A DNA stretch of 45,531 nucleotides from Spirochaetota bacterium (lineage in GTDB: Bacteria; Spirochaetota; Brachyspiria; Brachyspirales; JACRPF01): the NCBI GenBank assembly GCA_038043445.1, contig JBBTBY010000074.1:1-45531 (forward strand), read 5' to 3'. This document shows, piece after piece, positions 1-45,531 of this stretch. The translations under genes were made by a program, and so were the position numbers. The notes beneath the pieces were generated by a model. That model did not search any database. It was not told the DNA's origin and saw only the letters and a list, made by a program, of their open reading frames with translations. How positions within the stretch are numbered: the stretch's first letter is position 1; each line of letters begins with the position of its first letter.

Positions 1-107
1 ACTGCTTCTTCTATCGACTAGCCTTGGCTTACGGTGCCGACTTCGGGGCATTCTGCAACGTAGAGAACGCCCTCTTTATGTATAATTGCGCTTAATGACT
101 TCGTCAT
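1..107 (-). pseudogene. hicB: HicB-type antitoxin, interrupted by in-frame TAG, runs off window edge
   Basis: Reading the minus strand from ATG at 107 gives a protein that begins MTKSLSAIIHKEGVLYVAEC and continues PEVGTVSQG, then a TAG stop (20-18), then SIEEA in the same frame up to the edge. This matches the N-terminal signature of HicB antitoxins, a partial RNase H fold with a YVAECPE-like strand and a SQG-x-[ST]-IEEA stretch. HicB normally neutralises the HicA mRNA interferase and represses its own promoter. The start is supported by GGAGGAA just upstream (about 112-118) and by promoter boxes at 130-157. The stop replaces the residue between SQG and SIEEA (often Tyr or Glu), so a single base change would explain it. 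A sequencing error is possible. No hicA lies upstream; any partner would be beyond the left edge. Confidence 0.72.
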
Positions 108-129
108 AGGTTCCTCCCGCAATAATATA

Positions 130-157
130 ACTATACCGCTTTCTGGGACAAAAGCAA
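130..157 (-). promoter_or_regulatory. Candidate sigma70 promoter for hicB remnant
   Basis: On the minus strand, TTGCTT (157-152) and TATAGT (135-130) are separated by 16 bp. The predicted transcript start is about 15 bases before the ATG at 107, which leaves room for the GGAGGAA ribosome binding site. Confidence 0.5.
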
Positions 158-169
158 GAAGCAGCAGGA

Positions 170-257
170 GACTGTCGCAAAATAGAGAGAACAGCGGGTT
201 GCAACCCGCTGTTCTCCGGGGTTCTGCTGGCTGGTATCTGGTAATTTTGCATCAGTC
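170..257. repeat. MITE-like palindromic element with imperfect terminal inverted repeats
   Basis: The ends are GACTGTCGCAAAAT (170-183) and, inverted, GACTGATGCAAAAT (257-244), which match at 12 of 14 positions. Inside is a perfect 30-bp palindrome at 187-216 (GAGAACAGCGGGTT, centre GC, then its reverse complement). The 88-bp size, terminal inverted repeats and lack of coding capacity resemble a miniature transposable element or REP-like sequence. No clear target-site duplication was seen. It lies behind the hicB promoter. Confidence 0.5.
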
Positions 258-408
258 GCGGCGGAGGCGAGGCAGGCATACACCGCATAGAGGCGCTGGC
301 GCTATCAGCGGACAATTCCTGTAAGATTTTTCGTATTCTTACGTATTAGTATTTGACAGGTATACGATGATCGAGGACAGGCACTGAGCGATATACTGCC
401 TCCCCTCG
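258..408. other. Non-coding remainder of the hicB-to-macroglobulin interval
   Basis: Together with the repeat and promoter described separately, this completes the 354-base gap between hicB and the macroglobulin gene. No convincing reading frame, RNA gene or terminator is seen. The open frames that cross it lack ribosome binding sites and protein-like composition. TTGACA at 354-359 and TATACT at 392-397 occur but are too far apart to form one promoter. Confidence 0.5.
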
Positions 409-438
409 GTTACATTTTTCCCCGTTTCACGGTATACT
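409..438 (+). promoter_or_regulatory. Candidate promoter for alpha-2-macroglobulin gene
   Basis: GTTACA (409-414) and TATACT (433-438) are 18 bp apart. A GGAGGGA Shine-Dalgarno (about 452-458) follows, directly before the ATG at 462. Confidence 0.5.
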
Positions 439-461
439 TCCACGTCGGCCCGGAGGGACTT

Positions 462-3400
462 ATGCGTCGTCATGTTTCCATTCTTCTGTCTGTTCTGTTC
501 ATTGTTGCGTCCGCATCGGTGCACGCGGCGCTGACCGTTCTTGCAACGATACCCGTCGGCGATACGACGGCGAACACGGTGAGCGTGACGTTCAGCGAGC
601 CGATGGTGGTACTCGCGAAGCTCAATGCGCCCATCACTGACGGCCCGATGCGGTTCACCCCTGCGGCGAGCGGCGTGTTCCGCTGGACGGGCACATCGAC
701 GATAAGTTTTACACCGGACAAGCCGTTCACGAAGAACACGCGATATACCGCCGTGCTGAGCGCGCTTACCGCCGTGAGCGGGCAGAGGATGCAGCGTGAG
801 CATACATGGAGCTTCGATACACCGCGGCCGCGGCTTCTCAATTCATTTCCGTATAATGATCCCAACGGGAATAATCCGCTGCGTCCGGATGCGAAGATAT
901 TCCTCTATTTCAATATGCCCGTTGTCGCCTCCGCGAATTCAATCGCACTCCTTGAGAACGGCATCGCGAAAAGATTCACCGTGCGTTATTCCGTGCAGGG
1001 AGACTTCGCATCGACGGCGCGCAAGCTCAAGGACACGGAGCTTCAGGGGATACTTGTCGTCGAACCGATGGAGCGTTTCGCAAAGGGCGCGCGCATCGCC
1101 GTTTCGGTGAAGAAAGGACATCCTGCGCTCGAGGGCGACCTGGGCCTCCGCGAGGATGCCGGCGTATCATTCATCACGTACGCGGATTTCGCCTATACCG
1201 GTAAAACGATGCAGAACATACTCCCGCGTAATTACGGCGACTGCGATGTGCTCAGGCTCACCTTTTCCAATCCGGTGAAATACCGCGAGCTTATCAAGCA
1301 TCTTGAGTTCTCGCCGAGCATCGTCATAGCCGCCGAGGAGTATGAGGAATGGAAGTCACGCGAGTTCTGTCTATCGCTCACCTGCGTGCCCGAAAAGACC
1401 TATGCGCTTACGATAAAGTCCGGCCTTGTCGATGATATCGGGCAGTCATTGAAGGGCGATGTAGCGGTGCGCTTCACCGTCGGTTCCTATCTCCCGTATT
1501 TCTCGCTCCCCGACGGCAGCGGCATCATCGAGGCATATGAGGGGCGTCGCATCCCCGTGACCGTGATAAACCCCGCGGGGATAACGGTCGAGTCGAAGGT
1601 CATCGCGCGCGACGATATCATACCGTACTCGTTCTGGCGCGACGGATACGATTCCGACGATAAGCCGACGTCGAAGATGGTCGCCGAGTTCGCGAAAAAA
1701 TTCTCCTATCAGCTCTCGCTCCCGTTCAGGCCGGAGGTGACGCGCAATGAATATCATGTCGTGCCGCTCGATCTTGCGCCGCATCTTATGGAAAAGGCGT
1801 TCGGTCTCGTGCCGCGACAGCGACAGTACGGCTATCTCGCGCTCAAGGTCTCCGGCGAGCATGAACGGGGGAATATGAATTACACGCCGTTCCTGCAGAT
1901 GACCGATCTCGGCATTACGACGAAATTTTCCGGTGTTTCGAATTTCGTTTTCGTCACCTCGCTCAAGAACGGCGCCCCCGCCCCGAAAATAGATATCGAA
2001 CTACGCGATGATAGGAACAGGAAGCTCTGGAGCGGCAAGACCGGCAATGACGGCACGGCGCATCTGCCCGGCTTCGCAACGCTTTCCATGGGCGATAATA
2101 CGCCGCGGCAATGGATATTCGCGTCCGACGACAAGAAGAAGGACGAAGCGTACATCAACAGCACGTGGGAGACCGGCGTATCGCCCTGGGAATTCGATAT
2201 ACCGTATTCGTATGAAGGATATCCCACGCATGCGGGCGATGTGCATACCGAGCGCGGCATTTACCGCCCTGGGGAGACGGTGCATTGCAAAGGCGCCGCA
2301 CGCGTCCTTTCGGGCAGCGATTGGTCGACGCCGAAGAACATGCATTTCTCCTATAAGATAACCGATTCGCGGTATAATGAGATCACGAACGGAACGCTCA
2401 CCGCGAGCGATCACGGCACATTCGCGTTCGATGTTGCCGTACCGAAGGACGCCCCCACCGGGAGCTATTCGATGACCGTGATGAAAAAACGCGCCCCGAA
2501 GAACGCCGCACAGAACATCATCGACAAGCTCAAACAGAAAGAGACGGAAGAGGAAGAGACGTTCTCCATTTACGGCGGCTTCCGCGTGGAGATGTTCCAG
2601 CCGCTCTCGTTCGAAACGCGCGTCGCCGTCGACGACAGGAATTATTTCTTCGGCGATGAAACGCTTTTCCATATCAACGGCTGGTATCTTTTCGGCGCGC
2701 CGATGGCGGATAAGAAAGCGCATTATACGGTCACTGCCAACGAGACCTATTATTCGCCGCCGAACAATGCGGGTTTCCGTTTCGCGAAGATGCACTGGTT
2801 CGAGAACGACGACTACGGGGCACGGAGCGAACGCATCGGCGAGGCGGATGCGATGCTCAACGCGAAAGGCGAGGCGCAGGTCCCCGTGAAGCTCGTACTT
2901 GACGGGAGCGTGCATGCCATGAACGTAAGCTTCGAGGCGACCGTGTACGGCGAGAACGAAGAGCGCGTGAGCGGACGCAAGGCGATCCTCGTGCATGGCA
3001 GCGAGTACTATATCGGCGTCAAGCGGCGCGACTATTTCGTCGAGACGAAAAAGCCCTCGTCGATAGAGGTCATCACCGCCAACCCCGACGGCACAAGGCG
3101 CGACAACGATGCGGTCGATGTCGCCGTATACCGGCGCTACTGGCAGTCCAAGCGCGTCGCGGGGGTGAACGGCCGCGCCCAGTGGGAAAGCGAGAAGGTC
3201 GATGACCTTATCACGCGCGCGAGCGTTACGGTACGCAAGGGCGGGAGCATATTCTCGTTCACACCGGAGCTAGCGGGGCTCTATATCATGCGCTTCACAT
3301 CGAAGGATGCGCGCGGACGGACGGTGTGCGCCGATGAGTACTTCTATGCGTTCGGCGGGGGCTATGTCCCCTGGGAGATGAAGAACGACGACCGCATCGA

Positions 3401-6164
3401 TCTTGTTATTGAGAAGGAGAATTACGCGCCCGGGGAAACGGCGCGCGTGCTCATCAAATCGCCGTATGACGAATGCACGGCGCTTATCACCGTAGAGCGC
3501 GAGCATGTGCTCACCTCATGGGTCACGAACCTCAGGGGGACGGCATGCGTCATCGATGTGCCGGTACGAACGTCATATCTTCCCAATGTATACATCGGTG
3601 CCGCGCTCGTGAAGGGCCGCGTCGAGAACCGAACGCTTACCAACGATGCCGACCTCGGCAAACCGTCGTTCAAGATTGGCTATGCATCGATCAATGTCGC
3701 ACCGGAAGAGCGGCGTCTTGCCGTAGCCGTGAAGACCGACCATGCGACGCGTTCGCCCGGCGAAGCGCTCATGGTTTCGTTCACCGTGAAGGACAGGCAG
3801 AACCGTCCCGTCGCCGCGGAATGCGAAGTGGCCGTCTGCGATGCGGGTGTGCTCAACCTCATAGGCTACAAGACACCGGATTTCTTCGACGCATTCTATG
3901 GCCCGCGGCCCCTCGGCGTACTTTCGGTCGACTCGCGTCTTGCCATTATCGGGCAGCGCAATTTCGGCAAGAAAGGCGAGAATCCCGGCGGCGGCGGCGA
4001 GATGGATGAGGGCGTCGGGCGGCGCCGCGAGCTCGGTATGGATATGTTCTCGTTCCGAAAGAATTTCCTCTCAACGGCGTTCTATAAAGCGTCCATTAGT
4101 GCGGACAAGAACGGCAACGGCAGTGTGCGCTTCAGCGTGCCGGATAATCTCACCACGTTCCGCGTTATGGTGATAGCCGCTGACACTGCGTCGCGGTTCG
4201 GTTCGGGCGAGAGTGCTGTCATCGTGAAGAAATATCTCATGCTGAAACCGACGATGCCGCGATTCGCCATTACCGGCGATAGTTTCGAGGCGGGAGCCAC
4301 GGTATACAATTACACCGAGAAGGATGCCGAGATAGCCGTGCAGATGGAGCTGACCGGAGCAGAGATACAAGGCATCAAGATACGCACCGTGAAAGTGCCG
4401 GTGAACGGTTCCGCTGATGTGCGATTCCCCATAGCATGCGAAACACCGGGCACCGTGAAGGTACGCATTGCGGCGAAGGCGGGCGCGAACAGTGATGCCG
4501 TCGAAACGACATTCCCCGTGAAGGTGCCGCGCATGACAGAAACGGTCGCCACTGTCGGGAGCGTTCTTGACGCACCGGTGCGTGAATCGGTGAAGATACC
4601 CGCGGCGAACGAAGTGTTCGCGGGCGCCGGCGCGTTCACTGCGACGCTCTCTCCCTCGGCGTTCTCGGGGCTCAAGGGCGGCATCGATTATCTCATCGGG
4701 TATCCCTACGGCTGCCTCGAGCAGAAGATATCGAAGGTCATGCCGATAGTGCTCTCGAAAGAGCTCATCACATCGATGAAGCTCACCGCCTACAGCGCGG
4801 ATGAGCTTGATGCGATAGTCAATGAAGTGATAAAGGTGATGAACGATTACAAGCGCGCGGACGGCGGCTTCTCCTACTGGCCGGGAAGCGCATGGACGAG
4901 CCCGTGGCTCACTGCGTACGCCATACACTTCATGCTTGCGGCGAAAGCGGCCGATATCGATATCGATGGATCGCTTTTTGAGAGCGCTGTCGAGTATCTC
5001 GCGAATTATGCGCGCAGCAAGGAGTATCGACGCGATCTGCCGTTCTCCTCATATTGCCTCGATTCCATCGATGCATATATCGCGTATGTGCTCGCTCGCG
5101 GCGGCAAGCCTGACCGGGCGCTTCTCACATCGCTCATCGCGAAGAAACCGGACCTGACGCTCTATGCGAGGGCGAACCTTCTCATGGCGCTCCATCATGC
5201 GAAGTATCAGAGCGAGTACATAGAGGAAGTGAAGCAGTCCCTCTTCAACGGCATCGAGGTGACGGGTACGACCGCGCGCTGTGACGACAGCATGCGCGAG
5301 GGGATGTACTGGATACATTCGTCGGCGGTGCGCGACACCTCCGTTGTGCTCACTGCGCTCATGGAGACGGGGACACAGAACCCGCTCTGCGAGAAGCTCG
5401 TCAATTATCTCGTTATGACGCGCCAGAAGAAGGGTTGTTTCGACAGTACGCAGGACAATGTGAGCGCCTTTGCCGCGATGAACGCATATCTTTCCGTCTA
5501 CGAAAAGGATGCCCCGCGGCTTACCGCAGAGATAGCCGCCGCGGGGAAGACGCTCTTCACCGGATCGTTCGCGTCCAGAACGGACAGCGCGGTGACGAAG
5601 TCCTTCGACTTCTCGGGATTCGATCGTACCGCACCGTTCGATCTTACCGTTTCACGCACGGGGAAAGGGCGTCTCTATTACGGATTGAAGCTCGCCTACG
5701 CGCCGCGCGAACTCCTTGCATCACGCGACGAGGGTATTGCGGTGGCAAAACGGTATGAGACCGTTGACGGACGCGTCGTCGACGGGAAACAGTTCACCCG
5801 CGGCACCGATTATGTTGCAGTGGTGACCGTGCGCGCCCCGCGTGAACGCCATTTCGTCGTCCTTGATGATCCCATCCCGGCGGGGTTCATCGTGCTCAAT
5901 CGCAATTTCGCCACCGAAAGCCAGACCGCATACAAGGATGTGAAGACCACAGGGCGATGGTGGGGATCGTTCAATCATTTCGAGAATTACGATGACCGCG
6001 TGCTCGCCTTCGCCGATTCGCTCACGCCCGGCGAGCATGTCTATCGCTACGTCCTGCGGGCGGTGACCCCGGGTACATACGCGCTCCCGGCGACGAAAGC
6101 GGAGGAGATGTACACGCCCGATGTGTTCGGATATCACGGGCAGTCGTTCGTGGAAGTGAAGTAG
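462..6164 (+). CDS. Bacterial alpha-2-macroglobulin family protein (protease trap), 1900 aa
   Basis: A large exported protein. Residues 1-22 are a signal peptide with an Ala-x-Ala-type cleavage site (SVHA) and no lipobox Cys. Ig-like macroglobulin domains fill the N-terminal half; a TERGIYRPGETVHCKG segment at about 588-605 is the hallmark MG2/MG3 motif. A Gly/Glu/Arg-rich stretch near 1172-1190 (GGGGEMDEGVGRR) is the best candidate for the protease-cleaved bait region. The thioester motif GCLEQ is intact (Cys1418, Gln1421) and is followed by the alpha-helical toroid of the thioester domain. In the family, bait cleavage activates the thioester and traps the attacking protease in the periplasm. 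The neighbouring pbpC is the classical partner. Start: ATG with GGAGGGA six bases upstream. The absence of a lipobox suggests a soluble periplasmic rather than membrane-anchored protein (inference). Confidence 0.95.
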   Translation: MRRHVSILLSVLFIVASASVHAALTVLATIPVGDTTANTVSVTFSEPMVVLAKLNAPITDGPMRFTPAASGVFRWTGTSTISFTPDKPFTKNTRYTAVLSALTAVSGQRMQREHTWSFDTPRPRLLNSFPYNDPNGNNPLRPDAKIFLYFNMPVVASANSIALLENGIAKRFTVRYSVQGDFASTARKLKDTELQGILVVEPMERFAKGARIAVSVKKGHPALEGDLGLREDAGVSFITYADFAYTGKTMQNILPRNYGDCDVLRLTFSNPVKYRELIKHLEFSPSIVIAAEEYEEWKSREFCLSLTCVPEKTYALTIKSGLVDDIGQSLKGDVAVRFTVGSYLPYFSLPDGSGIIEAYEGRRIPVTVINPAGITVESKVIARDDIIPYSFWRDGYDSDDKPTSKMVAEFAKKFSYQLSLPFRPEVTRNEYHVVPLDLAPHLMEKAFGLVPRQRQYGYLALKVSGEHERGNMNYTPFLQMTDLGITTKFSGVSNFVFVTSLKNGAPAPKIDIELRDDRNRKLWSGKTGNDGTAHLPGFATLSMGDNTPRQWIFASDDKKKDEAYINSTWETGVSPWEFDIPYSYEGYPTHAGDVHTERGIYRPGETVHCKGAARVLSGSDWSTPKNMHFSYKITDSRYNEITNGTLTASDHGTFAFDVAVPKDAPTGSYSMTVMKKRAPKNAAQNIIDKLKQKETEEEETFSIYGGFRVEMFQPLSFETRVAVDDRNYFFGDETLFHINGWYLFGAPMADKKAHYTVTANETYYSPPNNAGFRFAKMHWFENDDYGARSERIGEADAMLNAKGEAQVPVKLVLDGSVHAMNVSFEATVYGENEERVSGRKAILVHGSEYYIGVKRRDYFVETKKPSSIEVITANPDGTRRDNDAVDVAVYRRYWQSKRVAGVNGRAQWESEKVDDLITRASVTVRKGGSIFSFTPELAGLYIMRFTSKDARGRTVCADEYFYAFGGGYVPWEMKNDDRIDLVIEKENYAPGETARVLIKSPYDECTALITVEREHVLTSWVTNLRGTACVIDVPVRTSYLPNVYIGAALVKGRVENRTLTNDADLGKPSFKIGYASINVAPEERRLAVAVKTDHATRSPGEALMVSFTVKDRQNRPVAAECEVAVCDAGVLNLIGYKTPDFFDAFYGPRPLGVLSVDSRLAIIGQRNFGKKGENPGGGGEMDEGVGRRRELGMDMFSFRKNFLSTAFYKASISADKNGNGSVRFSVPDNLTTFRVMVIAADTASRFGSGESAVIVKKYLMLKPTMPRFAITGDSFEAGATVYNYTEKDAEIAVQMELTGAEIQGIKIRTVKVPVNGSADVRFPIACETPGTVKVRIAAKAGANSDAVETTFPVKVPRMTETVATVGSVLDAPVRESVKIPAANEVFAGAGAFTATLSPSAFSGLKGGIDYLIGYPYGCLEQKISKVMPIVLSKELITSMKLTAYSADELDAIVNEVIKVMNDYKRADGGFSYWPGSAWTSPWLTAYAIHFMLAAKAADIDIDGSLFESAVEYLANYARSKEYRRDLPFSSYCLDSIDAYIAYVLARGGKPDRALLTSLIAKKPDLTLYARANLLMALHHAKYQSEYIEEVKQSLFNGIEVTGTTARCDDSMREGMYWIHSSAVRDTSVVLTALMETGTQNPLCEKLVNYLVMTRQKKGCFDSTQDNVSAFAAMNAYLSVYEKDAPRLTAEIAAAGKTLFTGSFASRTDSAVTKSFDFSGFDRTAPFDLTVSRTGKGRLYYGLKLAYAPRELLASRDEGIAVAKRYETVDGRVVDGKQFTRGTDYVAVVTVRAPRERHFVVLDDPIPAGFIVLNRNFATESQTAYKDVKTTGRWWGSFNHFENYDDRVLAFADSLTPGEHVYRYVLRAVTPGTYALPATKAEEMYTPDVFGYHGQSFVEVK

Positions 6165-6166
6165 GA

Positions 6167-6212
6167 CACTCACCCCCTGCCCCCTCTCTCACAGGAATGT
6201 GAGAGAGGGGGC
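6167..6212 (+). repeat. Palindromic repeat, copy 1 (CTCACCCCCT-hairpin type)
   Basis: It starts CACTCACCCCCTGC and contains a 14-bp perfect stem CCCCCTCTCTCACA (6180-6193) / TGTGAGAGAGGGGG (6198-6211) with a GGAA loop. It lies two bases after the macroglobulin stop codon. It is an inverted match to copy 2 at 6295-6346. A short CTCT...AGAG stem and TTTTTT at about 6225-6230 follow, so it might also help to end transcription, though the hairpin-to-T distance is long. Confidence 0.8.
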
Positions 6213-6239
6213 TCTCATATAAGAGTTTTTTATTGTCGT

Positions 6240-8357
6240 ATGCCTGTTATGATTTCAAAGAACATAAATAGAAGAAGAAAAAGGGGAACCGGTTCTCCCC
6301 CTCTCTCACTTCCCTGTGAGAGAGGGGGAGTTAGAGGGGGTGAGTGTGTGATCCTGGGGATAGGGGTTATTCTTTTCATCCTCCTTGTTTTCTGCTTTCT
6401 CAAAATAAATTCTTATCTCAACACTCCCGTCGACCGTTCGCTCCTTGCCAACGGCTTCGGCAATGCCTTCACCGTGTACGACAGGCACGGCATGCACATC
6501 AAGACATTCCTCCCTAGCGAGGGCGGCGTGCATATTCCCGTCCCGTACGAGGGATTATCCCCCCATCTCATCAACGCCGTCGTTGCGGTCGAGGATAAAC
6601 GGTTCTTCTCTCATCATGGCGTCGATATCATCTCATTGTTCCGTGCAGCGACACAGAACATCATCGGCCGGCGTGTCGTTTCCGGCGGCTCCACGATAAC
6701 GCAGCAGCTCGTACGACGCGTACACCGCGTGCCGAAGAATCTTTTTGGTAAAGCAGAGGAAATATTCCTTGCCCTGCGCTATGAGCGGTCGTTCTCGAAG
6801 AAGGAGATATTCATCGCTTACATGAACGGTGTTTTTTTCGGTGATAATACCTACGGCCCCGAGGCGGCCGCGCGCCGCTTCTTCGGTACGGACGCACGAA
6901 CGCTCACGCCGTCGGAGGCGGCTTTTCTTGCCGGCATTGTGAAGTCGGGGATGAAATTCGATCCCTACCGCCGCTTCTCCCGCGCCGATGAACGCAGGCG
7001 ATACGTACTTGTGCGCATGCGAGCGGAAAAACTCTTGAGCGAGCGAGATCATCGCATGGCCATTGCCGAAGGCATAGCGGTGAAAGAGCGTTCCACGGCG
7101 TTCCCCGCGCCCCATTTCGCATTGTATATCCGCGACAGCATGCGCACGCGATTTCCGGATGCTCTCTCCGCGACAAGTACGCTCGATCTTTCTGTGCAGG
7201 GCAACATGGAGACCGTGCTCCGCAACGGGTTGAAGCGGGTTGCATCGCGCAATGCGGCGAACGCGGCGCTCATCGTGCTCGATGCGAAAACCGCACAGGT
7301 GCGCGCCATGGTAGGCTCACTCGATTACCTCGACGAGGAGAACGCCGGGATGATAAACGGGGCGCGTTCGCTTCGGCAGCCCGGCTCGGCGCTCAAGCCG
7401 TTCCTGTACGCCTATGTTCTTGACAAGGGCAATTCCCCCGCCGATATCATCGCTGATGTTCCCACATCGATACCGGTGGCCGGGGGGCAGTATAGCCCCG
7501 AGAATTTCGACAGGAAATTCCACGGTCCCGTATCGATACGCGACTCGCTCGCGTCCTCGCTCAATGTGCCTGCGGTCAAATGGCTTGCCCGGTACAGCGT
7601 GGAGGAATACCGGCAGCTCCTTATCCGCGCGGGGCTGACGACGATACGCCGCGATGGTTCATACTACGGCGTATCGCTCGCGCTCGGTACCGCCGAGGTG
7701 CGTCTTGCCGATCTTGCCGGCGCGTATACGGTATTTGCGAACGAAGGATATTACATCCCTCCATCATATGTATCAGCAGTGCGTTCGGGCGGCGGAACCG
7801 TACACTCGGTGCCGGCCGGGAATAAGCGTCGGGTCGTGTCACCGGAAGCGGCATATATGATCGTGAACATACTTACCGACCGCAATGCGCGTCTTCGCGC
7901 GTTCCCCGATCCCCGCGGCATCATCTTTCCGTTCGACATCGCTGTCAAGACCGGGACGTCGAAGAATTTCCGCGATGCGTGGGCGGTGGGCCTGACACCC
8001 GACCATATTGTTGCCGTCTGGATAGGCGATTTTCACGGCAGTGCCATGGAGCATGTAAGCGGCGGCGGCGGGGCGCTCCCGATACTCTACGATGCATTCC
8101 TTTCGTTGAACGAGAAAGCTGTGCCCTCGGTATTCCCGATGCCGGAGTCTGTAGAGAGATGTTCGGTATGCACCATGAGCGGGCAGACACCAACTGCCGC
8201 ATGCCCGCAGACGCGGGAGGAACTCATACTCCGCGGAACAGAGCGTGCCCCCTGCCGTTTTCATTTCCCCGGCAGCGTGCTTGCGTTGCCGAAAGAGTAC
8301 GATCATTGGAGAGCGCATGTCCGTTCTGACGCAGCCGCATCGGACCCCGGGGAATAG
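6240..8357 (+). CDS. pbpC: Penicillin-binding protein 1C (bifunctional glycosyltransferase/transpeptidase), 705 aa
   Basis: A peptidoglycan synthase of the PBP1C type. One membrane helix lies at about residues 38-56. A GT51 glycosyltransferase domain follows, with catalytic Glu118 in EDKRFFSHHG and the GGSTITQQLVRR motif. The penicillin-binding transpeptidase domain has Ser383-x-x-Lys386 (GSALKP), an SSLN motif near 440 and KTG (570-572). The C-terminus has a Cys-rich tail (CSVC...ACP...APC) in place of a full BiPBP_C domain. Bacterial alpha-2-macroglobulins are typically coded next to pbpC, as here; the pair is thought to defend and repair the envelope. Oddity: residues about 19-36 are encoded by a palindromic repeat. 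The annotated ATG has no clear ribosome binding site. An in-frame GTG at 6348, preceded by GAGGGGG from the repeat, would begin directly at the membrane helix and is a serious alternative start. Confidence 0.93.
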   Translation: MPVMISKNINRRRKRGTGSPPLSLPCERGGVRGGECVILGIGVILFILLVFCFLKINSYLNTPVDRSLLANGFGNAFTVYDRHGMHIKTFLPSEGGVHIPVPYEGLSPHLINAVVAVEDKRFFSHHGVDIISLFRAATQNIIGRRVVSGGSTITQQLVRRVHRVPKNLFGKAEEIFLALRYERSFSKKEIFIAYMNGVFFGDNTYGPEAAARRFFGTDARTLTPSEAAFLAGIVKSGMKFDPYRRFSRADERRRYVLVRMRAEKLLSERDHRMAIAEGIAVKERSTAFPAPHFALYIRDSMRTRFPDALSATSTLDLSVQGNMETVLRNGLKRVASRNAANAALIVLDAKTAQVRAMVGSLDYLDEENAGMINGARSLRQPGSALKPFLYAYVLDKGNSPADIIADVPTSIPVAGGQYSPENFDRKFHGPVSIRDSLASSLNVPAVKWLARYSVEEYRQLLIRAGLTTIRRDGSYYGVSLALGTAEVRLADLAGAYTVFANEGYYIPPSYVSAVRSGGGTVHSVPAGNKRRVVSPEAAYMIVNILTDRNARLRAFPDPRGIIFPFDIAVKTGTSKNFRDAWAVGLTPDHIVAVWIGDFHGSAMEHVSGGGGALPILYDAFLSLNEKAVPSVFPMPESVERCSVCTMSGQTPTAACPQTREELILRGTERAPCRFHFPGSVLALPKEYDHWRAHVRSDAAASDPGE
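6295..6346 (-). repeat. Palindromic repeat, copy 2, inside the pbpC reading frame
   Basis: A 15-bp perfect stem CTCCCCCTCTCTCAC (6295-6309) / GTGAGAGAGGGGGAG (6316-6330), followed by TTAGAGGGGGTGAGTG. Its reverse complement matches copy 1 across the CACTCACCCCCT head and the hairpin. If translated from 6240 it encodes the odd basic/proline segment just before the membrane helix of PBP1C. Confidence 0.85.
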
Positions 8358-8439
8358 CGGTGTCATAGCGAGCGATGTGCATTGCAGGCCCGTTGTCATG
8401 CGCTGTCCCGGAAAATTTCAAGAGGCTCAGTTCGAAAAC

Positions 8440-8468
8440 TTGACTCGGGCGCATCGCAGTAGTATACT
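8440..8468 (+). promoter_or_regulatory. Candidate sigma70 promoter for CsgG-like gene pair
   Basis: TTGACT (8440-8445) and TATACT (8463-8468) are spaced by 17 bp. This leaves a leader of about 70 bases before the ATG at 8548. It probably serves both exported proteins that follow. Confidence 0.65.
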
Positions 8469-8547
8469 GCACTTCGTCGGGATGTCGTTCTCAGTGACGC
8501 CCTTTCGTTGGACGCTATCGATTGTTCTTACATTAAGGAGTGGAATT

Positions 8548-9870
8548 ATGAGAAAGGCCATCCTCCTCGGCATCATGTTCGCTGCACTGGGCCTTGCTCA
8601 GGACGGAATGCCCTCCGATAAGATCATCTGGCTCGACAACGGCGATGTCGCGCGCGGTCCCGTAAAGGACGTGGATGCGGATACGATAAAGATGAAGACC
8701 GATTTCGGCGTCCTTACGATACCGAAAAAGCGCATCAAACGCATGATCGATCTCGTGCAGCCCAAGCAGGACGAGGTCGCCCCCGTCCGAAAGACCGGCA
8801 GGACGATAACGACCGAGGCGCAGCTCGTGCAGAATCTCCTGCGTTTCATCCCCGGTTCACTCGCCGGCATCGATAAGACCGGCATACGATCGGTCGCGAT
8901 ACAAAAAGTGAATGTCAGCGGCGCGTTCGACATCAATGATAAAGCGTTCGAAGCGCAGTTCATGCAGATGCTTTCCCGCTACGGGCGTTTCGTCGTCCTT
9001 GAGCGTCAGGCACTCGATATTCTCCTCAAGGAGCAGCAGCTCTCGCTCACCGGAGCCGGCGGCGAAGAGAAGATAGGCAAACTCATCGGTGTCGATGCGC
9101 TCATAACAATAGATATTGAAGTACAATCCGAAGGGCTTATCACCGCATCGGTAAAAATGACGCATGTCGAGCGCGCGGTTGTCATCTGGGAGGATGAATT
9201 CAAGGGCGAGCTCTACGGTACGTTCAAGCTCGGCTTCCGCGGCGGGTATGGGCTTCCCAACGATGTCATCTGCCAGCCCTATATCTGGGGCGGCGGCACT
9301 ACGGTCACATTCCCCGCACCGACGGGGCATTTCTTCGAGCTCGGCTTCACACTCGGGCAGATGCTCTCAGAACCGCTCGGAGCATTTGAGCTCAGCATGA
9401 TATTCACGGTCGGCATCGATCTTTTCCGTCCATCGACTGTACCGGTGGTTATTACGAACAACGGCGTGCTGAAGCGGTTCACCCCGCAGCCCGCCATGGA
9501 ATCCCTGGTATTCCCGCTCGTGCTCAAGGTACATCTCTCCGAATTCTTCAATTCATCGTATGACATTGTCCGGTTGTACGTCGGCGGCGGGCTGTACGTC
9601 GGCAGCTGGCCTTACAAATCTGAATCGTCGGCGACGAACCTCATCAACTGGCAGCCGATGCAGGGTGTTGATAACGGCATACTCATGTTCGGCGGTGCGG
9701 CCATGGCCCTTGTCGGCGGTATTGAGGTATCCCCGATACGGGACATTTCTCTCTTTGCCGAGGTCATCTATCTTCCGTTCCCGATAAGCGCAGGCGAAAC
9801 AGCCGACGACAGGGTGTTCATACAGAATATGCGTATGCGCGCCGGCATCATCTACTATCTCTTCAAATAA
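8548..9870 (+). CDS. Exported protein with CsgG/LpoB-like domain and probable beta-barrel tail, 440 aa
   Basis: The frame is open from 8245, but the ATG at 8548 has a Shine-Dalgarno (TAAGGAG) and opens a signal peptide (MRKAILLGIMFAALGLAQ). After it comes an SH3-like segment typical of exported proteins that start with a short 'NGD...G.v...D.i...T.fG.ltIpkk.I' motif (about 25-70). Then comes a CsgG/LpoB-like alpha/beta domain (about 95-220), including ALDILLKEQQ and LIGVDALITIDIEV. The remaining ~210 residues alternate hydrophobic and polar residues, are rich in Gly and aromatics, and end in YYLFK, as expected of an outer-membrane beta-barrel. CsgG-type domains assemble at the outer membrane in secretion or act as regulators of periplasmic enzymes; the exact role here is unknown. 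It is followed after 10 bases by a related gene. Confidence 0.75.
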   Translation: MRKAILLGIMFAALGLAQDGMPSDKIIWLDNGDVARGPVKDVDADTIKMKTDFGVLTIPKKRIKRMIDLVQPKQDEVAPVRKTGRTITTEAQLVQNLLRFIPGSLAGIDKTGIRSVAIQKVNVSGAFDINDKAFEAQFMQMLSRYGRFVVLERQALDILLKEQQLSLTGAGGEEKIGKLIGVDALITIDIEVQSEGLITASVKMTHVERAVVIWEDEFKGELYGTFKLGFRGGYGLPNDVICQPYIWGGGTTVTFPAPTGHFFELGFTLGQMLSEPLGAFELSMIFTVGIDLFRPSTVPVVITNNGVLKRFTPQPAMESLVFPLVLKVHLSEFFNSSYDIVRLYVGGGLYVGSWPYKSESSATNLINWQPMQGVDNGILMFGGAAMALVGGIEVSPIRDISLFAEVIYLPFPISAGETADDRVFIQNMRMRAGIIYYLFK

Positions 9871-9880
9871 GGGGGCGATC

Positions 9881-11041
9881 ATGAAATACACAACGATACT
9901 TATCGCATTCGCCATCGCCTCCGCGGCGTTCGGCATTTCGGAACAGGGCATAGAGAAGTCGCTCGTGCCGTTCTCCATCGATGCAAAAAGGGCATTGCCG
10001 GAAAAGATGCGCAATGTCGCGGTATACGGCGTCATGAAGGACGCAAACAACCGCTACAGCGATAAGATGGTCAAACGTCTCGTCATCGCCGCGCTCAGAA
10101 AGGCGAAGCTCACTATCGTCGACCGCGACGAGGCGGGCACCCCCGACGGCGGTGTGCTGAAAGAGCTTGAACTATCCGCGTCCGGCGCTATCGATGTTGC
10201 AAGCGTGAAACAGATGGGGCGTATGGCCGGGGTTGATGCGTTCTTCTTCGTATATCCCCAGCTTTCAGGCATATTCGGAGAACGCATTGCCATCATGATA
10301 AAGGCCGTTGATGTTGCTTCCGGCGCCGTCGTCTTCGTCGAGCGGTATACCTATGAAGATAAACTGATAGCAGGGGTTTCGATCACCTTTGCCGCCGAAT
10401 ACTACAAAGGATACAGCATCGGCGCGAACGTGAATATCAGCAACGCCATCTGTACAAGTTCGAATTATGCCTTGCGCAGACCGGCATTCAGTGCGGGCAT
10501 GGCGGGCATTATTGTCGACTTCACGATACCGAACATCGATATCGGATTCATCATCGGGGCGAAATTCTCAGGTGATGCCACGATCGGTCTTGAGACCACG
10601 GCGTTCACCAATATGTATATAAATGAAACGCTCACAACGAATTCCATGATGGTGCAGGGCTTTCGCGGCATTCCGATCTTTCCCTACGTCGGCGTATCGC
10701 TGCCTATAACCGGTCTTTTCGGCGATGTGAAAGACATTCTTCGCCTTCGGATCGGGAGCGAATTCGCCTTCATGGGCGGTTCCGGCGACGGACAAAACAG
10801 GATACGCAATGTGCCGAACGTATTTGATCAGAACCACATGGTAATGGACACTATGATGATAATCCCTCTCATACAGGCGGCACTCGATCTGAAAATAGCG
10901 CCGGGCATACGCGCAATGGCGGGTGTGAATTATATGCCGTCGTTCACGCTTACCGCTCCCGAATTTTACGGTGTCACCGTCACGCAGTACTGGCGCGGCG
11001 GCATTTCAGCATGGGCCGGTTTCGAATACCGGTTATTCTGA
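9881..11041 (+). CDS. Second exported CsgG/LpoB-like protein with probable beta-barrel tail, 386 aa
   Basis: Signal peptide at 1-18 (ends AAFG). Residues about 40-165 read like a CsgG/LpoB-type domain: VAVYGVM, two helices, LTIVDRDE, then MAGVDAFFFVYPQLSG. From about 170 the chain has alternating, Gly-rich amphipathic strands and ends in GFEYRLF with a terminal Phe, the usual C-terminal signature of outer-membrane barrels. It sits 10 bases after the 8548-9870 gene on the same strand with GGGGGCG upstream, so it is probably co-transcribed. The shared architecture suggests related jobs or a complex. Function is not assigned. Confidence 0.7.
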   Translation: MKYTTILIAFAIASAAFGISEQGIEKSLVPFSIDAKRALPEKMRNVAVYGVMKDANNRYSDKMVKRLVIAALRKAKLTIVDRDEAGTPDGGVLKELELSASGAIDVASVKQMGRMAGVDAFFFVYPQLSGIFGERIAIMIKAVDVASGAVVFVERYTYEDKLIAGVSITFAAEYYKGYSIGANVNISNAICTSSNYALRRPAFSAGMAGIIVDFTIPNIDIGFIIGAKFSGDATIGLETTAFTNMYINETLTTNSMMVQGFRGIPIFPYVGVSLPITGLFGDVKDILRLRIGSEFAFMGGSGDGQNRIRNVPNVFDQNHMVMDTMMIIPLIQAALDLKIAPGIRAMAGVNYMPSFTLTAPEFYGVTVTQYWRGGISAWAGFEYRLF

Positions 11042-11100
11042 TGGAGAACGGTGCGCGCTATCCCGGAGAACCGGTCAGCGCTTGAGCATTACAGCGCGGT

Positions 11101-11895
11101 CTAGCGTTTGAGATTGACGACGGTATTGAGCAGATTATCGCTCGTCAATATCGATTTTGAATTCATCTCATAGGCGCGCTGAGCCACGATCATATCGACC
11201 ATTTCGTCGACGACCTTGACGTTGGACATTTCCAGAAAGCCCTGATGCACCTTGCCCTGGCCTTCAGTGCCCGCCTGGCCCTCTATCGCCTCACCGGAGC
11301 CCACGCTCTCTTTGTAGAGATTGCCGCCGAGCGCGGTCAGCCCTGCCGGATTGACGAAGCGGTACAGATTGATGTTCCCGACGTCAAGTATCTCATCGCT
11401 CCCGGCGACGGTCACTTCCACCGTGCCTTCCTGCGATATCGTGATCTTATCGAATTCGAATCCCTCGGGCATGACGATATCGGGGGACAGCTTGTATCCG
11501 TTGGAATTGACGAGCTGGCCGTTCGAATCTATCTTGAACGAGCCGTCGCGGGTGTACGCGACCGTTCCGTCGGGTAATTGCACGCGGAGAAAGCCCTCGC
11601 CCTCGATGGCGAGATCGAGCTTATTGCCGGTTGCCTGGAGCGAGCCCTGATGGAACATCTTCTGCGTAGCGGCCGTTTTTACGCCGAGACCGACCTGTAT
11701 ACCGGTAGGTACTACCGTGTCTTCCGTCGCTGGCGTGCCCGCGATCTTCAGCGTTTGATAGAGGAGGTCCTCGAAATCGGCACGCGATTTCTTGAAGCCG
11801 GTCGTGTTCACGTTCGCAAGGTTATTGGCGATAGTGTCGACCTTGAACTGCATGCCGTTCATGCCTGTCGCGGCCGTCCATAATGATCGCAGCAT
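11101..11895 (-). CDS. flgG: Flagellar basal-body distal rod protein FlgG, 264 aa
   Basis: The N-terminus MLRSLWTAATGMNGMQFKVD with TIANNLANVNTTGFKKSRADF is the rod/hook-protein signature. The C-terminus EMSNVKVVDEMVDMIVAQRAYEMNSKSI...LLNTVVNLKR is typical of FlgG. The length (264) fits the family. FlgG polymerises in the periplasm to form the distal rod. In a spirochaete this would belong to periplasmic flagella. The start is supported by GAGGAG upstream. No other flagellar structural gene is adjacent in the window, so flgG stands alone here, although fliW-csrA is about 21 kb away. The gene converges on the CsgG-like pair with a 59-base gap. Confidence 0.97.
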   Translation of the reverse strand: MLRSLWTAATGMNGMQFKVDTIANNLANVNTTGFKKSRADFEDLLYQTLKIAGTPATEDTVVPTGIQVGLGVKTAATQKMFHQGSLQATGNKLDLAIEGEGFLRVQLPDGTVAYTRDGSFKIDSNGQLVNSNGYKLSPDIVMPEGFEFDKITISQEGTVEVTVAGSDEILDVGNINLYRFVNPAGLTALGGNLYKESVGSGEAIEGQAGTEGQGKVHQGFLEMSNVKVVDEMVDMIVAQRAYEMNSKSILTSDNLLNTVVNLKR

Positions 11896-11979
11896 AGGGT
11901 GCTCCTCGGGGGAAATACTACTATAATTATCGAGCGATCGTTAAAATGCTTGAGCGAAAAGAATGCCCTTTTCCCATAT

Positions 11980-12016
11980 AAAAAAAGCCCCTCCCGTTCA
12001 CAAGCCGGGGAGGGGC
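11980..12016 (-). terminator. Rho-independent terminator of the FecR-domain gene
   Basis: On the minus strand, GCCCCTCCC (12016-12008) pairs with GGGAGGGGC (11995-11987) around a 12-base loop, followed by seven T (11986-11980). It lies 20 bases past the stop codon of the FecR-domain lipoprotein and upstream of flgG, so flgG needs its own promoter. Confidence 0.88.
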
Positions 12017-12036
12017 AGTGCAGAGGGTAAAGCCCT

Positions 12037-12930
12037 CTAGTATTCTTTTTTGTCCTTGATCATGAGCTCTTTGCTTTCGTCGAATTTCTTCCGTGTCTTG
12101 GCATCGACCTCGGTTGTCGCTTCCATGTCGCCCTTCTGCATCGCTTCGCGCGCTTTGATATCCGCCGCGTCGATACGGACATCGGCCTTGCCGACCGCGC
12201 CGTCATCCTTCGCTTCGAGCATGAGCGACAGTTTCTTGAGATTGTCCTTAAGCGCCCCGACGTCCCGGATGCTGCCGAGATCTTTCATGGTGACTATCTC
12301 TTTCACGTCCGAAAGCGATTCCTTGGTGATGGCCACAAGCTCTATCTTGCCGTCAGCGGTGGCGGTCACTTCCTTAAGCTCGTTGACGTCCACGTTGCCC
12401 TTGTCGCTTTTTACGTTCACCATGCCGGTCAGAACGCTTATCTTCGTGTCTTGAGAGGATGAATCGACGACGAACGATGTCCCGCGTACGGCGGCGATGG
12501 AGGACGGCGTTTCTATTATCGCCGATTCATCCTTGACGAGTTTCCGTATGCCGACGAGGAGCTTGCCCTTGGTGACCTTCAGGCGCACGTTCTTGTCCGG
12601 GGCGCCGATGAGCCCGTCGACGAGGACCTCACTCGATTCCTTGATATTGAACACACCCACCGATTCTACTTTGAACGTGAGCTTTGCACCGGCCGCGGTG
12701 CGTATCGTCGTGCCTTTTGCCACGATATCGCCGATAGCCGCGGGGGCTGTGACACCCTCTTTCACGAGATAGGCTTTACCGACTATCTCGTTCACGGTGC
12801 CGGTAGCCGAGGTGTCCGCAACGGCTACCGCAGGCGCATCGTTCGCTGCTCCGGCATCGGCCGTACGATTACACGCAAAAAAAGACATGGTGAGCGCACA
12901 AAGGGCGCTTAAAAGTGCCAAGCGTTTCAT
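12037..12930 (-). CDS. FecR-domain lipoprotein, 297 aa
   Basis: The frame is open upstream, but the ATG at 12930 has GGAGG eight bases before it and starts a lipoprotein signal (MKRLALLSALCALTMSFFAC, lipobox Cys20). Residues about 42-175 form a FecR domain: GKAYLVKEG, IGDIVAKGTTIRT, and the typical TPSSIAAVRGTSFVVD strand. The C-terminal third is charged, Lys/Asp/Glu-rich and probably helical. In spirochaetes such FecR-domain proteins are often free-standing periplasmic lipoproteins rather than TonB-linked anti-sigma factors. No sigma factor or TonB receptor adjoins it. It is divergent from the beta-propeller gene with overlapping promoters. Confidence 0.85.
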   Translation of the reverse strand: MKRLALLSALCALTMSFFACNRTADAGAANDAPAVAVADTSATGTVNEIVGKAYLVKEGVTAPAAIGDIVAKGTTIRTAAGAKLTFKVESVGVFNIKESSEVLVDGLIGAPDKNVRLKVTKGKLLVGIRKLVKDESAIIETPSSIAAVRGTSFVVDSSSQDTKISVLTGMVNVKSDKGNVDVNELKEVTATADGKIELVAITKESLSDVKEIVTMKDLGSIRDVGALKDNLKKLSLMLEAKDDGAVGKADVRIDAADIKAREAMQKGDMEATTEVDAKTRKKFDESKELMIKDKKEY

Positions 12931-12949
12931 CGGGGACCTCCGGAACGTA

Positions 12950-12977
12950 TTGACCAAAACGTACGTTGTAGTATAAC
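12950..12977 (+). promoter_or_regulatory. Promoter for beta-propeller gene in a divergent control region
   Basis: TTGACC (12950-12955) and TATAAC (12972-12977) are 16 bp apart. The 64-base gap between two divergent genes also contains TATACT on the minus strand (12974-12969), a possible -10 for the FecR-domain gene. The two promoters would then overlap back to back. Confidence 0.55.
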
Positions 12978-12994
12978 AGCATGGAGGAGAAAAA

Positions 12995-14113
12995 GTGAAC
13001 AAGTTTTTTTGCCCCGCAGCGTTCTGTGCGGCGGTCGCCATTTTCGGGGCGGTAAAGGAGAATTACCGTTATCTGCGTATCGATACGCTTACTCGGGCAA
13101 AGGTGTATTCGCTTGCCACGCTCGATGCGAGGACGGAGTACAGCGATATGTTCATCAACGCCCGCGGCGAACTTATCTGTGCCTATGTGGATGGTGCCCA
13201 GAAAATACCCTATCTGCTGCAGAAAAAGGGCGGCATGGTAAGTACGACGGTGATCGACAGCGGGTGGAACACGGGAAGGCTCCTTTCGCTGTATTATGAT
13301 AACCGACTTTCATCGGCGCACTGCGTCTATTACGATGCCCCCGTCAATGCCCTGAAATATGCGGATAATCTCGGCAGTTCGTCGTTCAATGCGTATGTAG
13401 TGGACCGTGCCGAAGGAATGCGCTACCGTTCGCCGCAGGCCATCGTCGAAACGAACGGCGGTATTCATGTGTTCTTCCTTGACGGAAAAGGCCAACTCTG
13501 GCATGCGGTCAATACGAACGGCATGTTCCGCTCGCGCATCGTATACCGTGAGCGTCCGCTTTCGGATATACGGCTGTTTATCCCCGAGCAGGGGATGCGA
13601 TTCATCTGTCGGACGGAGAAGGGCGAGCTTCTCTATCTGCTTCGCGATGAGCGGCGGCGTTATAAGTCATATCTTCTGCCCGGGCCGGCCGCGGTGCGGC
13701 GATACACCGCTTTTTTTGATTCACGCGGACGCTCGCATATCCTCTTTACCGATGATGACAGATCGGTCAAATATTTTTACTATGCGGTCGATTCTACCTT
13801 TCAGATAAAGACGATCGTTGCATCGAAAAGTGTTCTCGAGGGCATGGCGATCATTACGGAGCGTCTTGATACACCGCATGCGGCCATTACCACACGCGAC
13901 GAGGGCATATCGATATTCATTTCCGACCCGGGAACGACATCGTTCAAGCCGCGGACGCTGTCCATGCTCGGCCGTGCCCGCGGGGCGTTGTCGCTCGGCA
14001 TCACGTATTATCCCTACATCTCGGTGCTGTTCTATGATTCGGAATTCAACGAGCTTCGGCTTGCGGAGCTCAATCTGGAAAGCATTCGGGCGTTCGTGCG
14101 GGAAATGCGCTGA
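12995..14113 (+). CDS. Exported beta-propeller-like protein, 372 aa
   Basis: The GTG start at 12995 is supported by GGAGGAG (12983-12989). A short hydrophobic N-terminus (CPAAFCAAVAIFGAV) is a probable signal peptide. The rest consists of repeated ~45-50 residue blocks such as 'ARGELICAYVDG', 'NGGIHVFFLDGKGQLWHA' and 'RGRSHILFTDDDRSVKYFYY'. This Asp/Gly blade pattern is seen in sialidase-like and other propeller proteins. No sialidase catalytic Arg triad or Tyr-Glu pair was identified, so a binding or scaffold role is more likely than catalysis (inference). It is divergent from the FecR-domain lipoprotein and converges on the regulator at 14118 with only a 4-base gap. Confidence 0.6.
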   Translation: MNKFFCPAAFCAAVAIFGAVKENYRYLRIDTLTRAKVYSLATLDARTEYSDMFINARGELICAYVDGAQKIPYLLQKKGGMVSTTVIDSGWNTGRLLSLYYDNRLSSAHCVYYDAPVNALKYADNLGSSSFNAYVVDRAEGMRYRSPQAIVETNGGIHVFFLDGKGQLWHAVNTNGMFRSRIVYRERPLSDIRLFIPEQGMRFICRTEKGELLYLLRDERRRYKSYLLPGPAAVRRYTAFFDSRGRSHILFTDDDRSVKYFYYAVDSTFQIKTIVASKSVLEGMAIITERLDTPHAAITTRDEGISIFISDPGTTSFKPRTLSMLGRARGALSLGITYYPYISVLFYDSEFNELRLAELNLESIRAFVREMR

Positions 14114-14117
14114 GCGT

Positions 14118-14726
14118 TCATCGAAGATCGATGATGAAGCGAAGGAGATTGCGCAGCCGCGCCTTCAATTCCTTCTCGCCCTGCGGTTTCTTCACATAGT
14201 CGTTCGCCCCGAGGTCGAAGCCGCGCACGACATCGTCCTCGTTCGTTCGGTTGGTGATTATCATGACGAGGGTGGATGCGAGCGAGGGCGCCGCGCGCAT
14301 GCGGCGGAGCACGGAAAAGCCGTCCACGCCGCCCATCATCGGGTCGAAGATTATCATCGCCGGGCGCATCTCGATAAGCTCATCAATGGGATCGGTCACC
14401 CGCTTTACTACGGATATCTGAAAATCGCGCGCGAGCTGCTTTCGGTACTGTTCGCAGCTCGCTTTTGTCGCATCGACGACGGCGACGACATATTTCCCTT
14501 CATGACGCTTGATGCGCTTGCGGCTGCCGACACCGTGGAGCGTCAGGAAATTCTCAAGATCGCTGAAGCGTATCTTGTATCTCCCGCCCGGCGAGCGCGA
14601 TACCTTAAGGCCGTACTTGCGTATCCAGTAATTTATCGTCGTACGCGCGATGCCGAGAAGCTTTGCAGCATCGATCGGCGACAGAATATCGTCAGGCTTG
14701 TAATCCGTGTGCTCTTTACCGCTCAT
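14118..14726 (-). CDS. HTH-receiver regulator with reversed domain order, 202 aa
   Basis: Residues about 13-62 are an excisionase/MerR-like helix-turn-helix (LSPIDAAKLLGIARTTINYW, then SPGGRYKIRFSDLENFL). Residues about 77-202 are a CheY-like receiver with phospho-acceptor Asp128 (IIFDPMMGG), Thr158 (IITNRT) and Lys180 (YVKKP). The usual acidic pair at the first strand is reduced to one, VDAT with Asp85, so magnesium binding and phosphorylation may be altered. Normal response regulators put the receiver first; here the DNA-binding domain comes first. No histidine kinase is nearby. It lies 91 bases downstream of the HtrA-partner gene on the same strand. Confidence 0.85.
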   Translation of the reverse strand: MSGKEHTDYKPDDILSPIDAAKLLGIARTTINYWIRKYGLKVSRSPGGRYKIRFSDLENFLTLHGVGSRKRIKRHEGKYVVAVVDATKASCEQYRKQLARDFQISVVKRVTDPIDELIEMRPAMIIFDPMMGGVDGFSVLRRMRAAPSLASTLVMIITNRTNEDDVVRGFDLGANDYVKKPQGEKELKARLRNLLRFIIDLR

Positions 14727-14817
14727 GGGGCATCATATCCGCTTGCGTATCGGGTCGGCGTACAGTATCATTATGGGAGAAAAATGCAAGGACGGGACCG
14801 AATGACGATCAGACGCC

Positions 14818-15591
14818 CTATTTGAGGAGGGAGTCGAGGAATGAAGATATTTCCGTACGCGCGAACGTATCCTCGGCAGAATCGAAGTACGGATAATTGA
14901 TCTGAAGAATGGTGAAGCTGTCGTTCATCGCCTCGATGGAGTATTTTAAAGTATACCCTTCGATCAATACGAAAAAAGCACCCTTCCGTCGGGAGGTCTT
15001 ATTATCGGCAAAACCGTACATGACCGGGCCGTCAAGCGATGTGTTTTTTTCTATTGCGCCGTTCATTATCTGCGAAAATGAGAAATCGCCTGCCGACCGC
15101 GGGATATGGCCGTAGAGCTGGCTGCGGGAATAGTATTTCGTATCGTACGCCTTCTCGAACATGGATTGAGCGGATGTCTGCAATGACGGAATATTCCAGA
15201 CGCGGGAGCCGGATTTTCGGAAGTGTACGAAACTATATGAGATGCCGTACACCGAATACGCGTTCCATGAGTAACTTGACTGCCCGCCCGAGCTTGCGGT
15301 TGACGATCGTACTTCGGAGACGGTCCAGTACTCCGGGACCGTGACAGAACCGAGCTTGTCGTACACGATCTCGAGAGGGACGCTCACCGTTCCCAGTTCC
15401 CCTGCCGTTCCGCCCGCCGCAAAGAATCTTTCGTACATGCCGATGCTGCGATTGAGGAATTTCTTTTCTGAATAATACTTTCCGAGAGAGCGAAATTTAT
15501 CCTTTCCGTCCGGAAGCGACATGATCTCGTCGAGACCAGCCCCCTGCGCTGCGGCCCAGAACAGTATGATACAAACCGCGTAATATTTCAT
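14818..15591 (-). CDS. Exported protein of unknown function paired with HtrA, 257 aa
   Basis: The ATG at 15591 has AGGGGTG upstream and starts a signal peptide (MKYYAVCIILFWAAAQGAG). The upstream part of the open frame is out-of-frame HtrA sequence and is ignored. A helical region (25-60, YYSEKKFLNRSIGMYERFF, TPR-like in feel) comes first. A Ser/Tyr-rich middle (about 95-125) follows, then alternating strands. No family is recognised. The gene starts 10 bases after the HtrA stop codon and is surely co-transcribed, so it may be a substrate, cofactor or envelope partner of the protease. Confidence 0.7.
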   Translation of the reverse strand: MKYYAVCIILFWAAAQGAGLDEIMSLPDGKDKFRSLGKYYSEKKFLNRSIGMYERFFAAGGTAGELGTVSVPLEIVYDKLGSVTVPEYWTVSEVRSSTASSGGQSSYSWNAYSVYGISYSFVHFRKSGSRVWNIPSLQTSAQSMFEKAYDTKYYSRSQLYGHIPRSAGDFSFSQIMNGAIEKNTSLDGPVMYGFADNKTSRRKGAFFVLIEGYTLKYSIEAMNDSFTILQINYPYFDSAEDTFARTEISSFLDSLLK

Positions 15592-15601
15592 AAAAACACC
15601 C

Positions 15602-16948
15602 CTAGAACGAATTGCGGACAGTCGGCCCAGAAACGCGCACACGGACGCCGCCGGCGTCGTCCGGTGCCCGCTTAAAGATGAATTCGAGCGATACAATCCT
15701 GTCGTTCTCAAAAATCGACTCGGAGAACGCATAGGCAAGTTGTTCTTCATCGATAACATCCTCGAAAATACCCGAGGGCGACCCCGGCGCGACCTTCCAG
15801 ATGACCGCATCGGTCTTTATACTGGAGCCCGACTGTGCGTTTTCGGAGCGATATATCCTGCCGACGACGAATCGGTCGATCCCGTTCAGATTTGTTTTTG
15901 CAATATCGAATCCCAGATACACACGGCAGAATGTCGCTGGATCGAACAGGGGGATGCCCGGATGCGTTCCCGCCGTTACGGATATGCTGCTTCGCTCGCC
16001 GCCGCGGATAAGTTCTACAGCGACCGTATCGCCGGCCGTTTTATCGGCCAAAATGGCGCGCAGGTCCTGAGGCTCGATCACGGCTTTTCCCGCTACATGG
16101 GTGATGATGTCGCGAAAGCGAATTCCGGACACAGCCCCCGACCCCGATGCCACACCCATTACGAGTGCACCTTCAGTAACGGGAGAGTCGATACCATACG
16201 CGTCCTTCGTTTTCTGATCGAGCGCGAGAACGGTGACCCCGAGGAACGGGTGATTCGGTTTCGATCCCTGGCGAAGGATATCGATGACGCTGCCGGCGAG
16301 CTTCGAGGGTATGGCGAAATTAAGACCAGGGCGGCTCACTATACCCGCGTCATTGATGCCGACCACCGATCCGTTCTGGTCGAGAAGCGGCCCCCCGGAA
16401 TTCCCCGGATTTATCGCCGCATCGACTTGGACGAACGATTCGATCGGCCATAATCCGATATCCGCCCGTTTGACGGCGCTTACAATGCCCGAGGTGAAGG
16501 TCATGTCAAGCCCCGCGGGGTTCCCCACGGCAATGATCTTCATGCCCTGCTTGAGCGCATCCGAGTCCCCGAACGTGAGCACTTCGAGATCGGCGGGGAT
16601 ATTCACTTTAAGCAGCGCGACATCGGTCAACGCATCGACGCCGACGACGGTCGCTTCATACTCCTTCTTCTTTGCCGTTGTCACGAAAATACGTGCGGCG
16701 CCCTTCACGACATGGTATGCGGTCGCTATCTCGCCGCTTTTACTGATGAAGAACCCCGTCCCCGAACCCGAACCGATCTCCTTCCAGCCGTGGAACGTAG
16801 TGACCTTGTGTTTTCCCTTTGTGTAGATCTGAACAACGGCGCTGCGCACTTTCTGCATCGCGGCATCACCGCCGTTAAAAATGTTTTCCTGGCCGGTGAC
16901 AACGCTACCGAGGAATACGATGCCGATCATGAACCCGTTCACTTTCAT
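15602..16948 (-). CDS. HtrA/DegP-like periplasmic serine protease with PDZ domain, 448 aa
   Basis: Signal peptide about 1-20. The trypsin-like domain has a complete triad: His79 (AYHVV), Asp109 (LTDVALLK) and Ser184 (NPGNSGGPLL). One PDZ domain spans about 235-330 (HPFLGVTVLALD, VMGVASGSGAVSGIRFRDIITHVAGKAV). A C-terminal ~120 residue extension, with FDPATFCRVYLGFDIAKTNL, does not look like a second PDZ. HtrA proteases degrade or chaperone misfolded envelope proteins. Start: the ATG at 16948 has GGGGAG six bases upstream; a TTG two codons earlier is less likely. The linked 15591-14818 gene may encode a partner. Confidence 0.92.
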   Translation of the reverse strand: MKVNGFMIGIVFLGSVVTGQENIFNGGDAAMQKVRSAVVQIYTKGKHKVTTFHGWKEIGSGSGTGFFISKSGEIATAYHVVKGAARIFVTTAKKKEYEATVVGVDALTDVALLKVNIPADLEVLTFGDSDALKQGMKIIAVGNPAGLDMTFTSGIVSAVKRADIGLWPIESFVQVDAAINPGNSGGPLLDQNGSVVGINDAGIVSRPGLNFAIPSKLAGSVIDILRQGSKPNHPFLGVTVLALDQKTKDAYGIDSPVTEGALVMGVASGSGAVSGIRFRDIITHVAGKAVIEPQDLRAILADKTAGDTVAVELIRGGERSSISVTAGTHPGIPLFDPATFCRVYLGFDIAKTNLNGIDRFVVGRIYRSENAQSGSSIKTDAVIWKVAPGSPSGIFEDVIDEEQLAYAFSESIFENDRIVSLEFIFKRAPDDAGGVRVRVSGPTVRNSF

Positions 16949-17068
16949 ACGCAACTCCCCGAAACGTCGTCGTACACGACGGACGTCTCACCCCGGCGGT
17001 TCGATCGAAATGAAAGAACATCCGTACCTGTTTCGAATGATCGTGAACGATACTGTACCATATCCCTG

Positions 17069-17644
17069 TCAACCGTCAAGAGCCGGAGCATTCCATTGTC
17101 GACCCCGGTACATCCGGTCATAGCCGCCGAGGATGAGAAGCCATGCGGAGACGAAGAGCCAGTGCACAAGGATGGACGGCCATATCGATCCGCTCACGAG
17201 GTAGAGCACGGAACAAGCGGCGCCGAGCAATGCTGAGAGCGTGAGAAAGCGCGCGTCCGTGAACACGGTGCGTCCGGGCCGGAAAAGAAAACGGCCGTTC
17301 AACGGATGATAGACGACGAAGACCGCGGTACTGAGAAGCGCCCATGCCCATCGATGGGATGATGCCTCCCCGGCGGCAGGCATGATGAGCGCGCGGAACA
17401 GCAGTTCTTCGAACATTGCGGGAAAGATGAATGATATGAGAACGAGCGGAATGATGATGCGGGCATCGCGTACGGGGCGTACGATGAAAAAACGGGACAT
17501 CCGCCCGACGATGAGTATTCCCAGAACGGCCGATATCGTGATCAATGCCAGGAGAGGATATGCGTCCGCTGCCGGAAGCGTAGTGATCGAGGAGGGCAAT
17601 CGCTTGAGTACTGAAAGCATACGTGCGTCCGCATGCACCGGCAT
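17069..17644 (-). CDS. CPBP-family intramembrane metalloprotease, 191 aa
   Basis: A polytopic membrane protein with the CAAX-protease/bacteriocin-processing (CPBP) motifs: Glu79-Glu80-x-x-x-Arg (EELLFR), His113 (VVYHPLNG) and His161 (ILVHW). Hydrophobic helices are seen around 30-47, 62-78, 100-113, 133-150 and 155-172. Family members cleave prenylated or signal-type peptides within the membrane or act in self-immunity; the substrate is unknown. The start is uncertain: the frame is open to a TTG at 17692, and neither it nor the ATG at 17644 has a good Shine-Dalgarno. Confidence 0.82.
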   Translation of the reverse strand: MPVHADARMLSVLKRLPSSITTLPAADAYPLLALITISAVLGILIVGRMSRFFIVRPVRDARIIIPLVLISFIFPAMFEELLFRALIMPAAGEASSHRWAWALLSTAVFVVYHPLNGRFLFRPGRTVFTDARFLTLSALLGAACSVLYLVSGSIWPSILVHWLFVSAWLLILGGYDRMYRGRQWNAPALDG

Positions 17645-17723
17645 GACCGCGATGCAGTACGGATACGATACCCGATGTCCTCGGCATGTCAACTGATGCG
17701 ATATGACCGTGGCCGCCGTGTTC

Positions 17724-17752
17724 TTGCTTTTTGTTGCGTTTCACTGTATCGT
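17724..17752 (+). promoter_or_regulatory. Candidate promoter for thioredoxin-fold/CsgG-like operon
   Basis: TTGCTT (17724-17729) and TATCGT (17747-17752) are spaced by 17 bp. This is about 30 bases before the probable transcript start for the ATG at 17791. Confidence 0.4.
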
Positions 17753-17790
17753 TGTGATCAATCGAATTGAGCCCCGCGGAGTGTTCCACA

Positions 17791-18396
17791 ATGAAATTTC
17801 TCATGGTGTTTGTGGCCGCTGGTATGCTCATGGCCGCGTCGACCGAGCGCCGGGCGCCGTCGTTCACCGTTCCCTACGGCAATGTGAGCACGGGAAAGCG
17901 ATTCTCCCTGTCCGAGCATTCCGGGAAAGTGCTCATCATGAGCTTTTTCACATGGGACTGCAAGAACTGCGTGAAAGAGATACCGTTCGTCATCGGCCTC
18001 CTTAATACGTATCAGGAAAAAGGACTTCGTGCGGCGTTCCTCCATGTCGGCGTCGAGGGGCTCGGAGATTTCGGTGATGATTATCAGTTCGGGTCGAAAT
18101 TCAGTGCGAAAAAAATAGACGCCATGTTCGAGGGGCGCAGGGAAAAGGTCGATTGGAAAACGCTTACCGTCGTACTTGATTGGAATATGCTCGAGAGATC
18201 GCCCATTGTCTATGCAAAATACATCCCGGAGTTCAGGACAAAACGCACCATCGCTACACCGCATGTCGTCGTCATCGATGCGTCGTCGTCGATCGTATAC
18301 GATCATGCCGGATGGTTCGAGAATGAAGCCGCCGGAAAAAAAGAGCTTGAAGCCGCGGTGACCAATGCCCTTGCGTCGCTCGCGATAACACGATAA
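17791..18396 (+). CDS. Exported thioredoxin-fold (TlpA/AhpC-TSA-like) protein, 201 aa
   Basis: The ATG at 17791 with CGGAG upstream starts a signal peptide (MKFLMVFVAAGMLMAAS). The thioredoxin fold follows, with the active site WDCKNC (Cys57 and Cys60) before EIPF. A strand-helix-strand body ends with the cis-Pro context TPHVVVIDASSSIV. Such proteins carry out thiol-disulfide exchange in the periplasm, as in cytochrome maturation or disulfide reduction. The CKNC dipeptide differs from the common CPPC/CGPC. It lies 24 bases upstream of the CsgG-like gene whose N-terminal domain contains a Cys pair, so that protein could be a client (inference). Confidence 0.85.
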   Translation: MKFLMVFVAAGMLMAASTERRAPSFTVPYGNVSTGKRFSLSEHSGKVLIMSFFTWDCKNCVKEIPFVIGLLNTYQEKGLRAAFLHVGVEGLGDFGDDYQFGSKFSAKKIDAMFEGRREKVDWKTLTVVLDWNMLERSPIVYAKYIPEFRTKRTIATPHVVVIDASSSIVYDHAGWFENEAAGKKELEAAVTNALASLAITR

Positions 18397-18420
18397 CCGG
18401 CATTGCCGGGGGAGGATCCC

Positions 18421-19977
18421 ATGCGTTTTCTTCGAACACTGCTGCTCCTGCTGTGCGCTGTTGCCATAGCATCGGCTCAGGAAGAACAGGAGGAGCTTAC
18501 CGCCACCGTGCAGCGTTTCGCCGTCAAGGGCGGGGCAAGCGATGGGCTCGGCATCGCCGTGAGCGAGGCGATACAATCGGTGATAACCGCCGCCGGGAAA
18601 TTCCGCGTGAAGGACCGCGATACGATAGAAGCCGAGATGAAACGCATGGAGCGGGCGACGGCGAAAAAGCTCGAGTACGGCGGCGATGCCTGCGATAATG
18701 TATCCTGCCTTCAGCAGATGGCGGGCGCTCTGCAGATATCATATCTCATTTACGGGACGATAAACCGCTTCGGCGGACGCTATGCGATAACGATCAATAT
18801 CCTCTCCATGCGCGAGGGGGAGCGGGGTACGGTCATCGATACGCAGCAGAAGGAGGCCACCGAGGACGGCGTGCTCCTTGCAGCGCGTTTCGCCGCGATC
18901 GAGATGGTAGCGAAGATACGCATTCAGGGCGCCGTCGAGCAGCGAGAGGGGAATATCGTATACATCAATCTCGGGACGAAGAACAAGATCGACCGGGGGA
19001 GTCAATTCGACGTGTACCGCATCAAACAGGTCAAGCTCGCCAGCGGGAAAACGTTCAATGACAGGAGCCGCATCGGTAAACTGAACGTCATTCAGGCGGA
19101 AGAGGGCGCATCCAAGTGCGACATCATCGAGGGACGCGATGCCGTCGGTGTGAACGACGTCGTCGTGCTCATTGAGAACGTCGATCAGAAAGTGAACGAG
19201 CTTAAACGGAAAATGGAAGAGGAGCAGCGCAAGGTCGATGAGGAGAAACGGCGCGAGGCCGAGCGTCAGCGCATCGCCCGCGAGCGTGAGGCGGAGGAAG
19301 AGCGCATCGCCGCCGAACGGCGCCGCTCCGGTTCATCATCATCGGCAGGGCGTAACGGCGGGTTCAAGCCCAACGGCATGCGCTTCGGTATGGGCGTGTT
19401 CGTCCCGTCCGATCGCGAGTATTTCGGCACGCTCTATCCGGTCAACTATCAGTTCAACGGCGGTGTTTTCGGCATGGGATTGTTCAGTTACTATCTGGAC
19501 GGTCTATTCATGTTCAACGCCACTGCAGACCGCGAAGACATGTGGGGTACTTCGGAATGGGTGAATTATTCCGCGCACCCCGAATTCAGACGTATGGGGA
19601 CCAATGTCGATAAAGCGTATATGTTCATGGGCGTCTACAGCGGCGGACTCAGGATCAATATAAATCTTTGGATGCTTAATATTTATCTGCTCGGCGGCGT
19701 CAATCTCCTTACCATACGGGAGGCAGTCAAGATACACAACGATTCCGGTTCGGAAGACGAGGGGAATTGGTATATGGGTCTCGGATGGGAAGCCGGCGGC
19801 GGCGTCGGCTTTCAGCTCCTGGAGGACATAGTTGTTTACGCGGAAGGAAAGTATGGGACGATCATACCGATTCCGGTCTTTAATATGGGAACTGCAGTTG
19901 ATAAGAATGGCGCGACTTTCGTGTACGATCCGTTCGGACTGCAGGTAAGTATCGGCGCAGCTATTCTGTTCGATTAG
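18421..19977 (+). CDS. CsgG-like/FlgT-like exported protein with coiled coil and beta-barrel tail, 518 aa
   Basis: Start ATG at 18421 with GGGGGAGGA upstream. Signal peptide MRFLRTLLLLLCAVAIASAQ. Residues about 25-160 are CsgG/TolB-like with a Cys pair (CDNVSCLQQMAGALQISYLIYG). Residues about 178-262 resemble the FlgT C-terminal SH3-like domain (GNIVYINLGTKNKIDRGSQFDVYR). Residues about 263-305 are a charged coiled coil (repeats of Glu/Arg/Lys around EEEQRKVDEEKRREAERQRI), then a Ser linker. The last ~200 residues are Gly/aromatic-rich amphipathic strands ending in AAILFD, a probable outer-membrane barrel or peptidoglycan-spanning assembly. It is the third protein in the window with this general plan. 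The operon includes the thioredoxin-fold gene upstream and a tiny lipoprotein downstream. Confidence 0.75.
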   Translation: MRFLRTLLLLLCAVAIASAQEEQEELTATVQRFAVKGGASDGLGIAVSEAIQSVITAAGKFRVKDRDTIEAEMKRMERATAKKLEYGGDACDNVSCLQQMAGALQISYLIYGTINRFGGRYAITINILSMREGERGTVIDTQQKEATEDGVLLAARFAAIEMVAKIRIQGAVEQREGNIVYINLGTKNKIDRGSQFDVYRIKQVKLASGKTFNDRSRIGKLNVIQAEEGASKCDIIEGRDAVGVNDVVVLIENVDQKVNELKRKMEEEQRKVDEEKRREAERQRIAREREAEEERIAAERRRSGSSSSAGRNGGFKPNGMRFGMGVFVPSDREYFGTLYPVNYQFNGGVFGMGLFSYYLDGLFMFNATADREDMWGTSEWVNYSAHPEFRRMGTNVDKAYMFMGVYSGGLRININLWMLNIYLLGGVNLLTIREAVKIHNDSGSEDEGNWYMGLGWEAGGGVGFQLLEDIVVYAEGKYGTIIPIPVFNMGTAVDKNGATFVYDPFGLQVSIGAAILFD

Positions 19978-19986
19978 GAGGAAGCC

Positions 19987-20136
19987 ATGAAAGTGATGAA
20001 AACGATACTGGTCATATGCCTTGTTCTGGCGTCAGCGCTGTTCGTTGCCGTCGGATGTGCGCCGGACCGCGGCGAGTTCAATTCCCCGTTCGAGATGACG
20101 GGTTGGACGAATACGATAAATTTCACCAATCGCTGA
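19987..20136 (+). CDS. Tiny lipoprotein, 49 aa
   Basis: An ORF of 49 codons with a strong Shine-Dalgarno (AGGAGGAAGCC, 19977-19986). It encodes a lipoprotein signal, MKVMKTILVICLVLASALFV then AVG-Cys24, and a mature part of only 26 residues (CAPDRGEFNSPFEMTG followed by WTNTINFTNR). The gene starts 9 bases after the CsgG-like/FlgT-like protein stop, so it is the last cistron of that operon. Small lipoproteins of this type can anchor or regulate larger envelope assemblies. No family is recognised. Confidence 0.75.
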   Translation: MKVMKTILVICLVLASALFVAVGCAPDRGEFNSPFEMTGWTNTINFTNR

Positions 20137-20148
20137 TACGGGCGTGCA

Positions 20149-21033
20149 ATGAAAGTATTGACGGCGGCGCAATTCCTTTCCCGCGAAATGCCGTTCATGA
20201 TAAAGCGGTATCAGGAAAAGGGATATCCGCCCCATCGGCATGAATTCCTCGAATTCTTCTATGTGAACGCCGGGAGCGCGGTGCATCGCCTCGATGACAA
20301 TTCGTACGCGCTTACGCCCGGCGATATGGTCATCCTGAGTCCCGAACATGAGCACAGCTTTTCCGTCGTCGAGGGCGAGCATTTCGATATCACCGTGTGC
20401 GTGTTCACCCCCGCATTCCTTTCCGACGCCGATGCATCGCTCGATTCCGTCATCGCTGATATATTCCTCCGTCCGTTCTCGTCCTTTGGGTTCGAGAAAA
20501 TGCGCTTCTCCGGCACCGCCGAGGTGAAGGTGCGCTCGCTCCTTGCGGAGATGATCGATGAGTACGAGAAACGCCCGAACGGTTTCCGCGTCGCGCTGCG
20601 CGCAAAGCTCACGGACCTTCTTGTGACGATAGTGCGCGCCTACGATGCGGATGTGACTGTCCGCTCGCGGAACGCCGATACGCGGAAGTCGCATGCCATC
20701 GTCGATGTCATCTCGTTCGTAACGGGCAACTTCCGCCAGCATCTGACGCTCGAATCCATCGTGAGCGAGCATACCGACATGACGAAGGAATATTTCTGCG
20801 TGCTCTTCAAACGGGCTACAGGCAAGACCTTCGTGCAGCACCTCACGGACCTCCGCCTTGAGCATGCGAAGAAGCTCCTTACCTCGGCCTCGCTCTCCGT
20901 TACCGAGGTCTGCTTCGATTCCGGTTTCAACGACCTGAGCCATTTCGAGCGCATATTCAGAAGGAATGTCGGCGTAAGTCCCCGGCAGTTCCAGCGTGCG
21001 CATGCCGTCAAGCGCATCGCACGCCCCGCGTGA
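20149..21033 (+). CDS. AraC-family transcriptional regulator, 294 aa
   Basis: The N-terminal half is a cupin-type sensor domain (YPPHRHEFLEFFYVNAGSA, LTPGDMVILSPEHEH). The C-terminal ~100 residues hold the double helix-turn-helix of AraC/XylS proteins (LTLESIVSEHTDMTKEYFC, then LSVTEVCFDSGFNDLSHFERIFRRNVGVSPRQF). Such proteins usually sense sugars or related small molecules and activate catabolic operons. It sits 12 bases after the tiny lipoprotein gene, without an obvious terminator between. The agarase-like cluster 3 kb downstream is a plausible target (inference). Confidence 0.93.
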   Translation: MKVLTAAQFLSREMPFMIKRYQEKGYPPHRHEFLEFFYVNAGSAVHRLDDNSYALTPGDMVILSPEHEHSFSVVEGEHFDITVCVFTPAFLSDADASLDSVIADIFLRPFSSFGFEKMRFSGTAEVKVRSLLAEMIDEYEKRPNGFRVALRAKLTDLLVTIVRAYDADVTVRSRNADTRKSHAIVDVISFVTGNFRQHLTLESIVSEHTDMTKEYFCVLFKRATGKTFVQHLTDLRLEHAKKLLTSASLSVTEVCFDSGFNDLSHFERIFRRNVGVSPRQFQRAHAVKRIARPA

Positions 21034-21045
21034 TGTTCGGTCATC

Positions 21046-23970
21046 GTGAACATCGGTGTTGATATCAGTTCTCTTTCCCTCGCGTCGGCGAGCGGACTCA
21101 CCTATACCGTAAAGCTCGAGGTGCTCCACAACGACGGGAGGGCGGATTATATTTCCGGCATTCGCGATACGATGCGTGCATTCACGGGGAAGGACGCCGC
21201 TTTGCAGGATGCTTTCTACGCCCGATACGGGGGCGGCCGTGAACGGATAAGCGATGGGTCGCGGGAGCTCATCGGGCGTATTGCGCAGTATGCCGAATGC
21301 GGCGGCAAAGATGATCTCTTCGGGTTCACGCCGGTCTTCCGCGGCAGCATCGATGACAGGCTCTTTTTTGAGGGCGAGACGGCGCATGATTTCATGAATT
21401 TCATCGCCGATTATCCGTTCGTCGATGCGGTGAAGCAGAGTCCGGTGCTCACCTTCGCAGCCGGCGGGGATATTTCGTTCGCCGTGAGCGCTCATGCCGA
21501 TACGTTCTCGATAACGCCGGTGTTCAGCGCGGACGGGAAGACATACCCGCATGCCGAGCTTTTCTGGTACGGGCGGCATCTCTTCGCCGGGCGCACCGTG
21601 TACACGCCGTCGTGCGATGTGCGTTCGCTTGCACAACTGTTCGGCGTATCGTCGAAGGACCCGCGTGCGAAGCCGATGATCGTTACGCGCGATTCGTTCC
21701 CTTCGTTCATGAGGAAGATACATCCCGTTCTCGCGCGCATTGCTTCGATAGCGCTGCCGGAGGACTTCGGCGGCGATGTGCCCAGCGCCGTGCCGGTCAT
21801 CTATCTCGATGAGGACGGTCATGTCCGCGGACATCTGTCGTTCCGCTACGGGGGTGAGGCTTGTGCCGTTCCCGGCGTCGGCGAGCGATATATACTCCCT
21901 GAGAACGTTACGTGCAGGGAGCTGCCATCCTCACATCGCGACGAGAGGGTCGAGGCGAAGGCGATAGATATGTTCCGCTCGCTCTTCGGCGGTGCGACGC
22001 TCTTCGGCGCCGACGGCATGGAGGAGACGAATACGCCGTTCGGCATATCGTTCTCGCTTACGGATGACAGATCGGCGCTCAGATTCGTCCGTGAGATATA
22101 TCCATTGCTTACACTGCGCGGATTTGAAACATGTGTTTCGCGATCGTTCACGCGTTTCTCTTCGATACGCGAGCTGACGCTCACGGCATCCGTGGATGAC
22201 GCTGGCGACTGGTTCTCCGTGCGTTTTGCCATCGACGGTATATCTCCCGAGGATGTGCGTGCGGTCATGAAGGCGATACGCGTTGGGCGCACCTCGATAC
22301 GGCTGTCCGACGGCACGCTTGCGGGCATTGCGTCCGACGGGAACCGCCGTATGACATCGCTCATTGATGGGCTCGGTGTGGTCATAGATGGTGATGCGGC
22401 GCGCATTGAACGCTCGCATATACCGCTCATCATGGCGCTTGCATCGCACCCGGAGAACATCGCCCTCGGGAAGGGAGCGCTGCACGTGCTTGCATCGTTC
22501 TCAGAAGCGCCGCCGCCCGTCGCTGCCGGGAACGGACTTGAGGATATACTCAGACATTATCAGAGCGAGGGCGTGGCGTTCCTTGCGCATCGGTCATCGC
22601 TCGGGCTCAACTGCATTCTCGCCGACGATATGGGCCTGGGCAAAACGCTCATGGCGCTCGCGTTCCTTGCGCATCTGCACAGGAAAAACAAGCGTCCGCT
22701 GCTCGTTGTCTGTCCATCATCGCTGGTATTCAACTGGGAGAACGAGGCGAAACGATTCGTATCAGGCCTGCGCATTGCCGCGCTTTCGGGAAGCCCGGAA
22801 AGCCGTGCGTCATCCTTTGCATCGGATGCCGACCTGTATATCACGAGCTATGCTTCAATGGTGAACGACATCGCGATGCACCGCGAACGAACGTACGCCG
22901 CCGTGGTGCTCGACGAGGCACAGCAGATAAAGAATCACGAGAGCCAGCGCGCAAGGCTCGTTCGGGAGCTTACCGCCGATGTCAGGCTCGCGCTCACCGG
23001 TACGCCCATCGAGAACCGGATACTCGAGCTCTGGTCCATCGGGGATTTTCTCATGCCGGGGATATTCGGTGAGCGCGCATCGTTCGAAAAGCGCTACGGA
23101 TCGCTCGCCGCGGGGGATGCCGGTCTCGATATGCTCCGTGCACAGTTAAAGACGTTCGTTTTGAGGCGTACCAAGACCGAGGTGGCGCCGGAACTTCCGC
23201 CGCGTATCGAAACAACGCTTGTCTGTGACCTGTACGAGGAGCAGAAAAAGCTCTACCTCGCCGTGCGCGAGCAGGCGGTATCCGATGTGAAAAAGGTGTT
23301 CGCCGAACGCGGGAAGACACGGTCGTATCTGTCGATATTCGCTGCCCTCACGAAATTGAAACAGGTGGTATGCCATCCAGCACTTGTTGCATCGCTTGTC
23401 GCATCACTTGTTGCACCGCTTGATGCAGTAAGTGCTGACGGCGTGCCCTGTGCAGAGAGCGCTAAGACCGATCTGTTCCTCGAGCTTGCCGATGAATTAT
23501 CGAGGAGCGGTCGGCGCGCGCTCGTGTTCAGTCAGTATACATCGATGCTTGATATCCTGTCGAAAGCACTGGACGAACGCGGCTACGCGCATCTGCGTCT
23601 GGACGGAAGCACGAAGGACCGCGGGGATGTAGTGGCTGCTTTTCAGCGTGATGACGGTCCGCCGTTCTTTCTCATCAGCCTGCGTGCCGGCGGAACGGGG
23701 CTTACGCTCACCGCGGCCGATACGGTCATTCTCTACGATCTCTGGTGGAACCCGGCGGTGGAACGGCAGGCGGCGGACCGTGCGCACCGCATCGGGCAGA
23801 CGAAGACGGTGAACATCTACCGGCTCATCGCGCGTGGCACCATAGAGGAACGCATCCTTGCCTTGCAGGCGAAGAAGGCGGCGCTCGCCGACTCGCTCAT
23901 CGACGAGGAGTCGTTCTCGAAAAGTACATTGACGGAAGATGATATCGCCATGCTCCTTGGGAATGACTGA
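21046..23970 (+). CDS. SNF2-family helicase (SWI2/SNF2 ATPase), 974 aa
   Basis: The C-terminal half is a full SNF2 motor: Walker A DDMGLGKT (527-534), DEAQ box (623-626), LTGTPIEN (motif III), and a helicase C-terminal domain with FSQYTSMLDIL, GGTGLTLTAAD and the arginine-finger motif DRAHRIGQ (about 911-918). The first ~500 residues are a poorly conserved domain; no zinc-binding SWIM motif is seen. Bacterial members remodel nucleoprotein, for example RapA-like recycling of RNA polymerase. A 12-bp tandem repeat (23381-23428) adds an ALVASLVASLVAPLDA insertion after KQVVCHP, between the two motor lobes. The start is GTG at 21046, 12 bases after the AraC stop, with no good Shine-Dalgarno. Confidence 0.92.
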   Translation: MNIGVDISSLSLASASGLTYTVKLEVLHNDGRADYISGIRDTMRAFTGKDAALQDAFYARYGGGRERISDGSRELIGRIAQYAECGGKDDLFGFTPVFRGSIDDRLFFEGETAHDFMNFIADYPFVDAVKQSPVLTFAAGGDISFAVSAHADTFSITPVFSADGKTYPHAELFWYGRHLFAGRTVYTPSCDVRSLAQLFGVSSKDPRAKPMIVTRDSFPSFMRKIHPVLARIASIALPEDFGGDVPSAVPVIYLDEDGHVRGHLSFRYGGEACAVPGVGERYILPENVTCRELPSSHRDERVEAKAIDMFRSLFGGATLFGADGMEETNTPFGISFSLTDDRSALRFVREIYPLLTLRGFETCVSRSFTRFSSIRELTLTASVDDAGDWFSVRFAIDGISPEDVRAVMKAIRVGRTSIRLSDGTLAGIASDGNRRMTSLIDGLGVVIDGDAARIERSHIPLIMALASHPENIALGKGALHVLASFSEAPPPVAAGNGLEDILRHYQSEGVAFLAHRSSLGLNCILADDMGLGKTLMALAFLAHLHRKNKRPLLVVCPSSLVFNWENEAKRFVSGLRIAALSGSPESRASSFASDADLYITSYASMVNDIAMHRERTYAAVVLDEAQQIKNHESQRARLVRELTADVRLALTGTPIENRILELWSIGDFLMPGIFGERASFEKRYGSLAAGDAGLDMLRAQLKTFVLRRTKTEVAPELPPRIETTLVCDLYEEQKKLYLAVREQAVSDVKKVFAERGKTRSYLSIFAALTKLKQVVCHPALVASLVASLVAPLDAVSADGVPCAESAKTDLFLELADELSRSGRRALVFSQYTSMLDILSKALDERGYAHLRLDGSTKDRGDVVAAFQRDDGPPFFLISLRAGGTGLTLTAADTVILYDLWWNPAVERQAADRAHRIGQTKTVNIYRLIARGTIEERILALQAKKAALADSLIDEESFSKSTLTEDDIAMLLGND
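23381..23428 (+). repeat. Four tandem 12-bp units inside the SNF2 gene
   Basis: Units CACTTGTTGCAT, CGCTTGTCGCAT, CACTTGTTGCAC and CGCTTGATGCAG. On the minus strand the consensus is RTGCRACAAGYG. Because the unit is 12 bp, the frame is kept and each unit adds four residues. It resembles the 11-12 bp units at 38336-38395. Confidence 0.8.
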
Positions 23971-24024
23971 GGGGGGTGCCCGCCCCTCGGTCAATATTGT
24001 CCATCAACGGGTGCGTTCTATCCA

Positions 24025-24053
24025 TTGCACGGACAGCGGGAATTGCCTATACT
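24025..24053 (+). promoter_or_regulatory. Promoter for agarase-like gene
   Basis: TTGCAC (24025-24030) and TATACT (24048-24053) are separated by 17 bp. GGGGGAG (24057-24063) is the ribosome binding site for the ATG at 24071, so the leader is very short. Confidence 0.65.
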
Positions 24054-24070
24054 GAAGGGGGAGTAATGAT

Positions 24071-26164
24071 ATGAGAACAAAAGCGATCTTCGGGAGCATC
24101 ATTATGGCGGCAACGCTGTCGGCGGATATGACGCTGTTTGATTTCGGGAGAGCGGACGAGCTTTCGCGGGCGACATGGAAGGATGTTGAGACGTCGCTTG
24201 TGAAGAACGAGAACGGACCGGCGATGCGCATGGTCACCGGTACCGAATACAACTGGCCGTCGGTCTATATGAAGAACCCCGAGGGCTGGGATATCTCGGC
24301 GTACGGCGAATTCACGTGCGCCGTGAAGAACATTGACATCGAACCGGTGACCGTCGTATGCCGCATAGACAATGCCCCGAAGGGGAATACCGACCCCAAG
24401 CTTGTGCAGATGAGCACGTATCGGATCTATATCGAGGGTGAACGCGAGAACACGTTCCGCATAACGCTCAAACCGATGGCAAAGTCCTCCAAAGTGACGA
24501 TGAAGGATTTTTTCGGCATGCGCGGCACACCGCTCGGCGGGGATTCGATGTACCTTGATAATATTACGCAGATAATCATCTATGTGGACCAGGACAAGAA
24601 ACCGCACCGATTCGAAGTGGGTAATATCGTACTGACGGGTACGCCGGATGCGGCTGGGCGTTTGCCCGATAAACCCTTCCCCATGATCGATGAGTTCGGG
24701 CAGTATAAACATAAGGATTGGCCGGGCAAGACGCATTCGCTCGATGAAATGATACAGCGCCGCGACGAGGAAGCGAAAGAGCTTCTTGCGAACCCGCGGC
24801 CCGCATCGTGGGACCGGTACGGCGGATGGAAGGACGGGCCGACGCTTAAGGCAACGGGTTTCTTCCGCACCGAGAAGTATAACGGCAAGTGGTATCTCGT
24901 CGATCCGGAGGGAAAGCTTTTCTTCTCGCAGGGCATCGACTGTCTCCATTTCGGCGATACGACATCGCTCTTGAACCGGGAGCATTGGTTCGAAGCCCTG
25001 CCGGCGGACGACGATGCGTCCCGCGATTTCTACGGGAAATATAAATCGCATATGATGACCTACTATTACGGCGGTAAGGATACCCGTACGTTCAATTTCA
25101 AGGCATACAATGCCATGCGCAAATACGGCGATGACTGGAAAACGAAATTCGCGGATGTTTCCCTTCACCGGCTCCCGAGCTGGGGCATCAACACCATCGC
25201 CAATTGGTCACGCCCGGAATTCTATCTCAAGCGGAAGGTGCCCTACACGGCGACGGTCAATACCTACGCGCCGGACATTGCAGGTTCGGTCGGGTACTGG
25301 GGGAAATTCAAAGACGTGTTCCATCCAGACTTCAAGGAAAATCTGAAGAAGAGAACGGCGGAGGTTTGGTTTACGAACACGATACACGATCCATGGTGCA
25401 TCGGCTACTTCGTTGATAATGAGCTGAGCTGGGGCGATGCCGTTTCGCTTGCCGTCGGCGCGCTCAAGTCCCCCGCAAAACAGCCGGCGAAGATCGTGTT
25501 CATCGATGAGCTTAAGAAGAAATACGGCGATATCGCCGCGCTCAATGAAGCGTGGGGTATGACCCATGGCTCGTGGGAGGCGATGATCGCATCGACGAAT
25601 GTGCCCGCACAGGATAAGGCGTACGCCGATCTGACGAATTTCTACGATACGGTCGCATCGATGTATTTCCGTACGATACGTGATGTGCTCAAGGAAGCTG
25701 CACCGAACCAGCTGTATCTCGGCTGCCGTTTCGCCTGGGGCAATGAGGTATCGATACAGGTGTCCGCACGGTACTGCGATGTGGTGAGCTACAATATCTA
25801 CGCGAAGACGCCCAAGGCGAAGATGGACATGATGAAACAGGCCGGTGATAAACCCTACATCATCGGCGAATTCCATTTCGGTGCGCTCGACCGCGGCATG
25901 TTCCACACCGGGCTCATTGCGGTGAAGGACCAGAAGGAGCGTGCGGCCACGTATACGCAGTACGTGACCGACTGCCTCAACGATTCGAACATCGTCGGCT
26001 GCCACTGGTTCCAATACATGGATTCACCGGTGACCGGCCGCTCGCTCGACGGCGAGAACTATCAGATCGGTTTCCTCGACAATGTCGATACGCCGTACGC
26101 GGAGATAATAGCCGCCTCGAGAAAACTTGGCGCGAACATGTACCGCATGCGCGCGGGAAAATAA
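24071..26164 (+). CDS. Agarase-like (GH50-type) exported glycoside hydrolase, 697 aa
   Basis: Signal peptide about 1-18. Residues about 20-195 form a carbohydrate-binding-like beta-sandwich (WPSVYMKNPEGWDISAYGEF). The catalytic (beta/alpha)8 domain starts near 260 with NGKWYLVDPEGKLFFSQGID, the signature of GH50 beta-agarases and relatives, and continues with SWGINTIANWS. The likely acid/base is Glu451 in YFVDNELSWG, and the likely nucleophile is Glu600 in IIGEFHFG; both fit clan GH-A retaining hydrolases. The substrate is probably a marine-type galactan or another beta-galactoside, but the family is broad and substrate cannot be read from sequence. It has its own promoter and is followed after 19 bases by an SGNH hydrolase, likely in one operon. 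Confidence 0.85.
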   Translation: MRTKAIFGSIIMAATLSADMTLFDFGRADELSRATWKDVETSLVKNENGPAMRMVTGTEYNWPSVYMKNPEGWDISAYGEFTCAVKNIDIEPVTVVCRIDNAPKGNTDPKLVQMSTYRIYIEGERENTFRITLKPMAKSSKVTMKDFFGMRGTPLGGDSMYLDNITQIIIYVDQDKKPHRFEVGNIVLTGTPDAAGRLPDKPFPMIDEFGQYKHKDWPGKTHSLDEMIQRRDEEAKELLANPRPASWDRYGGWKDGPTLKATGFFRTEKYNGKWYLVDPEGKLFFSQGIDCLHFGDTTSLLNREHWFEALPADDDASRDFYGKYKSHMMTYYYGGKDTRTFNFKAYNAMRKYGDDWKTKFADVSLHRLPSWGINTIANWSRPEFYLKRKVPYTATVNTYAPDIAGSVGYWGKFKDVFHPDFKENLKKRTAEVWFTNTIHDPWCIGYFVDNELSWGDAVSLAVGALKSPAKQPAKIVFIDELKKKYGDIAALNEAWGMTHGSWEAMIASTNVPAQDKAYADLTNFYDTVASMYFRTIRDVLKEAAPNQLYLGCRFAWGNEVSIQVSARYCDVVSYNIYAKTPKAKMDMMKQAGDKPYIIGEFHFGALDRGMFHTGLIAVKDQKERAATYTQYVTDCLNDSNIVGCHWFQYMDSPVTGRSLDGENYQIGFLDNVDTPYAEIIAASRKLGANMYRMRAGK

Positions 26165-26183
26165 GACAGAGCACAGGATCGAT

Positions 26184-27446
26184 ATGAGAATATTCGGCGT
26201 ACGATCGCTCTGCACAACACTGCTGTTCTTCGTGGCGATCATGCATGCCGATGAGACGACGGGAGGGGTCATGGGCCGTACGCAGGGGAAGATAACGGGC
26301 GGCGCAACGGGCACATACGACCCGAAAGTCCCCGAGGAGCTTCGCATCCGTGATGGCCTCCCGAATTTCTTCGCGAAGATGCAAGCGGGAGGTACGGTTC
26401 GTATCGCCTATCTCGGCGGCAGTATCACCGCGGCGAACGGCTGGCGTCCGAAGAGTGTTGCGTGGTTCAAGTCACAATATCCCGCAACGGAATTCGTGGA
26501 GATCAATGCTGCCATATCCGGCACCGGCTCGGACTACGGCGCATGCCGTATCGCCGGGGATGTGCTTTCCAAGGCCCCCGATCTCGTTTTCATGGAACAC
26601 CGAGTGAACGGCGGCGGCGGATATGAATCGAGATCGGTCGAAGGCATAGTCCGTCAGGTGTGGAAGAAAGATCCGCGCACGGATATTTGTCTGATATATA
26701 CGATAAACCTCCCCATGCTCAATGACATGCAATCGGGGAAAACACCGCGGTTCGGCGCGATCATGGAGACGATGGCGAACGCGTATGGCATCCCCTCGAT
26801 CGATCTGGGCGTCGAGATAGCCAAACGCGAAAAGGCAGGGGAACTCATATTCAAAGCCTCCGCCCCCGTGGAGGGCAAAATCGTGTTCTCTGCGGACGGC
26901 ACGCATCCCGGGAACGAAGGGCATGATGTATACCGCGATGTCATCGCTCGTTCGATGCTCGCCATGAAAGCCGAAGGAAATACCGGGGAACATCTGCTCA
27001 TCGCTCCGCTCGATGCGAAATGCTGGGAAACCGCGGGTCTCGTCCCGATACAGAACGCATCCTTAAGCGCAGGATGGTCGCTCGTCGATACGAATAAAGA
27101 CCCGATATACCGAGAAGACTTCGGGCGAACGCATGCGATGCTGCGCGGTGCGATGAAATGCAGCGCGGTCGGCGAGACCGTTACGATGCGATGGAAAGGA
27201 ACGACCATCGGCTTCAGCGATATTCCCCAGGGGACCGGCATGGAAGTGGAAGTGATCATCGATGACGCAGCACCGCTAATCATCAAGCGGACGCAGACGG
27301 AAAAGATAAAGCGATATGCCCGCATCTTCTATCTGCCGGAGCAGTCGCCCGGTGAACATACTGCGGTAGTGCGTATCAAGGAATTACCGGATGGCGTTTC
27401 CAGTTATGCGGGGCAGATCCTTGTTGTGGGAGCCGCGCTGCCGTAA
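26184..27446 (+). CDS. Exported SGNH-hydrolase protein with C-terminal beta domain, 420 aa
   Basis: The ATG at 26184 with AGGA upstream gives a signal peptide (RSLCTTLLFFVAIMHA). The SGNH fold has the nucleophile Ser80 in YLGGSITAANGW and the Asp238-x-x-His241 pair in DGTHPGNEGH. The oxyanion segment is atypical: VFMEHRVNGGG, where many homologues have an E..vND motif. The last ~130 residues form a beta-sandwich (TIGFSDIPQGTGMEVEVIIDD), likely carbohydrate-binding. Together with the adjacent agarase-like enzyme, this suggests removal of acetyl or other esters from a polysaccharide (inference). Confidence 0.85.
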   Translation: MRIFGVRSLCTTLLFFVAIMHADETTGGVMGRTQGKITGGATGTYDPKVPEELRIRDGLPNFFAKMQAGGTVRIAYLGGSITAANGWRPKSVAWFKSQYPATEFVEINAAISGTGSDYGACRIAGDVLSKAPDLVFMEHRVNGGGGYESRSVEGIVRQVWKKDPRTDICLIYTINLPMLNDMQSGKTPRFGAIMETMANAYGIPSIDLGVEIAKREKAGELIFKASAPVEGKIVFSADGTHPGNEGHDVYRDVIARSMLAMKAEGNTGEHLLIAPLDAKCWETAGLVPIQNASLSAGWSLVDTNKDPIYREDFGRTHAMLRGAMKCSAVGETVTMRWKGTTIGFSDIPQGTGMEVEVIIDDAAPLIIKRTQTEKIKRYARIFYLPEQSPGEHTAVVRIKELPDGVSSYAGQILVVGAALP

Positions 27447-27508
27447 CAAGTGCCGTTCTTTCACCAGATACGCATCGTGACCGCGTAACGAATTGGCGCG
27501 AAAAAGAG

Positions 27509-28267
27509 CTACCGGCTCGATCGCGCACGCGCAAGCGCCAGTGCAGCAGCGCTCGCAATAAAATACGTGTCCACGCCGAGCGCGATGAAGGTGAACCCCT
27601 GCGAGAACGCGCGTTTCACGTTCGCTTCTTCCGGCACGACGACATGGAGCCCCGCGGACTTCTTCGCGCGTGTGCATGCGGCGACAACATCGGCACAGGC
27701 CTTCACTACCGACGGGTGTGCCGTTTCTCCCGGTACGCCGTACGAGCCGCTCATGTCGTAGGGTCCAATGAACACGCCATCCACACCATCCACCGACAGT
27801 ATCTCATCGATGTTCTCCACGCCCTGTTTCGATTCTATCATGACGACAACGGCAATATCATCGTTCGCCGTTTTCACATATGCATCGAAATCGACGCCGT
27901 AATTGTTGGGGCGGATGTACGCGAAACCGCGTATGCCCTTGGGCGGGTACTTCGCCGAAGCGACAGCGCGCTCCGCTTCTTCTTTCGTGTTCACGAGCGG
28001 TACGATGACGCCCGAAGCGCCTGCATCGAGCACACGGCGTATCGCGAGCGTTTCGTTCTGTTCCACGCGCGCCAGCACCGGAAGCGGCTTGATGCCCCGC
28101 GCTATCGACGTGAATGCTTCGTAACCGATGTCGGTGTGTTCCATATCCACCGCGAGCCAGTCGAAACCGGCGCGGGCGAGCACTTCGCCGGACACCGCAT
28201 GGCCTATCTGTATCCAGCTTCCGAGAGTCACTTTTCGTTCAAGAAGGGCCTTGCGAATGCTCGTCAT
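27509..28267 (-). CDS. HpcH/HpaI-family class II pyruvate aldolase, 252 aa
   Basis: The start ATG at 28267 has GGAG upstream; the longer open frame is not needed. Metal and substrate residues of the family are all present: His44 (DMEHTD), Arg67 (LARVEQ), Glu145 (VMIESKQG) and Asp171 (GPYDMSGS). These enzymes cleave 2-keto-3-deoxy acids (for example 2-dehydro-3-deoxyglucarate or 4-hydroxy-2-oxo acids) to pyruvate and an aldehyde using a divalent metal. It converges with the SGNH gene and has its own promoter. Its place beside polysaccharide enzymes fits breakdown of acidic sugar products; the exact substrate is not assigned. Confidence 0.9.
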   Translation of the reverse strand: MTSIRKALLERKVTLGSWIQIGHAVSGEVLARAGFDWLAVDMEHTDIGYEAFTSIARGIKPLPVLARVEQNETLAIRRVLDAGASGVIVPLVNTKEEAERAVASAKYPPKGIRGFAYIRPNNYGVDFDAYVKTANDDIAVVVMIESKQGVENIDEILSVDGVDGVFIGPYDMSGSYGVPGETAHPSVVKACADVVAACTRAKKSAGLHVVVPEEANVKRAFSQGFTFIALGVDTYFIASAAALALARARSSR

Positions 28268-28307
28268 ATCGTTTCTCCGTCGATGGGGGTTCTCACTTAT
28301 AGAAGAA

Positions 28308-28336
28308 AGTATAACCGACTCGTACACGGATGTCTA
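28308..28336 (-). promoter_or_regulatory. Promoter for HpcH/HpaI aldolase
   Basis: On the minus strand, TAGACA (28336-28331) and TATACT (28313-28308) are 17 bp apart. It reads into the ATG at 28267. Confidence 0.6.
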
Positions 28337-28386
28337 TAGACGAAATGGAAAAAGGATGGAGAAATCGGAATGAAGGAGATCATATT

Positions 28387-28416
28387 TTGACAAAATAATT
28401 CATTCCGTGATATACT
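28387..28416 (+). promoter_or_regulatory. Strong sigma70 promoter for cNMP-binding protein gene
   Basis: Consensus TTGACA (28387-28392) and TATACT (28411-28416), spaced by 18 bp. AGGAGA precedes the ATG at 28455. Confidence 0.8.
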
Positions 28417-28454
28417 TACGCTGCCCGGAAAAAACCGTGTGCAGGAGATACGGA

Positions 28455-28985
28455 ATGAAGAACATCCCCGTCGATCAGAAGGCGATGCTCCCTATCGTCA
28501 AATCATCGCGTATGTTCCGCTACCTTACCGAGCCTGAGATAACCGTTATGCTCGGTGCATGCGCGGAGCTCGTGTACGAGAAGGATGAGCGCATTATCAC
28601 GGAGCGGGAAACGAGCGACTGCCTCTACCTCATCGTCTCCGGGAGCGTACGCGTGACCGTCGATGAGAACGGACGCGATGTGTATATCTGCACGCTCGGC
28701 GCAGGCGATGTGTTCGGTGAAGCGGCGCTCTTCATCAATCTGAAGCGTACGGCGAACGTGGCCGCCACTGATACGGGCATGACGGTGCTCCGCATCAATC
28801 GTGCCGATTTCATGCGGTTCATACGCGAACATCCTGCGGCGGGGATAAAAGTGCTCTTCATGATAATCTACAGTCTGCTCGCAAAATTGCGCGAGGCGAA
28901 CCTCGAGCTTGCGTTCGAACGAAAGGACGACATGGCGCAGGGCGATATCGACGATCTTCTCAAGGATTATCTCGATACGAAATAG
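28455..28985 (+). CDS. Stand-alone cyclic-nucleotide-binding domain protein, 176 aa
   Basis: The start ATG at 28455 has AGGAGA eight bases upstream. Residues about 15-130 are a Crp-type cNMP-binding beta-roll with the phosphate-binding cassette FGEAALFINLKRTANVAA. A dimerisation-like helix follows (130-160), then an acidic C-terminal tail (GDIDDLLKDYLDTK). The winged helix-turn-helix of CRP/FNR regulators is absent, so it probably works through protein contacts rather than DNA binding. Ligand (cAMP, c-di-GMP or other) is unknown. Convergent with the carbonic anhydrase gene, 6 bases apart. Confidence 0.88.
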   Translation: MKNIPVDQKAMLPIVKSSRMFRYLTEPEITVMLGACAELVYEKDERIITERETSDCLYLIVSGSVRVTVDENGRDVYICTLGAGDVFGEAALFINLKRTANVAATDTGMTVLRINRADFMRFIREHPAAGIKVLFMIIYSLLAKLREANLELAFERKDDMAQGDIDDLLKDYLDTK

Positions 28986-28991
28986 TCGCCG

Positions 28992-29693
28992 TCAGCGCGT
29001 GCGGATAAGCGACCGCTCTTCCGTGTGCTTCCCCAGCCAGTGCACCTTCCCGCTCTCGATGTCATAGAGCGCGCCGACGACCTCGGCCTTTCCCTCGCGT
29101 ACAAGCGACCGGAGTTCGGCGCTCTGTCGAAAGAGGTCTGTTATAGCATTGAAGATATTCAGCGCAATGGCGGTGCGGATCTCTTTTTCAACGCAGCATG
29201 GTCCGTTCATGATATGCGCACGATACGCTGCCGGTGTTATCGGCTTTACGAGTTTCGCGATGACCGGGCTGACATGTTCTCCCTTGACCACCGCGGTGAC
29301 CGCCCCGCATTTCGTATGTCCGAGCACAACGACAAGGCGTGTGCCTACATGTCCAGCACCGTATTCTATCGATCCTGCTTCGTTCGCGGCACATACGTTG
29401 CCCGCTACGCGCACCACGAACACATCGCCGAGACCGGTGTCAAAAAGTACTTCCGGCGGAACACGCGAGTCCGAACAGGTGAGCACGGTGGCGAACGGTC
29501 TTTGGCCGTCCTTTGCCGTCGCCATGCGGCGTGCGCTCGTCATATGGCCATGCTGCATGGTGCCGGTAGTGAATCGTTTATTGCCTGCGGTAAGACGTTC
29601 GCGTGCATCGTGAGCGGATATGCCTTTCCCCGTCGTCGACGGGAAAAGTATCGCTGAAGCACAGAACAGCAGGAATAATTGGATAGATCGCAT
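28992..29693 (-). CDS. Exported beta-class carbonic anhydrase, 233 aa
   Basis: The first ~20 residues (MRSIQLFLLFCASAILF) are a signal peptide, so the enzyme is periplasmic. The zinc ligands and catalytic dyad are intact: Cys73, Asp75 and Arg77 (TCSDSR), His126 and Cys129 (LGHTKCGA). The C-terminal LVREGKAEVVGALYDIESGKVHWL is typical of beta-carbonic anhydrases. It interconverts carbon dioxide and bicarbonate. Start: ATG at 29693 with GGGAG upstream. The promoter at 29730-29757 matches the consensus, which suggests steady high expression. Confidence 0.95.
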   Translation of the reverse strand: MRSIQLFLLFCASAILFPSTTGKGISAHDARERLTAGNKRFTTGTMQHGHMTSARRMATAKDGQRPFATVLTCSDSRVPPEVLFDTGLGDVFVVRVAGNVCAANEAGSIEYGAGHVGTRLVVVLGHTKCGAVTAVVKGEHVSPVIAKLVKPITPAAYRAHIMNGPCCVEKEIRTAIALNIFNAITDLFRQSAELRSLVREGKAEVVGALYDIESGKVHWLGKHTEERSLIRTR

Positions 29694-29729
29694 GGGCGCT
29701 CCCGTACGGATATCGTTTCCTTGTTTCAG

Positions 29730-29757
29730 ATTATATGCCGAGGGAGTGCGCTGTCAA
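29730..29757 (-). promoter_or_regulatory. Consensus sigma70 promoter for carbonic anhydrase
   Basis: On the minus strand, TTGACA (29757-29752) and TATAAT (29735-29730) are spaced by 16 bp. It is a full match to both hexamers. Confidence 0.85.
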
Positions 29758-29767
29758 TTGCGTTCCC

Positions 29768-31189
29768 TCAGCGCCGGCGCATCATTCGCTCGCGCTCTTC
29801 CGGCGAGAGCGAATCGAGATACTTCCTCACTTCAGCGAGAAGCGCCTCGCGTTCATTGAGCTTTGGCTCATCGAGAATGAGCTCGAGGCAGTGATCGAGT
29901 ATCTTCCCGACGATCGGTCCCGGGGGGAGCGCGAAGAGCGTCATGATATCGGTGCCGTTGATGACGAGGTCCTTCACGGTGATCGCATTCGCCTCTTCGA
30001 TGATGATGTCGATGCGGCGGAGGAGCTTCGGTATCGCGCCGCTTTCACCGCGCTTGCGTTTCCCGTTGCCGATGCGGTCCGCTTCGCGGAGCGTAAGGAG
30101 CGAGCGTATGTGCTCGAGACCGACCTTGTTCATGAAACGCCTGACCGCGGCGTCCGTCCACTCGTCCTGATAATAGAACATATGATTGCGTATCAGATGC
30201 TCCACGAATTCCGTTTCCGCGCGGGAATATTTAAGACGCTTCATGATGCGCCGCGCCATCGCTGCGCCGACTATTTCGTGATTATAGTAGACGAGCTCTT
30301 CCTGTTTATCGATCTTCTTCTGTGTCCGCGGCTTTGCGATGTCGTGGAGGAGCGCCGCAAGTCTGATGAGCCGCGTCTCTTCCGGCTTGCCGGTCGGCAC
30401 GGCCTTGCAGGAATTGAGATTGTGATAGTACACGTCATAGGCATGGAAACGGTTCTGGCGTACGCCGTAGCCCTCTTCGAGTTCGGGCAGGACCAGTTTC
30501 AATATGCCGCTCTTGCGCATGAGCTCGATGCCGGAGAACGGGTCATCGCTTTCGAGTATTCGGTTCAATTCCTCGCGTATGCGTTCGGCGGCCACTTTCG
30601 AGAATACCGCAAGCGCTCCGCCGATGGCGGCGAAGGTCTCTTCTTCGATGACGAAATGCAGCACGGATGCGAAGCGTATCGCCCGCATGATGCGAAGCCC
30701 GTCCTCTCCGAAACGCTCGTGCGGGTCGCCGACCGTGCGTATCACATGACGGCGGAGGTCCTGTATCCCGCCGAAGAGATCGATGAAATCGCGGGTGATG
30801 AGATCGAAGGCGAGCGCGTTCACGGTGAAATCACGGCGGGACACATCCTCTTCGATGGACGATGCGAAGCGTATATCGTCGGGATGTCGGCCGTCGGTGT
30901 ATTTCCCGTCCGCGCGGAACGTGGTCACTTCAACCTCCATGCCCCCTTCGATGACGAGGACGGTGCCGTGGTCGATGCCGGTGGGCGCAGTGCGCGGGAA
31001 CATGCGCATCACCTCGTCGGGGCGGGCATCGGTAGCCACATCATATTCACTCACGGGGCGTCCGAGGAAGGTGTCGCGTACGGCGCCGCCGACGAGATAG
31101 CACTTCTTGCCGTGCGAATCGAACACACGGGCGATTCCGGTGAGGGCCGCGGGGACGGCGATGTCTATCTTTTCGTATGTCGTTTGCAT
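29768..31189 (-). CDS. cca: CCA tRNA nucleotidyltransferase / poly(A) polymerase family, 473 aa
   Basis: Class II nucleotidyltransferase: LVGGAVRDTFLGR at about 32-44, then the catalytic strand SEYDVATDA (47-55), RRDFTVNALAFD and GGIQDLRRHVIRTVGD motifs, and ERIREELNRIL of the tRNA-binding neck. A C-terminal HD domain carries His282-Asp283 (LLHDIAKP). It adds or repairs the 3' CCA end of tRNAs; some members only add A or C. Oddity: the first carboxylate of the usual DxD metal motif reads Glu48 (E-Y-D). Start: the ATG at 31189 is 16 bases from the predicted transcript start and lacks a good Shine-Dalgarno. The longer open frame upstream would run through the promoter and is rejected. Confidence 0.9.
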   Translation of the reverse strand: MQTTYEKIDIAVPAALTGIARVFDSHGKKCYLVGGAVRDTFLGRPVSEYDVATDARPDEVMRMFPRTAPTGIDHGTVLVIEGGMEVEVTTFRADGKYTDGRHPDDIRFASSIEEDVSRRDFTVNALAFDLITRDFIDLFGGIQDLRRHVIRTVGDPHERFGEDGLRIMRAIRFASVLHFVIEEETFAAIGGALAVFSKVAAERIREELNRILESDDPFSGIELMRKSGILKLVLPELEEGYGVRQNRFHAYDVYYHNLNSCKAVPTGKPEETRLIRLAALLHDIAKPRTQKKIDKQEELVYYNHEIVGAAMARRIMKRLKYSRAETEFVEHLIRNHMFYYQDEWTDAAVRRFMNKVGLEHIRSLLTLREADRIGNGKRKRGESGAIPKLLRRIDIIIEEANAITVKDLVINGTDIMTLFALPPGPIVGKILDHCLELILDEPKLNEREALLAEVRKYLDSLSPEERERMMRRR

Positions 31190-31212
31190 TGGGGTATGGG
31201 GAACGCTGAGAT

Positions 31213-31240
31213 AGTATAACAAAAACGGATGTTTTGCAAA
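31213..31240 (-). promoter_or_regulatory. Promoter for cca
   Basis: On the minus strand, TTTGCA (31240-31235) and TATACT (31218-31213) are 16 bp apart. Its place decides the start of cca at 31189. Confidence 0.6.
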
Positions 31241-31276
31241 GCGATCCGCTCCATTATCCGCATCCCGCAGCGGGAC

Positions 31277-31305
31277 TTGCAAAAGTGATTTGGATGATGT
31301 ATCGT
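31277..31305 (+). promoter_or_regulatory. Possible promoter for membrane glycosyltransferase gene
   Basis: TTGCAA (31277-31282) and TATCGT (31300-31305) are 17 bp apart. The -10 is weak. A GAGGAG ribosome binding site (31314-31319) follows before the ATG at 31329. Confidence 0.4.
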
Positions 31306-31328
31306 TCGGCAACCGAGGAGCGCGTGTC

Positions 31329-32648
31329 ATGTCGCAGGATAGAATCCGTATCATCATAGCCATTGCCGTGATAGCCGCCATGCATGCGGTGTATACCGGA
31401 TATCAGGTGTCCCACCGCCATTTCTTCCTCGGCCCCGACTCGTTCGAATATATCCATGCAGCCGAGAATCTTCCATCGGGGGTGCTGTACAGCGGCGACC
31501 GCGCGCAGCCCATCGATACCGATCTGTATACGAAGCGTCCGATACTCTATCCGCTCATCCTCGCCGGCGTGTTCCGTATCCATCATTCCGAGGTCGCCGT
31601 GATACTTCTGCAGATGCTCATCGCCATCGGCACGGCATTCCTCGCGATACGGTTCATGCGAGAGCTCGATATTATCCCGAGCCGCAGGGGCGTGCTCATC
31701 CTGTTCGCGTGCCTCGCGGCGACGCCGTCGCATTTCATGTACGCGAATTTCATCATGACCGAGACGGTGCTGCAGGCGATCGTGCTCGGCATGACACTCA
31801 TGGTGTTCCTTTTTCTTTCCCGCGGACATATGCGGTATCTCATCGGCTATCAATGCCTGCTCGTGGCTGCCATGCTCACCAAGCCGGTATTCTATCTTTT
31901 TGTCATCCCCAGCCTGCTCTACTGGGCGTGGCTTTCGCTCAGGATACGCACCGCTCGGCCGCTTACGGCCGCGATCATCCCTGTCCTTGCGGTCATTCTC
32001 GTTACCGGATGGAACTATTCGAGGACCGGGTATGCGCAGTATTCGAGCATACAAACGCTCGGTCTTTTCTATTACAACACCTATTACTTCCTGATAAAAA
32101 CAAAAGGCGATGCGTACGCGAAAACGGCCATCGCGGATATAGAGACGGCCGCAGCGCGGGAAAAGAGCTATGCCGACAGGACGAAGCTCATTCATCGTAC
32201 ATGCGGTGCCCTCTTGCGTTCTGAGGCCGTCGGTTATGCCTTGTTCCATGCCCGCGGGATGATGACGTTCTTTCTTGACCCGGGACGCTTTGATTTCCAT
32301 AATTTTTTCGGGATGAGCTCGGACAATACGGGGCTCCTCTATCATTTTTCGCGCGGCGGTTTCCGCGCAGCGGCGCTCTATCTGTCCCGGCAGCCGCCGG
32401 CGCTCATCGTGTCCATCATCGTGGTAATGCTCGGGAATGTGCTGAAGATCGCGGGGGCGGGCGTATTCCTCTTTTCCCCCCGGGTACGCCTTGAATTCAG
32501 GATATTCGCCGTCGGCATTATCTTCTATGTGGCATTCGCGACCGGCCCCCTCGGGGCTACGCGATTCGCCGTTCCGATACTCCCGATATTGTTCATCTGC
32601 CTGGCTGCCCTCCTTTCGCGAGTGACGCGCCCCGGGAAAATGGCTTAA
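31329..32648 (+). CDS. Polytopic membrane protein, ArnT/GT39-like glycosyltransferase, 439 aa
   Basis: Start ATG at 31329 with GAGGAG upstream. About ten hydrophobic helices span the protein. An acidic loop after the first helix contains GPDSFEYIHAAENL, matching the D-x-x-x-Y first-loop pattern of lipid-phosphate-sugar-dependent GT39/GT83 enzymes, followed by KRPILYPLILAG. The central extracytoplasmic loop (about 225-300) is soluble-looking. Such enzymes transfer sugars from undecaprenyl or dolichyl phosphate carriers to lipid or protein outside the membrane. The acceptor is unknown. Divergent from cca. Confidence 0.65.
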   Translation: MSQDRIRIIIAIAVIAAMHAVYTGYQVSHRHFFLGPDSFEYIHAAENLPSGVLYSGDRAQPIDTDLYTKRPILYPLILAGVFRIHHSEVAVILLQMLIAIGTAFLAIRFMRELDIIPSRRGVLILFACLAATPSHFMYANFIMTETVLQAIVLGMTLMVFLFLSRGHMRYLIGYQCLLVAAMLTKPVFYLFVIPSLLYWAWLSLRIRTARPLTAAIIPVLAVILVTGWNYSRTGYAQYSSIQTLGLFYYNTYYFLIKTKGDAYAKTAIADIETAAAREKSYADRTKLIHRTCGALLRSEAVGYALFHARGMMTFFLDPGRFDFHNFFGMSSDNTGLLYHFSRGGFRAAALYLSRQPPALIVSIIVVMLGNVLKIAGAGVFLFSPRVRLEFRIFAVGIIFYVAFATGPLGATRFAVPILPILFICLAALLSRVTRPGKMA

Positions 32649-32678
32649 GCTCCCCCGGGAAACGCCGACAATCTAAAG

Positions 32679-32800
32679 GGCACCTCGACATACACGAATT
32701 TGTATTTCAAATTCGTGTATGTACCTTGATTTGTGCCTGAAGGATGCCATCGAAAAACGGGTTTTTCGATGGCTCCAGTACGAGGTACAGAGTGCCTCGC
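32679..32800. repeat. Structured inverted-repeat element before fliW
   Basis: Between the membrane protein and fliW lies a 15-bp perfect inverted repeat, ACATACACGAATTTG (32688-32702) with loop TATTT and its complement (32708-32722). A second 13-bp perfect repeat is GCCATCGAAAAAC (32746-32758) / GTTTTTCGATGGC (32761-32773). Short outer pairings exist: GGCAC (32679-32683) with GTGCC (32733-32737), and GTACCT (32721-32726) with AGGTAC (32783-32788). It has no coding sense. It looks like a mobile intergenic repeat or a folded leader of fliW-csrA. Confidence 0.7.
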
Positions 32801-32825
32801 TCGTGCATAAGGAGAGCAAGCCGTC

Positions 32826-33269
32826 ATGGTCATATCGATACGTTCCCGGATACTCGGCGTCGTGGAGACAGACGAATCGCGCCGTGTCGTGTTCCCGCTC
32901 GGCCTTTTCGGGTTCGAGAACTACCACGAATTCTATCTCCTTGACATGGATAAGGACGGCATGTTCCATATCCTGCAGTCGGCCGACGATGCGGACCTCG
33001 CTTTCATCATCATCGCCCCCGGGCTCATTTTTTCCTGGTACAACCTCGACATACATGCGAACGACCTTGCCGAGCTCGGCATAACCGATCTCAACGATAT
33101 GTTCGTGTTCCTCATCGTCACGGTCCCCGAGCGCATGCAGGAGATGACCGTGAACCTCCAGGGGCCTATCGTCATCAACAAGACAACGCGAACGGCGAAG
33201 CAGTGCATATCGCTCAACGAAAAACATTCTACAAAGCATCCGATGGCCGAAACGGCTCCGGTTACGTGA
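32826..33269 (+). CDS. fliW: Flagellar assembly factor FliW, 147 aa
   Basis: The FliW fold is evident from [17 protein letters not shown] near the N-terminus and [21 protein letters not shown] near the C-terminus. The length fits. FliW binds CsrA and also flagellin; when flagellin is exported, FliW is free to sequester CsrA and relieve repression of flagellin translation. The start is supported by AAGGAGA (32809-32815). csrA begins 7 bases after the stop, the classical order. Confidence 0.97.
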
Positions 33270-33276
33270 GCGCGGC

Positions 33277-33549
33277 ATGCTGGTACTCTCACGAAAACTG
33301 AATCAAAGCATCGTCATCGGTGATTCCATCGAAGTGATGGTCGTCGACATCAAGGGCGATCAGATAAAGGTCGGCATCCTCGCCCCGAAGTCGGTGAAGG
33401 TGTTCCGCAAGGAAGTGTATGACGATATCGTGCGTGCGAACCGCGATGCAGCGGTCAAGAACATCGGTGATATATCGGCGCTCAATACGCTGCTGAAGAC
33501 GGGAGAAAAGAAAAATCCGTCGGACGGCACTGGGAAAAAAATAGATTGA
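33277..33549 (+). CDS. csrA: Carbon storage regulator CsrA, 90 aa
   Basis: [20 protein letters not shown] and [20 protein letters not shown] are canonical CsrA strands and RNA-binding edges (Leu4, Arg6 and the C-terminal VFRKE region). It is an RNA-binding dimer that controls translation at GGA-containing leaders. It is about 20-30 residues longer than most CsrA proteins; the extra tail ([17 protein letters not shown]) is polar. In FliW-containing bacteria an extended C-terminus forms part of the FliW-binding site, so the tail fits its neighbour. A 54-codon gene follows 27 bases later. Confidence 0.98.
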
Positions 33550-33576
33550 TGTATCAACAGATACAAGGAGACACGT

Positions 33577-33741
33577 ATGCAGGAGCTCGTAAGCAATGGG
33601 ATCATCACGCGAGATCATCTTGAACGCGCGAAGCTGATACAGCGTCAGCGCGGCGGTACGCTCGGAGAGATCCTTGTCGAAATGGGAGCCGTCGATGTGA
33701 ACAAGTTCGTCGACTTCGTGAAAAAATATACCGGGCGCTGA
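33577..33741 (+). CDS. Mini-protein resembling an MshEN/GspE N-terminal domain, 54 aa
   Basis: A 54-codon gene with AAGGAG seven bases before the ATG, third in the fliW-csrA transcript. The protein is built as two similar turns: LVSNGIITRDHLERAKLIQR, then LGEILVEMGAVDVNKFVDFV. This [L-x-x-x-G-x-I/V-x-x-x-x-L] pattern with LGEILV is characteristic of the N-terminal domain of type II secretion/type IV pilus ATPases (GspE_N/MshEN), a domain that in some proteins binds c-di-GMP. Here no ATPase follows; the stop is at 33739-33741. It may be a stand-alone ligand sensor or adaptor linked to motility control. Not all MshEN c-di-GMP ligands are evident. Confidence 0.75.
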   Translation: MQELVSNGIITRDHLERAKLIQRQRGGTLGEILVEMGAVDVNKFVDFVKKYTGR

Positions 33742-33823
33742 TCGCAGAAAAAATATCCGTGCGCCGCAACCAGCATGCCGACCGTCCTTCCCGAAAAAAA
33801 ACGTAAAAAAAAGCGTTTGCCCC

Positions 33824-33852
33824 TTTACAAATCAGCGAAAAGGGTGTATACT
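33824..33852 (+). promoter_or_regulatory. Very strong promoter with UP-like A-tracts for the lysine-rich mini-gene
   Basis: TTTACA (33824-33829) and TATACT (33847-33852) are 17 bp apart. Two A8-type tracts (about 33793-33812) sit just upstream, where an UP element would lie. Predicted transcript start is near 33859. Confidence 0.8.
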
Positions 33853-33882
33853 GGGGTTAACATAATTTGAGGAGGGACGCCA

Positions 33883-33939
33883 ATGGCGACCAAGAAAAAG
33901 AAAAAAGCAAAAAAGACGACGAAGCGGAAAAAACGCTAG
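33883..33939 (+). CDS. 18-residue lysine-rich peptide
   Basis: An ATG with strong Shine-Dalgarno GGAGGG (33870-33875) opens an 18-codon frame: MATKKKKK, AKKTT, KRKKR, then TAG. Twelve of the 18 residues are Lys or Arg. A strong promoter lies about 24 bases before the Shine-Dalgarno region, and a GC-rich hairpin follows at 33966. It is therefore a complete transcription unit. The neighbouring gltX is on the other strand, so it cannot be a leader peptide for it. A nucleic-acid- or ribosome-binding peptide is a reasonable guess. The alternative is that the RNA itself is the product. Confidence 0.6.
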   Translation: MATKKKKKAKKTTKRKKR

Positions 33940-33965
33940 TTGCGAAGATCCGAAAAGGATCTCGC

Positions 33966-33993
33966 GGGGCGGTGCCGGTAACGGTTCCGCCCC
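33966..33993 (+). terminator. Probable terminator of the lysine-rich mini-gene
   Basis: GGGGCGG (33966-33972) pairs with CCGCCCC (33987-33993), with an inner CCG/CGG pairing, and is followed by GTTCTCGTTTATT. The T-run is weak. Because gltX ends at 34021 on the other strand, the hairpin could serve both directions. Confidence 0.55.
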
Positions 33994-34020
33994 GTTCTCG
34001 TTTATTGGCTATCGAATGGA

Positions 34021-35616
34021 TCATCCCTCGAGTGCATTTTTCAGACGCGAAAGCGTGCGTTCTTTGCCGAGGATCATGAATATGGCATCGAGATCGAGAC
34101 CGCTCTCTCGCGCGGTGAGCGCGTAGCGTATCGGATGGTACAGCGCTTTCCCTTTGACGCCGATCTCCTTCTGCGCATCCTTTAAGATCCCCTGCACGAA
34201 AGCGCTGTCTATCGTCGCGGTGTTCGCAACGCGTTCATGGATGAATGACAGGAGCCGTCTGCATTCCGCGGAGACAAGCACCTCGTGCATCGGCGAGGGC
34301 ATGTTCAGATCGTCCGTTATGAAATGATCGTAAAGCGAGGGTATATCGGACCACTTCGCGATGTCTTTGCGCGCCTTGGGGCCGCCGCGTCCGCTCGCGA
34401 ATATCGACAGCATGAGCTCGCGGCGCTGTGTGAGGATGTCGGCGAGCGGTGAATCATAGCGCTTCGCCCAAGTGAGCGCACTTTCGTATACATCTTCGGC
34501 CGTCGTGCGCGAGATCACATCCTGGCTTACCGATGCGAGCTTCTGCATATCGAAGAGGCCTCCGCTCACGCTCATGCGGGAAAGGTCGATGCGAAAATCG
34601 TTCACGGGGAGAAGCGGGTTTTTCGCACGCCATTCCTCGTATCCGGTATCGATGAAATTCATGAGGTATTCGATCACGGATGACACGGGGTATCCTGCTT
34701 CGTGATAGAAATGCACTGCCGCCTCAGGGTCATGCCGTTTGGAGAGCTTCCTGCGCGATGTGCCGTCCTCTTTCATGATGGGGGAAATGTGCGCGTAGAC
34801 GGGTGCGTTGAACCCGAGCGAGGCGAAAAGCTCGAGATGCACGGGTACGGAAGAAAGCCATTCTTCGCCGCGGATGACATGCGTTGTCCGCATGAGGTGA
34901 TCGTCAACCGCATGCGCAAAGTGATACGTCGGCAGACCATCGGTCTTCAGCAGTACGATGTCGAAATCGTTCTCAGGCATTTCGATGCGCCCGCGAATGG
35001 CATCGGTGAATTCGATGCGGCGTATGTCGCTTCCCGATGATCTGAGACGGAACACGTACGGCTCCCCGCGCTCGATGCGCGCTTTCGCATCATCAGGGGT
35101 TATATCGCGGTGGCGTGCCCAGCGTCCATAGCAGCCGGTCTTTACGCCGCTCTTTTCCTGATCTTTTTTCATGCCCTCAAGCTCGGCCTCTGAAAGGAAA
35201 CAGGTGTACGCTTTCCCCTGACGAAGCAATTCCTTGCAATATGCCTGGTATATCGCTTTTCGTCTGCTTTGCACGTACGGACCATAGGCGCCTTTTTCGT
35301 TCGTCTCATCGACAGGGCCTTCATCGAACACGATAGGGAATCCGCTGAACGCCTCGATGATCGCGCTGACGCCGTTCTCCACCTCTCGCTTTTTATCGGT
35401 GTCCTCGATGCGGAGATAAAATATACCCCCGTCCTGATGGGCGATGCGTTCCTCGACAAGCGCCGCGAGCAGCCCCCCGATATGGAGATACCCCGTCGGG
35501 CTCGGTGCGAAGCGGGTGATGATGCCTGCTTTTCGCGGCGGGTATTTGGTTTCATACTGTGCCGGTGTCATTGTACTATCCGGCAGGAGGATATCTGCAA
35601 GCTCGGTATTGTTCAT
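34021..35616 (-). CDS. gltX: Glutamyl-tRNA synthetase, 531 aa
   Basis: Class I synthetase: HIGH-type motif HIGG at 45-48 (RFAPSPTGYLHIGGLL), IEDTDKKREVENG, and KLSKR (290-294). The enzyme charges tRNA with glutamate, and possibly tRNA-Gln where GatCAB is present. The N-terminal leader before RFAPSPTG, beginning MNNTELADILLPDS and including YPPR, is a feature of a clostridial/spirochaetal subgroup. That supports the ATG at 35616 over the longer open frame. No clear Shine-Dalgarno is seen. The gene is divergent from yicC with about 140 bases between starts. Confidence 0.96.
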   Translation of the reverse strand: MNNTELADILLPDSTMTPAQYETKYPPRKAGIITRFAPSPTGYLHIGGLLAALVEERIAHQDGGIFYLRIEDTDKKREVENGVSAIIEAFSGFPIVFDEGPVDETNEKGAYGPYVQSRRKAIYQAYCKELLRQGKAYTCFLSEAELEGMKKDQEKSGVKTGCYGRWARHRDITPDDAKARIERGEPYVFRLRSSGSDIRRIEFTDAIRGRIEMPENDFDIVLLKTDGLPTYHFAHAVDDHLMRTTHVIRGEEWLSSVPVHLELFASLGFNAPVYAHISPIMKEDGTSRRKLSKRHDPEAAVHFYHEAGYPVSSVIEYLMNFIDTGYEEWRAKNPLLPVNDFRIDLSRMSVSGGLFDMQKLASVSQDVISRTTAEDVYESALTWAKRYDSPLADILTQRRELMLSIFASGRGGPKARKDIAKWSDIPSLYDHFITDDLNMPSPMHEVLVSAECRRLLSFIHERVANTATIDSAFVQGILKDAQKEIGVKGKALYHPIRYALTARESGLDLDAIFMILGKERTLSRLKNALEG

Positions 35617-35758
35617 GCAGCTGTTATATATTGGAAATGGATATGTCGCAATCACGCGGTATTGACGGCCTATCGATCGGGCCTTCGATAGCACGGTTTC
35701 CTTGCGTTTGCCGATAATCGTGATAGTATTGATGCATGAGCATATCAGGTGAACGCAG

Positions 35759-36640
35759 ATGAAAAGCATGACATCCTATGCGGCGAGGGAAAAGGCTATT
35801 ATCGCCCGTGCCGGTGCGAAAGAGTATCCGCTCACGCTCCGCTGTGAGATAAAGTCCTTCAATAACCGCCATGGGGAATATTCCGTTGCGCTCCCGGCGC
35901 TTTTTTCTCCGCATGAGGGCGCCATACGATCGCTCATCGCCGAGCACAGGAAACGCGGGAAGATATACTGCACTATCGCCGTGTCATCCGGGGAGCAGCC
36001 GGTGTCGGTATCCGTGGACGAAGGGATACTCGCCGGTGTGCGCAATTCGCTCGCACGTGCCGGTGTTGCCGATCTGTCAGCGGCGCTCTCGATGATACCG
36101 TTCAATCTCCTTTTCAGCATCATACCCGAAACGCTTGACGAGGGAACGGTCGCCCTGGTGCTTGCGCTTGTCCGCGAAACGCTCGTCGATGCCGATCGTA
36201 TGCGTACCGTTGAGGGAGAGAACACCAGACGCGATATACTCCGTATTGTCGGTGTCATGAACGATGCGCTCGGCACCATTCGGGGGCGCGCCGCGGAGAA
36301 CACGGAACGTCAGCTCGCCGTGCTCAAGGAGAACCTCGCCTCGCTCCTTGCCGGGCGGTCCTACGACGAAGAGCGCATGATATTCGAGGCGGGGCTTATC
36401 GCGTCGAAGGTGAACATCAACGAGGAGATAAAACGGCTTGAAAGCCATTTCGCGCAGATATCGGGAATGCTCGCCGGGGACGGACCAATGGCGAAAGAGC
36501 TCGAATTCCTCGCCCAGGAACTCCTTCGCGAGACGAACACAATAGCGAGCAAGGCGCAGGACATCGGGATAATACGCGCCACACTTGTCATAAAAAATTC
36601 CATCGAAGAGATGAAGGAGCAGCTGCGCAACGTCGAGTGA
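35759..36640 (+). CDS. yicC: YicC-family endoribonuclease, 293 aa
   Basis: The N-terminus MKSMTSYAAREK and SFNNRHGEYSVALP match YicC_N. The C-terminus MAKELEFLAQELLRETNTIASKAQD, then LVIKNSIEEMKEQLRNVE, matches the DUF1732 signature. YicC proteins are RNases that act on structured or small RNAs. Start: ATG with AGGTGA seven bases upstream. It heads a three-gene operon; the ECF sigma factor starts 21 bases after the stop. Confidence 0.95.
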   Translation: MKSMTSYAAREKAIIARAGAKEYPLTLRCEIKSFNNRHGEYSVALPALFSPHEGAIRSLIAEHRKRGKIYCTIAVSSGEQPVSVSVDEGILAGVRNSLARAGVADLSAALSMIPFNLLFSIIPETLDEGTVALVLALVRETLVDADRMRTVEGENTRRDILRIVGVMNDALGTIRGRAAENTERQLAVLKENLASLLAGRSYDEERMIFEAGLIASKVNINEEIKRLESHFAQISGMLAGDGPMAKELEFLAQELLRETNTIASKAQDIGIIRATLVIKNSIEEMKEQLRNVE

Positions 36641-36661
36641 CGGCGTCGCGCGAGATACCGC

Positions 36662-37327
36662 ATGGAAGATACGAGCGCATTGAGCGACGAAGAGATAATA
36701 GAACGGATCAAGGCCGAACTTAAGGGCGGGAGCATCAAGGACCCGCTCATCGATGCCACCGATTCGGTGAATGCGCTTTTCGAGGTGCTCTATGACCGCT
36801 ACGAGGTGCCGCTGCACAACTATATCGGCAAGATGATATTCGACAAGGAAATGATCGATGATATCTTCCACGAGGTCATCATCCGCGTGTATACGAACAT
36901 ACACCGCTTTGTGGTGAAGACCTCGTTCAAGGCGTGGGTGTACCGCATCGCAACGAACGTGGGCATCAATTACATAAAATCGTTCCGTTACCGCGAGAAG
37001 CTCCTGCTCAATATGAACGCAAAGACCGACGGCAGGAAGAAGGAGATCATCGAGACGATACAGGGGCAGGACGAGCACATCGAGGAATCGATGGCGATAA
37101 GCGATGCGATGAAGGCGGTCGAGGACGTCGTCGCCGCCATGCCCCGCGAGATACGCGAGGTGTTCCTCCTCCGGCAGAACCGCCAGCTCACATTCGACGA
37201 TATCGCCGACATCGTCGGCTGTTCGTCCCGGCACGTGAAGACACGCATGGCGCGCGCGCTCGCGATACTCGAAGACGAGCTCGGGAAACGCAATATCACC
37301 AAAGATATCCTCTCAGGCGGTGGGTAA
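36662..37327 (+). CDS. ECF-type RNA polymerase sigma factor, 221 aa
   Basis: Region 2 is at about 40-105 (LFEVLYDRYEVPLHNYIGKM, DDIFHEVIIRVYTNIHRF, FKAWVYRIATNVGINYIKS). Region 4 is at about 155-205 (MPREIREVFLLRQNRQLTFDDIADIVGCSSRHVKTR). The protein lacks regions 1 and 3. It would direct transcription in response to an envelope or stress signal. The next gene starts two bases past the stop (or overlaps it if GTG 37320 is used) and encodes a membrane-anchored FecR-like protein, its likely anti-sigma factor. Confidence 0.92.
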   Translation: MEDTSALSDEEIIERIKAELKGGSIKDPLIDATDSVNALFEVLYDRYEVPLHNYIGKMIFDKEMIDDIFHEVIIRVYTNIHRFVVKTSFKAWVYRIATNVGINYIKSFRYREKLLLNMNAKTDGRKKEIIETIQGQDEHIEESMAISDAMKAVEDVVAAMPREIREVFLLRQNRQLTFDDIADIVGCSSRHVKTRMARALAILEDELGKRNITKDILSGGG

Positions 37328-37328
37328 T

Positions 37329-38087
37329 ATGGAAAAATCGAAGCTCTATTATTACTACTGGGGACTCCTCAGCGATGAGGAGCGGCGTACGGTCGATGCA
37401 TATCTCGCTGACCCCGTGCATCGCAACGAGTACGAGATGCTTGCACAGAGCTTCTCCGCGATATCGTCCATACTCGGCACCGATCGCTACCGGAAAAAAC
37501 GCATCCCGTTCGACGCGGTGAAAAGCGCCTATCGGCGGAGGAAAGCCGCCCGATACGCAAAGATGAGTGCCATCGCATTCGCGGTGCTCGCGGTCGCCGC
37601 GGCGGTGGTGCTTGCGCTCGGCTATTATCTTTTCCCCATACAAGGGCGTACCGACATACTCGCACCGACCTCGGATGCCCGCATCGGTTTCGTGGAGCGG
37701 CGCATCGCCGTTGAGGACGCCGCCGGGAACGTTTCGCTCATCACCCGTGCGGGCCGGCCGCTCATGCATGATGAGACCGTCTTTACCGATGAGAACGGTA
37801 CCGGGGCTGTTATTATCGGGAGTGCGGCGGTACTCTTAGGCAGGAATACGCGTATGGTGATGCACGAGTCCCGCATTCGCGGCGCCGCGGCAGAGGCATC
37901 TATCGAGCTCATGCGCGGATCGCTCACGGTGTACGAACTCCCCGACAGCCCGCGGCATACGCTCGTTATCACGACGACGCGGCAGAGGATATACGCGGAG
38001 CGCGGCTACCGGTTCTCGGTGCGGCGCGAGGGGAATGAGGAACGCATCGTGTGCGAGAGCGGCACTATCCGCATGGGGCGGCGTTAA
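37329..38087 (+). CDS. FecR-domain membrane protein, probable anti-sigma factor, 252 aa
   Basis: The cytoplasmic N-terminus (1-78) has a zinc-finger-less anti-sigma-like helical region (LYYYYWGLLSDEERRTVDAYLADP). One membrane helix spans about 80-103. The C-terminal ~145 residues form a FecR-like periplasmic beta domain (AVLLGRNTRMVMHESRIRGAA, IELMRGSLTVYEL). This arrangement lets an outside signal control the sigma factor coded just upstream. Start: the ATG at 37329 is preferred; GTG 37320 is possible. Its stop codon overlaps the stop codon of the convergent small gene at a TTAA. Confidence 0.85.
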   Translation: MEKSKLYYYYWGLLSDEERRTVDAYLADPVHRNEYEMLAQSFSAISSILGTDRYRKKRIPFDAVKSAYRRRKAARYAKMSAIAFAVLAVAAAVVLALGYYLFPIQGRTDILAPTSDARIGFVERRIAVEDAAGNVSLITRAGRPLMHDETVFTDENGTGAVIIGSAAVLLGRNTRMVMHESRIRGAAAEASIELMRGSLTVYELPDSPRHTLVITTTRQRIYAERGYRFSVRREGNEERIVCESGTIRMGRR

Positions 38088-38278
38088 AGCGCTACAGGCC
38101 GGCAGAGGTTCTTTTTATCCTTCGCCGTACGCCCGCAGGTGGCGCAGAGATATTTCGAACCGCGTACGAGCTTCTTGTACTCTTCGGTATCATGCGCAAT
38201 GAGACCCATATGGCGCAGATAGCACAGATGATCCTCGTGGCCCTTATCGAGCATCCGTATGCCGTCGTTCTTCTTCAT
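38084..38278 (-). CDS. Small zinc-ribbon-like protein, 64 aa
   Basis: The preferred start is the ATG at 38278, with GGAG six bases upstream; an ATG at 38290 would add four residues. The C-terminal half holds LCATCGRTAKDKKNLC with Cys45, Cys48 and Cys59. His14, His17, Cys19 and His23 come earlier (GHEDHLCYLRH). The spacing suggests one bound zinc. No family is recognised. It has its own TTGACA promoter, and its TAA overlaps the TAA of the convergent FecR-domain gene. Confidence 0.75.
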   Translation of the reverse strand: MKKNDGIRMLDKGHEDHLCYLRHMGLIAHDTEEYKKLVRGSKYLCATCGRTAKDKKNLCRPVAL

Positions 38279-38302
38279 AGTGAACTCCATGTCCTTATGT
38301 GT

Positions 38303-38330
38303 ATAGTAATGAAATGGACGCCGTTGTCAA
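38303..38330 (-). promoter_or_regulatory. Promoter for the zinc-ribbon-like protein gene
   Basis: On the minus strand, TTGACA (38330-38325) and TACTAT (38308-38303) are 16 bp apart. A tandem repeat begins immediately upstream of the -35. Confidence 0.65.
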
Positions 38331-38335
38331 TCGAA

Positions 38336-38395
38336 TGCGCAAGCGCTTGCACAAGTGATGCACAAATAATGCGCAAGCGATGCACAAGTGCTTGA
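38336..38395. repeat. Tandem 11-12 bp repeat upstream of the zinc-ribbon gene
   Basis: Five diverged units: ATGCGCAAGCG, CTTGCACAAGTG, ATGCACAAATA, ATGCGCAAGCG, ATGCACAAGTG, then CTTGATCA. The consensus ATGCRCAAGYG is one base shorter than the 12-bp units in the SNF2 gene. It fills the gap between the outer-membrane protein stop (38396) and the small-gene promoter. Confidence 0.8.
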
Positions 38396-39538
38396 TCAGA
38401 GTATGACCCGTATGCCCGCCGAGAAACGCTGATTGTAATACCTGTCCTCCCGGTCAAGAATGACGAAGGTATACCCGACGAGGAGGCGCGCATAGCGGGT
38501 GAGCTTTATCCATGCGCCGGGTGTTATCGTGAGCTCATTGCGGCGCGACGATGACTGGTCCCACATGAGCGTACCCGATATTTCCAGGAAGAATTTATAG
38601 GACATGTCGATGGCGGCGTCGCCGATGGTGAGCGGCGTATCGAGCTGGTATTCGAACGCGATGGCCGCTTTTATCGCGTCATTGCGCCGGAACATCCAGG
38701 GGTCGGTGCGCGACCATGTCCAGAAGAGCTTCTTGAGGAGCTTCTCGATGCCGAAGAATTTGAATACCGGCGGCTCGGTGCTCCCCGCAGGCGGCATGGT
38801 GACGAAATCCTCCGGCTGCCAGAACACCTCGCCGGGTTCAAGTTCATAGATGTAACTGAAGTTGATGTGCATGAGAAGGTCATCGATCCACTCCTTTGTG
38901 TAGTAGCAGGAGATGGCGAATTCCCCGACGCCGCGTGAGAACGGGGAGAGCGAATAATCGCTTTCGCCGATGGTATTCGGGTCGATGGAGCCGACGGCTG
39001 CGTTCGTCGCGACGATGACGGCGTGCGAGGGGAGCGCGGCGTCCGCACGCGGGTGCGATGCGCCGGTCGGGAGCTGTACGGAGACGGCGAGATTGAACAC
39101 CGCACGGTTGTCGTAATCGTTGAAGCGCATCCTCGCCTCGAGCGTCGTATCGCAGAAAAAGAATCCGCGTATGACCTCGGGACCCGTTGCGCCCGGCATG
39201 TTCGCGCGGGCCGAATCGCGGTACGCGACGATGGGGAACGTGACATCGAATTCGAAGAGATTGGCGAGCCCGTACTGCAGCTTGAACGGCAGATAGAGGT
39301 ACTCATAGGTCACATGCGGGGAGTGGACGACGGCGTTCGTGTTCGTTATGACGAAGTCGCCGGCGTAATAGCCGGTGACATAGATGACATCGACCGATTT
39401 TGCATAGCTGTAGTGGTGAAGGTCCGCGGAAATGACGAGGCGGTTCTCTTCAAGGATGCGTGCCGATTTTACATCGATAAGGTCGCTTGCGGTAAGGAAT
39501 GCGGCACACAGCCCGAGGACTATCGCACCGCGGTGCAT
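38396..39538 (-). CDS. Probable outer-membrane beta-barrel protein, 380 aa
   Basis: Signal peptide about 1-18 (MHRGAIVLGLCAAFLTAS). The mature chain is a run of amphipathic strands rich in Tyr, Phe, Gly and Asn (YLYLPFKLQYGLANLFEFDVT, AVFNLAVSVQLPTG, AAIAFEYQLDTPLTIG) ending AGIRVIL. This resembles MetA/transporter-type barrels with no catalytic motif. It starts only 6 bases after the rplT stop and has no Shine-Dalgarno, so it is probably translated by coupling within the thrS-infC-rpmI-rplT transcript. Function unknown. Confidence 0.7.
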   Translation of the reverse strand: MHRGAIVLGLCAAFLTASDLIDVKSARILEENRLVISADLHHYSYAKSVDVIYVTGYYAGDFVITNTNAVVHSPHVTYEYLYLPFKLQYGLANLFEFDVTFPIVAYRDSARANMPGATGPEVIRGFFFCDTTLEARMRFNDYDNRAVFNLAVSVQLPTGASHPRADAALPSHAVIVATNAAVGSIDPNTIGESDYSLSPFSRGVGEFAISCYYTKEWIDDLLMHINFSYIYELEPGEVFWQPEDFVTMPPAGSTEPPVFKFFGIEKLLKKLFWTWSRTDPWMFRRNDAIKAAIAFEYQLDTPLTIGDAAIDMSYKFFLEISGTLMWDQSSSRRNELTITPGAWIKLTRYARLLVGYTFVILDREDRYYNQRFSAGIRVIL

Positions 39539-39544
39539 GCTGAA

Positions 39545-39901
39545 CTACGCGAGATTCTTCTGGGCGAGCGCGACGATCTCCTTGAACGCAGCATCGTCCT
39601 CGGCGGCGAGATTGGAGAGCATCTTCCGGTCAAGGATGACGTTCGCCTTCTTGAGTCCGTGGATGAGCTGGCTGTAGGAAAGCCCGTGCGCGCGTGCGCC
39701 GGCATTGATGCGTATGTTCCACAAACGGCGGAACATCGACTTTTTATCGCGCCGATCGCGATAGGCATAGGCGAGTCCGTGCATGACCGACGGTTTTGCC
39801 GTGCGTATCTGCGTGGAACGGTTGCCGCGATGTCCTTTCGCGCGGAAGAGTACTTTTTTTACCCGGTTCTTCCTGACCGAGCCGTTTCGTGCCCGTGGCA
39901 T
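39545..39901 (-). CDS. rplT: Ribosomal protein L20, 118 aa
   Basis: The full family pattern is present: basic N-terminus MPRARNGSVRKNRVKKVLF, then GHRGNRSTQIRTAKPSVMHGLAYAYRDRRDKK, and a C-terminal SYSQLIHGLKKANVILDRKMLS. It is a large-subunit assembly protein that often represses its own operon. rpmI precedes it by 10 bases. Confidence 0.99.
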   Translation of the reverse strand: MPRARNGSVRKNRVKKVLFRAKGHRGNRSTQIRTAKPSVMHGLAYAYRDRRDKKSMFRRLWNIRINAGARAHGLSYSQLIHGLKKANVILDRKMLSNLAAEDDAAFKEIVALAQKNLA

Positions 39902-39911
39902 AGATGACTCC

Positions 39912-40121
39912 TTATTTGTTCATGTAGGGGAGAAGGCGGATCATCTCATAATGGTTCGTCTTATGGATGATGGCGAGCTTCCTGTATTTTCGCTTCGTGC
40001 TCGGCTTTTTGACCTTTCCAAGATTATGTCGTCCGAATGCGCGGCGGTATTTCACCTTGCCGCTTGCGGTCACCTTGAAGCGCTTCTTGGCAGCGCTGTT
40101 GGTCTTCATTTTGTAGCCCAT
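39912..40121 (-). CDS. rpmI: Ribosomal protein L35, 69 aa
   Basis: [25 protein letters not shown] and the C-terminal [15 protein letters not shown] are diagnostic of L35. The start at 40121 is supported by AAGGAA seven bases upstream. It lies between infC and rplT in the conserved order. Confidence 0.99.
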
Positions 40122-40142
40122 TGGTCCATTCCTTTTCGGTAT

Positions 40143-40670
40143 CTATTTCTTATGACCGAGGACGGCGGTGATATTGCGCCCCTCGAGCTTCGGCTCTTTT
40201 TCCACGACGGCGAAATCCTTCAGGTCCTCAAGCGCACGCTTCATGACCTCAAAGCCTATCTGCGTGTGGCTCATCTCCCGCCCGCGGAACATGATGGTGA
40301 ACTTCACCTTGTCGCCCTCGGCGAGGAATTCCTTGATGTGGTTCAGCTTGAACGAGTAATCATGGACATCGATCTTCGGGCGCATCTTTATCTCTTTCAG
40401 ATGCACGACCTTCTGCTTTTTCCTCGTCTCCTTGAGACGCTTCTGCAGCTCAAAGCGGTATTTACCGTGGTCAATGATACGGCATACCGGGGGGCTTGCA
40501 TCGGGCGATATCTCGATGAGGTCCATGCCGCGTTCACGCGCCATGGAGAGCGCCTGTGCGGTGGCAAGCACGCCCACCTGCACCCGATTCTCGTCTATCA
40601 CCCGAACTTCCTTCGCAGTGATTTCCTCGTTCATCCGTTCACTGATGTCACGACCGCCGCCAAACGCCAT
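40143..40670 (-). CDS. infC: Translation initiation factor IF-3, 175 aa
   Basis: The N-domain has RMNEEITAKEVRVIDENRVQVGV and LIEISPDASPPVCRIIDHGKYRFE. The C-domain has IKMRPKIDVHDYSFKLNHI and VKFTIMFRGREMSHTQIG. IF-3 prevents premature subunit joining and checks the start codon. Here the gene begins with an ordinary ATG, not the AUU used for autoregulation in E. coli. The A of the thrS TGA is shared with the infC ATG (TGATG), so the two are translationally coupled. Confidence 0.98.
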   Translation of the reverse strand: MAFGGGRDISERMNEEITAKEVRVIDENRVQVGVLATAQALSMARERGMDLIEISPDASPPVCRIIDHGKYRFELQKRLKETRKKQKVVHLKEIKMRPKIDVHDYSFKLNHIKEFLAEGDKVKFTIMFRGREMSHTQIGFEVMKRALEDLKDFAVVEKEPKLEGRNITAVLGHKK

Positions 40671-42595
40671 CAGCGCACACCTTCAAAGTTTGAATCTTTC
40701 ATTCGTTCGCGTATCTCCTTGCGTAGGCCGTCGATGAGCCCTTCGGGGGTAAGATCCTTTATCTCATCGCCGGCGCGTTTGCGAAGCGTGACCGTTCCGG
40801 TCTGCGCTTCACGGTCGCCTATTATAACCATATACGGTATTCTTTGCAAGCGAGCATTGCGTATTTTTGCCCCGAGCGTATCATTGCTCTCATCGCGCCG
40901 GACGCGTATGCCAAGCGCGAAAAGCTCGCGGAAGAGCTCATCCCCGAAGGCTTTCTGCGCATCGGTATTGCCTACGGTCATGACCACGAGCTGTTCCGGG
41001 GCGAGCCATAAGGGGAATTTACCGTTAAAATGCTCGATAAGTATGCCCAGGAATCGTTCCATCGAGCCGTAAATGACGCGATGTATCATCACCGGGCGGT
41101 GTTTTTTCGCATCTTCGGCGATATAGGACAGGTCGAATCGTTCGGGAAGGTTCATGTCGAGCTGTATCGTACCGCATTGCCATGTCCTGCCGATGGCATC
41201 CTCGATATGGACGTCTATCTTCGGCCCATAGAAGGCGCCGTCGCCGGGGTTCACCTTATATTCGCGCCCGGAGGCCTTAAGCGCCTCGGTGAGCGCCTTT
41301 TCGGACATGGCCCATGCTTCATCGGAACCGATGGATTTTGCCGGGCGGGTGGAAAGCTCGAGGTGAAAGGTAAGCCCGAAGGTGCCGTACATCGCGGCGA
41401 TGAGCGTAAGCACGCCGAGTATTTCGGAGGTGATATGTTCCTCGCGCATGAAGATGTGCGCATCGTCCTGGTGAAAGGCCCGGACACGGAATAGCCCCGA
41501 AAGCACGCCGGATTTCTCATGCCGGTGTACGAGACCTATCTCGCCCACTCGCAGCGGCAGATCGCGGTAGGAGTGCATGCCCTGCTTGAACAATAACATC
41601 CCGCCGGGGCAGTTCATCGGTTTTATCGCATGTTCTTCCTCGTCGATGACGGTGGTGTACATGTTCTCGCGGTAATTATCCCAGTGGCCGCTCGTTGTCC
41701 AGAGCGCACGGTTGAGGATGACGGGTGTCTTCACTTCCTGATAGCCCGCTTTCGCATGCTCCTCGCGCCAGTAGGTGATAAGCTCGTTCCATATTATCAT
41801 CCCCTTGCTGTGAAGGAAGGGGAAGCCCTGCCCTTCATCGTGAAACGAGAAGATGTCCATTTCCTTACCGATGCGGCGATGGTCGCGCTCTTTCGCCGCT
41901 TCGATGCGTTTCAGATATGCGTCGAGATCCTCGCGTGCGGGGAAGGCGGTGCCGTAGATGCGCGAAAGCATCTTGTTCTTCTCGCTCCCGCGCCAATAGG
42001 CGCCGGCTACCGACTGGAGCTTATATGCCTTGACGAGCCCTGCATGCGGTATATGCGGTCCGCGGCAGAGATCGGTGAACTCGCCGAGCTCATAGAGCGA
42101 CACGGTGGGGGCATCGATGTCGCGGATTATCTCGACCTTGTATGGTTCGCCGAGTTTCGTGAAATAGTCGATGGCATCGTTCCTTGACATCTCTTTGCGG
42201 ACGAATTTCAGGCTTTCTTTCACGATCGCTTTCATTGCCGCTTCTATGCCGACAAGGTCTTCGGCGGTGAACGCCGGTGTTGTATCGAAGTCGTAGTAAA
42301 AGCCGTCCTTCACGGATGGCCCGATGGTCACCTTCACGTCTTTGCGAACACGCTTTACCGCCAAAGCCATGATATGCGACACCGAATGCCTGAGAAGGTC
42401 AAGCCCTTCCGGGGTGCCGATGCGTATCCAGGAAACAACGCCGTCGGCCGTCGGCTCATACGAGAGATCGACCGCGGTCCCGTTGTATAACGCGGCGAGT
42501 ACGGATGACGTCTTCTCTCCCGCCGCTTTGAGCGCGGCAAAGAGTTTTTCGCCTGAGGCGATAGAATACTGCTTTCCATCAATAGTGATATTCAT
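40670..42595 (-). CDS. thrS: Threonyl-tRNA synthetase, 641 aa
   Basis: The start ATG at 42595 gives the normal length. It has an N-terminal TGS domain (MNITIDGKQYSIASGEKLF), an editing domain with the HSVSHIMA motif, and a class II core with MNCPGGML (zinc Cys), HRHEKSG and the C-terminal anticodon-binding domain (APEQLVVMTVGNTDAQ). It charges tRNA-Thr. It is the first gene of the thrS-infC-rpmI-rplT operon. The leader is only about 14 bases long, so T-box or operator-type leader control is not available here. Confidence 0.98.
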   Translation of the reverse strand: MNITIDGKQYSIASGEKLFAALKAAGEKTSSVLAALYNGTAVDLSYEPTADGVVSWIRIGTPEGLDLLRHSVSHIMALAVKRVRKDVKVTIGPSVKDGFYYDFDTTPAFTAEDLVGIEAAMKAIVKESLKFVRKEMSRNDAIDYFTKLGEPYKVEIIRDIDAPTVSLYELGEFTDLCRGPHIPHAGLVKAYKLQSVAGAYWRGSEKNKMLSRIYGTAFPAREDLDAYLKRIEAAKERDHRRIGKEMDIFSFHDEGQGFPFLHSKGMIIWNELITYWREEHAKAGYQEVKTPVILNRALWTTSGHWDNYRENMYTTVIDEEEHAIKPMNCPGGMLLFKQGMHSYRDLPLRVGEIGLVHRHEKSGVLSGLFRVRAFHQDDAHIFMREEHITSEILGVLTLIAAMYGTFGLTFHLELSTRPAKSIGSDEAWAMSEKALTEALKASGREYKVNPGDGAFYGPKIDVHIEDAIGRTWQCGTIQLDMNLPERFDLSYIAEDAKKHRPVMIHRVIYGSMERFLGILIEHFNGKFPLWLAPEQLVVMTVGNTDAQKAFGDELFRELFALGIRVRRDESNDTLGAKIRNARLQRIPYMVIIGDREAQTGTVTLRKRAGDEIKDLTPEGLIDGLRKEIRERMKDSNFEGVR

Positions 42596-42615
42596 GGGTG
42601 TGTACCTTTGCGGGG

Positions 42616-42643
42616 ATTGTATCACGGGGCGGTGAAAAGGCAA
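42616..42643 (-). promoter_or_regulatory. Promoter for thrS operon
   Basis: On the minus strand, TTGCCT (42643-42638) and TACAAT (42621-42616) are 16 bp apart. It overlaps the divergent mtaB control region. Confidence 0.6.
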
Positions 42644-42655
42644 GCCGCGCATCGA

Positions 42656-42683
42656 TTGCCGAAGCGGCCGTTTATTGTATACT
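42656..42683 (+). promoter_or_regulatory. Promoter for mtaB
   Basis: TTGCCG (42656-42661) and TATACT (42678-42683) are spaced by 16 bp. The predicted transcript would start about 9 bases before the ATG at 42699. Confidence 0.6.
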
Positions 42684-42698
42684 TGGCTGGGAATATCG

Positions 42699-43952
42699 AT
42701 GACAGTAGCGATAAAAACATTCGGGTGCAAGCTCAATCAGTACGAAAGCGAAGCGCTCATCTCGCGTCTTGTCGCGCTCGGGCATGCTGTTGCAGAGGGC
42801 GATGATGCGGACGTGCTCATCGTCAACAGCTGCACGGTGACGAAGAAAAGCGATGCGAAGCTCCGCCAGTACATGAACAATGCGCGGTTGGCGCGGTCAT
42901 ATCGGCTCATCATTGTCACGGGATGTTATGCCTCGATACACCGGGACGAATCGATGGGCGATGCGCTTATCATCCCCAATGAGCAGAAGGATGCCATTCC
43001 CGTATATATCGATCATTTTTCGAAGCACGGCGTGCTGCCCGATGCCGCCGATGATACGTACGAGAGCATCACCGCTGATGATTATCAATTCCACAGCCGC
43101 GCTTTTCTCAAGATACAGGACGGCTGCGACGCGTTCTGCAACTACTGCATCGTGGCGCATGCCCGCGGCGTTCCGCGGTCCACACCGCACGAGGCTGTTC
43201 TCGATATGGTCAGGCGTCTTGTCGATGATGGCTTCGGCGAGATCGTGTTCACCGGCATCAATATCGGCGCCTATAAGCACGGAGACGTGACGCTCACTGC
43301 GCTCATCGAGCGCGTGCTGCCCGTACTCGGGCCATCAAGGCTTCGTATATCATCGATAGAACCGCTTTCCATCGACGAGGGCTTCATCAAGCTCATGGCG
43401 CATCCGTCGATATGCCGGCATCTGCATATACCGCTCCAAAGTGCCTGCGACAGCGTGCTCATGCGTATGAAGCGGCGGTATACCGCGGCGGAATATCGTG
43501 CTGTCATCGAAAAGCTCTATCGCATCGATGGGCATCTTTCCATCACCACCGACGTGATGGCGGGGCATCCGTTCGAAAGCGGGGGAGATGCGAAGGCGAC
43601 ATACGACTTCTGTAAAGAAATGCGTTTTGCGAAACTCCATGTGTTCCGCTATTCCGTCCGCGAGGGAACGCCGTCGGCGCAGATGCCGCAGCTCCCTGAT
43701 CGGGAGAAGAGCGAACGCGCGCGTACGCTTGCCGCGCTCGATATCGAGCTCAGGAGGAATTTCCGCGAGTCGCTCATCGGACGCGAGACAGCGGTCGCTG
43801 TCGAGACGAAGGGGCAGGGGTATTTCGAAGGCCTTGCAAGCGAATACATGCACTGCACGGTACTGACAGCGGAGGACCATCCGGAACGCTCGCTCGTGCC
43901 GGTGCGTTATGTCCGCGTTAATGGTGAGACGATGATGTGCGAACCGTTGTAA
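42699..43952 (+). CDS. mtaB: tRNA t6A37 methylthiotransferase MtaB, 417 aa
   Basis: The N-terminal UPF0004 domain has Cys10 (TFGCKLNQYES), Cys45 (NSCTVT) and Cys76 (TGCYAS) for one [4Fe-4S] cluster. The radical SAM motif is Cys143-x3-Cys147-x2-Cys150 (CDAFCNYC). A TRAM-like domain closes the C-terminus. GCKLNQYE is typical of MtaB rather than MiaB or RimO. It converts t6A to ms2t6A in tRNAs decoding ANN codons. Start: ATG 42699 is just downstream of a promoter; an upstream in-frame codon at 42675 lies at the -10 box and is rejected. Confidence 0.94.
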   Translation: MTVAIKTFGCKLNQYESEALISRLVALGHAVAEGDDADVLIVNSCTVTKKSDAKLRQYMNNARLARSYRLIIVTGCYASIHRDESMGDALIIPNEQKDAIPVYIDHFSKHGVLPDAADDTYESITADDYQFHSRAFLKIQDGCDAFCNYCIVAHARGVPRSTPHEAVLDMVRRLVDDGFGEIVFTGINIGAYKHGDVTLTALIERVLPVLGPSRLRISSIEPLSIDEGFIKLMAHPSICRHLHIPLQSACDSVLMRMKRRYTAAEYRAVIEKLYRIDGHLSITTDVMAGHPFESGGDAKATYDFCKEMRFAKLHVFRYSVREGTPSAQMPQLPDREKSERARTLAALDIELRRNFRESLIGRETAVAVETKGQGYFEGLASEYMHCTVLTAEDHPERSLVPVRYVRVNGETMMCEPL

Positions 43953-43964
43953 TTATACAATCCC

Positions 43965-43992
43965 TTGCAATTTCCCGACGTAATACTATTAT
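43965..43992 (+). promoter_or_regulatory. Promoter for metallo-beta-lactamase-fold gene
   Basis: TTGCAA (43965-43970) and TATTAT (43987-43992) are 16 bp apart. GGAGG (44010-44014) follows before the ATG at 44021. Confidence 0.55.
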
Positions 43993-44020
43993 AAATCATC
44001 CGATAGTGCGGAGGTTTCCC

Positions 44021-44737
44021 ATGATCCGATATTTCATCTCCCTTTTCGCCATTCTCAGTTTTACCGTATATACCGGCGAAATCACCGTCGATATGCTGCC
44101 GGCATCCGGCGGGAACATCAAGGTCCATTTCATCAAGCATGCGACGCTCGTCATCGAGCATGGGGCGCTCGTCATACACGTCGATCCCGCGCAGCAGTAC
44201 ACCGATTATAAAAAGCAGCCGAAGGCCGACATCGTGCTCGTGACGCATGAGCATGGCGACCATTGCGATGCGAACGCGCTTGCCCTCATCATGAAGAAGG
44301 ATACCGCCGTCATCGGCAATGCAGGCGCGGTTGCGAAACTTAAGACCGGACAGGCATTGTCGAACGGGCAGTCGCTCGCGGTGAAGGGTATTACCATACG
44401 CGCGGTGCCGGCATACAATACGACGCCGGGACGTTCGATATTCCACCCCAAGGGCCGCGATAATGGCTATGTGCTCACTATCGGCGGTACGCATATCTAC
44501 ATCGGCGGCGATACCGAGGATATCCCGGAGATGAAGGACCTCAAGGACATCGAGATAGCGTTCCTTCCGATGAATCAGCCGTACACGATGACGATACCGC
44601 AGGCGGTCAATGCCATGCGCATGATACGCCCGAAGATAACGTATCCGTATCATTATGGGAACACGGATATCAGGAAATTTCAGGAAGCGGCGAAGAGCGA
44701 GACGTATACCGAAGTGCGCATACGCGAAATGCAGTAA
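44021..44737 (+). CDS. Exported metallo-beta-lactamase-fold hydrolase (UlaG/UPF0173-like), 238 aa
   Basis: Start ATG at 44021 with GGAGG. Signal peptide about 1-19 (IRYFISLFAILSFTVYTG). The metal motif His76-x-His78-x-Asp80-His81 (THEHGDHCD) is followed by Asp in IYIGGDTEDIPEM and His in YPYHYGNTD. This set fits the lactonase/phosphodiesterase-like UPF0173 group rather than true beta-lactamases. Export is unusual for UlaG-like enzymes and suggests a periplasmic substrate, which is unknown. Confidence 0.88.
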   Translation: MIRYFISLFAILSFTVYTGEITVDMLPASGGNIKVHFIKHATLVIEHGALVIHVDPAQQYTDYKKQPKADIVLVTHEHGDHCDANALALIMKKDTAVIGNAGAVAKLKTGQALSNGQSLAVKGITIRAVPAYNTTPGRSIFHPKGRDNGYVLTIGGTHIYIGGDTEDIPEMKDLKDIEIAFLPMNQPYTMTIPQAVNAMRMIRPKITYPYHYGNTDIRKFQEAAKSETYTEVRIREMQ

Positions 44738-45427
44738 CTATCGGTTCGTGTATTCCACAAGCTCAAGATCGTTCTCTTTTGCGCCGGGCATGAACGATCC
44801 CTTGAAACGCACGAATGTTTTCTGCACGTCGTTCCTGAAATAGTAGAACGTCTTCGGGATGAACGCGGATAGGAGCGAGGCATCGACACCGAGCTCAAGC
44901 TCATACGCATCGATACGCCCGAGTGTTTTAAGATCGATACGTTTCAATCCGTTGTTCTTGACATAGAAGCTCATCCCGCCGCCGCGGCTCCCGAGGAAAC
45001 GGAGCGTTATCTGCCGCTCACCGGATGTGAACGGGAATGTGCGCATGATATACCCGATGGACTGTGGATTGCTCACAAGAAAACCCTTATCGTCGTTCGT
45101 CGCGGTGAGTGACTTGAGTTCGAACGTTTCGCGTACCGTGCCGTCCTTGAACGTACGCGTTTCGGCGGCGCTTACGACCTGCAGATCGGCATGGCGTATG
45201 ATCATGGACGCCTCGTTTTTCATCTCCGGGAATGTCGTCACCGCGTTCACCGACCATGACGGTCCGAAGCGTTTATCGTTCACCGAGTTGATCTCGAGCG
45301 CCATAGTCTGTCCGCCGTTCAGATCGCGGAGAAGATAGCGCTCGTATGCGGGGACGGTTATGTTCGTGATGTTGAACGTCTGCGCGCAGAGTGAGAATGG
45401 AAGGACGAGAAGTAGTATGTTTTTCAT
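44738..45427 (-). CDS. Exported protein of unknown function, 229 aa
   Basis: Signal peptide about 1-15 (MKNILLLVLPFSLCAQ). The mature part is beta-rich with charged turns, with no motif recognised; it might be a periplasmic lipocalin-like or DUF3108-like fold, but that is only an impression. The stop codon directly abuts the stop of the convergent metallo-beta-lactamase-fold gene. The likely promoter places the transcript start at or within a base or two of the ATG. Confidence 0.7.
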   Translation of the reverse strand: MKNILLLVLPFSLCAQTFNITNITVPAYERYLLRDLNGGQTMALEINSVNDKRFGPSWSVNAVTTFPEMKNEASMIIRHADLQVVSAAETRTFKDGTVRETFELKSLTATNDDKGFLVSNPQSIGYIMRTFPFTSGERQITLRFLGSRGGGMSFYVKNNGLKRIDLKTLGRIDAYELELGVDASLLSAFIPKTFYYFRNDVQKTFVRFKGSFMPGAKENDLELVEYTNR

Positions 45428-45432
45428 GACTG

Positions 45433-45462
45433 TATATAACAGGAGATGCGGAAAATTGTCAA
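45433..45462 (-). promoter_or_regulatory. Promoter for the 45427-44738 gene, implying a leaderless mRNA
   Basis: On the minus strand, TTGACA (45462-45457) and TATATA (45438-45433) are spaced by 18 bp. The -10 ends six bases before the ATG (45427), so no room is left for a ribosome binding site in the transcript. Confidence 0.6.
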
Positions 45463-45531
45463 AGTGATGGTGAACTCACCCCTTCTATGATAAAATCAAG
45501 CGCGGTACAAACACGTAGTTATGCCGCATTC

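Follow-up and report, generated by a model that had tools for sequence, protein, structure and literature searches.

An 18-codon stand-alone mini-gene for a lysine-rich, possibly histone H1-tail-like peptide in a spirochaete genome

RESULTS

The mini-gene and its surroundings

The window, i.e. the whole stretch of 45,531 nt that was analysed, carries a mini-gene on its + strand (33794-33993). It is located after fliW and csrA, both confirmed by Pfam, and a 54-aa ORF; the next gene, of the glutamyl-tRNA synthetase type (gltX), is convergent with it. The 54-aa ORF (MQELVSNGIITRDHLERAKLIQRQRGGTLGEILVEMGAVDVNKFVDFVKKYTGR; 33577-33741, + strand), found 3' of csrA, gave no match in a Pfam search; from its appearance, it may correspond to the N-terminal domain that type II secretion ATPases carry, here on its own.

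Direct reading confirmed the parts that the initial annotation had placed at 33824-33993: a promoter, a Shine-Dalgarno (SD) sequence, an 18-codon frame with 12 lysine or arginine codons and a GC-rich hairpin. The promoter is of the sigma-70 type (TTTACA-N17-TATACT): the -35 hexamer TTTACA (33824-33829, beginning ~59 nt from the ATG) and the -10 hexamer TATACT (33847-33852, ending ~30 nt from it) are separated by a 17-nt spacer, and UP-element-like A-tracts lie upstream of the -35 hexamer (33794-33801 and 33805-33812). A 21-nt leader, GTTAACATAATTTGAGGAGGG (33856-33876), ends in the SD sequence GGAGGG (33871-33876). The ORF (MATKKKKKAKKTTKRKKR) starts with the ATG at 33883 and its TAG stop ends at 33939. 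Lysine/alanine-rich and of low complexity on inspection, the peptide has K or R at 12 of its 18 positions and contains neither acidic nor aromatic residues nor proline. The hairpin reported after the stop is a GC-rich stem with a GNRA-type loop (GGGGCGGTGCCGGTAACGGTTCCGCCCC, 33966-33993) and is probably an intrinsic terminator; to this we add that a smaller hairpin (33942-33965) precedes it directly 3' of the stop and that the U-tract that follows it is weak (TTCTCGTTTATT). The mini-gene RNA has a folding energy of -59.3 kcal/mol (z = -5.2).

Two readings were dropped at this stage: that of a leader peptide or attenuator, because the gene that follows runs towards the unit, with a hairpin in between, and that of a membrane toxin, because the peptide has no hydrophobic segment.

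The unit is present as a single copy in its own genome. A promoter scan by itself performed at chance level (1 found versus 1.3 expected). As for the ORF, no second ATG frame of 12-40 codons on either strand of the window reaches 55% K/R. In 2.73 Mb of simulated sequence (second-order Markov), three such frames were found at 60% K/R if an SD was not required, and none with an SD. Since it is the sole frame of its kind in the window and the simulation gave none preceded by an SD, the window ORF is not due to chance.

The same unit in a second genus

The sole genome of the same family that was compared, G001, belongs to another genus and carries the promoter-to-hairpin unit once. There, the unit is flanked by a fucose-isomerase-like gene on one side and a gene for a hisH-like amidotransferase on the other, and gltX is on a different contig. 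The interval between csrA and gltX, where the initial annotation had proposed to look for relatives, is therefore not a conserved position, and a search confined to it would miss them; for the same reason, a functional linkage to CsrA or GltX was discarded.

From the -35 hexamer to the ATG, 49 of 59 positions (83%) are identical in the two genera, where the null gave 0.48 on average and 0.62 at most. The stretches TTTACAAATC at the -35 and TGTATACTG at the -10 hexamer and the 21-nt leader are fully identical, and the exact leader occurs once in each genome. Identity drops to the null level over the 60 nt further upstream; it is likewise at that level (44%) in the A-tract region, which is A-rich in both genera. 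The ORF is 70% identical, i.e. below the promoter and leader, and the G001 peptide (MATKKKATKKTKKTAKKKR) differs by an in-frame indel (net gain of three bases) that leaves the frame intact. On the 3' side, the first small hairpin was not seen in G001; the two units have in common a GC hairpin whose loop is of the GNRA type, GCAA in G001, and the tail TTTATTGG.

Because the parts are kept while the neighbouring genes differ, the unit behaves like a gene and not like the leader or attenuator of a neighbour. The comparison supports a selected protein-coding mini-gene, as judged from the two sequences; these are close and offer few synonymous sites, so that they give no rigorous estimate of selection on the peptide. 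With the block conserved in another genus and an ORF beyond chance, the stand-alone gene proposed initially is upheld, and we regard the unit as a real monocistronic gene whose product is a strongly cationic, presumably disordered peptide of 18 residues.

A DNA search of 61 relatives yielded, beyond G001, five weak matches confined to the A-rich coding part, and open-frame checks in these five gave no stand-alone gene. One leader-like site of G001 (L217, 2 mismatches) was rejected: the K-rich ORF is absent downstream.

Mini-genes in other spirochaetes

A strict pattern (SD followed by MA-x-KKK) was run over 393 spirochaete genomes. It revealed one further stand-alone mini-gene in each of three other families, with peptides of 14, 21 and 28 aa: MAAKKKAKKAKKKK in G032 (peptide and leader identical to L099; MAG labelled Brevinema andersonii), MAVKKKAKKKTAKKKTSKKKTSKKKKRR in G041 and MATKKKAKKGKKKGSKKSKRR in G063. 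All three possess an SD and an A/T-rich promoter region; the terminators of G032 and G041 are textbook examples, and in G063 a hairpin lies further downstream. Their DNA shows no recognisable similarity to the window unit. The remaining translatable matches were the starts of ordinary longer genes. Loose pattern scans of the same 393 genomes returned mostly off-frame matches or ordinary gene starts, and the candidates followed up were longer proteins, save an 11-mer (G157) and a 17-mer (G015). The Spirochaetota also hold longer KKA-repeat proteins with a similar start (97 and 163 aa), and HU-type genes are present in both the window genome and G001.

The check proposed initially, whether relatives keep the reading frame or only the RNA, comes out for the frame: G001 and the three distant spirochaetes all keep it K-rich, and an RNA-only alternative loses ground as a result.

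Profile searches

Pfam and NCBIfam profile searches were run on the relatives of at least 20 residues. The 21- and 28-aa spirochaete relatives gave no match in either library. A 52-aa member of the wider class described below reached E = 0.0037 (17.8 bits, for a cut-off of 40) against Pfam HC2 (PF07382). Rfam gave no match over the window at the gathering threshold, nor over 33780-34020 with E allowed up to 1. In the open-licence literature, H1-like proteins with long tails are described; an ultra-short stand-alone form was not found there. The initial statement that no known protein is recognised thus holds in that the short members are absent from Pfam and NCBIfam; it does not hold in so far as the peptide is not isolated, being part of a size-graded, lysine-rich, H1-like class.

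A wider class of lysine-rich mini-genes

A collection of 84,980 species genomes was scanned with a pattern that favours such ends, so that the counts are not frequencies. At least 80 loci were found, at least 43 of which have an SD followed in frame by a stand-alone K-rich ORF no longer than 40 aa. Among the matches listed, forms of at most 40 aa occur in Eisenbacteria, Acidobacteria, Chloroflexi, Omnitrophota, Nitrospirae, Gemmatimonadetes and DPANN archaea, as well as in several deltaproteobacterial groups, including Bdellovibrio relatives. The short ORFs grade, again among the matches listed, into KKA-repeat proteins of 50-190 aa that resemble H1-like tails (HC2, AlgP). A strict terminator within 110 nt 3' of the stop was present in 21 of 43 cases among the matches listed, versus 7% of segments drawn at random from these loci, an enrichment that does not depend on what the pattern selects for. 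The Eisenbacteria and Chloroflexi peptides are nearly or fully identical between MAGs; the synonymous versus non-synonymous comparison proposed initially, made on the Eisenbacteria set, gave a pS of 0-0.16 and a pN of 0.02-0.04 from too small a number of sites.

An archaeal peptide (L137, MAKKKKKAKKTTKKKKKKR) nearly equals that of the window, a near-match which, judged on sequence, suggests convergence. Homology of K-rich peptides is unprovable from composition, and the wider class may therefore be convergent rather than one family.

Three features of individual groups were also recorded. In Eisenbacteria, five loci (L098, L127, L132, L154 and L177) and, more weakly, L165 carry right after the stop a near-invariant element, TCTGGACCTGGCACGTCCTGAGG. 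It forms a small hairpin (GGAC/GUCC) followed by a variable terminator, the 5' side not being conserved; it has no Rfam match and is possibly a regulatory RNA element. Five gammaproteobacterial loci (L104, L107, L110, L142 and L157) are KKA-repeat genes of 55-120 aa with a conserved promoter/leader, CTATACT...CTCAGTGCTCAAC..GGAGGG, as in the spirochaete pair formed by the window and G001; expression signals seem to be the best-conserved part of this class of genes. Lastly, an Oligoflexia MAG (LJ_bin-4497) contains the same 21-aa peptide twice (MATKKKATKKAAPKKKTAKKK; L155 and L162) with different terminators, the copies being either paralogues or the product of a strain mixture.

DISCUSSION

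A peptide that may act through its charge

The reading that we favour, with a probability of about 0.55, is that the window peptide is a minimal, stand-alone, H1-tail-like peptide that binds nucleic acids through its charge and is probably nucleoid-associated. A nucleoid role is preferred because the composition is closest to that of H1-like tails (HC2, AlgP) and because the lysine/alanine-rich AlgP tail, and peptides derived from it, bind DNA (PMC9239181). The size continuum from mini-peptides to longer KKA-repeat proteins points the same way. Two observations count against it: conservation is higher in the leader than in the ORF, a pattern that a functional RNA would show too, and a polycationic peptide would bind any polyanion, rRNA and polyphosphate included. 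By its signals, the gene is probably well expressed. The strong promoter and ideal SD would provide many copies of the peptide, each of which would bind the nucleic-acid backbone electrostatically, whatever its sequence; by neutralising charge, the peptide could contribute, alongside the genome's own HU-type proteins, to compacting or protecting the nucleoid. The same charge could possibly serve to bind RNA, ribosomes or polyphosphate.

The main rival, which we hold to be unlikely, is a tiny ribosomal or ribosome-associated protein, comparable to bS22 or eL41, in which a short basic peptide sits in an rRNA pocket. It has precedents: Borrelia, also a spirochaete, has an unannotated bS22 with 61% Lys/Arg, found only by structure and translated search, and eL41 is a 24-residue helix (PMC10618245). 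Moreover, a gene of its own with a strong promoter and an ideal SD is what one would expect of a ribosomal protein made in large amounts. The peptides themselves argue otherwise. They are nearly pure K/A/T, vary in length and order even between sister genera and have only MA-x-KKK fixed, which is not what a peptide shaped to an rRNA pocket would show; their longer relatives are KKA repeats, and the 28-aa relative found no match among PDB chains at E up to 10. The bS22-type Pfam model COX24_C (PF08213) gave 0 matches in 5 carrier genomes, a result to be read with the fact that it matched only 1 of 14 control genomes.

Less likely still is a small RNA, or a dual-function RNA, in which the short ORF would be incidental or secondary. 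The excess of promoter and leader identity (83%) over that of the ORF (70%) would fit, as would the good fold of the transcript and the retention of the 3' hairpin. However, much of the fold energy is supplied by the terminator, the SD is near-ideal and Rfam is silent even at the permissive threshold. The K-rich frame is kept in G001 through an in-frame indel and in the other spirochaetes without RNA similarity.

We see little chance that this small polycation is meant for another target, such as polyphosphate or other granules, acidic proteins, or metal or polyanion buffering. AlgP, with its H1-like lysine-rich tail, does localise to polyphosphate granules and organises them (PMC9239181), but no polyphosphate or granule genes are linked to the mini-gene at the window locus or at that of G001, and nothing specific favours such a target. 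A chance ORF or pseudogene remnant, which the mere 18 codons and the chance-level promoter might have suggested, is close to refuted by the conservation of the block at another locus of another genus and by the empty simulation.

Extended to the class, the H1-tail-like reading becomes more tentative. Lysine-rich stand-alone genes of 12-40 aa, each with its own promoter, ideal SD and terminator, might make up a class of minimal proteins, nucleoid-associated or RNA-binding, that is widespread among bacteria and DPANN archaea and that annotation has essentially passed over; they would be among the smallest chromatin-type proteins, and repeat expansion would lead from them to the longer H1-like proteins. 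We consider this possible rather than probable. Since proteins this short and this simple are skipped by gene callers and profile libraries alike, genome annotations may lack an entire class of cationic peptides that are probably abundant. If these peptides bind DNA, they would represent the minimal form of the H1-like chromatin proteins, in which a bare polylysine-like tail was worth a gene of its own; if they bind ribosomes, they would join the small ribosomal proteins that had escaped notice until their recent discovery in a spirochaete.

Comparison with known systems

Nucleoid proteins of the HU/MDP1 type share with the window peptide a basic DNA-binding tail; the HU fold (PF00216) is impossible in a peptide of 18 residues in all. 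bS22 and eL41 resemble it in being very short, Lys/Arg-rich and missed by annotation; they have been described as defined helices whose contacts with rRNA are fixed, whereas the window class consists nearly only of K, A and T, in variable order and length. The chlamydial Hc2 protein (HC2, PF07382) and the NCBIfam family hist_H1_lk_Burk (NF038053) are, like the window peptide, lysine/alanine-rich, of low complexity and repeat-like. HC2-type proteins are about ten times longer: Hc2 itself has 165-237 aa, its size being set by the number of repeats (PMC2848022). The lysine-rich C-terminal domains of AlgP/AlgR3 and PhaF have the composition of a histone H1 tail, as does the window peptide. In AlgP and PhaF, however, this tail is KPAA-based and fused to an N-terminal domain, a layout not found at the window locus, where the 18-codon ORF has its own SD and promoter hexamers; here the tail, devoid of proline, is by itself the whole protein.
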